Source: an uncultured Anaeromyxobacter sp. (GTDB lineage Bacteria; Myxococcota; Myxococcia; Myxococcales; Anaeromyxobacteraceae). From it: a DNA stretch of 52,399 nt. The notes beneath the pieces are model-generated. The model saw only the letters and a program-made list of their open reading frames with translations. It made no database searches and was not told the origin of the DNA. Of this stretch, positions 1-52,399 are shown piece by piece; the stretch's first letter is position 1, and the number at the start of each line of letters is the position of its first letter. The translations under genes were made by a program, and so were the position numbers. The stretch covers positions 1 through 52,399 of the forward strand of contig CAIVAR010000174.1 in the NCBI GenBank assembly GCA_903904005.1. Direction: 5' to 3'.

Positions 1-131
1 AGCTCGCTCCCAAGTACTGGGCCCAGACGCGCTCCCGCCTCGACCAGGTCCAGCTGGCCGCCGAGATCGGACCGCTCACCATCCCGCCGCCCCTCCCGAT
101 GCCCGCGGGCGAGCAGGCGCCGGCGGACTGA
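1..131 (+). CDS. C-terminal end of an unidentified protein (partial)
   Basis: The reading frame beginning at base 3 is open from the window edge to a TGA at 129-131, giving about 42 residues ending PAGEQAPAD. Third codon positions are almost all G or C, as in the other genes here, so the frame is very likely coding. The visible part has a charged stretch (YWAQTRSRLDQVQ) followed by a proline-rich tail. It is too short to assign a family; the start lies outside the window. Confidence 0.6.
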   Translation, partial: LAPKYWAQTRSRLDQVQLAAEIGPLTIPPPLPMPAGEQAPAD

Positions 132-197
132 CCGCACCGACATCCCTCCTCGCTCGCGATTCGATTCCACGCGAGGAGCTTGCCCACCCCCCGGCGC

Positions 198-736
198 TCA
201 CGCCAGACGGGGTCCGTGCAGCGGATACTCAGGTCCGCCACCGCCGGGTGGAACTCCCAGGTGCGCGTGGTGGCGGTCAGCACGGCGACCGCCCCCGCGT
301 AGGAGGAGGCCACAGCGTAGCCAGGGTTGGGGGAGGAGCACGACCAGAGGTCGTGGTTGGAGCCGGACTCGTAGGCGAGCACGCTCCAGGAGTTGCCGTC
401 GAAGTAGAGCACCAGCCCGTCCGATCCGACCGCCCAGACGCTGGCCGCCCCGGACGCGCAGACGCCCCAGAGCCGGCCGCCGGGGACGATCGTGCCGGAC
501 TGCGGGTGAAGTGTCCAGCGGGTGCCGTCGTAGAAGACCAGCGAGGACCCGATGCCGACCGCCCAGGCGTGGGTGTCGTCGATCGCCACCACGGAGTTGA
601 GCGGGAGGGTGGTGGGGCTCGGCACGACGCTCCAGTCCCAGCCGGCCGGCGCCGAACTGGAACTCCCGCAGCCCGCGGCGGCGACGGCGGTGACGAGGAC
701 GGCGACCGCGACGAGTGAGGCGTGCCTGGAGCGCAT
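198..736 (-). CDS. Lipoprotein with WAVG/DGxxW beta-propeller-like repeats, 3' end unresolved
   Basis: The ATG at 736 opens a frame with a lipoprotein signal peptide (hydrophobic stretch ending VAAAGC, so Cys is the lipidated residue). The body has repeats of about 45 residues with the pattern WAVG...G..l.y.DG..W, as in bacterial beta-propeller surface proteins. Coding-like sequence runs to about base 203 (CTDPVW). There the frame does not stop: it stays open to base 2, antiparallel to the coding-like gene tail at 1-131. A TGA at 198-200 lies one frame away, so a one-base indel near the end is the simplest explanation. I place the end at 198 for that reason. Function unknown; probably anchored in the envelope. 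Confidence 0.5.
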
Positions 737-767
737 GGTGGACCCTCCAGCGCCCGGGAGGGGCGCC

Positions 768-787
768 TCCGGGATGGTGGTCCCGGA
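768..787 (-). terminator. Hairpin downstream of the hyb operon
   Basis: TCCGGGA at 768-774 pairs with TCCCGGA at 781-787 around a six-base loop, a seven-bp stem about 50 bases past the hybD stop. There is no clear T run, so this could be a weak or Rho-assisted terminator. Confidence 0.3.
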
Positions 788-839
788 AGCCGGAGCCGCG
801 GAAGGGCACCGGATGGGTCCGACCTCTCCGGGATCCCCG

Positions 840-1367
840 TCAGGGGACCTGGCGCTCCCACCAGATGTCGGGGTCGCGCGGGGTCTCCAGGCGCCGTGCC
901 GGGACGCCGAGCCGCTCCAGGTCCGCGAGCACGCCGTCGAGGATGGCCGGCACTGCGCGCCGCACCGTCCCGGTGAGGGTGGTGCCGAGCTCGATGCTCT
1001 CCGGGATGACGCCCCAGAGGACCACCTCGGCCGGCCCGCCGCCGCGGAACTCCATGGCGAGCAGCGCCTCGCGGAGCCCCGGCTCGTGGGGGCTCATGGC
1101 CGCCTTGGTCCCGCCCTGGAGGATGGCCGCCCGGTCGTAGCGCTTCACGTCGCCGGGCGCTCCCTTGTCGCGCACGGCGTCGACGAAGATGGCTGCCTCC
1201 GCCCCGTGGAGGAGCGAGAGGAGGTCCATGCCGGGCGTGCCGGCGTCGAGGACCTCGGCGTCGCCGACCAGGTCCCAGCCTCCCTGGATCGTGCGTGCGA
1301 CGAACGGCCCGAGGCCGTCGTCGCTGTTCAGGACGTTTCCGATTCCCAGCACCACCACGCGTGACAT
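840..1367 (-). CDS. hybD: Hydrogenase maturation endopeptidase HybD/HyaD family
   Basis: This 175-residue cytoplasmic protease removes the C-terminal extension of the hydrogenase large subunit once nickel is inserted. The family signature is clear: GIGNVLNSDDGLGP at the N-terminus, VDAV, and MSPHEPG. The nickel-sensing acidic/His set of the family is matched at D16, D62 and H93 (the first is Glu in the E. coli enzyme, Asp here). It is the last gene of the hyb operon, starting 9 bases after the hybC stop, and no good ribosome site is visible, which suggests translational coupling. Its substrate is almost certainly the neighbouring HybC. Confidence 0.93.
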   Translation of the reverse strand: MSRVVVLGIGNVLNSDDGLGPFVARTIQGGWDLVGDAEVLDAGTPGMDLLSLLHGAEAAIFVDAVRDKGAPGDVKRYDRAAILQGGTKAAMSPHEPGLREALLAMEFRGGGPAEVVLWGVIPESIELGTTLTGTVRRAVPAILDGVLADLERLGVPARRLETPRDPDIWWERQVP

Positions 1368-1376
1368 GGGGTGAGA

Positions 1377-3077
1377 CTACAGCACCTTGACCCTGGCGAT
1401 CTCGGTCCCCTCGGCGTCGTGGGTGTGGATGGCGCAGGCCAGGCAGGGATCGAAGGAATGGATGGTGCGGAGCGCCTCGAGCGGCTTTTCCGGTACGGCC
1501 ACCGGGTTGCCCACCAGCGAGGCCTCGTAGGGGCCCATCTGGTCCTTGCCGTCGCGCGGCCCGGCGTTCCAGGTGGAGGGGACCACCGCCTGGTAGTTCT
1601 TGAGCTTCCCGTTCTCGATCACCACCCAGTGCGAGAGGACGCCGCGCGGGGCCTCGTGGACGCCGTAGCCCCGGATGGTCCCGGTGGGGAACTTCGGCTC
1701 GTTGTACACGGCGGTGTCGCCCTTGCCGATGTTCTCGGCGAGCAGTCCCCAGTGCTTCATCGCGAGGTCGGAGAGGACGGCCGCACGGATGGCGCGCGCC
1801 GCGATGCGCCCCAGCGTGGACTCGAGAACGGCCGGGCCGAGCTTCGCCTTGGCGACGCTCCCCGCCACCTCCAGGCACCGGTTGGCCCACTTCTGGGTGA
1901 GGGCGTCCCCCTGCGCGTAGGCCACGAGCACCTGGGCGAGCGGCCCGACCTGCATGGGGCGCCCCTCGAAGCGGGGCGCCTTCACCCAGGAGTACTTCTT
2001 CGCCGGATCCCAGGCGTTGTACTTGGGGTCGGTGGTCTCGTCGTAGGGGTGCTTGTCCCAGCTGCCGTCGTAATAGGCGCGGGTGATGTCCTCGGTGACG
2101 TTCTTGCCGAAGTAGGGGTCCTTCCAGTTCTGGATGGGCTTCACGCCGGCGAGGTCGCCGTTCAGGATGACGCCGCCCGGCGCGTCGAACCTCGTGGCCT
2201 TCGCGTCGGTGGGGAACTCCGGGACGCTCATGTAGTTGCGGACGCCCGCCCCGTACTTGAACCAGTCGGCGTACATGCCGCCGATGGCGCAGACGTCGGG
2301 GAAGTAGACCTGCTGCACGAACCGGGTGGCCTCCTCGAGCCGGGCCTTCACCTCGAAGAGCCGGTTCATGTTGAGGGTGGAGGCGGCATCCATGTTGATG
2401 GCGTTGGCCACCCCGCCCACCGCCAGGTTCTGGATGTTCGGGGTCTTCGAGCCGAGGACCGCCACCGCCTGCAGCGCCCTGCGCTGGTAGTCGAGGGCCT
2501 GGAGGTAGTGGGCGACCGCGAGGAGGTTCACCTCGGGGGGCAGCCGCATGGCGGGGTGGCCCCAGTAACCGTTGGTGAAGATCCCGAGCTGCCCCCGGGC
2601 CACGAAGTCCTTCAGCTTCTCCTGGACGGCCTTCATCTCCTGGACCGAGTTGCCGGGCCAGTCGGAGAGGGACTGGGCGATGGCCGCGGACTTCGCCGGA
2701 TCGGCCTTCAGCGCCGAGACCACGTCCACCCAGTCGAGCGCCGACAGCTGGTAGAAGTGGACGATGTGATCGTGGAGCGCATGGGCGATCACGATGAGGT
2801 TCCGGATGAGCTGCGCGTTGAGCGGGATCTCCAGGTCGAGGGCGTTCTCCACGGCCCGGACCGAGGCGATGCCGTGCACGGTGGTGCAGACGCCGCAGAT
2901 GCGCTGGGCGAAGACCCAGGCCTCGCGCGGGTCGCGCCCGACCAGGATGTTCTCGATCCCGCGCCACATCGTGCCGCTGGACCAGGCCTTGGAGATCTTG
3001 CCGCCTTCCACTTCCACGTCGATGCGGAGGTGACCCTCGATGCGGGTCACCGGATCGATGGTGATTCGCTGGCTCAT
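1377..3077 (-). CDS. hybC: [NiFe] hydrogenase large subunit (HybC-type)
   Basis: This 566-residue protein is the catalytic subunit of a periplasm-facing, membrane-bound H2 uptake hydrogenase. The four nickel-binding cysteines lie in RICGVC (C61, C64) and DPCLACAIH (C545, C548). The family motif RIEGH is at 12-16. By family rule, cleavage after H551 removes a 15-residue tail, the job of the adjacent HybD. The ATG at 3077 overlaps the hybB stop as ATGA. It has no signal peptide and should be exported folded with the Tat signal of HybO. Length and gene order (hybO-A-B-C-D) match hydrogenase 2-type (group 1) enzymes. The hyp maturation genes are not in this window. Confidence 0.96.
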   Translation of the reverse strand: MSQRITIDPVTRIEGHLRIDVEVEGGKISKAWSSGTMWRGIENILVGRDPREAWVFAQRICGVCTTVHGIASVRAVENALDLEIPLNAQLIRNLIVIAHALHDHIVHFYQLSALDWVDVVSALKADPAKSAAIAQSLSDWPGNSVQEMKAVQEKLKDFVARGQLGIFTNGYWGHPAMRLPPEVNLLAVAHYLQALDYQRRALQAVAVLGSKTPNIQNLAVGGVANAINMDAASTLNMNRLFEVKARLEEATRFVQQVYFPDVCAIGGMYADWFKYGAGVRNYMSVPEFPTDAKATRFDAPGGVILNGDLAGVKPIQNWKDPYFGKNVTEDITRAYYDGSWDKHPYDETTDPKYNAWDPAKKYSWVKAPRFEGRPMQVGPLAQVLVAYAQGDALTQKWANRCLEVAGSVAKAKLGPAVLESTLGRIAARAIRAAVLSDLAMKHWGLLAENIGKGDTAVYNEPKFPTGTIRGYGVHEAPRGVLSHWVVIENGKLKNYQAVVPSTWNAGPRDGKDQMGPYEASLVGNPVAVPEKPLEALRTIHSFDPCLACAIHTHDAEGTEIARVKVL

Positions 3078-4252
3078 GGACGCGTCTCTCCGACGGCGAA
3101 GATGGGGAGCTTCTTGACGATGAGGAGGAAGGCGGCGACGCCCAGGGCCCCGAGCCCCACGGTGACGAGGATCTCGCCCACGCTCGGGAAGTACCGGGCG
3201 CCGGGGCCGCCGTCGAAGGCGACCAGGTAGGTGTCGACGCGGTAGATCGCCCCGGCCAGCAGCGCCAGGATGGCGGCGGTGAAGAGCCGGCCGCGATCGG
3301 TCCGGGCCCGACGGGAGAGGAAGAGGAGCCCCGAGGTCGTGAAGAGGGCGATCTCGGCCCAGAAGAAGGGCACCTGGTACGACCGCTGGAACGCGTACCC
3401 GATGCGCCCCGAGATCGCCAGGTCCGCGAACCGGAAGGCCACGTAGAAGAGGCTCACCCATCCGGCCACCCGGGCGATGCCCCCGAGGAGGGCCATGTTG
3501 GTCCGGTACCGCCCCGGCATGACGCTCCCCGCGAGGATGTCGACGGCGGAGACCGACCCGAAACCCATGGTGAGGCAGGAGGTCAGGAAGAGGAAGGGCA
3601 GCCAGCCGGTGAACCAGAGCGGGTACTCCTTCGTGGGAGCCATGAGGTACAGGGAGCCCAGCGACGACTGGTGCATGGTCGGCAGCAGCATGGCGAGCGC
3701 GATGACGAAGGGCAGGGCGGCCTGGAGCCTGGGCTGGAGCCGGGCCGCGAACCGCTTCAGGCGCGACGACCCGTCCGCGCTCCACCGGTCGAGGATGGCC
3801 GGCGTCACCTCCACCCAGAGCACGCCCACGTAGGTGAGAACGCAGAGCGCGACCTCGAGCAGGATGGAGCTGAAGTTGTACCAGGGCGGGTAGAGGAGGA
3901 AGACCGATCCCCACCAGCGCCCCAGGTCGATCATCACCGAGGCGCCGCCGAGGCTGTAGCCGATGGCGCCCACCAGGACGGCCGGACGGATCAGGGGGTG
4001 GTACTTCCCGTTGTTCAGGATGTAGGTGAGGAGCCCCACGCCGTAGGCGCCGGCGCCGATGCCGGTGAAGGTGACCACGTTGATGGGCTTCCAGATGCCC
4101 CAGCTGTACTGGTCGGTCAGCGCGGTGATCGACCCCACGCCGGTGAAGAGCCGGTAGCCCACCAGGACGCCGGCGGTCGCGGCGAGCGCCAGGAGCACGA
4201 GGAAGAAGGGCGTGACGATCTTTCCGCCCACGGGGCGGGCATGGGCGTTCAC
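3074..4252 (-). CDS. hybB: Hydrogenase membrane subunit HybB (NrfD/PsrC-like quinone reductase)
   Basis: This 392-residue polytopic protein has about ten hydrophobic helices. In the family it passes electrons from the HybA iron-sulfur chain to the menaquinone pool. Typical segments are YSWGIWKPINVVTFTGIGAGAYG near the N-terminus and PPWYNFSSILLEVALC in the middle. I chose the GTG at 4252 because it overlaps the hybA stop as GTGA and gives the normal N-terminus. No heme-binding pattern is expected, since HybB, unlike HyaC, carries no heme. It lies between the iron-sulfur and catalytic subunits, as in the E. coli hyb operon. Confidence 0.94.
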   Translation of the reverse strand: MNAHARPVGGKIVTPFFLVLLALAATAGVLVGYRLFTGVGSITALTDQYSWGIWKPINVVTFTGIGAGAYGVGLLTYILNNGKYHPLIRPAVLVGAIGYSLGGASVMIDLGRWWGSVFLLYPPWYNFSSILLEVALCVLTYVGVLWVEVTPAILDRWSADGSSRLKRFAARLQPRLQAALPFVIALAMLLPTMHQSSLGSLYLMAPTKEYPLWFTGWLPFLFLTSCLTMGFGSVSAVDILAGSVMPGRYRTNMALLGGIARVAGWVSLFYVAFRFADLAISGRIGYAFQRSYQVPFFWAEIALFTTSGLLFLSRRARTDRGRLFTAAILALLAGAIYRVDTYLVAFDGGPGARYFPSVGEILVTVGLGALGVAAFLLIVKKLPIFAVGETRP

Positions 4253-5181
4253 GGTCGGTCCTCCTCGTTGCCGCCCTGCGCGGCGTCGGCCTTCCGTTCG
4301 GCCCTCATGTTCCGGAAGACGGCCACGGCGGCGGCGACGTAGAGCACGGCCGGCGCGATGAATCCTTTGTAGGTGGTGTGCTGGATGTTCATGGCGAGCC
4401 GGGACGGGGGCACGTCGCCGAGCGCGGGGAGGCCGAGGTCGGTGAACTCCACCCCGGCCGGGGCGAGCAGCATCGACTGGTTCCCGCCCCCGTCGTGCTC
4501 CCCGAAGATCTTCGGGTTGTACTTCCTGGGGCTGGCCGCCATCCGTCGCCTCGCGGTCGCGAGCAGCTCCTCGCGCGGTCCGGCGATGACCGCCTCGCGC
4601 GGGCAGACCTCGGCGCAGGCCGATCCGGTCTTGCCGTCCTTGCGCGCCAGGCACAGGTCGCACTTCACGATCATCGGCACCGGGCTGTCCCACTGGAACT
4701 TGGGGACCTCGTACGGACAGGCGATCTGGCAGTAGCGGCAGCCGGTGCAGCGCACCGGGTCCCAGGTGACGATCCCGTACTGCCGCTTCTGCATCGAGCC
4801 GAGCATGCAGGCCTTCGTGCACGAGGGCTCCAGGCACTGCATGCACTGCATCTTCATGAAGGCCCAGCGGTCGCCCTTCTCGTACAGCTTGATGACGGTT
4901 CGGCAGTCGGCGTTGATGTCGGTCGGGAAGAGGTAGGGCGCGCCGTTGATGACCTTCACGCTCTTCTCGGAAGGCATCCGGTTGGCGCGCTGGCAGGCGA
5001 CCGTGCAGGTCTGGCAGCCGATGCAGAGGGTGGAGTCGTAGAGCAGGCCGCGCGCGTCGGGCGGGACCGGCGGCGGGGCCTCCGCCGACACGGCGCCGGC
5101 GGGGAGGGCGATCGCGGCCGCGGCCCCGGCGGCGCCCCCTGCGGCGATCGTCTTGAGGAGGGTCCGGCGGGAGAGGGTCAT
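4249..5181 (-). CDS. hybA: Hydrogenase 2-type ferredoxin-like subunit HybA, Tat-exported
   Basis: This 310-residue protein starts with a Tat signal (MTLSRRTLLK and an Ala/Gly-rich hydrophobic stretch). It carries four [4Fe-4S] cysteine groups: CIGCQTCTVAC, CMQCLEPSCTKAC, CTGCRYCQIACP and a split CDLC...CAEVCP. A hydrophobic segment near residues 273-289 is the expected C-terminal membrane anchor. It relays electrons from HybO to HybB in the periplasm. Its ATG overlaps the hybO stop (ATGA) and its stop overlaps the hybB GTG, so the subunits are translationally coupled. Confidence 0.95.
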   Translation of the reverse strand: MTLSRRTLLKTIAAGGAAGAAAAIALPAGAVSAEAPPPVPPDARGLLYDSTLCIGCQTCTVACQRANRMPSEKSVKVINGAPYLFPTDINADCRTVIKLYEKGDRWAFMKMQCMQCLEPSCTKACMLGSMQKRQYGIVTWDPVRCTGCRYCQIACPYEVPKFQWDSPVPMIVKCDLCLARKDGKTGSACAEVCPREAVIAGPREELLATARRRMAASPRKYNPKIFGEHDGGGNQSMLLAPAGVEFTDLGLPALGDVPPSRLAMNIQHTTYKGFIAPAVLYVAAAVAVFRNMRAERKADAAQGGNEEDRP

Positions 5182-6290
5182 GGCTTCTCCTCGTCGCGGG
5201 CCTCCCCGTCGCGGTCGTCCCGGGAGAGGCGCGCCCCGTAGGCGAGGCCGGCACCCACCAGGGCACCACCCACCAGGCCGGCCACGCCGGTGGCCACCGG
5301 GCTGATGATCCCGGAGGCGGGGTCGATGGGCGTGTACATCGCGGGGGGCGTGGCGCCCTGGACGTCGACGGTCTCGAAGAGGGGGAGGTTGAACCCGATG
5401 CCCTTCTCCGAGCAGCCGAAGCACTGGGCCCCGATGCCGATGGGCCAGGCGCCGGGCGTGTCGACGTAGGGGACGAGCGAGCAGTTGTTGGGGGTCTTCG
5501 GCCCCTTGCAGCCGATCTTGTAGAGGCAGAAACCCTGCCGCGCGCCCTCGTCGCCGTAGCGCTGGGAGAAGCGTCCGGCGTCGAAGTGGGGGCGCCGCGG
5601 GCAGTCGTCGTGGATGACGCGCGCGTAGGCGAACTTGGGGCGCCCCTTGTCGTCGAGGGCCGGCAGGGTCCCGAAGGTCGCGAACTGGAGCACCGTGCCG
5701 AGCAGGTTGTAGGGGTTGGCCGGGCACCCCGGGATGTTGACGATGGGCTTGTTGCGGAGGACGTCCGAGACACCCGAGGCGCCGGTGGGGTTCGGGGAAG
5801 CGGAGGGAACGCCGCCCCAGGAGGCGCAGGAGCCGATGGCGATGACGGCGGCGGCGCGGCCGGCGATCTCCTGGGTCAGATGGAGGGCGGTCTTGTCGGC
5901 GATTCGACAGAAGTTGCCGTCGTCCTTCACCGGGATGGCCCCCTCGATCACGCAGATGAACTTGCCGTCGTTCTCCCGGACCGCGGCGTCGAGCGCCGCC
6001 TCGGCCTGGTGGCCGGCAGCGGCCATGAGGGTCTCGGTGTAGTCGAGGGAGATGAGGTCGAAGATGACCTGCGCCACGTCTGGGTGGCCGGTGCGCAGGA
6101 GCGACTCGGTGCAACCGGTGCACTCCTGGAACTGGAGCCAGATCACCGAGGGCTTCCGCTTCTGCACCGCGGCGGCCATCTGCTCGGCGGCCGACGCAGG
6201 GAGGCCCACGGCCGCGGCGGCCAGGCTGCAGACCTTGAGGAAGTCCCGACGGGAGACCGACGAAAAAGGGGTAGGGGCACGGTCGATCAT
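5178..6290 (-). CDS. hybO: [NiFe] hydrogenase small subunit (HybO-type), Tat signal
   Basis: This 370-residue electron-transfer subunit holds the iron-sulfur clusters that take electrons from the nickel site. The N-terminus has a Tat motif (SRRDFLKVC, residues 13-21). Proximal-cluster cysteines are seen in ECTGCTES (C57, C60), GSCASWGG (C154) and IPGCPANP (C189). Medial and distal cluster cysteines follow in the IHDDCPRR...GFCLYKIGCKGPKTPNNC region and in FGCSEKG. A hydrophobic segment near the C-terminus is the membrane anchor. The ATG at 6290 is preceded by a GGGAGG ribosome site. It is the first gene of the hyb operon, transcribed from the divergent region upstream. Confidence 0.95.
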   Translation of the reverse strand: MIDRAPTPFSSVSRRDFLKVCSLAAAAVGLPASAAEQMAAAVQKRKPSVIWLQFQECTGCTESLLRTGHPDVAQVIFDLISLDYTETLMAAAGHQAEAALDAAVRENDGKFICVIEGAIPVKDDGNFCRIADKTALHLTQEIAGRAAAVIAIGSCASWGGVPSASPNPTGASGVSDVLRNKPIVNIPGCPANPYNLLGTVLQFATFGTLPALDDKGRPKFAYARVIHDDCPRRPHFDAGRFSQRYGDEGARQGFCLYKIGCKGPKTPNNCSLVPYVDTPGAWPIGIGAQCFGCSEKGIGFNLPLFETVDVQGATPPAMYTPIDPASGIISPVATGVAGLVGGALVGAGLAYGARLSRDDRDGEARDEEKP

Positions 6291-6314
6291 CGGAACGCCT
6301 CCCTTACGAAATCG

Positions 6315-6327
6315 TTGCGCTGCGCAA
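6315..6327. promoter_or_regulatory. Palindrome TTGCGCTGCGCAA upstream of hybO
   Basis: TTGCGC and GCGCAA flank a single T, a perfect inverted repeat 25 bases upstream of the hybO start. The TTG...CAA ends resemble CRP/FNR-family sites, though the spacer is shorter than theirs. It may be a repressor site or a leader hairpin. The binding protein is unknown. Confidence 0.35.
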
Positions 6328-6335
6328 GAAGTCAC

Positions 6336-6361
6336 TGATTCTTCAATCAAGATGCGTGCCG
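6336..6361 (-). promoter_or_regulatory. TGATT-N4-AATCA repeat and weak sigma-54-like element for hybO
   Basis: TGATT CTTC AATCA at 6336-6349 is an inverted repeat close to an FNR half-site layout (TTGAT-N4-ATCAA) but shifted by one base. On the minus strand, 6361 to 6346 reads CGGCACGCATCTTGAT, which matches the -24 part of a sigma-54 promoter, but the -12 GC is GA. Either reading would make hybO expression depend on anaerobic or nitrogen/energy signals. Both are tentative. Confidence 0.25.
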
Positions 6362-6521
6362 GTCCGGGGCGCACCCGCCTGTCCGGCGATCCAAGCCCCC
6401 GAGCGTGCGGCCGAAACGCAAATACGGGCGAAACGGCGCAGGGTCGCGAAGCCCTTGCGTCGTTTGACCCACCGGAAAGTCCCTCCCGGGTCGCGACGCA
6501 CGGGATGCGCGATCGGCGCGC

Positions 6522-6537
6522 GGGCACGCCCCGGGCG
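6522..6537 (+). promoter_or_regulatory. Sigma-54-like sequence upstream of the 4Fe-4S gene
   Basis: GGGCACGCCCCGGGCG has GG and GC at the spacing of a -24/-12 promoter, about 40 bases upstream of the ATG at 6577. In DNA this GC-rich such matches arise by chance, so it is listed at low confidence. Confidence 0.2.
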
Positions 6538-6576
6538 GGCTCGACACCCGGAGTCGATCCATGCCACCAAGGGCGC

Positions 6577-7368
6577 ATGAACAGGGTGATCGTGGAGATC
6601 GACGAGTCCCGGTGCGACGGGTGCGGGGAGTGCGTTCCGTCGTGCGCGGAGGGTGCCATACGCATGGTGAACGGCAAGGCGCGGCTGGTCGGCGACGAGC
6701 TCTGCGACGGGCTCGGCGCGTGCCTCGGCGAGTGTCCCCAGGGCGCCATCCGGGTGACCGAGCGGGAGGCGGCGCCGTTCGACGAGGCGGCCGTGGCGCT
6801 CCACCTGGCCGGGGTGTCCCGGGCGGAGCCGTCGCGCCCGCACGCACCGCAGCCCGCGCATCCGCCCGCGACGCAACCCCGCCGTTCGCTGTCGGTCGTC
6901 CAGCCCGCCGCCGACGCCGCCGCGGGAGGCTGCCCGGGATCGCGGAGCGCCGAGCGCCTCCCGGTCCGCGCCATGCCGGCCGGAGCGGCGGGTCCCGCGC
7001 CGAGCCAGCTCTCGCACTGGCCGGTGCAGCTCGGCCTCGTCTCGCCGCGCGCGCCGTGGCTCGCCGGCGCCGACCTGCTGCTGGCGGCCGACTGCGTCCC
7101 CTTCGCCTACGCCGACTTCCACCGCGACCTCCTCGCGGGGCGCCGGGTCCTGGTGGGATGCCCCAAGCTCGACGACGTGCAGGCCTACGTGGGGAAGCTC
7201 ACCCAGCTCTTCCAGGAGGCGCGGCCGCGCAGCCTGACCGTTGCCCGCATGGAGGTCCCCTGCTGTGGCGGGATCGCCTGGGCGGCCCGGGAGGCGGTGC
7301 GCCTCTCCGGGGTTCCGCTGCCGGTCTCCGACGTGACGATCGGCGTTTCCGGCGAGCGGCTCGGGTAG
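6577..7368 (+). CDS. Ferredoxin-domain iron-sulfur protein, divergent from hyb
   Basis: This 263-residue protein has an N-terminal double-cluster ferredoxin domain. The first cluster motif is complete (C13, C16, C19, C23). In the second (CDGLGACLGECP) Leu46 replaces a cysteine, leaving C43, C49 and C53, which suggests a [3Fe-4S] cluster or an outside ligand. A Pro/Ala-rich linker follows (about 75-130). The C-terminal domain has conserved-looking cysteine motifs: AADCVPFAYADFH, VGCPKLDD and VPCCGGI. I recognise the layout as that of 4Fe-4S proteins often found near anaerobic redox genes, but the reaction is not known. No signal peptide, so cytoplasmic. Confidence 0.75.
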   Translation: MNRVIVEIDESRCDGCGECVPSCAEGAIRMVNGKARLVGDELCDGLGACLGECPQGAIRVTEREAAPFDEAAVALHLAGVSRAEPSRPHAPQPAHPPATQPRRSLSVVQPAADAAAGGCPGSRSAERLPVRAMPAGAAGPAPSQLSHWPVQLGLVSPRAPWLAGADLLLAADCVPFAYADFHRDLLAGRRVLVGCPKLDDVQAYVGKLTQLFQEARPRSLTVARMEVPCCGGIAWAAREAVRLSGVPLPVSDVTIGVSGERLG

Positions 7369-7445
7369 GGCTCGGGCGCCCGGCGCGGCGATGCACTAGA
7401 ATCGAACCCGGGCGCGCGGCCGATCCGGCGCGCCGGGAGGTTCCC

Positions 7446-7790
7446 ATGAAGTGGACGCGCCCCATCGCCGTCGTCGCCGTGGCAGCGGCGTTCCTGCTCC
7501 TCCCCGCGGTCGCTTCGGCGGCCGACGACCCGGGGGTCATCCCGATGCGGATCGTCGAGGGCGAGGCAGCGCCCGTCGGTCCGGGCCCGGTCCGCAACCT
7601 CATCTGCGACGACCCCTCGCTCGTCCAGCCCGTCCAGGTCGACGGGGCTCCCGCACTCCGGGCGGTCCGGGTTGGAACGACCCTCTGCTCGCTCACCGAT
7701 GCCCTCTCGATCCGGCGCACGTACCGGGTCGTCGTGGTGGCCGCCGGAACGTCGCCGGGTGGCGCGCAGCCGACCCCCGGCGGCAGGTGA
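7446..7790 (+). CDS. Small exported protein of unknown function
   Basis: This 114-residue protein starts with a clear Sec signal peptide (MKWTRP, a hydrophobic stretch, cleavage near ASAADD). A GGGAGG ribosome site precedes the ATG. The mature part is about 90 residues with two cysteines (LICDD and TLCSL) that could form a disulfide, and a Gly/Pro-rich tail. No family recognised. It ends 6 bases before the UspA gene, so the two are probably co-transcribed. Confidence 0.65.
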   Translation: MKWTRPIAVVAVAAAFLLLPAVASAADDPGVIPMRIVEGEAAPVGPGPVRNLICDDPSLVQPVQVDGAPALRAVRVGTTLCSLTDALSIRRTYRVVVVAAGTSPGGAQPTPGGR

Positions 7791-7796
7791 CACGGC

Positions 7797-8221
7797 GTGG
7801 GCGGCTGGAAACGGATCGGCTGCGCCGTCGACTTCTCGGACGGGTCCCGCGCGGCCCTCGCCGAGGCCACCGACCTGGCCAGACGCTTCGAGGCGGACCT
7901 CGTGCTCCTCCACGCCGAGGAGATGCCCGGCGTCACCGACATCCCGCCGCCCGAGAGCGTGGTCGCGGCCACCCGGGTCGAGCTCCAGGCCCGGCTCGAC
8001 GCGTGGCGGGGCGAGACGGAGCAGGCGCTCGGACGTCCGGTCCGGGGGCGGCTCCTTTCCGGCCCGGCGGCGCCCGGCATCGCCCGGGCCGCAGGCGAGG
8101 AACGGCTCGACCTGCTCGTGACCGGCACGCACGGGCGTAGGGGCTTCCGCCACCTGGTCCTCGGGTCGGTGGCGGAGCGGATCGTCCACCTGTCGCCCTG
8201 CGCGGTCCTCGTGGTCCGGTC

Positions 8222-8225
<4 letters not shown>
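7797..8225 (+). CDS. Universal stress protein, UspA family
   Basis: This 142-residue cytoplasmic protein has the UspA fold. It begins KRIGCAVDFSDGSRAAL and carries the ATP-binding signature GTHGRRGFRHLVLGS (G-x2-G-x9-GS), followed by the terminal strand CAVLVVRS. The signature implies the nucleotide-binding subclass. Starts at a GTG. Its TGA overlaps the next ATG (ATGA), coupling it to the methionine aminopeptidase gene. Confidence 0.9.
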
Positions 8226-9169
<944 letters not shown>

Positions 9170-9918
9170 CGCGCCGCAGCCACAGCTCGGCCTGGGCCAC
9201 GGCGAACGGCACCGCGACGTCGACCCGGAGCGGACGCGGCCCGAGCGAGAACGGCGCGAATCCGCGCGCCTCCAGCGTGGCCGCCTCGTACGGCGTGAAG
9301 CCCCCCTCGGGACCGATGGCCAGCGTCGCCGCGACTCCCGGGGCGGAAACGGCCTCGAGGAGCCCCGGTGCGCCCGGGTGGGCGAGCAGGCGCGCCTCCC
9401 GTCCGGGCGGGGAGAGGCCGTCGAGCACGTCCTCGACGAACGGCTTGAAGTGCCGGTGGAGGGAGACCTCCGGGGGATGCGTGTCCCGCCCCTGCTCGAG
9501 TCCGAGCCGGAGTTCCGCCTCGATGGCGGCGGGCTCGAGCAGCGGCGAGCCGAAGTAGCTCTTCTCCACCCGGTAGGTGCCCACGAGCGCGAGACGCTTC
9601 ACCCCCATGGAAGCCACCGCCTGCAGCACCTTGCGGAGGATCTTGGGGCGGGGGAGGGCGAGCACGAGCGCCACCGGCGACGGGGGGGGCGGCGCGCCGG
9701 CGAGGTTCACGGAGAGAAGAACCCGGTCGGGCCCGACCTCGCGCAGCAAGCCCTCCCCGACGGCCCCGCGCCAGAGCCCGACCGCGATCCGGTCGCCGGG
9801 CGCGCCCCGGAGCACCTCGGCCACGTGGCGGGCGCGCCGGCCGCGCACGCAGGCGCCCCCGGCGCCGTCGAGATCGTCTTGGTCGAGGAGGAGGAGGTTC
9901 AATGGGGTACCATGGTCC

Positions 9919-10245
9919 ATGGCCGAGAAGCCCCCCTACTGGTACCTCATCTCCGTGCTGGCGAGCACCATCCCGCTCGAGCCCGCGCTGGCGATGAGCC
10001 TCTACGAGGTGGCCTTCTCGCTCCACCGGAGCGGCGACGGGCACGGCGAGGTGATGCAGGATCGCATGGAGGGGAGGGTGACGAACCTGCACCGCTCCTT
10101 CGCGCTCGGCTCCATCGCCGGCCCGGGATTCGAGGCCGACGTGGAGATGCCGGCTGGCAAGGGGAAGGTGCGCTTCCTGCTCACCCGGGAGGGACTCGAC
10201 CTCGGCAAGCGCCGGGTGCGCCTCGACGCCGCGCTGCGCAACTGA
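9919..10245 (+). CDS. Small cytoplasmic protein of unknown function
   Basis: This 108-residue protein begins MAEKPPYWYL and contains a helical first half and a basic C-terminal half (FLLTREGLDLGKRRVRLDAALRN). No signal peptide or family motif is recognised. The ATG at 9919 overlaps the rsmE start on the opposite strand. GC-rich third positions support coding. Followed by a lipoprotein gene on the same strand. Confidence 0.6.
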   Translation: MAEKPPYWYLISVLASTIPLEPALAMSLYEVAFSLHRSGDGHGEVMQDRMEGRVTNLHRSFALGSIAGPGFEADVEMPAGKGKVRFLLTREGLDLGKRRVRLDAALRN

Positions 10246-10287
10246 CGGCGATTGTCGGGCATCGCGCTCCTGGGGTATCCAGGGGGG

Positions 10288-10785
10288 ATGAACCCGCGAA
10301 CCCCCGCCCTCCTCCTCGCCGCCCTGCTCCTGGGATGCGCCAGCTATCCGACCGTCCCCGTCGGCGGCGCGAGTTACCAGACCAGCAACGACTTCTCGGC
10401 CTACCGCACCTTCGACTTCGTCCCGGTGCCGGCCGGTGCGGCGCGGGTGGCGGCCACGCTCGAGTACTTCAACCTGGACGGCATCCTGGCGAGCGACCTC
10501 TCCCGCTCCGGGCTGGCCCGCTCGATCAGCGGCGCGCCCGACCTCTACGTCGCCTACTACCAGGGCGGCCGGCAGGTGGACGTGGCCGCGTGGGGATACC
10601 GGACCGCCGGCGACCCGGTGGTCGACGTCATCGACGTGCCTTCCTCCTGCCTGGTCGTGGATCTCGTCGACGCCTCGACGAAGGTGCTGGTCTGGCGCGG
10701 GATCGCCACCGACGCGCTCTCGTCCCCCCAGGCGACCGACCCGGCCATCCGCCAGATGCTCCAGGGCTGGCCGCCGCGCCGGTAG
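10288..10785 (+). CDS. DUF4136-like lipoprotein
   Basis: This 165-residue protein has a lipoprotein signal peptide with lipobox LLLGC (Cys about residue 16). The mature part fits the DUF4136 pattern: YRTFDFVP near the start, an LxxxGL... helix, PDLYVAYY, then VVDLVDASTKVLVWRGIA and a short C-terminal helix. Proteins of this family sit in the periplasmic face of the outer membrane; their role is not known. The ATG at 10288 directly follows AGGGGGG. The downstream gene converges with an 8-base gap. Confidence 0.8.
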   Translation: MNPRTPALLLAALLLGCASYPTVPVGGASYQTSNDFSAYRTFDFVPVPAGAARVAATLEYFNLDGILASDLSRSGLARSISGAPDLYVAYYQGGRQVDVAAWGYRTAGDPVVDVIDVPSSCLVVDLVDASTKVLVWRGIATDALSSPQATDPAIRQMLQGWPPRR

Positions 10786-10793
10786 CGCGCCGG

Positions 10794-11987
10794 CTAGAAG
10801 TGCTCGGCGACGATCTGCCGGGCCAGTTCCATCGAGCTCGTGAAGGCGGGTGAGATGGGGTTGAGCACGTGGAGGGTGTCGCCGGCCCGCTCCACGATGA
10901 AGTCCATGAGCAGTTCCTTGGTGCGCCAGTCGACGAGCTGCGGGCGGATGCCCACCTTGTCGGCGGGCTCGACCTCGGACGGGTCGAATCCATGGACCAG
11001 CCGTGCCGCGTCCCGGTGCAGGTAGGCCGGGACGTACTTCCGCGGCTCGCTGAGGGCCACCGAGCGGAATCCCGCGTTCCGGAAGAAGAGCACCGCGTCC
11101 TCGAAGGCGATGCGGGGGGCGTCGGCGTCGATGCCGGCCAGGATCCCGTAGTTCTCCCGGCCGAAGGCGGGGATGGCGGTGGGCCCCAGGTAGACGTCGC
11201 CGTGGACGCTCCGGGTGAAGTGCACCCCCAGGAATGGGTTGCGGGGATCGGGCACCGGGTAGACGTTGCCCTTCACCACGAGTCGCGCGCCCTTCGCGAG
11301 CTTCCGGTAGATGCCCTTGAAGGGGATGAGCCGGTAGTGCTCGCCGACGCCGAAGAACCGGGCCACCCGGTCGCAGTGCGCGCCCGCCGCGTTCACGAGC
11401 CGCCCGTACCCCACGTCGCCGGCCGTGGTCCGCGCCACCGACGGTCCGCCCGCACCCACCACCTCCACGCCGGTGCGGATGCGCACCCGCCCGCCGCCCT
11501 CCAGATCGGCGCGCAGCGAGGCCAGCACGGCCTTCGGATCCACCACCGCGGTCATCCGCGACCAGAGCGCCCGCTCCACCGTCCGGGCGCAGGGCTCGAC
11601 CTCGGCGAGCGCCTTCTCGTCGAGCATCTCCACCTTCGCGCCGTTCAGGGTCGCCCGCCGGGCGAGCTCGTCGAGCACCGGAAGCTCGGACGCGTCCCGC
11701 GCCACGATCACCTTCCCGCAGGCGAGCAGCGGCAGCCCCTTCTCCTCGCAGTAGGCGCGCATCGCCATGTTCCCGGCCAGGCAGGTGCGCGCCTTGCGGC
11801 TGTCCGGGGCGTAGTAGATGCCGGCGTGGAGCACGCCCGAGTTGCGCCCGGATGCGTGGCGGCCGAGGCCGTCCTCCTTCTCGAGGACGAGCACGTCCCG
11901 CGCACCATGGGAGACGAGCTCCCGGGCGATGGAGAGCCCCACGATCCCGCCTCCCACGATCACCACGTCGGCCCGTTCGGCGGTCAC
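10794..11987 (-). CDS. lhgO: L-2-hydroxyglutarate oxidase/dehydrogenase
   Basis: This 397-residue FAD enzyme oxidises L-2-hydroxyglutarate to 2-oxoglutarate, giving electrons to the quinone pool. The FAD-binding motif VVIVGGGIVGLSIARELVS is at the N-terminus, then RHASGRNSGVLHAGIYY, a strong signature of the LhgO family, and the C-terminal HVLNPISPAFTSSM. Length is normal. It is a single minus-strand gene between convergent and divergent neighbours and shows no operon partner. Confidence 0.92.
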   Translation of the reverse strand: MTAERADVVIVGGGIVGLSIARELVSHGARDVLVLEKEDGLGRHASGRNSGVLHAGIYYAPDSRKARTCLAGNMAMRAYCEEKGLPLLACGKVIVARDASELPVLDELARRATLNGAKVEMLDEKALAEVEPCARTVERALWSRMTAVVDPKAVLASLRADLEGGGRVRIRTGVEVVGAGGPSVARTTAGDVGYGRLVNAAGAHCDRVARFFGVGEHYRLIPFKGIYRKLAKGARLVVKGNVYPVPDPRNPFLGVHFTRSVHGDVYLGPTAIPAFGRENYGILAGIDADAPRIAFEDAVLFFRNAGFRSVALSEPRKYVPAYLHRDAARLVHGFDPSEVEPADKVGIRPQLVDWRTKELLMDFIVERAGDTLHVLNPISPAFTSSMELARQIVAEHF

Positions 11988-12054
11988 GGTCCGGATGCTA
12001 GCCGGAACACCCCCGAACCGTTAGAAGGAATCTTCCCCCTTCCGGAGGTCCCCC

Positions 12055-13038
12055 TTGTTCCGTGCCATCCTCGTCGAGAAGAGCGAGTCCGGGCAGTCGG
12101 TCCGCGTCGCCGAAGTGGAGGAGTCGGCCCTCCCCGCGGGCGACGTCCTCGTCCGGGTCGAGCGGTCGACCGTGAACTACAAGGACGCGCTCGCCATCAC
12201 CGGCAAGGCGCCGGTCATCCGCAAGTTCCCCATGGTCCCGGGGATCGACGGCGCCGGCGAGGTGGTCGAGTCCTCCCACGCGTCCTTCCGCCCCGGCGAC
12301 CGGGTGCTCGTGAACGGCTTCGGCGTCGGGGAGGCACACTGGGGGTGCCTGGCCGGGCGGGCCCGCCTCGACGGCAACTGGCTCCTGCCCATCCCGAAGG
12401 CCTTCACCCCGGCCCAGGCCATGGCCATCGGCACGGCCGGCTACACCGCCATGCTGTGCGTGATGGCGCTCGAGCGGCACGGGGTCGCGCCCGGCAAGGG
12501 CGACGTGCTCGTGACCGGCGCAGCGGGCGGCGTGGGGAGCGTGGCCATCGCGCTGCTCGCGAGGCTCGGCCACCGCGTGGTGGCGTCGACCGGACGCGCC
12601 GCCGAGGCCCCGTACCTGACCGCGCTCGGCGCCGCCGAGGTGATCGATCGGGCCACCCTGTCGACGCCCGGCAAGCCCCTCCAGAAGGAGCGCTGGGCCG
12701 GCGTGGTCGACTCGGTCGGCAGCCACACGCTCGCGAACGCCTGCGCCGCCACCCGCTACGGCGGCACGGTGGCGGCCTGCGGCCTCGCCGGCGGCATGGA
12801 CCTGCCCGCGTCGGTGGCCCCCTTCATCCTGCGCGGTGTCACCCTGGCCGGGGTCGACAGCGTGATGGCGCCCATGGCCCTGCGCCGGGAGGCCTGGGAG
12901 CGTCTGGCCCGCGATCTGGACCCGGTCCGGCTCGCCGCCATGACCCGCGAGATCCCCCTCGCCGAGGCCATTCCGGCCTCCGCCGACCTCCTCGCCGGGA
13001 AGGTCCGCGGCCGGGTGGTCGTCGACACCACCCGCTGA
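12055..13038 (+). CDS. acuI: Zinc-free medium-chain reductase, acrylyl-CoA reductase AcuI/YhdH family
   Basis: This 327-residue NADPH-dependent quinone-oxidoreductase-like enzyme probably reduces acrylyl-CoA to propionyl-CoA, protecting against a toxic electrophile. The YhdH signature is seen in [27 protein letters not shown] and the nucleotide-binding [12 protein letters not shown]. The zinc ligands of alcohol dehydrogenases are absent. Starts at TTG 12055 after a CCGGAGG ribosome site. The next gene begins 6 bases after the stop. Confidence 0.9.
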
Positions 13039-13043
13039 TCCGG

Positions 13044-14507
13044 ATGTCCCGGCCGGCCCACGCCTTCGCGCTCCTGGCGCTCTCCGCCGCGCTCGTCACG
13101 CCGGACCGCGCCCGCGCCTACGAGGAGCGGGTCCACCAGATCATCGGCGAGCGGGCCCTTCCGGCCTCCACGTCCGTCGACCTGCCGCGCGCCACGCAGA
13201 GGGACGTCGACGAGCTGCGCGTCGCCACCTGGCGCGCCGGGGCGAACCACCCCGACGCCGGCGTGCGTGCGCGGTTCCTGGCCCGGTACCCGGCCGAGGA
13301 GCGCTTCGACGCCTGGGCGTGGAAGGAGTTCCTCGGCCTCACCCCGGAGGCCCGGGTCATGGGGGTCGACGCCCTCCCCGACGCCGCCCTGGACCGGCGG
13401 GGGCTCCTCGCGCTCTCCTCCCGCTTCCCGGACGACGACCGGCGGAACGTGGAGCGATTCGCGCACCGCGCCGACCGGACCGTCCTGCGCGACCCCTCGG
13501 GCAAGCCGATCCCGCTCGACCCCGCGCAGCTCGACATGGGGGCGCTCACCGGCCTCTCCAGCCAGGCCTGGGCCCACTACGGCCTCCCCGACCTCGTCTT
13601 CTCCGACTCTCCCGACGTGCTGAAGGCCGAGCCCCGCCGCTGGGCCTTCCCGCCCACCGCGAAGGCCTTCGCCCCGGACATGGCCCAGGTGCACACCGAC
13701 GTCGCGCTCGCCGCGGCGACCTCCGGGGCGCCCGGGGGCGGCGCGCTCGGCAGCGTGTGGCTCGGCGCCTCCCACCACTACGTGGAGGACGTGGCGAACC
13801 AGATCCACACCCTCCAGGCGGTCTACCCGTTCTTCGTCGACGCCAAGATAGAGAGCTGGAAGGAGAACCTGTTCTCGCTCTGGGGCTGGCTCCGTCCCCG
13901 GCCGGGGTTCGAGGAGATCGGGATCGGGATCATCAAGAACCACCACCTCTTCCTCGAGGATCTCTGGGGCGCGCGGGTCGCCGAGGCCGCGGAGGGGCGG
14001 AGTGCCGTGCCCGGTGCGGTCGCGGGGCTCACGGCGCTCGCCGCGGGCGACGTCGGTGAGGAGGCGGCCCTCGACGCACTCCGGCTCGACCCGGCGGGAC
14101 CGTTCGCCCGCCGCATCGCCGCCCAGGTGGTCGAAAGCTCGAGCCGGGAGGGCGGCGAGGTCTACCTGGCCGCCCGCGAGATCGCGCGTCCGCGCCTCTC
14201 GAAGGCGGGCTACGTCTACCAGGCGGCCACGGCCGACGCGGAACTCCGCCCCTCACCCGACCCGGTGCAGCTCGACCGGTTCTACGCGCTCGAGACGCGG
14301 GGATTCGCCCGCGCCGCCAGCGCCGTCCGCCGCCACGTCCGGCTCTTCGACGAGGAGGTGGCCCGCGCGGCGCGCTCCGAGGCGGACCGGCTCGCGGTCC
14401 GGGAGGGGGCGCTGCGGAGACTGGTCGCCGACCGGATGGCGGCGCGCGACGCCGAGGAGGCGCGCCGCGCCGCGTGGCTCGCGGCGAAGGGCGTCACGGT
14501 TCGCTGA
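13044..14507 (+). CDS. Large exported protein, possible zinc-dependent phospholipase C-like hydrolase
   Basis: This 487-residue protein has a Sec signal peptide ending near ARAYEE. Mature sequence begins YEERVHQIIGERAL, and the middle holds LGASHHYVEDVANQIHTL. That His-rich, Glu/Asp-containing helix recalls the metal-binding helix of zinc-dependent phospholipase C and S1/P1-type nucleases, which also start their mature form near a Trp/His. A hydrophobic stretch lies around residue 270-300 (FSLWGWLRPRPGFEEIGIGIIKNHHLF), and the C-terminus is a long charged helix. The enzymatic assignment is tentative. Its last 14 bases overlap the convergent galT. Confidence 0.55.
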   Translation: MSRPAHAFALLALSAALVTPDRARAYEERVHQIIGERALPASTSVDLPRATQRDVDELRVATWRAGANHPDAGVRARFLARYPAEERFDAWAWKEFLGLTPEARVMGVDALPDAALDRRGLLALSSRFPDDDRRNVERFAHRADRTVLRDPSGKPIPLDPAQLDMGALTGLSSQAWAHYGLPDLVFSDSPDVLKAEPRRWAFPPTAKAFAPDMAQVHTDVALAAATSGAPGGGALGSVWLGASHHYVEDVANQIHTLQAVYPFFVDAKIESWKENLFSLWGWLRPRPGFEEIGIGIIKNHHLFLEDLWGARVAEAAEGRSAVPGAVAGLTALAAGDVGEEAALDALRLDPAGPFARRIAAQVVESSSREGGEVYLAAREIARPRLSKAGYVYQAATADAELRPSPDPVQLDRFYALETRGFARAASAVRRHVRLFDEEVARAARSEADRLAVREGALRRLVADRMAARDAEEARRAAWLAAKGVTVR

Positions 14508-15549
14508 AGGCCTTCCGCAGCCGCTCCGCGACCTCTTCCGGCCAGGCCATCGAGAAGCGCTCCCCGAGCAGCATGTGCAGGTAGTTGGCGTCGGGGGAGT
14601 GCAGGACCGGGTCGATGTAGAGGCGCGGCAGGAGCCGGGCCGAGAGGGCGTGACGGCCGGATCGCTCCCCCCCATGGTCGGGGACGAAGGTCAGGTTGAA
14701 GCTCCAGAGCCCCGCCGCCGCGAAGCCACGGAGCACCCGGCGAAGCCCCGTTGCGAAGGCGGCCACGTCGTCGTCGTCGAGGTCGAGGACCGTCGCCTTG
14801 CCAGGCAGCACGGCGCGGCAGTCCCCGAGGACCCCCGAAGGGGCGAAGGGGACGTGCCAGGTCCAGCGCCCGGTGCGCCCCACCACCCGCCCCGCCGCCT
14901 CCTCGGCGGCGAGGAGGTCCTCCGCGTACGGCCGGCCGTTCGTCGCCAGCCAGGTCGATTCGGCGGCGAGTTCGCGCCGGATGGCGTTGCCCGGCTCCGA
15001 GGTGGCCACCACCTGCATGTGGGGATGGAGCTGCGTTCCGCCCGCCGGCGGCATGTGGTTCCAGGTGACGATGCCGTACAGGTCGCCCCCCAGGCGCGGG
15101 AGGGTCGCGGAGAGGAAGTCGCGGGCCGTGCCGACGCCCGAGGCGATGAGCGACTCGGGGACGTCGGCCATGGCGACGTCGTGCCGGGCCGTGGGGACGA
15201 GCACCGTGGAGAGCTCGTCGTACGGGAAGAGGTTCGGGAAGACGACCGCCTCCCCACGCCGGAAACGCCCGCCGGGCACCAGTTCCTCCGGGAATCGCGG
15301 GGTGACGGTGTCGACCTTCCCCGGGCAGAACGGGCAGCCCGGCCGGCGGGCCTCGGCGATGGCGCCGAGATCGGAGGGGGCTGCCGCCGGCAGGGAGAAG
15401 TGGCAGATTCGCGATGACTCGCCCGTGAGGGGGTCATACCGGATCTCGCTCTCGACGTCGGAGAGGGCGAAGGCCTTCCGGGGATCGTGGAGGCGAGACA
15501 CCCGCGGTTCCCGCCGATAAACGACCCTTCCCGACCCGTTTTCCGTCAT
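14494..15549 (-). CDS. galT: Galactose-1-phosphate uridylyltransferase-like nucleotidyltransferase
   Basis: This protein of about 351 residues belongs to the HIT-superfamily nucleotidyltransferases. Catalytic motif GGTQLHPHMQVV carries the HxHxQ active site. CPFCPGK is a likely zinc site. In the Leloir pathway such enzymes swap UMP between UDP-glucose and galactose-1-phosphate, though divergent members act on other sugar phosphates, and no other Leloir gene is present here. I chose the ATG at 15549 (MTENGSG); an in-frame upstream ATG at 15594 would put an inverted repeat inside the gene. C-terminal end overlaps the preceding convergent gene by 14 bases. Confidence 0.8.
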   Translation of the reverse strand: MTENGSGRVVYRREPRVSRLHDPRKAFALSDVESEIRYDPLTGESSRICHFSLPAAAPSDLGAIAEARRPGCPFCPGKVDTVTPRFPEELVPGGRFRRGEAVVFPNLFPYDELSTVLVPTARHDVAMADVPESLIASGVGTARDFLSATLPRLGGDLYGIVTWNHMPPAGGTQLHPHMQVVATSEPGNAIRRELAAESTWLATNGRPYAEDLLAAEEAAGRVVGRTGRWTWHVPFAPSGVLGDCRAVLPGKATVLDLDDDDVAAFATGLRRVLRGFAAAGLWSFNLTFVPDHGGERSGRHALSARLLPRLYIDPVLHSPDANYLHMLLGERFSMAWPEEVAERLRKAFSEP

Positions 15550-15559
15550 TGTGACCCCC

Positions 15560-15577
15560 GGCACCCAACAGGGTGCC
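15560..15577. promoter_or_regulatory. Inverted repeat GGCACCC-AACA-GGGTGCC between galT and the rubrerythrin gene
   Basis: A perfect seven-bp inverted repeat with a four-base spacer lies 11 bases upstream of the galT start and about 80 bases upstream of the rubrerythrin start. It could be an operator shared by the divergent genes or a leader hairpin in the galT mRNA. No known regulator motif recognised. Confidence 0.4.
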
Positions 15578-15655
15578 AACGAAGCGTTAGGCAAGTCCGG
15601 CGCTTCAGCATTAGCTGAGGAAGCACCACTTCAACAACCGCGCCGGGGAGTGAAC

Positions 15656-16180
15656 ATGGCCCAGACGATCGACTTCGCGAAGCTCACCCTGAAGGACGCC
15701 CTGGATCTCGCCGTCCTCATCGAGGAGGAGGCCAAGGTCCGCTACGACGAGTTCGCGCACATGGTGGGCGGCCGGTACAAGGGGGACGCCGACGAGGTCT
15801 TCCGGAACATGGCGGTCTACGAGGCCAAGCACCGCGACGAGCTGAAGGCCAAGCGCCAGAAGCTCTTCGGCAACGCCCCCGTGACCATGAGCATCGAGTC
15901 GCTCGACGACGTCGAGGCGCCCGACCGCGGCACGCCCCGCGTCTTCATGTCGCCCCGCCAGGCCATGGAGGTGGCGCTCGCCTCGGAGGAGAAGGCCTGG
16001 ACCTACTTCGACGACGCCCTCCGGCACGTGAAGGACGCCGACGTGCGCAAGCTCTTCGAGGAGCTCCGCGCCGAGGAGAAGCAGCACCAGGAGTACATCA
16101 AGAAGGCCATGGCCACCCTCCCGTCCGGTCCCGACGTCGAGGAGGACGAGGCCGACGCGCCGGGGTCCGACGGCGGATAG
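15656..16180 (+). CDS. Rubrerythrin/ferritin-like diiron protein
   Basis: This 174-residue four-helix protein has the diiron ligand pattern of the rubrerythrin family: LIEEEAKVRYDEF in helix 1, YEAKHRDEL (ExxH) in helix 2, ASEEKAWTYF in helix 3 and EEKQHQEYI (ExxH) in helix 4. There is no C-terminal rubredoxin domain, only an acidic tail. Such proteins remove peroxide or store iron in anaerobes, fitting the inferred lifestyle. It is the first gene of a plus-strand run; the next start is 10 bases on. Confidence 0.85.
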   Translation: MAQTIDFAKLTLKDALDLAVLIEEEAKVRYDEFAHMVGGRYKGDADEVFRNMAVYEAKHRDELKAKRQKLFGNAPVTMSIESLDDVEAPDRGTPRVFMSPRQAMEVALASEEKAWTYFDDALRHVKDADVRKLFEELRAEEKQHQEYIKKAMATLPSGPDVEEDEADAPGSDGG

Positions 16181-16190
16181 CCGTCGGCGG

Positions 16191-16898
16191 ATGGACTTGA
16201 TCCGGTTCGTGCTCGTCCGGCCGCGGGTTCCCGAGAACGTGGGGGCCGCGGCCCGGGTGCTGCGCAACTTCGGCCACGCCGACTGGGTGCTCGTCGATCC
16301 CGAGCGGCTCGACCGGGAGGCGGCGCGCCGCATGGCCGTCGGCGCCGAGGAGCTGCTCGACGGCGTGCCCACGGTCTCCACGCTCGACGAGGCGGTGAAG
16401 GACTGTGCCTGGGTTGTGGGCACCGAGTCCCGCCGGGTCCGGGGCCGGCCGCCGCTCGAGCCGGAGGGGCTCGCCACCGCGATGTCGGAGGCGGCCGCCC
16501 GGGGCACGACGGCGCTCGTCTTCGGCGGGGAGCGGGACGGGCTGCGCGCCGGGGAACTCGCCCGCTGCGACGCGCTCTCCCGGATCCCGTCGAGGGGCCC
16601 GCAGCCGTCCCTCAACCTGGCCCAGGCCGTCGCGGTCTACGCCTTCGCGCTGCGCCCCGGCGCCCGGGAGCCCCGCCCCGCGCCGGAGTCCCGGCCCGCA
16701 TCGGCCGACGACGCCGAGCTGCTCCGGGTCGAGGCCGCGCTCCGGGATGCGCTGGCGGCCGGCGGGTTCCTCCGGGGCCCCGAGCGGCACGCGGTGCGCG
16801 ACCTGTCCCGCACCCTGCGGCGGGCGCAGCTCACCCATCGGGAGGCCCGGCTCTGGATCGCCGCCATGCGCCGGGTGGCACGAAGGGAGATGGCATGA
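16191..16898 (+). CDS. trmJ: tRNA (Cm32/Um32) methyltransferase TrmJ family
   Basis: This 235-residue SPOUT methyltransferase carries the TrmH/TrmJ motifs: RPRVPENVGAAARVLRNFG (motif 1), VFGGERDGL (motif 2) and PSLNLAQAVAVYAF (motif 3). In E. coli TrmJ methylates the 2'-hydroxyl of residue 32 in tRNA. The C-terminal helical extension is present. Its stop overlaps the next gene start (ATGA at 16895). Confidence 0.9.
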   Translation: MDLIRFVLVRPRVPENVGAAARVLRNFGHADWVLVDPERLDREAARRMAVGAEELLDGVPTVSTLDEAVKDCAWVVGTESRRVRGRPPLEPEGLATAMSEAAARGTTALVFGGERDGLRAGELARCDALSRIPSRGPQPSLNLAQAVAVYAFALRPGAREPRPAPESRPASADDAELLRVEAALRDALAAGGFLRGPERHAVRDLSRTLRRAQLTHREARLWIAAMRRVARREMA

Positions 16899-17764
16899 GT
16901 CACGTTCGCCCCCGCCGGAGCGCCCTCTACGTCCCGGGGGCGAACGCCCGGGCGCTCGAGAAGGCGAGGACCCTCGACGCCGACGTGATCATCGTCGACC
17001 TGGAGGATGCGGTGGCGCCGGCGGCCAAGGAAGGGGCGCGCCAGGCGGCCGTCGAGGCCATCCGGCGCGGGATGGGGCGGGCCGAGGTGGTCCTGCGGGT
17101 GAACGGTGCCGGGACGCCCTGGGCCGAGGGCGACCTCGCGGCCGCGGCCGCATCGGGCGCCGACGCGGTGCTCCTGCCCAAGGTCGACGGCCCCGAGGTG
17201 GTCCGCGAGGCCGAGCGGCGCCTTTCCGCCGCCGGCGCGCCGGATGGGCTCTCCCTCTGGGCCATGGTCGAGACCCCGCGCGGCGTCCTCCGGGTGGCCG
17301 AGGTCGCCGCCGCCTCGCCCCGGCTCGGGTGCCTGGTGGCAGGGACCTCCGACCTCGTGAAGGACCTGCGGGCGCGCCACACCCCCGGACGGATCGAGGT
17401 GCTCGCCTCCCTGTCGCTCGTCGTCCTGGCGGCCCGGGCGAGCGGCCTCTCCGCCCTCGACGGCGTCCACCTCGACCTGGAGGACGAGCGGGGGTTCGCC
17501 GTGGCCTGCCGGCAGGGGCGCGACCTCGGCTTCGACGGCAAGACCCTCATCCACCCCAGGACGGTGGCCGAGGCCAACCGCGCCTTCGCCCCGGGTGAAG
17601 AGGAGGTGGCGAACGCCCACCGGATCATCGACGCCCACGCCGCCGCCGAGGCGGAGGGGCGGGGCGTGGTGGTCGTCGACGGACGGCTCGTCGAGTCGCT
17701 GCACGTCGCCGAGGCCCGGCGGACGGTGGCGCTCGCTGCGGCGATCGACGCCCGGCGCGGCTAG
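16895..17764 (+). CDS. HpcH/HpaI-CitE family CoA-ester lyase
   Basis: This 289-residue TIM-barrel protein resembles the citrate lyase beta subunit and malyl-CoA/citramalyl-CoA lyases. Signature stretches are RRSALYVPGANARALEKA, VDLEDAVAP, RVNGAGTPW, MVETPRGVL, the substrate loop CLVAGTSDLVKDL and GFDGKTLIHP. Mg2+ ligands are the Glu of METP and the Asp of LDLEDE. It probably cleaves a (S)-malyl-, methylmalyl- or citramalyl-CoA type ester, but the substrate cannot be told. No citrate lyase alpha or gamma genes are nearby, which argues against a true citrate lyase. Confidence 0.85.
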   Translation: MSHVRPRRSALYVPGANARALEKARTLDADVIIVDLEDAVAPAAKEGARQAAVEAIRRGMGRAEVVLRVNGAGTPWAEGDLAAAAASGADAVLLPKVDGPEVVREAERRLSAAGAPDGLSLWAMVETPRGVLRVAEVAAASPRLGCLVAGTSDLVKDLRARHTPGRIEVLASLSLVVLAARASGLSALDGVHLDLEDERGFAVACRQGRDLGFDGKTLIHPRTVAEANRAFAPGEEEVANAHRIIDAHAAAEAEGRGVVVVDGRLVESLHVAEARRTVALAAAIDARRG

Positions 17765-17773
17765 GATCCCCGC

Positions 17774-18364
17774 GTGGCCGTTCCCACCCTCGAGCAGGTC
17801 CGGCTCGCCCTGGCGCGCCGTCCCCCCGAGCCGCTTCCGGAGCGGCTTCCGCGCCGTTCGGCGGTCTCCATCGTCCTGCGGGACCTCCCCGGCGGCCTCG
17901 AGCTCCTCTTCATCCGGCGCGCCGAGCGGGAGGGAGATCTCTGGTCGGGGCACGTCGCCTTTCCGGGCGGCCGGGTCGAGCCCGGCGAGGGGCTCGAGGA
18001 GGCGGCCATCCGGGAGACCTGGGAGGAGGTCGGCATCGACCTGCGGTCGGCCGGCGTCCGGATCGGTGCGCTCGACGAGATCCCGGCCATCGGTCGGGGG
18101 CGAGCGGTCGGCCTCTCGATCCAGCCCTGGGTCTACGCGCTCGAGGGCGATCCCGGCCCGTTCCGCCTGTCCGAGGAGGTCGCGGCCGTGCAGTGGGTCC
18201 GGTTCGCCGACCTGCTCGACCCGGCGCGCCGTGCCCCGTTTCCCTACGTGCACGAGGGCGTGCCGCTCGTCCTGCCCAGCCTCGACGTCGACGGGCTCGT
18301 CATCTGGGGGCTCACCTACCGGATGCTCGAGATCTTCGCCGACGTGGTCGGCGTGGAACGCTGA
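17774..18364 (+). CDS. Nudix hydrolase, CoA pyrophosphatase-like
   Basis: This 196-residue hydrolase contains the Nudix box GGRVEPGEGLEEAAIRETWEEVGI at about 65-88, preceded by HVAFPGG as in the NudL/CoA diphosphatase subgroup. It probably splits CoA or a similar dinucleotide. The GTG start at 17774 comes 9 bases after the lyase stop. Its stop abuts the stop of the convergent methyltransferase gene with no intervening base. Confidence 0.87.
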   Translation: MAVPTLEQVRLALARRPPEPLPERLPRRSAVSIVLRDLPGGLELLFIRRAEREGDLWSGHVAFPGGRVEPGEGLEEAAIRETWEEVGIDLRSAGVRIGALDEIPAIGRGRAVGLSIQPWVYALEGDPGPFRLSEEVAAVQWVRFADLLDPARRAPFPYVHEGVPLVLPSLDVDGLVIWGLTYRMLEIFADVVGVER

Positions 18365-19024
18365 TCACTCCGGGAGGAGCTCGAGGATCCAGGTCTTCAT
18401 CACGAGACGGGCTTCGATGGCGGTCGAGGTCGGGACGTCGTGGGCGCCTCGGTCCCGCACGCCCTCCTGGGGGGAGTAGAGCCGCCCCGGATCGCCGGCC
18501 AGCACCCGGACGCCGCGCCCGGCCAGCGCACGCCCCCAGACGAGGAAGCGCTCGGCCATCTGCTTCTCGTAGAAGACGTCGCCGGCCAGGACCACGTCCA
18601 CCGAGAGGAACGCCTCCCCGAGCGGGGAGTGGGCCACGAACTCCACCTCGGCGCCGTTGCGGCTGGAGTTGAGCCGGACCGCCCCCTCGCAGAACGGATC
18701 GACGTCGTAGGCCACGACCTGCGACGCGCCCGCCATCCAGGCGGCGATGGCCACGAGCCCGCTGCCGGTGCCGAAGTCGGCGACGCGGAGCCCCGCCACC
18801 AGCTCCGGGTGGTCGAGGACGTGCCGGGCGAGCGCCTGCCCGCCCGCCCACGGGAAGGCCCAGAAGGGCGAGTCGTCCCATCCTTCCAGGTCGGCCGTCG
18901 TCGCCCGCCAGAGCTCGGTCATCTCCGTGGCCTGGTAGAGCTCGATCTCGGGAACGAGCGGGACGCGGGTCACGGCCGTCCGGCTGCGGATGAAGTCCAT
19001 CGAGCCGTCGAGCGTGAGCGCCAC
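18365..19024 (-). CDS. Class I SAM methyltransferase, ETF-beta lysine methyltransferase-like
   Basis: This 219-residue protein has an N-terminal helix region and a Rossmann methyltransferase domain. The SAM motif is VADFGTGSGLVAIAAWMAG, the acidic loop VAYDVDP, and post-motif LAGDVFYEK. FWAFPWAGGQALARHVLDHP before motif I is typical of the METTL20/Nnt1-type methyltransferases that act on lysines of electron-transfer flavoprotein or other proteins. The target here is inferred by family only. The AI-2E transporter gene lies 4 bases upstream on the same strand, so they may be co-transcribed. Confidence 0.82.
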   Translation of the reverse strand: MALTLDGSMDFIRSRTAVTRVPLVPEIELYQATEMTELWRATTADLEGWDDSPFWAFPWAGGQALARHVLDHPELVAGLRVADFGTGSGLVAIAAWMAGASQVVAYDVDPFCEGAVRLNSSRNGAEVEFVAHSPLGEAFLSVDVVLAGDVFYEKQMAERFLVWGRALAGRGVRVLAGDPGRLYSPQEGVRDRGAHDVPTSTAIEARLVMKTWILELLPE

Positions 19025-19028
19025 CGGG

Positions 19029-20114
19029 TCAGCGCCCCGGATCCGCGTCCGGCACGGGGCTGGCGAGCCACACCCGGAGCAGCGTCCAGGCCAGACCGAG
19101 GAGCGTGGGACCCACGAACACCCCGATGAATCCCCAGGCGATGAGGCCGCCCATGGCGCCGAGGAAGATGACCGACATCGGCAGGCCGGTCCCCCGGCTG
19201 ATGACGTAGGGGCGGGCCACCGAGTCGATCACGTTGTTGGCGATGAAGCCCCAGACGAGCGTGAAGATCGCGGCGCCCGGGCGGCCGGCGTAGAAGAGCC
19301 ACGCGCCGGCCCCGATGTAGACGATGTGGATGCCGATCTGCATGACGTCCATCACGAAGCTCGCCACCATGAGCACGGCCACGAGCGGGACGCCGACCAG
19401 CCAGAGCCCGATCCCCTCCACGAGGGCCAGCACGGCGGCCGTGCCGATGATCCCCACCGACACGTAGCGGATGGTGAGGCCCGCGAGATCGAGCAGGTGG
19501 ACGCCGTGCAGCCCCCCGACCCGACGGGCGATGCTCTCGGCCATGGCCCCGCCCCGGGCGCCGCCGGCGAGCATGGGCCAGGCCAGGATGGCGGCCAGCA
19601 CGACCTGCACGATCGTCCAGCCGGTGCCCACCGCCTGCATCACGCCCCACTGGGCCACCCGGGAGGTCTGGTTGCCCGGGCCGGCCAGCTGCGCGAGCAG
19701 CGCGTCCACGATCTCCTGCCACGTTCCCTGCAGGAGTCGCCCCACGAAGGGGACCTGGCGCATCCACTCGGGCGGGGCGGGGAGGGTCCAGGTCTCGGGC
19801 TGGGAGATCACGCCCACGATGCTCCGGATGCTGGGGAGGAGCGCTGCCGTCGCCAGCACCACCGGGGCCACCACCACCACGAGGAGCACCGAGACCGAGA
19901 GGGTGGCGGCGAGCGGAGGATGTCCCCCGGTCCGCAGGAGGATCCACCGGTGGAGGGGCCAGATGGTCACCGACATGAAGAGCGACCAGAGGAGGATCGT
20001 TCCGAACGGCGCCAGGATGGCGAACGCCGTCGCGAGCAGCGCGGCCACGAGGGCCAGCGCGAGCCCGCGCTCGAAGAGTCCGCGGCCTGCATGGGGAGGA
20101 GTCGACCCGTCCAC
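19029..20114 (-). CDS. AI-2E family permease (UPF0118)
   Basis: This 361-residue inner membrane protein has the family layout: two N-terminal helices, a soluble segment of about 100 residues (SIRSIVGVISQP...), then four or five helices ending in GGLIAWGFIGVFVGPTLLGLAWTLL. The FIANNVIDSVARPYVISRGTGLP segment before the last helices is a strong family marker. Members export autoinducer 2, organic acids or sodium in exchange for protons; the substrate cannot be read from sequence. Divergent from the PLP enzyme gene. Confidence 0.88.
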   Translation of the reverse strand: MDGSTPPHAGRGLFERGLALALVAALLATAFAILAPFGTILLWSLFMSVTIWPLHRWILLRTGGHPPLAATLSVSVLLVVVVAPVVLATAALLPSIRSIVGVISQPETWTLPAPPEWMRQVPFVGRLLQGTWQEIVDALLAQLAGPGNQTSRVAQWGVMQAVGTGWTIVQVVLAAILAWPMLAGGARGGAMAESIARRVGGLHGVHLLDLAGLTIRYVSVGIIGTAAVLALVEGIGLWLVGVPLVAVLMVASFVMDVMQIGIHIVYIGAGAWLFYAGRPGAAIFTLVWGFIANNVIDSVARPYVISRGTGLPMSVIFLGAMGGLIAWGFIGVFVGPTLLGLAWTLLRVWLASPVPDADPGR

Positions 20115-20170
20115 CGATACCCCATACCCTCACGTGCACCGTGGGGGCAACGGGCTGGTATGGTTTCTCC

Positions 20171-21421
20171 ATGGCCAGCCCCCGCGACAAGACCGCCTAC
20201 GTCGTCCGTGCCCCGACCGCCGTGCTCACCCGCGGCTTCGATCCCCGCCTCTCGGTGGGGTCGGCGCGTCCGGCCGTCTTTCGCTCCTCGACCTACGTCT
20301 TCTCGAGCCCGGAGGCGGCCGAGCGGGCCTTCGAGATCGCGCTCGGGAAGGCGCGCCCGGCGGCGGGGGAGAGTGTCGATCTCATCTACTCCCGCCTCTC
20401 CCACCCCAACGCCGAGATCACCGAGGACCACCTCGTGCCGCTCGAGAAGGGGGCCGAGGCCGCGGCGGTCTTCAACTCCGGGATGGCGGCCATCTCGACG
20501 GTCTTCCTGACGCTCTGCCAGCCCGGGTCGTCCTTCGTCTACACGGTGCCGCTCTACGGCGGGACCCAGCACCTGGTGCACCAGCTCCTCGAGCCCATGG
20601 GCATGAAGGGCATCCCGGTGGTGGCGGGCGACGGGGCCGCCATCGCTGCCGCCATCGCCTCGGCGCGGAACCTCCGGCTGGTCCTCATCGAGTCCCCGGC
20701 CAACCCCACGCTGGTCATGACCGACATCGCCGCAGCCTCCGTCGCGGCGCACGCACACCCCGACCGGCCGGTGGTGGCGGTCGACAACACGTTCATGGGG
20801 CCGACCTTCCAGCACCCGCTCGTGCTCGGCGCCGACCTCTCGGTCTACTCCGCCACCAAGTACCTGGGCGGCTTCAGCGACATGCTCGGCGGGGTGGTGA
20901 TCGGGCGCGACCCGGATCTGCTCGCCCGGCTGCGGGGCACGCGCGCCATCCTCGGGAACATCCTCCAGCCCGACGAGGCCTGGATGCTCGACGGCCGGCT
21001 CCCCACGGTGGGGCTGCGCATGAACCGCCAGTCGAAGAACGCCCAGCGCATCGCCGAGGCACTGGTGGGCCACCCCCGGCTCCGGCGGGTCGTCTACCCG
21101 TCGCTCTTCACCGACCCCGAGCAGGTCCGCATCCGCGACGCGCAGTGCAGCTACCCGGGCGGGATCTTCTCCATCCAGCTCGAGGGGGGGAAGCGGGCCG
21201 CCTTCGACTTCCTGCGCCGCCTGCGCATCGCCAAGAACGCGGTGAGCCTGGGGGGCGTCGAGACGCTGGTCTGCCACCCCGCCACCACCACCCACTCCGA
21301 GATGTCTCCCGAGGAGCTCGCCCGCTACGGCGTGGGCGACGACCTGGTGCGCATCTCGGTGGGCATCGAGCACTGGCGCGACCTGCTGGCCGAGTTCCAG
21401 GCCGCCCTCGACGCCGCGTGA
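20171..21421 (+). CDS. Cystathionine gamma-synthase/methionine gamma-lyase family PLP enzyme
   Basis: This 416-residue fold-type I PLP enzyme handles sulfur amino acids. The PLP lysine lies in VYSATKYLGG; VDNTFMGPTFQHPL supplies the aspartate that contacts the pyridine ring; YSRLSHPN and SLGGVETLVCHPATTTH are other family signatures. It could be a synthase or a lyase releasing methanethiol or H2S. The ATG at 20171 has no obvious ribosome site; a GTG at 20141 is an alternative. Confidence 0.87.
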   Translation: MASPRDKTAYVVRAPTAVLTRGFDPRLSVGSARPAVFRSSTYVFSSPEAAERAFEIALGKARPAAGESVDLIYSRLSHPNAEITEDHLVPLEKGAEAAAVFNSGMAAISTVFLTLCQPGSSFVYTVPLYGGTQHLVHQLLEPMGMKGIPVVAGDGAAIAAAIASARNLRLVLIESPANPTLVMTDIAAASVAAHAHPDRPVVAVDNTFMGPTFQHPLVLGADLSVYSATKYLGGFSDMLGGVVIGRDPDLLARLRGTRAILGNILQPDEAWMLDGRLPTVGLRMNRQSKNAQRIAEALVGHPRLRRVVYPSLFTDPEQVRIRDAQCSYPGGIFSIQLEGGKRAAFDFLRRLRIAKNAVSLGGVETLVCHPATTTHSEMSPEELARYGVGDDLVRISVGIEHWRDLLAEFQAALDAA

Positions 21422-21434
21422 AGGGTGAGTCCCG

Positions 21435-22433
21435 TCAGGCGGCGACGGCGCGGGCCAGCTCGACGATGGAGAGCGGCGAGGACCCCTCCGCCTTGTTGTT
21501 CACGATGACGAGCCCTTCCTTCCCGGCGCGGACCGCGCGGCGCACCAGCTCCGCGATCGACTCCCGGCTCTCCGGGTCGGGCGCCGCCAGCCGGTCGAAC
21601 GGCGCGTAGCGATCGCGGGCCTCCTCGTAGCCGCACCCGTGCCCGAGCATCCAGCGAACCACCAGCGCGGGCTGCGCCTCCACGGGCGCGGTCCGGGCCT
21701 GCACCTCGAGGGCGGGCATGGACGGATGCACGGTGAAGCCGTGTGCCGCCCCGGCGCCGGCGAGCGCCGCCGCGTAACCGGCGGTGAGCAGCTCGCCGTC
21801 GCGGATCTCGACGGCGTAGCGGGGGCCGCGGGGCAGTGCGGAGAGGAAGGCGGCCAGCCGGGCGGCGAAGCGGGGGGGGTCGCGCGTCTCGGTGCGGGGC
21901 AGGGGAGGGAACTGGAAGAGGAGGACGCCCAGCCGCTCGCCGAGCCCCTCCACGGCCGGCGCCACCACCGCGTCGCGGGCGAAGGAGGCGTCGAGCCAGC
22001 GCGGGTTCTCCCGCCCCGCGCCGCGGCCGGTCCCGTCGCGAAGGGCCGGGAAGGTGCACAGCTGCGAGGCCTTCACCAGGAAGCGAAAGTCCTCCGGGAC
22101 CTGCGCGGCGTGGAGGGCGAAGGCCTCCGCCCCGAGCGGCGCGTAGAAGGTCCGGTCGATGCCGGCGGCCCGGAGCAGCGGGTGGCGTGCGTAGGCCGGG
22201 AGCCCCTCGGCCGAGAGCACCTCGGCGGCGTGTCGTCCGCCCCATACCAGCCCGGCCCAGCCCGGGAAGGACCACGACGAGGTGCCCATGCGGACGCGGG
22301 ACGGAAGTCGTGTCGACAGCTCCGTGACTTCGGGTGAAATGGGCGCGGCGGCGACGCGCGCGGCCGCGGCCGCGCCGAAGAGCCCCAGCTGGTCACCCTG
22401 GGTGTCATCGGCCCCATGTCGACGTCCGGACAT
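21435..22433 (-). CDS. DUF72 (YecE-like) protein
   Basis: This 332-residue protein has the DUF72 TIM-barrel signature: VRMGTSSWSFPGW, an FYAPL segment, FLVKASQLCTFP, VLLFQFPPLP, YAVEIRDGEL and the C-terminal VIVNNKAEGSSPLSIVELA. The first 45 residues are an unrelated Ala-rich tail. The family's biochemical role is unknown. Convergent with the PLP enzyme gene (13-base gap). Confidence 0.88.
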   Translation of the reverse strand: MSGRRHGADDTQGDQLGLFGAAAAARVAAAPISPEVTELSTRLPSRVRMGTSSWSFPGWAGLVWGGRHAAEVLSAEGLPAYARHPLLRAAGIDRTFYAPLGAEAFALHAAQVPEDFRFLVKASQLCTFPALRDGTGRGAGRENPRWLDASFARDAVVAPAVEGLGERLGVLLFQFPPLPRTETRDPPRFAARLAAFLSALPRGPRYAVEIRDGELLTAGYAAALAGAGAAHGFTVHPSMPALEVQARTAPVEAQPALVVRWMLGHGCGYEEARDRYAPFDRLAAPDPESRESIAELVRRAVRAGKEGLVIVNNKAEGSSPLSIVELARAVAA

Positions 22434-22597
22434 GCAAGAGATCTAAGAGAAACGTGCCAGCCGCGCCCCGGGAGGGGTGAAAAAACGTTCATCACGTCCC
22501 GTGAATGGTGGTCCACGTGGCCCGATCAGGGTACTTCCCGCCGCCCTCACTCGGGGTTAAAGAGGTGTGCGCGGCACGGGGCCGACGAGGAGGCGGG

Positions 22598-23236
22598 ATG
22601 GGCGAAGGGCTGGTCAGGCGGAGCGTGCAGGTGTCGGCGGTGGCCCTCGGGGCCGCCATCGCCCTCCTGCCGTCGCTCGTCGACCGCCAGGTCCATCCGT
22701 TCGGATCGCCGCCCGCGCTGCGCCGACCGGTCGACCCGCTGGCCGGTCAGGTCCTGGAGCGGATGCCTTCACTCCCAGTCGAGGACGCCCTCGAGCTGGC
22801 CGCCGTGGTCCGCTCCGAGTCGGTGGCGGCCGGGCTCGATCCGGTGCTGGTCATGGCCGTGATCGGGGTCGAGTCGGGCTGGGAGCCCGGCGCGGTCTCG
22901 GGCCGGGGCGCCCGGGGGCTCATGCAGCTGCGTCCGCTGGCGCTCCAGACCGAGGAAGAGGAGGCCGGGCTCGAACCCGGCAACGTCCACGACCCGGTCC
23001 ACAACGTCCGCATGGGCGTGCGCTACCTGGCCCGCATGGTCGCCTCCTTCGGCGACGTCGACCTGGCGCTGGTGGCCTACAACTCCGGGCCGACCCGGAC
23101 CCTCTCGGCCCTCCTGGCGGTCGAGGACATGCCCGACGCCATGCTGGCCTACGCGCGCAAGGTGCGCCGGGAGGAGCGCCGGATCCGGCGGTCCCTGCCC
23201 ACCGCCGCGCTGACCGTCGCCGACGCGGCGAGGTAG
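22598..23236 (+). CDS. Soluble lytic murein transglycosylase (SLT domain)
   Basis: This 212-residue envelope enzyme cleaves peptidoglycan. The hydrophobic N-terminus ([17 protein letters not shown]) is a signal or anchor. The SLT domain holds [26 protein letters not shown] (catalytic Glu in VES), then [17 protein letters not shown] and LVAYNSGP. The ATG at 22598 follows GAGGAGG. The 164 bases upstream, to the divergent DUF72 gene, hold the promoters; I see no strong site there. The next gene starts 11 bases on. Confidence 0.88.
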
Positions 23237-23247
23237 ACTCCCCGGCC

Positions 23248-23895
23248 ATGCCCCGAAGCACCGCATCCCGGCAGCCGCCGGCCGCCTGGACGCGCGCCGA
23301 GATGGCCGTCCTGCGCCGGCTCCGCTCGCCCCGCCACGTCCAGGACTTCCTCGACGGCCTCGCCTACCGCACCGAGGACGCGCCCGCCTGCCCGCGCCGC
23401 GTGCTGGCCGAGCGGCGAGCCCACTGCTTCGACGGCGCGCTGTTCGCGGCCGCGGCGCTGCGCCTCTCGGGACGGCGGCCGCTCCTCGTCGACCTGCAGG
23501 CGGTGCGGGACGACGACCACGTGCTGGCCGTCTACCAGGACCGGGGACGCTGGGGCGCGGTGGCCAAGTCGAACTTCACCGGGCTGCGCTTCCGCGAGCC
23601 GATCCACCGCGACCTGCGGGCCCTCGCCGCGAGCTACTTCGAGGACTACTTCAACCTGGACGGGGAGAAGACGCTCCGGAACTACTCCGTTCCGCTCGAC
23701 CTCTCCCGGTTCGACCGGCTCGCCTGGACCTTCGACGAGACGCACCTGCTCGACATCGCCGGGCGGCTCGACGGGTCCCGCCACTTCGCGCTGCTGCGCG
23801 CCACCGACGATCGGCGGCTCCGCCGCGTGGACGGCCGCTCGTTCCGCGCCGGGACGCTGGGAACCGACATGGCCGGCGCCCGCTCCGGCGTCTGA
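23248..23895 (+). CDS. Protein of unknown function with a transglutaminase-like Cys-His-Asp core
   Basis: This 215-residue protein contains [19 protein letters not shown], then LLVDLQAV and [23 protein letters not shown] Cys at a helix start, a His on the next strand and a following Asp is the order seen in transglutaminase-like folds, so a papain-like hydrolase is possible. No signal peptide. It follows the transglycosylase gene closely. Function not established. Confidence 0.6.
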
Positions 23896-23975
23896 ACCGG
23901 ACCGCGCCTGCGCCCCCCCGTCCGGTAGTGCAGTTCGGCTTGAACGGCGGCCGCGGGGGCGGCAATGGGAGCGCC

Positions 23976-24542
23976 ATGCCCGCACACCACGTCAACGGTC
24001 GTTCCCTCGTCCCCCCGTACCCGGACGGCCTCGAGCTGGCCGACCTCGCCCTCGGCTGCTTCTGGGGCGCCGAGCGCAGGTTCTGGAAGACGCCCGGCGT
24101 CTGGGTGACGTCGGTGGGGTACCAGGGGGGCACCACGCCGTCCCCGACCTACGAGCAGGTCTGCGGCGGACGCACCGGCCACGCCGAGGCGGTCCGCGTG
24201 GTCTTCGATCCGAAGGCCGTGTCGTACGAGGAGTTGCTGCGGGTCTTCTGGGAGTCGCACGACCCCACCCAGGGGAACCGGCAGGGGAACGACGTCGGCA
24301 CCCAGTACCGTTCCGCGATCTTCACCCACGGCGAGGCGCAGCGGCGCGCCGCCGAGGCGTCACGGGCGGCCTACGGTCAGGCGCTGGCCCGCGCCGGCCA
24401 CCCGGTCGCGATCACCACCGAGATCGGCGAGGCCCCGGAGTTCTTCCCCGCCGAGGCCTACCACCAGCAGTACCTCTCGAAGAATCCCGGCGGTTACTGC
24501 GGGCTGGGCGGTACCGGCGTGGCCTGCCCGGCGCCCTCGTAG
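23976..24542 (+). CDS. msrA: Peptide methionine sulfoxide reductase MsrA
   Basis: This 188-residue enzyme reduces methionine-S-sulfoxide in proteins. The active site is [13 protein letters not shown]; other markers are [27 protein letters not shown] and the C-terminal [13 protein letters not shown], whose cysteines act as resolving residues. I start at the ATG at 23976; a GTG at 23928 is possible but adds only Gly-rich sequence. The last 49 bases overlap the convergent flavoprotein gene. Confidence 0.94.
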
Positions 24543-25663
24543 GCGTCGAGGGCGTCGTCCATGTCGTCGACGATGGCCTGCACCGACTTGAGCTCCGCGA
24601 CGCTGGTCTCGGGCAGCCGCACCAGGCTCTGGCCGGTGTAGTAGAGGCCGAGCACCTCGTCGCCGGTCGCCACGGCGCGCAGCAGCGCGTCGGTGATGCA
24701 GAAGCTCTCCTGGAAGTTGCTCGCCCGGCACTTGCAGAGCCCCTCGGCCAGGCACTCGATGCAGGCCTTCTTTCGCCCCATGTAGCCGGAGGGGCCGAAG
24801 TACCAGGCCTTGGAGCGGGGAGGGTAGCTCTTCCCGGCCGCGAGACCGTCGGTGAAGGCGTTGCGGACCGCACGCGCCTTCATGCCCTTCACGCAGCTGG
24901 TGATGATGGCGACGTCCTCCTCGTTCTTGCCGAGGTGGACCTGCTTGAAGGTGGGGTGCGCGTCGCCGTCGCTGGAGGCGATGAACCGGGTGGCGAGCTG
25001 CACGCCGGAGGCTCCCTGGGCGACGTAGCGCCCCACGTCGGAGGCGTGGACCCCGCCGGCAGCCACCACCGGCAGGGAGGTGGCGGCGCAGACCTCCTCG
25101 ACCAGCGTGGGCAGGGGATGGTCGATGTCCCCGATGTGCCCCCCGGCCTCGGCGCCCTCGGCCACCACCCACTCGGCGCCCCACTTCTCGTACATGGCGG
25201 CGAGGCGCCCCGAGGAGACGATGCCGGCGAACGGGGTGCCGGCGTCGCGGCACCAGCGGATGATGTCGCGGGAGATGCCGGCCCCCTGCACGATGAAGGA
25301 GACCCCCTCGTCGAGGGCGGTGCGAGCCGACAGCTCGAAGTCCGCCTTGTTGATGGCCGCCATGAGGTTGACCCCCACGAAGCCGCCCGGGGCGGTGGCC
25401 TTGGCCCGCTGGATCTCGGCGCGCAGGTGCTCCGGCGTCTTGACCACCCCGGAGATGGTTCCCACCCCGACGAAGCGGCGCGAGCGGACGGCCGCGACCT
25501 TGCCGGCCAGGCCGTCGGAGGCGTGGACGCCCATGCCGCCCTGGACGAGCAGCCGCTTCCCCGACGCGACGATGGCCGCGATGGTGGTGCGGTCGAGCCT
25601 GGGCGCCGCGAGGCGGGACGTGGAGGGGCGGGAGGCTTCGAGGTTCTCGATCGACATCGACAT
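24494..25663 (-). CDS. Nitronate monooxygenase-like FMN protein with C-terminal cysteine cluster
   Basis: This 389-residue TIM-barrel flavoprotein belongs to the 2-nitropropane dioxygenase family. Visible markers: [11 protein letters not shown] at the N-terminus, [29 protein letters not shown] and GVQLATRF. After the barrel comes a segment with four closely spaced cysteines ([12 protein letters not shown]) and one more (SFCITDALL), not part of the basic fold, which may bind metal or an iron-sulfur cluster. The ATG at 25663 has CGGAG upstream. Substrate unknown; related proteins also include enoyl reductases. Confidence 0.84.
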
Positions 25664-25886
25664 GGACGCTCCGGACGGAGGGCGCGGGAGGAAAGGCGGC
25701 AACGTACATCGGACGTGTCACGCCCATGTCACGGGGAGCGAACGCACCACGGCACGGCATGGCGCGGTGCGGCGTAAGCGAAGATTCCGCCGCTGCCACG
25801 GGCAGAGCCGGTCGAGCGCGCAGGCGGTGGGTCCGGGGCGGGCCGCGCGTCGACAGGTGGGCCCGGACGTGCTTTTCTCCGGCGCC

Positions 25887-27949
<2,063 letters not shown>

Positions 27950-27953
<4 letters not shown>

Positions 27954-28759
27954 GGCGGATCTGCGTCGCCGCCCAGAAGGGCGGGGTGGGCAAGACCACC
28001 GTCAGCCTCAACCTGGCGGTGGCGTTCGCGCAGCGCGGCCGGCGCACCCTGCTCGTCGATCTCGATCCGCAGGGCGGTGTCGGCCATTCGCTGGGACGCG
28101 GCGACACGGCGCTCGCCGGGCTCGCCGAGGTGATGATGGGCCGGCTCGCCCCCCACGCCGCGGTCATCCAGACGCGGCTGCCGGCCCTCGCCATCCTGGC
28201 CCGCGGCCGGCTCGACCCGATCGACGCCGTCGAGTACGAGGAGGCGCTGCGGGGCGGCGCGCTCGGCGGCGCCCTCGACCCGCTCGAGCCGGGCTTCGAC
28301 CTGGTGCTCTACGACACACCCGCGGGGCTCGGCGCCGTCACCCGTGCCGCGCTGGCCCGCGCCCACTTCGCGCTCGTCCCCTTCCAGACCGAGGCGCTCT
28401 CCGCGCGGTCGGTCGCCCAGGTGATCCGGGTGATCGACCACGTGCGCGGTTCGGAGAATCCCTCGCTGCGCCTCCTCGGCATCCTCCCCACGCTGGTCGA
28501 CAAGTCGAGCGGAGATGCCGTGGCCGCCCTCGGCCAGGTCTGGGGAAGCGAGGCCCACGTCCTCGAGACGGTGATCCCCCGCGTGGCCGTCTTCTCCGAG
28601 GCGAGCCGGCGTGGGGTCCCCGTGTCCTTCCTGCCGGGCGCGGCGGCGCCGGAGGCCCGCAGGTTCGACCTCCTCGCCGCCGAACTCGAGCAGGGCATGG
28701 AGCGGATCACCCGAGCGGAGGCACCGGCCGATGAGCGACCCCAGCGCGAACTCCTCTGA
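27950..28759 (+). CDS. Orphan ParA-family ATPase
   Basis: This 269-residue cytoplasmic ATPase has the deviant Walker A AQKGGVGKTT at the N-terminus, LLVDLDPQGG, and the Walker B region LVLYDTPAGLG. ParA proteins position DNA or protein cargo by ATP-driven patterning. No ParB or parS-like repeats are nearby, so this is likely an orphan cargo-positioning ParA rather than the chromosome segregation protein. GTG start at 27950 overlaps the peptidase stop; the 3' end overlaps the next gene by 29 bases, suggesting that the downstream protein is its partner. Confidence 0.88.
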
Positions 28760-29315
28760 GAATGGCTTCGTCTCCTTCCGCGCCGCGACCGCGATCGGCG
28801 GCGCACGCGGCGAGGCGGAGCCGGCCGGCGAGCTGGCGCGCGTTCCCCCGCCGCTGCCCCCGCCGCCGCCCGGGGTGGCGCCCCGCGAGACCGCGCGTCC
28901 GGTGTCGCCCGCGAGGGTCGGCGCGGCGAGCCCCCCGGTCCCCCCACCCGGTGGCACCCGTGCCGAGTCCTGGCAGGCGCTCGTCGCCTGGTGCGTCGAG
29001 GCGGGGGTCGCCGATGGTGGCCTGCTCGCCGAAGGGGCGGGGACGATCCTCGAGATCCGGGGCGCCCCGCCGGTCGCCGACGCTGAACGGCTGGCGCGGA
29101 GCCTCTGCGCATCCCTCGCGGCCGCTCGGGAGGGCGTCGGCGAGGGGCCGGTGGCGGCCGCCTTCGACCTCGGCGCCACCTGGATCACCGCCTTCGCCGT
29201 CGTGGCCGCCGCGGAGGGTGGGCGCGTCGCGGCATTCTGGGGCAAGGCGCCCCTGCGCGGCGCCATCCGGGCGCCGCTCGCGCGGTGGCTCGGCCAGGGG
29301 GGCACTGACGCCTGA
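28731..29315 (+). CDS. Proline-rich protein coupled to ParA, unknown function
   Basis: This 194-residue protein has a disordered N-terminal half with a polyproline run (VPPPLPPPPPG) and a second Pro-rich stretch, then a globular domain from about residue 85 (ESWQALVAWCVEAGVADGGLL to the end). The alternating helix/strand look of that domain could be roadblock/longin-like, but I cannot confirm this. Its start lies inside the end of parA. A GC hairpin follows the stop. A partner or cargo adaptor for the ParA is the most natural guess. Confidence 0.6.
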   Translation: MSDPSANSSENGFVSFRAATAIGGARGEAEPAGELARVPPPLPPPPPGVAPRETARPVSPARVGAASPPVPPPGGTRAESWQALVAWCVEAGVADGGLLAEGAGTILEIRGAPPVADAERLARSLCASLAAAREGVGEGPVAAAFDLGATWITAFAVVAAAEGGRVAAFWGKAPLRGAIRAPLARWLGQGGTDA

Positions 29316-29323
29316 ATTGCGAA

Positions 29324-29343
29324 GCCCCGCCCGGAGGCGGGGC
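29324..29343. terminator. Bidirectional GC-rich terminator hairpin
   Basis: GCCCCGCC and GGCGGGGC form a perfect eight-bp stem around CGGA, located between convergent genes (stop at 29315 on plus; stop at 29375 on minus). It can serve both strands. No T run follows. Confidence 0.6.
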
Positions 29344-29374
29344 CTGGCAACCGGCGGCGACAGCCGCCCGTGCG

Positions 29375-29566
29375 CTACACCTTGACGATGCAGTCGGTCG
29401 GGCAGACGGCGATGCAGGCCATCTCGCCGCCCTGGGCGGCGCACTCGTCGCACTTCTCGGCGTCGATCACGTAGGCGTCATCGCCGGAGGCGATCGCGGT
29501 GTTGGGGCACTCGGGCTCGCAGGCGCCGCAGCTGGTGCAGTCATCGACGACGATCTTGTTGGCCAT
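29375..29566 (-). CDS. 2[4Fe-4S] ferredoxin, Alvin type
   Basis: This 63-residue soluble electron carrier has eight cluster cysteines. C10, C13, C16 and C20 form the first set. C39, C42, C51 and C55 form the second, with the long C-x2-C-x8-C-x3-C spacing that marks ferredoxins like that of Allochromatium vinosum; these have unusually low redox potentials. Starts at the ATG at 29566, after GGAGA. It is divergent from the hemerythrin gene with 283 bases between. Confidence 0.92.
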   Translation of the reverse strand: MANKIVVDDCTSCGACEPECPNTAIASGDDAYVIDAEKCDECAAQGGEMACIAVCPTDCIVKV

Positions 29567-29765
29567 CTGTTTCTCCGTGTCTCGGGTTGGGGAGGGCAAA
29601 AGCGTCCGTGGGGGGCGCACCGTGCACGTCCCGCGCCACACGGTTCCGCCACCCGATTCGCCCTGTTACCGGAGATTTGGCGATCTGGGGTCCAGGAGGA
29701 ACTTGCGGCGGAGGGGGGTAGATCCGCAAAAAGTGCGTGAAAATACAGGAGAATGGCGGTCCTGA

Positions 29766-29779
29766 TTCGGGGCCCCGAA
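29766..29779. promoter_or_regulatory. Palindrome TTCGGGGCCCCGAA between ferredoxin and hemerythrin genes
   Basis: A perfect 14-base palindrome lies about 70 bases upstream of the hemerythrin start, in the 283-base region between two divergent redox genes. That region otherwise holds no gene. It could be an operator. No regulator family is recognised from it. Confidence 0.35.
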
Positions 29780-29849
29780 AAGAGGACCATGTCAGGTCCC
29801 GGGTCCGGCGCTGTCCACCTTCCAGAGGCCGAACTCCTGGGAGGGAGCC

Positions 29850-30464
29850 ATGCTGGGTTGCCACGACATCGAGAAGGTCCGCCAGGCGCTGGTGCTCGGG
29901 CCCAAGTGCGACGGTCCCGTCGCGGGCGAGAAGGGCCCCTCGTGCGATCCCTTCTACCGGGCCTGGCTGCGGGCGGCCCGTCGCGAACTGACCCGGATCG
30001 CCCTGTCCGGCAAGGCCTCGTCCCCGGTCGACCTCACCGCGCCGCGCGGCTGGGTCGCGAGCGGGGAGTGGGGCGACACCCCCAGCGCCGACCTGGCGAT
30101 GCTCTCCTTCGACCACGCCCTCCTCGCGATGCTCGGCCGCGAGGTCTCGAGCGCGCTCGTCGACGGGCGTTCCTACTCCGAGGCGGCCGCGGTGGCCAGG
30201 CTGCTCGACGACTGCACGCGGGTTCACGAGGATTTCGAGGAGTTGCTCATGGAACTCCACCGGGATCCCGATCGCGCCGCCCACGCCGAGTGCCATCGGT
30301 CCCTCCAGGCCCAGCGGGAGCAGTTCCTCGCCTGCCACGCTCGCGGCGATCTCGCCGCGGCCCGGTCGGTCCACGCCGCGCTCGGCCACTGGAGCGACGA
30401 GCACGTCCGGGGCCCGGACCGGTCCCTGGAGGGCTTCCTCGACCTCCAGCGCCCCCACCGCTGA
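29850..30464 (+). CDS. Bacteriohemerythrin with an 85-residue N-terminal extension
   Basis: This 204-residue protein has all seven diiron ligands of hemerythrin in order and spacing: H89, H126-x3-E130, H145-x3-H149 and H185-x4-D190. The ligands sit in four predicted helices. It should bind O2 reversibly at an oxo-bridged diiron site and act in oxygen sensing, scavenging or delivery. Residues 1-85 are outside the fold and carry three cysteines (C4, C20, C32) and a basic helix. No signal peptide. A GGAGGGAGCC ribosome site precedes the ATG. It faces a ferredoxin gene, fitting a role in protecting oxygen-sensitive redox proteins. Confidence 0.8.
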   Translation: MLGCHDIEKVRQALVLGPKCDGPVAGEKGPSCDPFYRAWLRAARRELTRIALSGKASSPVDLTAPRGWVASGEWGDTPSADLAMLSFDHALLAMLGREVSSALVDGRSYSEAAAVARLLDDCTRVHEDFEELLMELHRDPDRAAHAECHRSLQAQREQFLACHARGDLAAARSVHAALGHWSDEHVRGPDRSLEGFLDLQRPHR

Positions 30465-30470
30465 CAGTGG

Positions 30471-30499
30471 CGCCTCGGGGATCGCTCCTCCCGGAGGCG
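30471..30499. terminator. Hairpin between convergent genes
   Basis: CGCCTCGGG at 30471-30479 pairs with the region CCCGGAGGCG ending at 30499, with one bulged G. It lies between the stops of the hemerythrin and WXXGXW genes and could end both transcripts. No T run. Confidence 0.35.
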
Positions 30500-30509
30500 G
30501 TCGACGACC

Positions 30510-31100
30510 TCACGACCGCGATCGTCGCCAGCGCCCGGAGACCCAGTTGAAGGCGCTCCCGTTCCGCTTCCAGTGCCCCTCCACCCAGGCGTGGCCAGCG
30601 TAGGGGGCCGACCACACCCCGGCGACCCATGCGAACCGGTGCCCGCTCCAGGCCCAGAATCCGGGGATGAAGACCGCTTCCCGGGACGGAGGCGTCCCCT
30701 GGGTCTCGACGAGCAGCGGGGGCGGCGGCGCGGGGGCCGTGTCGTGCGGGACCGACGCCGGCTCGTGGATTCGCCCCGGCGGTCCGGTGGGGGGGCGCCA
30801 GTGGGGTTCGTGGAAGGTCCAGCCCCGGTCGTCGCTCGTCCATCGGGCCGGGACCCAGGCGAAGGGCGGGTTCCCGGGCGGGTCGGCCCACTCGCCGAAG
30901 ACCCAGCTGTAGCCCTTCCCCGACCACTGCCAGTACCCGTCGATCCATACCGATCGGGCCGAAGGCGAAGGGCTCCTCGGATCGGCGAGATGCGCGGGCG
31001 GCGCACCGTCCGTGTCCATCCGGACGCCGGGGATCGACGGAGGGGTCGCGCTGGCGGGGGGCGCGGCGAGGAGCAGGGCGGCGGCGAGGGCGAGGAGCAC
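30510..31100 (-). CDS. Exported WXXGXW-repeat protein
   Basis: This protein of about 196 residues has a hydrophobic N-terminus ending PASATPP, a likely signal peptide. The mature part holds several aromatic repeats of the YXWXXGXW type: DGYWQWSGKGYSWVFGEW, FAWVPARW, GFWAWSGHRFAWVAGVW, and HAWVEGHWKRNGSAFNWVSGRW. The arrangement suggests pairs of short beta hairpins. The family is common in the envelope of proteobacteria with no known function. The start is uncertain: GTG at 31100 gives a signal peptide lacking a basic end, and a CTG three codons upstream is another option. Confidence 0.72.
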   Translation of the reverse strand: MLLALAAALLLAAPPASATPPSIPGVRMDTDGAPPAHLADPRSPSPSARSVWIDGYWQWSGKGYSWVFGEWADPPGNPPFAWVPARWTSDDRGWTFHEPHWRPPTGPPGRIHEPASVPHDTAPAPPPPLLVETQGTPPSREAVFIPGFWAWSGHRFAWVAGVWSAPYAGHAWVEGHWKRNGSAFNWVSGRWRRSRS

Positions 31101-31175
31101 GGGGGCGAACAGTCTACCACCCGGCCCCGCCCGGGTCGGCGGCGCCGCCGCGCCTCCCGGGCTAGGATTCCCTCC

Positions 31176-32132
31176 ATGACCGATCGGGAAAAGAGCGCCG
31201 TCCTCGCCATCGCCATCCACGCCGCCTTCTCCGACGGCGTCACGTCCGACGTCGAGCGGGAACAGATCCGCCGCGTCGCCGACGGCCTCGCCGAGGGCGG
31301 GGTCCAGGGACTCCCCTCGGCCTACCAGGCGGTGCTCGTCGGGAACCGGACGGTCGAGGACGCAGCCTCGGCCCTCACCACGCCCCAGGCGCGCCGCTTC
31401 GCCTACGAGATGGCCGTCGCGGTGGCCGAGGCCGACGGCGTGCGGACCGAGGCCGAGCGGGCCTTCCTGGAGCGGTTGCGCGGTCTGCTCGGGATCGAGA
31501 CCGCCCCGGCCGCCGAGTTCGAGCGGCAGACACGGGCGATCGTGGCGGCGCCGATTCCCACGAACGTGGCCGCCACGACGGCGGTCCCGACGGTCGCGTC
31601 GCCCCGGACCCCCGATCCGGCCGGGCTCGACGCCAAGATCCTCGACTACGCGATCCTGACGGGCGCGCTCGAGCTGTTGCCGGAGTCGCTCGCCACCATG
31701 GCCATCATCCCGCTCCAGATGAAGCTCGTGTACGAGGTGGGGCTCTCCCACGGCTACGAGCTCGACCGGGGGCACGTCACCGAGCTCCTCGCCACGGTGG
31801 GGGCAGGGGTCACCGGCCAGGCGGTCGAGCAGGTCGGCCGGAGGATCCTGGGCGGGATCCTCGGTGCGCTCGGCGGCGGGATCCTCGGAGGGCTGGGCCG
31901 GCAGGCCGTCAGCTCGGGGGTCTCCTTCGCGACCACCTACGCCCTCGGCCAGGTTGCCCGGGAGTACTACGGCAGCGGTCGGCAGATCGATGCCGCCCGG
32001 CTGAAGGCCGTCTTCCAGCGGATGCTCGAGGAGGCGCGCGGGAAGGCCGGGCAGTACTCCGGCCAGATCGCCGCGAAGGCGCGGACCATCGACACCGCGA
32101 GCCTGGCCGCCCTGGTGAAGCGGGGGCCCTGA
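31176..32132 (+). CDS. TerB-like plus DUF697/YcjF-like protein
   Basis: This 318-residue protein has an N-terminal TerB-type helical domain (MTDREKSAVLAIAIHAAFSDG...AVAVAEADG...ERAFLERL). A linker of about 30 residues precedes a membrane-associated-looking domain with IIPLQMKLVYEVGLSHGYEL, LLATVGAGVTGQAVEQVGRR, a Gly-rich ILGALGGGILGGLG hinge, and TYALGQVAREYYGSG, all typical of DUF697. Acidic residues in the TerB half (DG...D.ERE, EADG..TEAE) could bind metal. The role may be in envelope stress, by analogy only. Confidence 0.72.
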   Translation: MTDREKSAVLAIAIHAAFSDGVTSDVEREQIRRVADGLAEGGVQGLPSAYQAVLVGNRTVEDAASALTTPQARRFAYEMAVAVAEADGVRTEAERAFLERLRGLLGIETAPAAEFERQTRAIVAAPIPTNVAATTAVPTVASPRTPDPAGLDAKILDYAILTGALELLPESLATMAIIPLQMKLVYEVGLSHGYELDRGHVTELLATVGAGVTGQAVEQVGRRILGGILGALGGGILGGLGRQAVSSGVSFATTYALGQVAREYYGSGRQIDAARLKAVFQRMLEEARGKAGQYSGQIAAKARTIDTASLAALVKRGP

Positions 32133-32142
32133 CCCCCGACGT

Positions 32143-33150
32143 TCAGGGCTTGGCCGACCGGGCCTCGTAGGGGTTGGCGCGCAGGGTCGCGGTGATGTCG
32201 CGGATGGACCGCTGGGCGCGGACGCTGTTGCCGGCGGCGTCGAGGGGAGGGGAGAAGACCGCGATCCCGAAGCGCCCCGGGGCCACCGCGATGATGCCGC
32301 CGCCCACCCCGCTCTTGGCCGGAAGGCCGACCTCGTAGAGCCAGATGCCCGAGTCGTCGTAGAGACCGGCGGTGGCCATGACCGCGAGGATCCGCTGGAC
32401 GTTGTCGGGCGAGACGACCTGCTTGCCGGTGATCGGGTTGCGACCGCCGTTGGCGAGCGTCGCCGCCAGGACCGCGAGGTCGGCCGCGGTCACCGCAATC
32501 GAGCACTGCCGGGTGTAGACGTCGGTGGTGGCGACGGGGTCGAAGTAGAGCCGCCCGTAGGCGTGCATGAGCTTCGCGATGGCGTGGTTGCGCTCGTTGC
32601 TGGCGGCCTCCGACCGGTAGACCTCCTCGTCGATCCCGAGCTTCCGGCCGGTGAAGGCCTCGTGGATGGCGAGGACCCGGGCCCATTTCTCCTCGGCGGT
32701 CTTGCCCGCGACGAGGCTGGTGGTGGCGAGGGCGCCCGGGTTCACGAAGGGGTTCATCTCCCTGCCTTGGTGCTGCTCGATGGCCACGATGGAGTTGAAG
32801 ACCTGCCCGGTGGCGTCGACGCCCACCTTGTCGAGGACCGTCCGCGCCCCCGACGTCTCGAGCACGCTGGCCAGCGCGACGACCTTGGAGACCGACTGGA
32901 TGGAGAAGAGGGCGGTGACGTCACCCTTCTGGAAGGTCTTGCCGTCCACGGTGACGACGGCGATGCCGAAGAGCTTCGGGTCGACCCTGGCGAGGGCCGG
33001 GATGTAGCTGGCGTTCTTGCCCTCGTCGAGGTTGCGGTACTTCTCCCAAGCGGCGTCGACCGCGATCCCGATCGGGTGCGGCGGCGCGGCCCGTGGCAGG
33101 CCCGGGAGGGAGAGCGCGGCGAGGAGGAGGAGGGTGCGGGCTCGGGACAT
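32143..33150 (-). CDS. glsA: Glutaminase A with a signal peptide
   Basis: This 335-residue enzyme hydrolyses glutamine to glutamate and ammonia. It has the serine-dependent glutaminase fold: the catalytic SIQSVSK (Ser-x-x-Lys), MNPFVNPGALATTSL, SEAASNERNHAIAKLM, and GLPAKSGVGGGIIAV near the end. Most bacterial members are cytoplasmic; this one begins with a Sec signal (MSRARTLLLLAALSLPGLPRAAPP), so it should act in the periplasm. A GGAGG site precedes the ATG. It ends a three-gene minus-strand unit with the DUF481 and GLG1-type genes, 17 bases from the former. Confidence 0.9.
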   Translation of the reverse strand: MSRARTLLLLAALSLPGLPRAAPPHPIGIAVDAAWEKYRNLDEGKNASYIPALARVDPKLFGIAVVTVDGKTFQKGDVTALFSIQSVSKVVALASVLETSGARTVLDKVGVDATGQVFNSIVAIEQHQGREMNPFVNPGALATTSLVAGKTAEEKWARVLAIHEAFTGRKLGIDEEVYRSEAASNERNHAIAKLMHAYGRLYFDPVATTDVYTRQCSIAVTAADLAVLAATLANGGRNPITGKQVVSPDNVQRILAVMATAGLYDDSGIWLYEVGLPAKSGVGGGIIAVAPGRFGIAVFSPPLDAAGNSVRAQRSIRDITATLRANPYEARSAKP

Positions 33151-33167
33151 GGAAGCCTCCGGTCGGC

Positions 33168-34190
33168 TCAGCGACGGTAGGACCATCCTATCGTCAGGGA
33201 CGTGATGAAGTCGTTGTTGGGCGCCGACGTGTCGGGCGGCCGGGTGTCGAAGGTGTCGTTGAAGCTGAGGCCGACGTTGAAGTCCTTGAAGATCTCGTAC
33301 TTCACCTTGGCGGTGACGCTGCCACGCAGGCGCCCGAAGTCGGAGAGCCCGGGCAGGAGCGCGGCCGAGACGTTCAGGTCGAGCTTGGGGGTGTCGTAGC
33401 GCCAGGCATCCCACGACGCGGCGAGGAGCATGTCGATCGCGTAGTTGTTCACGTTGTTCATGTACGACTCCCGGGAACCCGCCACGCCGGCGGTGAGCCA
33501 GATCTCGGTCCAGCCGTTGCGGACCACGGAGCTCGCCACGCCGGGCGCGATGGAGATGCGGACCCGGAGCTGGAGCTCGTCGTTGTGCTCGGCGAGCGCC
33601 GCCAGCAGCGCCCTCCAGCGGTTCGCGAAGTACCAGTCACCCTGGAGACCGATCGATCCCCGGCTCACCGCCACGCTCTTGTTGTCGTTCTGGAAGTAGC
33701 CGTCGAAGACCAGCTTCGCCCCGAGTTCCTCGGACCGGTAGCCGAACTCCCCCGAGGTGGAGATGGTGGTGGAGTACTTGGACTTCGCGAAGGTGAAGCC
33801 GAGGTCGAAGAGGGCGCGAACCCGTTCGAAGAAGGCGTCGTCCATGGGGATGAGCTGCACGACGTCGGGGATGGGGACCACGTCCGGCATCGGGAGTCCG
33901 CCCACGGCGAGCTGCCCGGTGGCGGGGGAGTCGAGGATCCCGTAGAGCCGCTCCCCGGAGGAGAGTTCGACCTCGTACTGGTGGGCCGAGGTCACCCGCT
34001 GGATCTTGGCCCACTCGACGGAGATGCGCCCCGCGTCGTCGGTGGCGAGCTCGAGCTTGCCGCGGGCCATGCCCTTGATCTCGCCGGTGATCCGGTCTCC
34101 GTTGCGGAGGACGAGGACGTCGGTCTTGTCCCGGGCGGCGGCCGGCAGGGCCGCGAGCAGCAGGGCCGCTGCGAGGAGGGCGCGCGACAC
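33168..34190 (-). CDS. DUF481 outer membrane beta-barrel protein
   Basis: This protein of about 340 residues has a signal peptide ending PAAARDKTD. A small N-terminal domain (VLVLRNGDRITGEIKGM..GKLELAT) resembles the Sm-like domain seen in front of DUF481. The body is a run of alternating hydrophobic strands ending in ...SLTIGWSYRR with a C-terminal aromatic, as in outer membrane barrels. The family includes the salt-induced YdiY. GTG at 34190 chosen because it gives the shortest complete signal peptide. It lies 8 bases after the GLG1-type gene. Confidence 0.75.
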   Translation of the reverse strand: MSRALLAAALLLAALPAAARDKTDVLVLRNGDRITGEIKGMARGKLELATDDAGRISVEWAKIQRVTSAHQYEVELSSGERLYGILDSPATGQLAVGGLPMPDVVPIPDVVQLIPMDDAFFERVRALFDLGFTFAKSKYSTTISTSGEFGYRSEELGAKLVFDGYFQNDNKSVAVSRGSIGLQGDWYFANRWRALLAALAEHNDELQLRVRISIAPGVASSVVRNGWTEIWLTAGVAGSRESYMNNVNNYAIDMLLAASWDAWRYDTPKLDLNVSAALLPGLSDFGRLRGSVTAKVKYEIFKDFNVGLSFNDTFDTRPPDTSAPNNDFITSLTIGWSYRR

Positions 34191-34198
34191 CAGGCGGC

Positions 34199-34705
34199 TC
34201 AGCGAACCATCGCCTTCCGGCACGCCGGCGACAGGTCCTTCCCCTTGTAGAGGAGGCAGATGGTGACGTCGCCCTTTCCCGGCTTCACGTCCCGGCAGTG
34301 GCGCGCGGCGTCGGCGCCGCAGTCCTTGGCGGAAGCGGCCTCGAGCCGCGCGAAGGCGTCGAAGTCCTCCTGGCAGCGCCGGGTGAGCTTCCCCTGGTTC
34401 CGGCTGAGGCAGGTCGCCGTGGGCTCGCCCCGGCCCACGTTGCGGCAGAGCTGGAAGGCGTCGGGCTGGCAGTCCTGGAGCATGGCCTCGACGCTCACCA
34501 TCGCGTACTCGAGGTAGTCCACGCAGGAGCTCGACAGATCGACCCGGTGCGACTGGAGGCAGGAGATCAGGTCGGCCGGGGTCTTCCCCGCACACCAGCG
34601 GGCCGTGTCGGCGGCGCAGGGCCCTTCCTCGGCGGCCGTGGGGGGGGGCAACGCGACGAGCAGGATCGCGATCGGCAGCCAGGTTCCTCGAGCCATTCCG
34701 TGCAT
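34199..34705 (-). CDS. Exported cysteine-rich GLG1-repeat protein
   Basis: This 168-residue protein has a Sec signal peptide (cleavage near TAAEEG). Three tandem repeats follow, each with four cysteines in the order C..D...lC...........CL.......l...C, twelve cysteines in all. The pattern matches the cysteine-rich repeat first named in Golgi apparatus protein 1 and found in many proteobacterial exported proteins. It would be stabilised by disulfides in the periplasm. The ATG at 34705 follows GGGGAGG. It is first in a unit with DUF481 and glutaminase. Confidence 0.78.
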   Translation of the reverse strand: MHGMARGTWLPIAILLVALPPPTAAEEGPCAADTARWCAGKTPADLISCLQSHRVDLSSSCVDYLEYAMVSVEAMLQDCQPDAFQLCRNVGRGEPTATCLSRNQGKLTRRCQEDFDAFARLEAASAKDCGADAARHCRDVKPGKGDVTICLLYKGKDLSPACRKAMVR

Positions 34706-34834
34706 GTCGCATCCTCCCCTGCGAGGCAGACAGCATAACGCATCCTGGTCCGGCGTCAGCGAACGTTGAGTCCGACGCAGGGTACGAATGGAATCCCGGT
34801 GGCGCGAACGCATCGGCCCGCTAGGAAGGAGCAC

Positions 34835-35722
34835 ATGATCACTGTAATGGGAGCGAGCGGGAACACGGGGCGAGTGGTGGCCGAGGCGCTGCTCGCCCGG
34901 GGCGAGAAGGTCCGGGTGGTGGGGCGCGACGCCGGGAAGCTCGCGTCGCTCCAGGCGCGCGGCGCCGACGTGGCGATCGGCGACGTGACCAACGCGGCAT
35001 TCCTCACCAGGGTCTTCACCGGGACCGAGACCGCCTACACGCTCCTCCCGCCCGATCCGCGCTCCAACGCCTTCCGGGCCTACCAGGACCGGGTGGGCGA
35101 GGCGACCGTCCAGGCGCTTCGCCAGGCCGGCGTCCGGCGGGTGGTCTTCCTCTCCAGCGTGGGCGCCGACCTGCCGAGCGGTACCGGCCCCATCGCCGGC
35201 CTCCACGCCCAGGAGGAGCGGCTTCGCAAGCTCGGGGTGGCCGTGCTGCTGCTGCGGCCCGGTTACTTCTTCGAGAACCTCTACGGAAGCCTCCCGCTCA
35301 TCCGCCACCAGGGCGTGAACGGTGGCGCCATCGCGCCCGACGTGAAGATGTCCATGATCGCCGCGAGCGACATCGGGTCGGCGGCGGCCGCGGCGATCGC
35401 GGCGCGCGATTTCACCGGGGTGGAGGTGCGAAACCTGCTCGGTCCCCGCGACCTGTCGCTCGCCGAGGTCACCCGCATTCTCGGCGCGGCGATCAAGAAG
35501 CCCGATCTCGCCTACGTGCAGTTCCCCTACGAGGCCTTCGCGGGTGCGCTGGTGCAGGCGGGGCTCTCGGCCGACGTGGCCGGGCTCTACGCCGAGATGT
35601 CCCGGGCCTTCAACGAGGGGATCGTGAAGGTCGTCGGCGGCCGGACCGCGGCCAGCACGACCCCCACGACCTTCGAGTCCTTCTCGAAGGAACTGGCCGC
35701 TGCCTACGCGGCCGCCGGGTAG
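34835..35722 (+). CDS. NmrA-like NAD(P)-binding protein
   Basis: This 295-residue Rossmann-fold protein begins MITVMGASGNTGRVVAEALLARGEKVRVVGRD, the atypical SDR (NmrA/quinone oxidoreductase 2-like) dinucleotide motif. Further markers are VVFLSSVGAD and LRPGYFFENL. No SDR catalytic Tyr-x3-Lys is seen, as usual for this group. It may be a redox sensor or reductase. AGGAAGGAGC precedes the ATG. The next gene follows by 9 bases. Confidence 0.85.
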   Translation: MITVMGASGNTGRVVAEALLARGEKVRVVGRDAGKLASLQARGADVAIGDVTNAAFLTRVFTGTETAYTLLPPDPRSNAFRAYQDRVGEATVQALRQAGVRRVVFLSSVGADLPSGTGPIAGLHAQEERLRKLGVAVLLLRPGYFFENLYGSLPLIRHQGVNGGAIAPDVKMSMIAASDIGSAAAAAIAARDFTGVEVRNLLGPRDLSLAEVTRILGAAIKKPDLAYVQFPYEAFAGALVQAGLSADVAGLYAEMSRAFNEGIVKVVGGRTAASTTPTTFESFSKELAAAYAAAG

Positions 35723-35731
35723 AATCGGGGC

Positions 35732-36274
35732 ATGGGTCCCCACCGGAAGCCCCGTCTCGCCACCTGGATCTCCCTCGTCGCCGTGCTCCTCTCGGCGACC
35801 GGCTGCGCCTCGATGCGGCTCGCCGACCAGCAGCGCGACTACTACCTCAAGGAGGTCGGCACCTTCCCGTACGCCAGGGCCTGCCTCGACGTCTGGCCGT
35901 CGGTCCTGAAGCTGCTCGGCGGGAAGGGCTATCCGCTCGAGGGTCGCGACCGGCAGTACGCCGGCCAGGGGAAGCAGGGGACGTTCGGCGCCATCGTCAG
36001 CCAGGGGTACGAGACGAGGGCCGTCGAGGGTGGCGGCCTCACGGTCCTCACCGGCTGGCTCGCCGCCGCGGAGGGCAACAGCCGCTACGAGGTGACCGGG
36101 AACCCCGCGCCGCCCTCGGGGTGCGCGGTCACCTTCACCCGCATCTCCACCGGCACCATCGATCCGTCCAACGACCAGCGGGAGATCGACTGGCGGCTCC
36201 AGCTCGAGCTCCTGAAGGAACTCCAGCCGGACGCCGCAGCCCGCATCGAGCGCGGTGCGCCGAAGGGCGGATGA
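35732..36274 (+). CDS. Lipoprotein of unknown function
   Basis: This 180-residue protein has a lipoprotein signal peptide with lipobox SATGC (Cys about residue 25). The mature part contains LKEVGTFPYARACLDVWPSVLKLL and GSTFGAIVSQ-like Gly-rich strands, and ends with a helical tail. A second cysteine pair (RACLD, SGCAV) may form a disulfide. No family assigned. It converges with the next gene. Confidence 0.72.
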   Translation: MGPHRKPRLATWISLVAVLLSATGCASMRLADQQRDYYLKEVGTFPYARACLDVWPSVLKLLGGKGYPLEGRDRQYAGQGKQGTFGAIVSQGYETRAVEGGGLTVLTGWLAAAEGNSRYEVTGNPAPPSGCAVTFTRISTGTIDPSNDQREIDWRLQLELLKELQPDAAARIERGAPKGG

Positions 36275-36286
36275 TCCTCGTCCGCC

Positions 36287-36862
36287 CTACTTGCCCGCGA
36301 GCGACGCCGTCAGGGCCATGGCCTTCTTCTTCACCTCCACCCCCTTGGCGATCGCGGTCTGGTAGTCGCCCTTGCTCGCCGCCTCCTTGACCATCTGCCA
36401 TCGGGTATCGAGGAGGTCGATCTCCTGCTTGGCGCGGGCGACCGCATCCTTGTCGATGCCGCGCGGGAGCTTCTTCGCGCTCGACAGGGCGGCCACGCGG
36501 GCCGTCACTTCGCTGACCGACTGCTGGATGGTCTCCGAGAAGCCGCGCCAGGCGGCCGCCGCCTGCTCCTTCCGCAGGGTGGCGGTGGCGATGGCCGCCT
36601 TGGCCTGGGCCGGGATGTCGGCCACGGCTGCCAGCGCTCCCTTGTAGTCCTGCTTCGCGACCAGCGCCCTGGCCGAGTCGTAGCTCGCCTGGACCGTCTT
36701 CACGGCCTCGGGAGCATACCGGGTCGCGTCGCCCTTCAAGGATTCGACGGCCGCGCCGGCGGCGGACATCGCGGCCTCGGCGGGCGCCTTGGCGGCATCG
36801 GTGCAGGCGACGACCAGGACGAACGGGACAAGGGCCAGGGTGGCTCGGAACGTCTTCGACAC
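36287..36862 (-). CDS. Helical lipoprotein of unknown function
   Basis: This 191-residue protein starts at a GTG preceded by AAGGAG. The signal peptide ends in a lipobox, FVLVVAC, with Cys about residue 20. The mature part is Ala/Lys-rich and almost all helical, with likely coiled coils and a TPR-like rhythm (YDSARALVAKQDYKGALAAVADIP). It lies downstream of fadL on the same strand but separated by a terminator-like hairpin. Function unknown. Confidence 0.72.
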   Translation of the reverse strand: MSKTFRATLALVPFVLVVACTDAAKAPAEAAMSAAGAAVESLKGDATRYAPEAVKTVQASYDSARALVAKQDYKGALAAVADIPAQAKAAIATATLRKEQAAAAWRGFSETIQQSVSEVTARVAALSSAKKLPRGIDKDAVARAKQEIDLLDTRWQMVKEAASKGDYQTAIAKGVEVKKKAMALTASLAGK

Positions 36863-36954
36863 GGGGAACTCCTTGAGGTGGACGGCGCGAAACGCCGACG
36901 GGACGGAAGGAGCGAATACCTCCGTCGGCGCCGCCGCGCTAGACCCCAATGGGA

Positions 36955-36976
36955 CTCCCCCGCCGGAACGGGGGAG
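36955..36976 (-). terminator. Terminator hairpin downstream of fadL
   Basis: CTCCCCCG at 36955-36962 and CGGGGGAG at 36969-36976 form a perfect eight-bp stem with a six-base loop, with three further GGG/CCC pairs outside one mismatch. It lies 24 bases past the fadL stop. Confidence 0.6.
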
Positions 36977-36999
36977 CCCGGGTCGTCGCACCGAGGAGC

Positions 37000-38268
37000 T
37001 TAGAACTTGTAGGCGATGCCGCCGTCGAGCCCGAACTGGGACATCGAGGTGGTGTAGGAGGCGATCGCCTGCCCGGTCGGCGGGTAGTCGGCGTTCGCGC
37101 CGGTGAGGGTCGCCGTCGGCGCGTACATGCCTCCCAGGTTGATCGCGAAGTGCTTGCCGATGTGGAAGCCGGCGCCGAGCGTGATGTGGTTCTCGACGAC
37201 GGCCGGGAAGGCGATGTTCTCGAAGGCCCGGGACGGGTCGAGCGGCATCTTCCCGTAGTTGTAGCCGGCGCGAAGGTCGAGCCAGTCGAGCGGGGTGACC
37301 TGGACGCCGAACTTGAAGACCACCTGGCTCGACCAGTTCATGTTCCAGGGCATCGCCCCGCTCGGTGCCTGCGAGAAGGACGGCTTGTTGGCGCCGTTCG
37401 TCGCCGCCCAGTTGATCCACTCCACGTCGACGGCCACGAGCAGCATGTCGATGGGGCGGACCGCCACGCCGCCGGTGAGCACGCAGGGCTGGTTGAAGGT
37501 GAGCTTGTCGATCCCGCCGGGAAGGAGAGGACCGGCGGGGTCCATCGGGTCCGGGCGGGCACCGGTGTTGTAGGAGAAGTCCTGGAAGAAGGAGGTGGTC
37601 TCGAAGGCGATCCCGATGGTCAGCATCTGGATCGGGGTGATCTTGGCGCCGATGGTGGCGCCGAGGCCGAAGGCCGACCCCCCGAGGTGGGGCGCCTGGC
37701 CGAAGTTGCTCGCCACGTTCCACTCGGTGGTGGCCCACATCCCGTTCAGGGTGATGCCGAAGGAGAACATGTCGTTCAGCTTGAAGGCGATGCCCGGCGT
37801 GAAGCGCATCTGCTGGTAGCCGGTGTAGGTCGGGCTCGAGTAGAGGTTCTGCGCGTAGTCGACGCCCATTCCGGCGACGCCGTAGGCGCCCATGCCGAAG
37901 GTCCACCGGTCGTCGATGGGGATGACGATCCCGAAGGCGGGGATGGGGGAGGCTCCCTTGTCGCTCTGGAACGTGACGCCTGGCTGGTTGACGACCATCC
38001 CCCCGAGACCGGGGGACTCGGTCGCGCTGTACTTCACGCTGGGGGAGAAGTAGGTGGCACCGAAGTCCACCCGCAGGCCCAGTTCCGACATGCCCGCCGG
38101 GTTGGACAGGATGCTGGCCGAGTCGAGGGTGGCGCCCACCCCCACGCCGCCCATCGAGTTCTGGACCGGTCCGAAGCCGATCATCCGCATGCCATTGGTG
38201 GCCCGTGCCGGCGTGGCGACGACGAGGGCCAGTGCCGCGGACATGGTTAACCATTTGTGAAATTTCAC
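37000..38268 (-). CDS. FadL/OmpP1/TodX family outer membrane transporter
   Basis: This 422-residue outer membrane barrel imports hydrophobic compounds such as long-chain fatty acids or aromatics. The mature N-terminus TNGMRMIGFGPVQNSMGGVGVG and ASILSNPAGM match the FadL hatch, and LDLRAGYNYGKMPL plus the terminal GLDGGIAYKF match the last strands. Starts at a GTG (38268) after GGAGG; the signal peptide is MKFHKWLTMSAALALVVATPARA-like. A sigma-54-type promoter and a palindrome cluster lie just upstream, next to the gene of a sigma-54 activator, suggesting substrate-induced control. Confidence 0.88.
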   Translation of the reverse strand: MKFHKWLTMSAALALVVATPARATNGMRMIGFGPVQNSMGGVGVGATLDSASILSNPAGMSELGLRVDFGATYFSPSVKYSATESPGLGGMVVNQPGVTFQSDKGASPIPAFGIVIPIDDRWTFGMGAYGVAGMGVDYAQNLYSSPTYTGYQQMRFTPGIAFKLNDMFSFGITLNGMWATTEWNVASNFGQAPHLGGSAFGLGATIGAKITPIQMLTIGIAFETTSFFQDFSYNTGARPDPMDPAGPLLPGGIDKLTFNQPCVLTGGVAVRPIDMLLVAVDVEWINWAATNGANKPSFSQAPSGAMPWNMNWSSQVVFKFGVQVTPLDWLDLRAGYNYGKMPLDPSRAFENIAFPAVVENHITLGAGFHIGKHFAINLGGMYAPTATLTGANADYPPTGQAIASYTTSMSQFGLDGGIAYKF

Positions 38269-38301
38269 AGGGTTCCTCCCGCTGGGGTTTCGCCGGAACA
38301 C

Positions 38302-38317
38302 TGCGCGCGCCGTGCCC
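38302..38317 (-). promoter_or_regulatory. Candidate sigma-54 promoter of fadL
   Basis: Read 38317 to 38302 on the minus strand, GGGCACGGCGCGCGCA has the invariant GG and GC with correct spacing and the GGCACG core of the -24 element. The expected transcription start is near 38291, leaving a 23-base leader with a GGAGG site before the fadL GTG. Confidence 0.5.
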
Positions 38318-38349
38318 GCGGACGGGAGCCAGGCGATACGGGAGGTTGC

Positions 38350-38423
38350 GCGACGCCCGCGTCGCCGTGCGACGAAACGTCGCGACGTCGCGACACGGGG
38401 CGTGTCGCTGGCGCGACGAAACC
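38350..38423. promoter_or_regulatory. Cluster of palindromes upstream of fadL (possible enhancer)
   Basis: Three perfect palindromes occur here: GCGACGC-CC-GCGTCGC (38350-38365), GTCGCGACGTCGCGAC (38379-38394) and GCGACACG-GGG-CGTGTCGC (38390-38408). GCGACGAAAC also occurs twice (38369 and 38413). GCGAC or GTCGC occurs nine times in about 70 bases. The cluster lies 60-130 bases upstream of the predicted fadL start, where sigma-54 enhancers usually sit. Part of it could instead be the terminator of the activator gene. Confidence 0.5.
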
Positions 38424-38425
38424 GT

Positions 38426-39829
38426 TCAGCCGATGCCGGCCGAGCGCATCCGGCGCCAGAGCGTGCTCCGGCTCACGCCGAGGGCGCGGGCCGTGGCCAG
38501 CCGGTTCCAGCGGTTCTGCTCCAGCGCGGCGCGCAGCTCGACGTCGTCGACGGCCGCGGGAGGGGGCAGGGTGCGGGCCCGGCCGTCCGGCGCCTCCTCC
38601 GCCATCGCCGCCGAGGTCGCCGGGGCGATCTCCGGGGGAAGGTCCTCGGGCTGGAGGGTCTGCCCCTGGCAGACGGTGGCGGCGAACTCGAGCGCGTTCT
38701 CGAGCTCGCGGACGTTCCCCGGCCACTCGTAGGAGAGGAGCAGGCGGACGGCCTCCGGGGAGAGGCGCAGGGCACGACCCGTCCGGGAGCCCACGCGGGA
38801 CAGGAGGAGCCGGGCCATCGGCTCGATGTCCTCGCGGCGGCTGCGCAGCGGGGGAAGCTCGATGGGGAAGACCCGCAGCCGGTAGTAGAGGTCCTCGCGG
38901 AACCGGCCGTCGGCGACCAGCCGGCGCAGGTTCCGGTTGGTCGCGGCGATGATCCGGGCGTTGGTCCGTCGCGTCTGGCTGTCGCCGACCCGCTCGAAGG
39001 TGTGCTCCTGGAGGACGCGCAGGAGCTTCACCTGGAGGTGGAGCGGCACGTCGCCGACCTCGTCGAGGAAGAGCGTCCCGTCCTCGGCCGCCTCGAAGCG
39101 CCCGGCCCGGTCGCGGACGGCCCCGGTGAAGGCCCCCCGGACGTGGCCGAAGAGCTCGCTCTCGAGGAGCTCGCCGGGCAGCGCGGCAGCGTTCACCGCC
39201 AGGAACGGCCCGGCCTTCCGCGGGGAGTGGGCGTGGATGATCCGGGCGATGACCTCCTTGCCGGTCCCGCTCTCCCCGGTCACGAGCACCGTGGACTCGC
39301 TGTGCTGGAGCACGTCGATCATCCGGAAGACCCGGGCCATGGCCGGGGAGCGTGCGATGAGGCCGAAGCCGGCGATGGGGCCGCTCGCCTCCATCGTCGA
39401 CTCGTCGGCCGGGCGGAGGACCACGAGGTAGGTGGCGGAGGGGTCGCAGACGCCGAGACGGTCGGGGACGAGCGGTGCGACCGAGACCGACATGAGGCGT
39501 GCCGGGCCGTCCTTCACGCTGAACATCGCGCGCCATCCCTCCCGCTTCTCGCCGGCGAGCAGGGCCTGGCGCAGCGGCCCCTCGAGCCCGAAGAGCTCCG
39601 AGCCGAGCAAGGACTCGATCGAGAGCCCGCGGACCTGGGAGGCGGCCTCCGCGCCGAGGAGGGGGACGAGCAGGTCCGACGCGTAGCGGATCCGGAAGTC
39701 GGCATCGAGCGCCATGCAGATGCGGCCGAGCGAGCCGAAGGCGGCGTTCACCGCGGAGAAGGCCAGTTCCTGGTTGGTCAAGCTCGGGGCGCAGGCCAGG
39801 GGCGCCGTCTCGGGCCGTCGCGACGTCAT
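38426..39829 (-). CDS. Sigma-54 activator: PAS, AAA+ and Fis-type DNA-binding domains
   Basis: This 467-residue regulator has a PAS-like sensor region (about 25-140), a sigma-54 interaction AAA+ domain and a Fis-type helix-turn-helix (LATARALGVSRSTLWRRMRSAG). Walker A is GESGTGKE (185-192), the sigma-54 contact loop is GAFTGA (232-237) and Walker B is GTLFLDEVGD. There is no phosphoreceiver domain, so it probably senses a ligand or redox state through the PAS domain. It lies between two candidate sigma-54 promoters, the divergent cytochrome operon and fadL, and is the obvious activator of one or both. Inverted repeats overlap its own start, suggesting autoregulation. Confidence 0.93.
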   Translation of the reverse strand: MTSRRPETAPLACAPSLTNQELAFSAVNAAFGSLGRICMALDADFRIRYASDLLVPLLGAEAASQVRGLSIESLLGSELFGLEGPLRQALLAGEKREGWRAMFSVKDGPARLMSVSVAPLVPDRLGVCDPSATYLVVLRPADESTMEASGPIAGFGLIARSPAMARVFRMIDVLQHSESTVLVTGESGTGKEVIARIIHAHSPRKAGPFLAVNAAALPGELLESELFGHVRGAFTGAVRDRAGRFEAAEDGTLFLDEVGDVPLHLQVKLLRVLQEHTFERVGDSQTRRTNARIIAATNRNLRRLVADGRFREDLYYRLRVFPIELPPLRSRREDIEPMARLLLSRVGSRTGRALRLSPEAVRLLLSYEWPGNVRELENALEFAATVCQGQTLQPEDLPPEIAPATSAAMAEEAPDGRARTLPPPAAVDDVELRAALEQNRWNRLATARALGVSRSTLWRRMRSAGIG

Positions 39830-39891
39830 GTTTCACTCCTCATGAAACGGAATGTTTCGGTTGATTGAAACACATTGCCTCTCGTGTTTCA
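39829..39891. promoter_or_regulatory. TGTTTCA/TGAAACA inverted-repeat array (candidate enhancer)
   Basis: Five half-sites occur: TGTTTCA (39829), TGAAACG (39843), TGTTTCG (39853), TGAAACA (39866) and TGTTTCA (39885). They form two inverted repeats with 7- and 6-base spacers plus one single site. The array lies about 70-130 bases upstream of the predicted start of the cytochrome operon and overlaps the ATG of the activator gene. This is the classic layout for the enhancer of a sigma-54 activator that also represses itself. Confidence 0.65.
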
Positions 39892-39933
39892 TGCCGATCC
39901 TGCCAAGTGCCCGGAATCACGTGTTCCGATTCC

Positions 39934-39949
39934 AGGCACGACCCACGCA
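39934..39949 (+). promoter_or_regulatory. Candidate sigma-54 promoter of the octaheme cytochrome operon
   Basis: AGGCACGACCCACGCA carries GG and GC at the -24/-12 spacing and the GGCACG core. The expected transcription start is near 39960, about 40 bases before the GTG at 40002. The neighbouring activator gene and half-site array support it. Confidence 0.6.
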
Positions 39950-40001
39950 GAGGGCTCCATGCGAGCGACGAGCCGTTCCCCGACCTCCCCATGGACCCCC
40001 A

Positions 40002-41420
40002 GTGACGAAAAGGCATCTCCTCATCGGACTGACGTTTGTCGCTGCCATCGCGGTGGTGGTGGGCGTGGCGGTTGCCATCCAGCGTCCGCCCGTGCCGCCG
40101 CCGCCGGCCCCCGCCTACGCGCGGAAGCTCCGGCCCCACTTCGACCATGCGCCCGTCACCCCCGCGAAGTTCGAGAGCCCCCAGGCCGTGACCCGCTCCT
40201 GCCTCGGCTGCCACCCCGACGCGGCCCACGTGATGCGGAGCTCGCACTGGCAGTGGCTGGGCGACGAGGTTGCCGTCCCCGGCCACGACGGCAAGACCCG
40301 CATCGGGAAGATGAACCTGCTCAACAACTTCTGCCTGGTGAACCGGGGCAACGAGCGGTCCTGCACGAAGTGCCACATCGGCTACGGCTGGGCCGACGAC
40401 TCCTTCGACTTCCAGAAGGCGGAGAACGTCGATTGCCTCGTCTGCCACGAGCGGAGCGGAACGTACGTGAAGGGGATGTACGGGCTGCCCACCAAGGAGT
40501 CCGATCTCGTGGCCGCGGCCCGATCGGTCGGCACGCCGCAGCGGGAGAACTGCCTCGGCTGCCACGCCTTCGGCGGAGGCGGTCAGGGCGTGAAGCACGG
40601 CGACCTCGACTCGTCGCTCGCCCATCCCTTCGAGGAGGAGGACGTCCACATGGGCCGCCACGGCTTCCTCTGCGTGGACTGCCACCGGGCGCCCGATCAC
40701 CAGATCCAGGGCAAGGCCTTCTCGGTCAGCGTCGAGGACTCCCACGGCGTGGCCTGCGCCGACTGCCACGCCGGCCACCGGCACGCCGACGCCCGGGTCG
40801 ACGCCCACGTGAAGTCGGTCGCCTGCCAGACCTGCCACATCCCAGAGTTCGCCGGGAAGCTGCCCACCAAGGCGTGGTGGGACTGGAGCAAGGCCGGCGA
40901 CGCCGCGCGCAAGGAGGACCCGCACGGCTACCTCAAGATCAAGGGGGAGTTCGGTTACGAGCAGGGGGCCGTGCCGGAGTACCGCTGGTTCAACGGCACC
41001 GTGGGGCGCTACCTGCTCGGCGACAAGATCGACCCGACGAAGGTCACGCAACTCAACCCGCCGCTGGGCGGCATCGACGACCCGAAGGCGAAGATCTGGC
41101 CCTTCAAGATCCACCGCGGCAAGCAGCCCTACGACGCGGGATTCGACTACCTGTTCCCCCCGGTCACGGGCGGGAAGGACGGCTACTGGACCACGTTCGA
41201 CTGGGACAGCGCCTTCCGGCTCGGCGCCGCGGCCTCGAAGATCCCCTACAGCGGCAAGTACGGGTTCGCCCCCACCGAGATGCACTGGCCCCTCTCCCAC
41301 ATGGTCTCGACGAAGGAGAAGGCGCTCGCCTGCACCGACTGTCACGGCGAACGCTCCCGCATGGACTGGAAGGCACTCGGCTACGCGGCCGACCCCATCA
41401 AGACCGGAGGCCGCAAGTGA
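40002..41420 (+). CDS. Octaheme c-type cytochrome, tetrathionate reductase (OTR) family
   Basis: This 472-residue periplasmic protein has an N-terminal hydrophobic helix (about 5-27, signal or anchor) and exactly eight CXXCH heme sites: CLGCH, CTKCH, CLVCH, CLGCH, CVDCH, CADCH, CQTCH and CTDCH. NNFCLVNRGNERSCTKCH, GYGWADDSFDF and NVDCLVCH are the marks of the Shewanella-type octaheme tetrathionate reductase family, whose members reduce tetrathionate, nitrite or hydroxylamine in vitro. The physiological substrate here is unknown; the YedE neighbours favour sulfur. GTG 40002 is the only reasonable start; no good ribosome site precedes it. The stop overlaps the next GTG. Confidence 0.9.
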   Translation: MTKRHLLIGLTFVAAIAVVVGVAVAIQRPPVPPPPAPAYARKLRPHFDHAPVTPAKFESPQAVTRSCLGCHPDAAHVMRSSHWQWLGDEVAVPGHDGKTRIGKMNLLNNFCLVNRGNERSCTKCHIGYGWADDSFDFQKAENVDCLVCHERSGTYVKGMYGLPTKESDLVAAARSVGTPQRENCLGCHAFGGGGQGVKHGDLDSSLAHPFEEEDVHMGRHGFLCVDCHRAPDHQIQGKAFSVSVEDSHGVACADCHAGHRHADARVDAHVKSVACQTCHIPEFAGKLPTKAWWDWSKAGDAARKEDPHGYLKIKGEFGYEQGAVPEYRWFNGTVGRYLLGDKIDPTKVTQLNPPLGGIDDPKAKIWPFKIHRGKQPYDAGFDYLFPPVTGGKDGYWTTFDWDSAFRLGAAASKIPYSGKYGFAPTEMHWPLSHMVSTKEKALACTDCHGERSRMDWKALGYAADPIKTGGRK

Positions 41421-43669
41421 ACCGGCACATCGCGATCCTCCTCGCCCTCCTCCTCGCCGCGCCCGCGGCGGCCCAGCAGGGCGTGAACCCCATCCACCCG
41501 CTCTTCGCTCCCCTCGACGCCGCCGGCCAGAAGGTCCGGACCGCCGAGGCGATGGACGTCGCGAAGACCTGCGGCGCCTGCCACGACGCCGTCTACATCG
41601 CGGCCCACACCGACCACAAGCCGCCCCGGTCGGCGGCCACCTGCGTGCAGTGCCACGTCGCCGGCGGCAGGCTCGAGATCCGCGCCGACCGGCTGGACGC
41701 CGAGGGCAAGCTGAAGCGGGAGTCGATCCGGATCGGTCCTCCCCGCGCCGGCAGCTGCGGTGCCTGTCACGGCCTCGTCTCGGACGGGAGCGCCCCGGTG
41801 GCGATCCCGTCCGCCTTCGAGGGGCCGCCCGAGCCGGGGCGGACCTGGTCGCTCACCCTGGGTGAAGGGGCCGTCGTCGCCCCGCAGCGCATGTCCGACT
41901 CCTTCCTCGACCTCGAGGGCAAGGACGGGCTCGCCGCACCCTGGGACGTGCACGCCGCCAAGCTGGTGGACTGCGTCGCCTGCCACTATGCCCGCAACAG
42001 CCCGGCGCGCAGCGACGGCAAGCAGAGCCCGCTGCGGTACCTGACCGCCGACCCCCGCCGGCAGACCCAGGCCGAGTTCCTGGTGCGTCCCGACCACCGG
42101 CTCTCCGAGCAGGACTGCCGCGCCTGTCACGATCCGATGAAGGCCCACGCCTTCCTTCCCTACCGGGAGCGGCACATGGACGTGCTCTCCTGCGCCGCCT
42201 GCCACGCCGCCGGGTCGATGGGGCCCGCCGCGGAGATGGTGGACGCCACCGTGGTCACCGCGGCGGGTGGACCCGCCGTGCACTACCGGAACGTCGATCG
42301 GGTTCCCGGGGACACGATGAACACCGCACGGATCCGTGCCCTGCGTCCGCTCCTCGTCGAGCGGGTCGAGGCCGACGGCGTGCGCCGGGTGGCCCCGGTC
42401 AACCTGGTCACCCGCTACCGCTGGGCGTCCCGCCTCGACGGCGTCGACGTCCCGTTCGAGACCGTCGCCCGCGCCTGGCGCGACGGGGCAGGCTACGCGC
42501 CCGAGGTGGTGACCGCCTTCGACGCCGACCGGGACGGACGGATCGAGGGGGCCGAGCTCCGGCTCGACACGACGTGGAAGACCGAGCTCATCGCCGGTCG
42601 CCTGCGGTCGCTCGGCGTCGGGGATCCGGTGGTGGTGGGGAACCTCGACGCCCACCCCCTCGCCCACGGCATCTCCACGCGCGACCGCGCGCTCCGCGAC
42701 TGCGCCGCCTGCCACGCCGAGGACTCGCGCCTCTCCGACGACTACCTCGTCGCCTCCTTCCTCCCCGGCGGCATCGCGCCGCGGCCGCCCGAGGGGGCGC
42801 GCGTCGCGCTCGCGGGCGTGGTCGCGCCGGCGACCGGTGGCGGCCTCGTGCTCCGGCGGGAGCGGGAGGACGCGCCCGGCGGCCTCCACGTGCTCGGCCA
42901 TTCCCGCCAGGCCTGGACGAACCGGTTCGGCTTCCTCGCCTTCCTGGCGGTGCTGCTCGGTGTCACCGTCCACGGCGGACTGCGGTACGCCTTCCGTCGC
43001 CGGCGGGGGCAAGTCGCCCACGCCGAGGGGGAACGGGAGTACGTCTTCGGCCGCTACGAGCGGCTCTGGCACTGGACCATGGCGGTGAGCGGCGTGGCCC
43101 TCATCGTCACCGGCCTGGAGATCCACGGGACCGGGAACTGGAGCCTGATGCGCCTTCCCACCGCGGTGGCGATCCACAACGCCTTCGCCCTGATCCTCGT
43201 CCTGAACGCCTTCCTCGCGCTCTTCTACCACCTCGCCACCGCGGCCATCCGCAACTTCATCCCGCACGGCGACGGCTTCGTGGCCCGTGTCTTCGAGCAC
43301 ATGACCTACCAGGCGCGGGGCATCTTCTACGGCGAGTCACATCCCCGCAACGCCGCCGGGCAGAAGCTCAACCCCCTGCAGCAGATGACCTACCTGGCGC
43401 TCCTCAACGTCCTCTTCCCGCTCCAGATCGTCACCGGCGCGATCATCTGGGCGGTGGGGAAGTGGCCCGCGGTCGCCAGCGCGGTGGGCGGCCTCCACCA
43501 CGTGGCGCCCGTCCACAACCTGGGCGCCTGGATGTTCCTCACCTTCTTCGTGCTGCACGTCTACCTGGTCTCGACGGGGCGCACGCCCACTGACCACCTG
43601 AAGTCCATGATCACCGGCTACCAGCACGTCGACGTCCCCGACGCCGGGCCGGAAGGAGCCGCGCGATGA
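41417..43669 (+). CDS. Fused seven-heme cytochrome c and cytochrome b561, with EF-hand loop
   Basis: This 750-residue protein has a signal peptide, a periplasmic part with seven CXXCH sites (CGACH, CVQCH, CGACH, CVACH, CRACH, CAACH, CAACH) and a C-terminal membrane domain from about residue 540. The membrane part is cytochrome b561-like: YERLWHWTMAVSG, AVAIHNAFALILVLNAFLALFYH and VHNLGAWMFLTFFVLHVYLVS supply the histidines for two b hemes. At 369-380 a canonical EF-hand loop (DADRDGRIEGAE) suggests calcium binding. It probably takes electrons from menaquinol through the b hemes to the c hemes and on to the octaheme partner. GTG start overlaps the upstream stop; the stop overlaps the next ATG. 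Confidence 0.88.
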   Translation: MNRHIAILLALLLAAPAAAQQGVNPIHPLFAPLDAAGQKVRTAEAMDVAKTCGACHDAVYIAAHTDHKPPRSAATCVQCHVAGGRLEIRADRLDAEGKLKRESIRIGPPRAGSCGACHGLVSDGSAPVAIPSAFEGPPEPGRTWSLTLGEGAVVAPQRMSDSFLDLEGKDGLAAPWDVHAAKLVDCVACHYARNSPARSDGKQSPLRYLTADPRRQTQAEFLVRPDHRLSEQDCRACHDPMKAHAFLPYRERHMDVLSCAACHAAGSMGPAAEMVDATVVTAAGGPAVHYRNVDRVPGDTMNTARIRALRPLLVERVEADGVRRVAPVNLVTRYRWASRLDGVDVPFETVARAWRDGAGYAPEVVTAFDADRDGRIEGAELRLDTTWKTELIAGRLRSLGVGDPVVVGNLDAHPLAHGISTRDRALRDCAACHAEDSRLSDDYLVASFLPGGIAPRPPEGARVALAGVVAPATGGGLVLRREREDAPGGLHVLGHSRQAWTNRFGFLAFLAVLLGVTVHGGLRYAFRRRRGQVAHAEGEREYVFGRYERLWHWTMAVSGVALIVTGLEIHGTGNWSLMRLPTAVAIHNAFALILVLNAFLALFYHLATAAIRNFIPHGDGFVARVFEHMTYQARGIFYGESHPRNAAGQKLNPLQQMTYLALLNVLFPLQIVTGAIIWAVGKWPAVASAVGGLHHVAPVHNLGAWMFLTFFVLHVYLVSTGRTPTDHLKSMITGYQHVDVPDAGPEGAAR

Positions 43670-44190
43670 GCACGAGCCGTGAACCCCGCCCGTACGTCAA
43701 TCCCTACGTCGCCGGCACGTTGCTCGGGGTCGTGCTCTTCCTGAGCCTCTACGTCACCGGCGGCGGGCTGGGCGCGTCGGCGGCCATGAGCCGGGTCCAG
43801 ACCGGCGTCCTCGACCTGGTCGCACCGGGCCACGTGGACCGCGTCGCCTACTTCGCCGAGATGGCCGGAGGCGCGCGGAGCCCCTGGGCCCACTACTCCA
43901 TCTACATGCTCGTCGGGACGGTGCTCGGCGGCTTCGTCTCGGGGCTCTGGAACCGGCGCGTGAAGCTCGAGACCCGCAAGGGGCCGCGCATCTCCGTCCA
44001 CGCCCGCTGGGGATTCGCGCTCCTGGGTGGCCTCATCATGGGCTACGGGGCGCGCCTGGCCCGCGGATGCACGTCGGGCCAGGCCCTCTCCGGGGGTGCG
44101 GTGCTCTCGGTGGGCAGCTGGGCGTTCGCGATGGCGGTCTTCGCGAGCGCCTACGCGGTGGCCTGGTTCCTCCGCCGCCTCTGGATCTGA
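43666..44190 (+). CDS. YeeE/YedE family permease, first of two
   Basis: This 174-residue inner membrane protein has about four helices. GLIMGYGARLARGCTSGQALSGGAVLSVGSWAF is the YeeE/YedE signature, with a cysteine (GCTSG) that in the thiosulfate transporter YeeE relays the sulfur substrate by hydrogen bonds. Half-size members work in pairs. The next gene is the other half. Overlaps the cytochrome stop as ATGA, so it belongs to the same operon. Confidence 0.88.
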   Translation: MSTSREPRPYVNPYVAGTLLGVVLFLSLYVTGGGLGASAAMSRVQTGVLDLVAPGHVDRVAYFAEMAGGARSPWAHYSIYMLVGTVLGGFVSGLWNRRVKLETRKGPRISVHARWGFALLGGLIMGYGARLARGCTSGQALSGGAVLSVGSWAFAMAVFASAYAVAWFLRRLWI

Positions 44191-44209
44191 TCTTCACCGG
44201 GAGACGCAC

Positions 44210-45529
44210 ATGGCACCCTTCGACCTCGCTGCATCCCTCGGTCCCGTCGCCTATGCCCTCGTGTTCGGAGCCATCGGCTTCGGCTTCGGCGCCGCCCTGG
44301 AGATGGGCGGCTTCGGCGACACCCGCAAGCTGGCCGGGCAGTTCTACTTCCAGGACATGACCGTCCTGAAGGTGATGTTCACGGGGATCGCCGTCGCGGC
44401 GGTCCTCGTCGCCCTGGCCACGTCGTTCGGCCTGCTCGACATGAGCCGGGTCTTCGTGAACCCCACCTACCTCTGGCCCGGCATCGTCGGCGGCCTGATC
44501 ATGGGCGTCGGCTTCGTGATCGGTGGCTTCTGCCCCGGGACCTCGATCGTGGCGGCCTCGACGCTCAAGGTGGACGGGATCTTCTTCCTCCTCGGTGCGC
44601 TCGGCGGGGTCTGGCTCTTCGGGGAGACCGTCGGGAGCATCCAGGGATTCTGGCTCTCCTCGTACATGGGGCGCTTCACGCTGCCCGAGTGGCTCGGCCT
44701 TCCGCTGGGCGTCACCGTCCTCCTCGTCGTGGTCATGGCGGTGGCCCTCTTCTGGGCCGGCGACCTGGCCCAGCAGCACTTTGGCCAGAAGCGCCCGTGG
44801 GCGGAGGTCGTGAAGGGGCCGGGACGCGGCTGGCAGGTCCTCGCCGGGGCGCTCGTCGCCGCGAGCCTCTTCCTCGTCGTCCGCGGCCAGCCGGACCCCG
44901 AGGCGAAGTTCGCCCGCATGGGGCCGGCGGTGAAGAAGGCGGTTGCGGAGCGGGAGATCTTCGTCGACCCGGCCGAGGTGGTGGCCCTCAGGAAGGACAT
45001 CGGCGTGCAGGTCGTCCTCGTCGACCTCCGCGACGAGCGGGACTTCAACCTCTTCCACGTGGGCGGATCGCGGCGCGCCACCCTCGCCGAGCTGGAGTCC
45101 CCGGAGCGGCTGAAGCCCCTGCTCGACCAGCCGCCCACCACCGTCACCTTCCTGATCGGGAACGGCGAGGCCGAGGCGCTTCGGGCGTGGCGCCAGCTCA
45201 CCGCGCTCGGGGTGCCCAACGTCTACGTGGTCGACGGGGGGGTGAACCGGTGGCTGGAGCGGTACCCCGTCGAGGCATGCGTGGCCGACCGGATCGGCAA
45301 GGCCGAGGCCGGTGACGCGCCGGCCTGGCGGTTCCGGTACGCCACCGGGAGCACCCAGCCCGCGGCGTGGCCGGAGTTGGGCAGCTCCCCGTCGTTCCGT
45401 TCCCCCTGCGGGGAGGCGGCGGCGGACGGGCACGGGAGCACGCACCATGCGCGCACCTGGCCGGCCCACGCCTACACGAAGCGGGTGAAGCTCAAGTCGA
45501 AGGCCGCCGTGAAGGGCGGCTGCGGGTAG
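44210..45529 (+). CDS. YeeE/YedE permease fused to a rhodanese-like domain
   Basis: This 439-residue protein has a YeeE/YedE membrane half (IGGFCPGTSIVAAST carries the conserved Cys) up to about residue 240. A rhodanese-like domain follows from about 255 to 365 (FVDPAEVVALRKDIGVQVVLVDLRDERDFNLFHVGGSRRATLAEL). The active-site loop reads FLIGNGEAEA: the catalytic Cys is missing (Ile at its place), so sulfur transfer is unlikely and a binding role more so. A basic tail ending KGGCG holds other cysteines. It completes the operon and fits thiosulfate or sulfur-anion movement. Confidence 0.87.
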   Translation: MAPFDLAASLGPVAYALVFGAIGFGFGAALEMGGFGDTRKLAGQFYFQDMTVLKVMFTGIAVAAVLVALATSFGLLDMSRVFVNPTYLWPGIVGGLIMGVGFVIGGFCPGTSIVAASTLKVDGIFFLLGALGGVWLFGETVGSIQGFWLSSYMGRFTLPEWLGLPLGVTVLLVVVMAVALFWAGDLAQQHFGQKRPWAEVVKGPGRGWQVLAGALVAASLFLVVRGQPDPEAKFARMGPAVKKAVAEREIFVDPAEVVALRKDIGVQVVLVDLRDERDFNLFHVGGSRRATLAELESPERLKPLLDQPPTTVTFLIGNGEAEALRAWRQLTALGVPNVYVVDGGVNRWLERYPVEACVADRIGKAEAGDAPAWRFRYATGSTQPAAWPELGSSPSFRSPCGEAAADGHGSTHHARTWPAHAYTKRVKLKSKAAVKGGCG

Positions 45530-45532
45530 CCG

Positions 45533-45964
45533 CTACTTCGGGCCGGGGCCGGGGCCCTGTCCCGACCAGGCCGGGTTGCCCTGGGCGTCCCGGACGACGA
45601 GCGTCGCGCCGCCCTTCGTGACGGTCACCGCAAGGATGGCCGGCTTCGCCTCGAAGGTGATCTTCGACCCCTTCACGGTGACGTCGTCCCCCTTGGCGAA
45701 CTTCACCGTCTGCTTGTCGACCCAGGAGTCGGGGCCGAGGTGGACGGGGATCTCCCCGTCGGCCGTCTTCACGAGCAGGTGGACGCCCGAGTGGCCCATC
45801 CCCCGGTCGACCCGCGTCTCCCCGGTGACCGTGCCGGTCACGGTGACGACGGTGGCGGCGTCGAAGAGGCGCATGGCCCCCGGACCCTTGCCCGGAGGCG
45901 GGCCACCCTGGGCGAGGGCCAGGGCGGGGGCGAGGAGCAGCGCGAGCAGCGAGAGCTTCTTCAT
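45533..45964 (-). CDS. Exported OB-fold-like protein of unknown function
   Basis: This 143-residue protein has a Sec signal peptide (MKKLSLLALLLAPALALAQ). The mature part is all beta: VVTVTGTVTGETRVDRG, HLLVKTADGEIPVHLGPDSWVD, FAKGDDVTVKGSKITFE, PAILAVTVTKGGATLVVRD. The pattern of a short five-stranded barrel is like periplasmic OB-fold proteins near redox clusters. No catalytic motif. It converges with the YedE-rhodanese gene, with a gap of only 3 bases. Confidence 0.7.
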   Translation of the reverse strand: MKKLSLLALLLAPALALAQGGPPPGKGPGAMRLFDAATVVTVTGTVTGETRVDRGMGHSGVHLLVKTADGEIPVHLGPDSWVDKQTVKFAKGDDVTVKGSKITFEAKPAILAVTVTKGGATLVVRDAQGNPAWSGQGPGPGPK

Positions 45965-46073
45965 GTGGTGTCTCCGTTCGGCAGGAAGGTGGACCTGGAT
46001 GGCTCACTTCACCCTGCGGCATGTGATTCGTTGAAGCCTGCGGCGATGTGTCGCGGGGATCCCGGCGGGGGGC

Positions 46074-46580
46074 TCACATCCCGGCGAAGAGCATTCCCTG
46101 GGTCAGGATGACGGCGCCGAAGGCCACGAGCAGGAGGCCCGAGGCCCAGCGGATCGCGACGGGGTGGGACGACACCAGCCGGACCCGCTGCCGGAGCGCC
46201 TGGGATCCGTAGCCCACGGCCAGCATGGGGACCGCGAAGCCGAGGGAGTAGACGAGGAGCAGGACGACGCCGGTCCCCAGCGACCCCTTCGCGGCCACCA
46301 GCGCGAGCACGCCCGAGAGCATCGGGCCCACGCAGGGGATCCAGACGAGCCCCAGGGTGAGGCCGAGCAGGAGGCCCGACCAGCGCCCGCGTCCGCCCGC
46401 CTGGATCCGGTTCACCCAGGTGAACCTCTTGAAGAGGTTGACGTCGGCGAGGAGGAGGAGGCCGAAGGCGACGATCATGACGCCGAAGGCCTTCTCGAGG
46501 TAGGGGAGGGCCGGGCCGATAGCGCCTCCGAAGAGGCTCGTCACCACCCCCATGAGGACGAAGCTGGCGAACCTGGGCCG
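46074..46580 (-). pseudogene. ccdA: ccdA remnant, 5' part missing
   Basis: From about 46580 the minus strand encodes FASFVLMGVVTSLFGGAIG and four to five further helices, including LVWIPCVGPMLSGVLAL with one redox Cys, which fit helices 2-6 of CcdA, the thiol-disulfide carrier of cytochrome c maturation. The first helix with the SPC-type motif and about 60-70 residues are absent. Upstream sequence in this frame only antisenses the thioredoxin gene. The ATG at 46628 lies in that out-of-frame part. I read this as a deletion that fused the end of the thioredoxin gene to the middle of ccdA, out of frame. Confidence 0.65.
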
Positions 46581-46920
46581 CCGACTGGATGCCGGGCGTC
46601 GCCCGGCGGATCTCCTTGCCGGAGGCATCCGTGACGACCAGCGTCGGCAGTGAACGGATCCCGTACTGCTGGAACTTTGCGATGTCGGCCGGCACGGTGG
46701 TTTTCAGGTAGACCACCTCGGCCTTCCCCTTCAGCTCCGGCGCCATCTCCAGGAGGATACGGTCCTGCATCTGGCAGGGCGCGCCGTTCGGGTTCATGAA
46801 GAAGACGATGCGGGGGAGGGATGCAGGGGCCCGGGGGGCGTCGGCGAGCGCCGGCGCCGCGAGGGCGGCCAGGGTGGCGAGGACGAGCAGGCGAGCCTGA
46901 CGGGGCAGGGGGAGCGTCAT
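46570..46920 (-). pseudogene. Exported thioredoxin-like protein gene, 3' end lost at a ccdA junction
   Basis: The ATG at 46920 (alternative 46926) opens a signal peptide and a thioredoxin-like domain: LPRIVFFMNPNGAPCQMQDRIL, KAEVVYLKTTVPADIAKFQQYGIRSLPTLVVTDASGKE. The usual CxxC is reduced to a single cysteine (GAPC), as in a known periplasmic subgroup with ccdA neighbours. Family-like sequence stops at about GIQSAAQ (near 46575). The frame then runs out of frame through ccdA sequence to a stop at 46009. The encoded thioredoxin may still fold, with a long nonsense tail. Confidence 0.6.
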
Positions 46921-47039
46921 GGGCATTCTCCGCGTGGGGTGAGGAGGGCAACGGCCGTTCTTCCCCTTGGAGCCCCCCGGCCGGGACCCGATTCAGGGTT
47001 TCTTCGAACCCGACCGGTCAGGTCCGGCTCTTGGTTCCC

Positions 47040-48389
47040 GTGACCCCCATCCGCTTCGTCGCCGCGCTCGCCCTCGTCGCCTTCCTTTCCTCGTCCCCGG
47101 CCACCGCCGCCGACCCCGTCCGCATCGAGGACGCCATCCGGTCGGCCTGGCGGGAGAACCCGGGGCTCGCCGCCGGCGCCCACCTGGCCACGGCAGCCCG
47201 GGCGGATGCCCGGGCTGCGCGCGACGGTCACTGGCCCACCCTGTCGGTGACCGCCAAGGGCATCGGGACGAGCGAGCCGGTCGGCGTCTTCGGCGTCAAG
47301 CTCGACCAGGCGCGGATCACCCTCGAGGACTTCAACCCCGCCACCCTGAACAACCCCGCCGCGGTGACGGGCATCGGCCTCGGTGCCGGGATCGTCGTGC
47401 CCATCTGGATGGGCGGGCGAATCCTGGCCGGCCAGCATGCCGCAGAGGCTCAGGCCGACGCGGAGGCGAGCACGCAGGCCCGCCGCCGGGAGGAGATGGC
47501 GCTCGCGGTCGTGCAGGCCTACTTCGGCGTCCAGGTCGCGCAGCAGGGAGTCCGGTACGCGGACGACGTGCTCGAGCAGGCCAGGGAGACCGAGCGGTTC
47601 GTCGGCGAGCGCAACAAGCAGGGGCTCGTGCTCGACGCCGACCTCGCCCGCGCCGTCGCCTTCCGAGCCCAGGCCGAGGCGGAGCGGGCCGCGGTCCTCC
47701 AGCAGCTCTCCTCGGCCCGCTCGGCGCTCGCCATGCTGACCGGGATCGACCCGTCGAAGTCGACACTCGCCACGCCGGTGGAGCCCGCCCTGGCGCTGCC
47801 GCCGGTGCCGGTCGCCACCCTCGAAGCTGGGAGCCCGGCCGGACCGGACGGCCGCCCGGACGTCACGGCCGCCCGCCTGCGTGCCCAGGCCGCCGACGCG
47901 TTCGTGGGGGTCTCGAAGGGCTCGCTCCTTCCGTCGGTCTTCGCCCAGGCAGGGGTCGACACCCTCCGTTCCTCCTGGAGCCAGGGCGCCACCTGGTGGT
48001 CGGCGGCGCTGGTGGTCCGATGGGAGTTCGGCGCTTCGAGCCTCGGCGGGATGGATGCGGCCGAGGCGCGGTCGGCGGCTGCGGCCTCTGCCGCGCGCTG
48101 GCAAGAGGTCCAGGCGACCCGGGAGGTGGAGGAGGCCCGGCAGGCGGTGGCCACCGCCGCTGCCCGGGTCCGCGCGGCGCGCGAGGCGGTGACCGCATCG
48201 GAGTCGGCCCGCACCCTTCGCCAGGCGCGCTACCGGCAGGGGCTCCTTCCGCTCTCGGACGTCCTCGACGCCGAGTCCGCACTGGCGGGGGCCCGGACGC
48301 TCCTGCTCCGCAGCCTCTTCGAAACCCGAATCGCCCGCGCGCAGCTCGAGCTCGCGATGGGCCTACCCGTGGAAGGAGTCCAGTCGTGA
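47040..48389 (+). CDS. TolC-family outer membrane efflux channel
   Basis: This 449-residue protein has a Sec signal peptide (cleavage near ATAADP). The body has paired long helices with repeated coiled-coil segments, as in TolC: EDAIRSAWRENPGLAAG at the start and LRQARYRQGLLPLSDVLDAESAL in the second half. It should form the trimeric outer membrane duct for the downstream MFP-RND pump. Starts at GTG 47040. The stop overlaps the next GTG. Confidence 0.88.
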   Translation: MTPIRFVAALALVAFLSSSPATAADPVRIEDAIRSAWRENPGLAAGAHLATAARADARAARDGHWPTLSVTAKGIGTSEPVGVFGVKLDQARITLEDFNPATLNNPAAVTGIGLGAGIVVPIWMGGRILAGQHAAEAQADAEASTQARRREEMALAVVQAYFGVQVAQQGVRYADDVLEQARETERFVGERNKQGLVLDADLARAVAFRAQAEAERAAVLQQLSSARSALAMLTGIDPSKSTLATPVEPALALPPVPVATLEAGSPAGPDGRPDVTAARLRAQAADAFVGVSKGSLLPSVFAQAGVDTLRSSWSQGATWWSAALVVRWEFGASSLGGMDAAEARSAAAASAARWQEVQATREVEEARQAVATAAARVRAAREAVTASESARTLRQARYRQGLLPLSDVLDAESALAGARTLLLRSLFETRIARAQLELAMGLPVEGVQS

Positions 48390-49417
48390 AGACCTACAGG
48401 AATCTCAGCCTCCGCCTCGCTGCGGCATTCGCCCTCTCGTCGTCCCCGATGCTCGCCGCGGCGGCCGAGACGCCCGCCGCCGGCCAGGGGGACGCGCCCG
48501 TCCAGGTCCGTCTGGCGAAGACCGAAGGGCCCGGTGGGGGCGCCTGGGTCGCCGCCCGGCTCGCCGCCGCCCGCAGCGCGACCCTCTCCACGCGAATCTC
48601 GGCCACGGTGCTCGAGGTGCTCGTCGATGAGGGATCGAAGGTGACGCAGGGGCAGCTGCTCGTCCGGCTCTCCGACGCCGACGTGCGCGGTCAGCTCGTC
48701 GCCGCGGAGACCGCGCTCCAGGCCACGACGGCCTACGAGCGGCGCATCACCGAGCTCGTGGCCACCCGCGCCGCGACACCCGTCGAGCTGGAGCAGGCGC
48801 AGGCCCAGCGCGCCCAGGCGGCGGCCGCCGTCGCCGGGGCGAGGGCCACGCTCGCCTACGCCCAGCTGCGCGCCCCCTTCGCCGGCACCGTCCAGGCCCG
48901 TCGCGTGAACGCGGGCGACCTGGTCGGCCCGGGCCAGCCCATCCTCGACCTGGAAGGCGGTGCCCTGGAACTCCAGGCGACCCTGTCCGAGCCGGAGGCG
49001 CAGGGGCTCAAGATCGGGCAACGCGCCCGGTTCGCAGCGGACGGCGTGACCGGCGAGGCCGAGATCACCGCACTCACTCAGGGCGGCGACGCGCTGACCC
49101 ACCGGCGCACCTTGCGGGCACGGGTGCTCGGGACCGGCCAGGCGCTCCGCAGCGGCGCGTTCGCGCGCCTGGAAATCCCGGGGGCGGCCGCGTCCCGGTC
49201 GGCGTGGATTCCACGCTCCGCGCTCGTCGAGCGCGGGGACCTGACGGGCGTCTTCGTGGCCCAGGACGGCAAGGCGGTCCTGCGCTGGGTGGCGCTGGGC
49301 GAGCCGGCCGGCGATCGCGTCCCGGTCCGTGCCGGGCTCGAGCCGGGCGAGGCCGTCATCGATCTTCCCGGCGCCCTCCGCGACGGCCAGCGGGTCGAGG
49401 TGATCCGTGGAGGGTAA
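48386..49417 (+). CDS. RND efflux periplasmic adaptor (MFP)
   Basis: This 343-residue membrane-fusion protein has a signal peptide. It contains the lipoyl halves (VLEVLVDEGSKVTQGQLLVRLSDAD; YAQLRAPFAGTVQARRVNAGDLV), a short helical hairpin and a beta-barrel domain. No lipobox is seen. It bridges the inner-membrane pump and the TolC channel. GTG 48386 overlaps the TolC stop. Its last 11 bases overlap the RND gene. Confidence 0.9.
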   Translation: MKTYRNLSLRLAAAFALSSSPMLAAAAETPAAGQGDAPVQVRLAKTEGPGGGAWVAARLAAARSATLSTRISATVLEVLVDEGSKVTQGQLLVRLSDADVRGQLVAAETALQATTAYERRITELVATRAATPVELEQAQAQRAQAAAAVAGARATLAYAQLRAPFAGTVQARRVNAGDLVGPGQPILDLEGGALELQATLSEPEAQGLKIGQRARFAADGVTGEAEITALTQGGDALTHRRTLRARVLGTGQALRSGAFARLEIPGAAASRSAWIPRSALVERGDLTGVFVAQDGKAVLRWVALGEPAGDRVPVRAGLEPGEAVIDLPGALRDGQRVEVIRGG

Positions 49418-52399
49418 CGGGCAGGCCGGGAGGCGCCTGGGGCTCGCCGGCCGGGTGGCGAAGGGCTTCCTTCGCTCCAAGCTGACGCCGCTCATCGTTG
49501 TGGCGTCGATCGTGCTCGGGCTCGCTGCGGTGGCGCTCACGCCCCGCGAGGAGGAGCCGCAGATCATCGTCCCCATGGTCGACGTCATCGTCGGCTACCC
49601 CGGCGCCACGCCGGCGGAGGTGGAGGCACAGCTCACCACGCCGCTCGAGCGGCGCCTCTGGGGGCTCACCGGGGTGGAGTACCTCTACAGCACGAGCGTC
49701 CCGAACGCGGCCATGTTCACGGTCCGGTTCAAGGTGAACGAGCCGCTGGAGGCGAGCCTGGTGAAGGTCAGCCAGGAGCTCCAGGCCCACCCGGAGTTGC
49801 TCCCCTCCGGTGCCATGCAGCCGGTCGTCCGGCTCCTCTCCATCGACGACGTGCCGTTCCTCACCTTGACGCTCCACGGCCCCTCCCTCCCCGCCGGCGA
49901 GCTGCGCAAGCTGGCCGACGAGGTGGCCCGGGAGATCGCCGGCGTCCCCCTCACCGCCAACGTGGGCGTCCTCGGCGGCGCCCGCCGCACCGTCCGCATC
50001 GAGCCGGACCCCGCCCGCATGCGGACGCTGGGCGTCTCCATCGCCGAGATCGAGCCGGCGCTGCGCAGCGCCAGCGTGCAGCTCCCCGCCGGGGCCCTCG
50101 TGGACGGCAACCAGCGGCTCGTGGTCGAGGCCCGCGGGCAGGTGCTCGCCGCCACCGAGCTCCGCCGCACGGTCGTCGCCACCCGGGGCCAGCGCCCCAT
50201 CTACCTGGAGGACGTGGCCCGGGTGACCGACGGCCCCGAGCCCGAGCCGCCCGTGGTCCTCACCGCATCGCGGGGAGGGGAGGGGTTCGAGCCGGCGGTG
50301 ACCATCGTGGTGGCGAAGCGTGCCGGTACGAACGCCACCGAGCTCGCCGAGCGCGTGGCCGACAAGGTGAAGGCCCTGCGCGGCACGCTCATCCCGGCCG
50401 ACGTCGTGGTCTCCACGACCCGGAACTACGGCGAGACCGCCGGGGACAAGTCGAACGAGCTCATCGAGCACCTGCTCATCGCGACCCTCTCGGTGATCGC
50501 GCTCATCCTGCTCGCCATGGGGTGGCGGTCGGCCCTGGTGGTCGCCGTGGCGGTTCCGGTCACGCTGGCCCTCACGCTGCTCCTCACCTACCTGCTCGGC
50601 TACACGCTGAACCGCGTCACCCTCTTCGCCCTCATCTTCTCGATCGGGATCCTCGTCGACGACGCCATCGTGGTCGTCGAGAACATCCACCGGCACCTCT
50701 ACCTGCCCGGCCCGCGCCGCTCCTTCGCGCGGATCGTCGTCGAGGCGGTGGACGAGGTCGGCAACCCCACCATCCTCGCCACCTTCGCCGTCATCGCCGC
50801 CATCCTGCCGATGGCCTTCGTTCGCGGGCTCATGGGCCCGTACATGCGCCCCATCCCCATCGGCGCCAGCCTGGCGATGATCTTCTCGCTGGCCATCGCC
50901 TTCGTGGTGAGCCCCTGGATGGCCATGAAGGTCTTCCGCAAGGAGGCCCACCTGCCCGAGGTGGACGAGACCGGGCTCCACCCCGCCGACCCGGCGCGCG
51001 ACGCTCCGGAGCCGGTCGGCGACGACCCGTCGGCGCACCCCGAGAGCGCACCCGAGACCTGGTCGACCCGCGCCCACCGGAGGATCACCCGCTGGCTGCT
51101 GGGATCGGCCGGCGCGCGCTGGCTCTTCCTGGCCGCGATGCTGGTCCTGCTCGCCGGTGCGGGTGCGCTGGTGGGCTTCGGGGCGGTGAAGGTGAAGATG
51201 CTTCCCTTCGACAACAAGAGCGAGTTCCAGGTGCAGCTCGACCTGCCGGCCGGAACGCCCCGGGAGAACGCGCTCGCCGTCGGGCAGGCAGTCGCCCGGA
51301 GGGTCCTCGAGGAGCCGGAGGTCAAGGACGTCCAGGTGTACGCGGGGGTCGCCGCGCCCTTCACCTTCGTCGGCATGGTCCGGCACAGCTTCCTGCGCAT
51401 CTCGGCGGAGCAGGTCGACATCCAGGTGACGCTGGTGCCGAAGGGGAAGCGCAAGGCCCAGAGCCACGCCGTCGTGATGCGCATCCGTCCCGCCCTCGAG
51501 GCCATCACGCGTCCCGCCGGGGCCCGCCTGAAGCTCGTGGAGATCCCGCCCGGACCGCCGGTGCTCGACACCATCGTGGCGCAGGTCTACGGCCCGAGCG
51601 CGTCCGAGCGGGCCCGCCTCGCCGGCCAGGTCCGGGAGGCCTTCCTCTCGACCGAGGGTGTGGTCGACGTCGATTCCACGCTCAACCCCACCGCGCCCCG
51701 GCTCCTCCTCATCGTGGACCGCGAGAAGGCCTCCCTGCACGGCGTCTCGACGGTGGCCGTGGTCCAGACCCTCGCCGCCGCCGGGTACGGCGCGCAGCTC
51801 GGGACCTTCCGGGCCGGTCGCGGCGGCCAGCTCGTTCCCATGGTGCTGCAGCTCTCGCCGGCCCAGCGCGCCCAGGCGGGGCAGCTCCTGCAGCTCACCG
51901 TCCCCGGGATGCGCGGGCCCGTCCCGCTCTCCGAGCTCGTCCGGCAGGAGGAGGGGAGCGAGGAGGCCGCCATCTTCCACGAGAACCTCATGCCGGTCTC
52001 CTACGTCTTCGGGGACCTGGCGGGCGCCATCGAGAGCCCCGTCTACGCGCTGGCGGCGCTGAACCGGAAGCTCGACGCGCTCCGCAGCGCCGGCGGGGAG
52101 ACGGTGCCGCGCCTGGGACTCTCGCACCCCCAGCAGACGGAGCAGCCCGTCATCAAGTGGGACGGCGAGTGGCACATCACCCTCGAGGTCTTCCGCGACC
52201 TGGGGCTCGCCTTCGCCGCGGTGCTCGTCCTCATCTACGTGCTCGTGGTGGGCTGGTTCGAGAGCTTCCTCGTCCCGCTCGTCATCCTCGTGCCCATCCC
52301 GCTCTCGCTCATCGGCATCCTGCCGGCGCACGGGCTCATCGGGACGTTCTTCACCGCGACGAGCATGATCGGGTTCATCGCCGGGGCCGGCATCATCCT
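49407..52399 (+). CDS. RND efflux pump inner-membrane subunit (partial, runs off window)
   Basis: From a GTG at 49407 the frame is open to the window end, giving about 997 residues of an expected 1,050 or so. The N-terminal helix is followed by a porter domain (PMVDVIVGYPGATPAEVEAQLTTPLE), a helix bundle with SIGILVDDAIVVVENIHRH (the Asp pair of the proton relay, about residue 417), a second porter half and the last helices (LVLIYVLVVGWFESF). The PREEEPQIIVP start suggests a drug or organic-compound type pump of the MexF/heavy-metal-unlike branch. Substrate cannot be told. It completes a tolC-MFP-RND operon. Confidence 0.92.
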   Translation, partial: MEGNGQAGRRLGLAGRVAKGFLRSKLTPLIVVASIVLGLAAVALTPREEEPQIIVPMVDVIVGYPGATPAEVEAQLTTPLERRLWGLTGVEYLYSTSVPNAAMFTVRFKVNEPLEASLVKVSQELQAHPELLPSGAMQPVVRLLSIDDVPFLTLTLHGPSLPAGELRKLADEVAREIAGVPLTANVGVLGGARRTVRIEPDPARMRTLGVSIAEIEPALRSASVQLPAGALVDGNQRLVVEARGQVLAATELRRTVVATRGQRPIYLEDVARVTDGPEPEPPVVLTASRGGEGFEPAVTIVVAKRAGTNATELAERVADKVKALRGTLIPADVVVSTTRNYGETAGDKSNELIEHLLIATLSVIALILLAMGWRSALVVAVAVPVTLALTLLLTYLLGYTLNRVTLFALIFSIGILVDDAIVVVENIHRHLYLPGPRRSFARIVVEAVDEVGNPTILATFAVIAAILPMAFVRGLMGPYMRPIPIGASLAMIFSLAIAFVVSPWMAMKVFRKEAHLPEVDETGLHPADPARDAPEPVGDDPSAHPESAPETWSTRAHRRITRWLLGSAGARWLFLAAMLVLLAGAGALVGFGAVKVKMLPFDNKSEFQVQLDLPAGTPRENALAVGQAVARRVLEEPEVKDVQVYAGVAAPFTFVGMVRHSFLRISAEQVDIQVTLVPKGKRKAQSHAVVMRIRPALEAITRPAGARLKLVEIPPGPPVLDTIVAQVYGPSASERARLAGQVREAFLSTEGVVDVDSTLNPTAPRLLLIVDREKASLHGVSTVAVVQTLAAAGYGAQLGTFRAGRGGQLVPMVLQLSPAQRAQAGQLLQLTVPGMRGPVPLSELVRQEEGSEEAAIFHENLMPVSYVFGDLAGAIESPVYALAALNRKLDALRSAGGETVPRLGLSHPQQTEQPVIKWDGEWHITLEVFRDLGLAFAAVLVLIYVLVVGWFESFLVPLVILVPIPLSLIGILPAHGLIGTFFTATSMIGFIAGAGII

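Follow-up and report, generated by a model that had tools for sequence, protein, structure and literature searches.

Background

The physiological electron donor of octaheme tetrathionate reductase (OTR) and its substrate are still debated. One published genome has OTR together with a "cytochrome b561 protein", with the suggestion that the electrons come from the quinone pool (PMC7509429). The cytochrome family described below is seemingly undescribed beyond this "OTR with cytochrome b561". Another multiheme enzyme, the cytochrome c nitrite reductase NrfA, carries a functional Ca2+, which is replaced in some lineages (PMC12285233). Loops of the Dx[DN]xDG type bind Ca2+ in a nearly identical way in unrelated folds (PMC3123361); that paper mentions neither cytochromes nor heme, and the protein considered here would be another structural context for them.

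We report on a stretch of 52,399 nucleotides from an uncultured Anaeromyxobacter sp. (the whole stretch analysed, hereafter the window), where a multiheme cytochrome with such a loop is encoded next to OTR, an eight-heme tetrathionate/nitrite reductase. This is a putative calcium loop of a known kind in a new setting, apparently undescribed: in the open-access literature searched, no multiheme cytochrome is described with such a loop.

Results

The cytochrome and its relation to OTR and FdnI

The gene, its membrane part and its upstream neighbour are as follows.

39852..41420, plus strand: OTR (octaheme tetrathionate reductase family), the probable redox partner; TIGR04315, 521 bits at a cut-off of 375
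41417..43669, plus strand: seven-heme cytochrome c / b561 fusion protein, 750 aa; from the open reading frame, Pfam and relatives
42911..43006, plus strand: additional membrane helix, residues 499-530, with invariant His519 and Arg523; from the alignment and AF2
43046..43618, plus strand: b561-type (FdnI-like) membrane part; Pfam match PF01292 at residues 544-734, Z 14.8 to 1kqf_C

The fusion gene starts with GTG and overlaps the stop codon of the OTR gene. The N-terminus of the protein is a signal-type helix. Seven CxxCH motifs start at residues 52, 76, 114, 186, 234, 259 and 429; the longest inter-heme gap of the protein, 170 residues, separates heme 6 from heme 7, which is the last c-heme in the sequence before the membrane helix. 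The PF01292 score is 72 bits, above the gathering cut-off of 30.1.

The c-part has the fold of OTR. It matches the OTR of Shewanella oneidensis (PDB 1sp3) with Z 11.1 over 283 residues at 4.6 A (Foldseek E 1.5e-5), and in hhalign it matches an alignment of the neighbouring OTRs with 97.5% probability and E 7e-12. Hemes 1-6 align there with OTR hemes 2-7, and the heme 7 region matches OTR heme 8 with 43% identity, the preceding His-containing stretch included (HPLAHGIST...CAACH and HWPLSHMVST...CTDCH). In contrast to OTR, this cytochrome has no counterpart of the first heme, comes with a b561 part, fused or linked, and contains a putative calcium helix-loop-helix, which falls in a stretch not alignable with OTR; with TIGR04315 it scores 22.8 bits and does not reach the cut-off of 375. 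The membrane part has the fold of FdnI, which in formate dehydrogenase N is the gamma subunit, and resembles the other cytochromes b of PF01292. Unlike FdnI, it is joined to an OTR-like multiheme cytochrome c instead of working with an iron-sulfur subunit. The fusion protein looks like an OTR paralogue minus its first heme, to which a putative calcium module and a cytochrome b of the quinol type have been added.

Relatives were collected by a genome search and by a scan of genome contigs, and 62 non-redundant proteins from at least six phyla were kept. They come from Anaeromyxobacteraceae and other Myxococcota, Chloroflexota, Eiseniibacteriota, Spirochaetota, Planctomycetota, Acidobacteriota and Aminicenantes. 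The cultured A. oryzae (L024) also has the gene. The fused form was seen in Anaeromyxobacteraceae, Chloroflexota, Eiseniibacteriota and one spirochaete. A split form, with b561 encoded by its own gene, occurs in the Planctomycetota relative, in Acidobacteriota/Aminicenantes and in a second family of Myxococcota; there the c-protein ends in a membrane helix of its own with conserved HG-LR. Helix 499-530 is a part of the c-cytochrome protein in the split form too. At positions 42971-42985 of the window (residues 519-523), His519 and Arg523 are invariant in 40/40 aligned relatives, including those with separate b561. A role as heme b ligand or in the quinol site is conceivable for His519.

We do not present the b561 fusion as a novelty, considering that the two parts are fused in several groups, split in others, and the arrangement is not peculiar to this genome. 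Selenocysteine at the in-frame TGA of some relatives was also considered and rejected. In two of them (L011 and L014) this TGA is the stop between the c-cytochrome gene and the separate b561 gene; in two others (L008 and L009) there is no stop inside the aligned protein.

Gene neighbourhood

Two genes for parts of a sulfur transporter lie downstream of the cytochrome.

43666..44190, plus strand: YeeE/YedE-type sulfur transporter, half-length; PF04143, synteny
44246..45529, plus strand: second YeeE/YedE half fused to rhodanese; PF04143, PF00581

The OTR gene is adjacent to the cytochrome gene in 47 of the 62 relatives (within the fetched stretch), and a half-length YeeE/YedE gene follows the cytochrome in nearly all the OTR-linked ones. 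This order, with OTR upstream and the YeeE/YedE half downstream, is kept across phyla. In three loci of other Myxococcota families (L015, L016, L017) OTR, separate b561 and YeeE stand in the same order, with no recognisable seven-heme calcium-loop cytochrome between them.

The putative calcium loop and its conservation

42521..42556, plus strand: EF-hand-like calcium loop DADRDGRIEGAE, residues 369-380; from the open reading frame, conservation and a pattern scan

A preliminary description of this DNA had placed an EF-hand loop (residues 369-380) at 42519-42560, between the sixth and seventh c-heme sites. This is correct; the interval encloses the exact bases, and the location agrees with the CxxCH positions on the two sides (259 and 429). 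The pattern D-x-[DN]-x-[DN]-G-x-[LIVM]-x3-E has one match in the DNA of the window, exactly at this loop, while a mean of 0.01 matches per window is expected by chance (100 shuffles).

The loop is intact in 52 of the 62 relatives, and the remaining 10 form one Acidobacteriota clade. The conservation of the Asp residues in homologues, which the preliminary description had proposed as a check, is well borne out: the ligands are kept in all 52 relatives outside this clade. Position 1 is Asp and position 12 is Glu in 52/52; position 3 is only Asn or Asp, and position 5 only Asp or Asn (Asn in 14/52). Gly occupies position 6 in 50/52, Leu, Ile or Val position 8, and S, D, E or T position 9 in 47/52. 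Directly before the loop stands F or L, and positions 4, 7, 10 and 11 vary freely. Such conservation is far beyond chance. Judged from the sequences, conservation of 1-3-5-6-8-9-12 with free variation between is a Ca2+-ligand pattern. The linear motif Dx[DN]xDG, which marks such Ca2+-binding loops in any fold, is conserved as well. Within residues 270-425 Asp369 and Glu380 are the top-conserved positions (100%, tied with Trp336 and His417; the column mean is 51%). Asp384, after the loop, is likewise conserved.

In the 10 Acidobacteriota relatives position 1 is gone (a one-residue gap) and position 12 is Gln or His. A tree was built without the loop columns and midpoint-rooted, the root being not independently fixed. 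These 10 proteins lie on a single branch (support 100/98) with intact Aminicenantes-type copies alongside, and the degenerate loop requires one change. Apart from this clade, all deep branches have the intact loop (Myxococcota, Chloroflexota, Eiseniibacteriota, Spirochaetota, Planctomycetota and Aminicenantes). Because the degenerate copies form one branch, the loop is most simply ancestral and degraded once. The clade keeps the cytochrome without ligands 1 and 12, and therefore Ca2+ is not indispensable to the fold; the clade can be viewed as a natural control.

All 47 OTR-linked copies have the loop, and the 10 loop-less copies have no OTR in the locus. A strict coupling of the loop with OTR is nevertheless rejected, since the tree needs a single event for the loop change, and four Aminicenantes-type relatives keep the loop in loci without OTR; for the same reasons the association is not independent evidence. 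At E 1e-20, OTR is absent from the six Acidobacteriota genomes and the one Aminicenantes genome tested. The Acidobacteriota loci L053-L057, L059 and L076-L079 have the seven-heme cytochrome and separate b561, with no OTR in the locus.

Predicted fold around the loop

42380..42682, plus strand: segment of residues 322-422, folded and searched alone; AF2, PDB profile search
42500..42610, plus strand: helix-loop-helix around the loop, with entering helix 362-368, short turn 378-380 and helix 386-398; AF2

The AF2 models, which contain neither heme nor Ca2+, have pLDDT 87.7 and pTM 0.82 for the whole protein and pLDDT 89.9 for the module. The order in the segment is strand 323-338, helix 347-354, the helix-loop-helix, strand 404-414 and then the invariant His417. 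The helix-loop-helix block, the prediction of which had been suggested as another check, has pLDDT >90. The preliminary description would have been refuted by unconserved loop residues and a missing helix-loop-helix; put to this test, the idea survived.

The preliminary description called this a "canonical EF-hand loop". The part of the claim that stands concerns the loop and what precedes it: 12 residues with ligands at 1, 3, 5 and 12 and Gly at 6, and the entering helix 362-368 before them, predicted with high pLDDT. The word "canonical" goes too far. Residues 381-385 are non-helical in the model, so there is no continuous exit helix from about position 10; the exit helix is broken by a conserved LRLD segment. 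The Pfam EF-hand scores are 13-18 bits, short of the gathering cut-offs of 25.0-25.9, for the protein of the window and four matching or near-matching relatives scanned whole. A profile of 40 segments (A3) searched against PDB does find secretagogin (1.6e-9) and many calmodulins (about 1e-5), the alignment covering the loop stretch only, and a profile of the whole c-part matches EF-hand proteins at the same site.

No second EF-hand loop was found in the sequence, and Foldseek and VIA-align of the module alone gave no significant match. We do not claim a degenerate partner EF-hand upstream (VPFETVARAW), where the model has a strand and then a helix, with no EF-hand match by Foldseek or VIA-align; the absence of a match proves nothing in itself. 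The resemblance of the module to penicillin-binding proteins (Foldseek E 0.5 or worse) is put down to chance.

With calmodulin and secretagogin the cytochrome shares the 12-residue loop, the preceding hydrophobic residue, the entering helix and a detectable profile similarity. It differs from them in that the loop is single, with no pair seen, the exit helix is interrupted, and the whole is embedded between beta strands. The non-EF-hand Dx[DN]xDG loops (PMC3123361) have the same linear motif in an unrelated fold, and some of their relatives are without the motif. Because of the broken exit helix, and since no paired EF-hand is seen, we use the label "EF-hand-like" for this single, atypical Dx[DN]xDG loop and do not count it as a standard EF-hand.

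Discussion

We presume that the protein is a quinol-oxidising, membrane-anchored electron donor of the neighbouring OTR, with a mainly structural Ca2+ site between hemes 6 and 7, and consider this a likely reading. Electrons would enter from menaquinol at the FdnI-like b-heme domain and pass from the b-hemes to the seven c-hemes of the OTR-like fold, from heme 7 onwards, and then to OTR in the periplasm. The loop Dx[DN]xDGx[LIV]xxxE would bind one Ca2+ between c-hemes 6 and 7. The ion would act as a permanent structural staple that joins helix 362-368 with the turn and helix 386-398 and thereby fixes strand 404-414, His417 (probably a heme ligand) and heme 7.

According to the preliminary description, calcium could "control or stabilise" electron flow between the c-heme and b-heme parts. 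Stabilisation is likely; control is supported by no more than the position of the loop. A permanent ion suits the protein better than a switch because the loop is single, near-invariant and apparently unpaired, and the protein is periplasmic. The switch would mean that binding or release of Ca2+ alters the geometry between heme 6, heme 7 and the b-hemes, so that electron flow is gated by periplasmic Ca2+. In its favour are the location of the loop between hemes 6 and 7, just ahead of the membrane part, and two precedents: bacterial diheme cytochrome c peroxidases are Ca2+-activated, and in NOX5 EF-hands are coupled to a membrane b-cytochrome. However, a single loop with no partner EF-hand seen is not expected to be cooperative, and the near-absolute conservation of the ligands fits a permanent site at least equally well; we find the switch unlikely. 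We consider it rather improbable that this is a widespread family of quinol:OTR electron-transfer cytochromes, so far unnamed, whose EF-hand-like Ca2+ site lies in the electron path and tunes or gates the transfer between c-hemes and b-hemes, i.e., a bacterial analogue of NOX5-like Ca2+-regulated transmembrane cytochromes.

Calcium might instead guide folding or heme attachment between hemes 6 and 7 and have little role in the mature protein. The length of this gap, the longest in the protein, agrees with this, and a folding role of Dx[DN]xDG-bound Ca2+ is documented for Thermococcus subtilisin (PMC3123361); however, OTR spans an equally long gap with no such loop, and we consider the explanation very improbable. 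Nor do we expect that no Ca2+ is bound at all and the acidic residues are kept for helix capping or for a contact with heme or OTR, for which there is equally little chance. The Pfam EF-hand scores under the cut-off agree with such a reading, and the conserved Asp384 probably does cap helix 386-398. Yet Ca2+ binding calls for just such conservation at 1-3-5-6-8-9-12 with variation allowed in between, and it is one and the same clade that lacks both position 1 and position 12.

The proposed structural site has a parallel in NrfA, where calcium belongs to a multiheme enzyme and is replaced in some lineages, much as in the Acidobacteriota clade without two ligands. In NrfA the calcium is next to the active-site heme, and PMC12285233 does not describe an EF-hand-like loop. 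The observation adds a putative calcium site, conserved across several phyla, to a family of respiratory multiheme cytochromes, and OTR gains a consistent candidate electron donor. We believe that the interest is high only if Ca2+ controls electron flow; otherwise it is moderate.

Other observations in the locus

For OTR the listed start (ATG 39852) is probably wrong; the true one is probably GTG 40002, where a membrane-anchor-like sequence begins. A sigma-54 activator gene (38426-39829, minus strand) is divergent from OTR. Between the two, at 39830-40001, two TGTTTC...GAAAC inverted repeats can be seen by eye; a 12-nt inverted repeat (39907-39918/39928-39939) lies in the same stretch. Near 39934 it also has a GG-N10-GC element similar to a -24/-12 promoter; a scan of the whole window with the consensus sigma-54 promoter gave no excess over chance. 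On the minus strand at 46074-46926, a thioredoxin-like protein and a DsbD-like membrane protein for cytochrome c biogenesis are encoded, in apparently overlapping or frameshifted frames.
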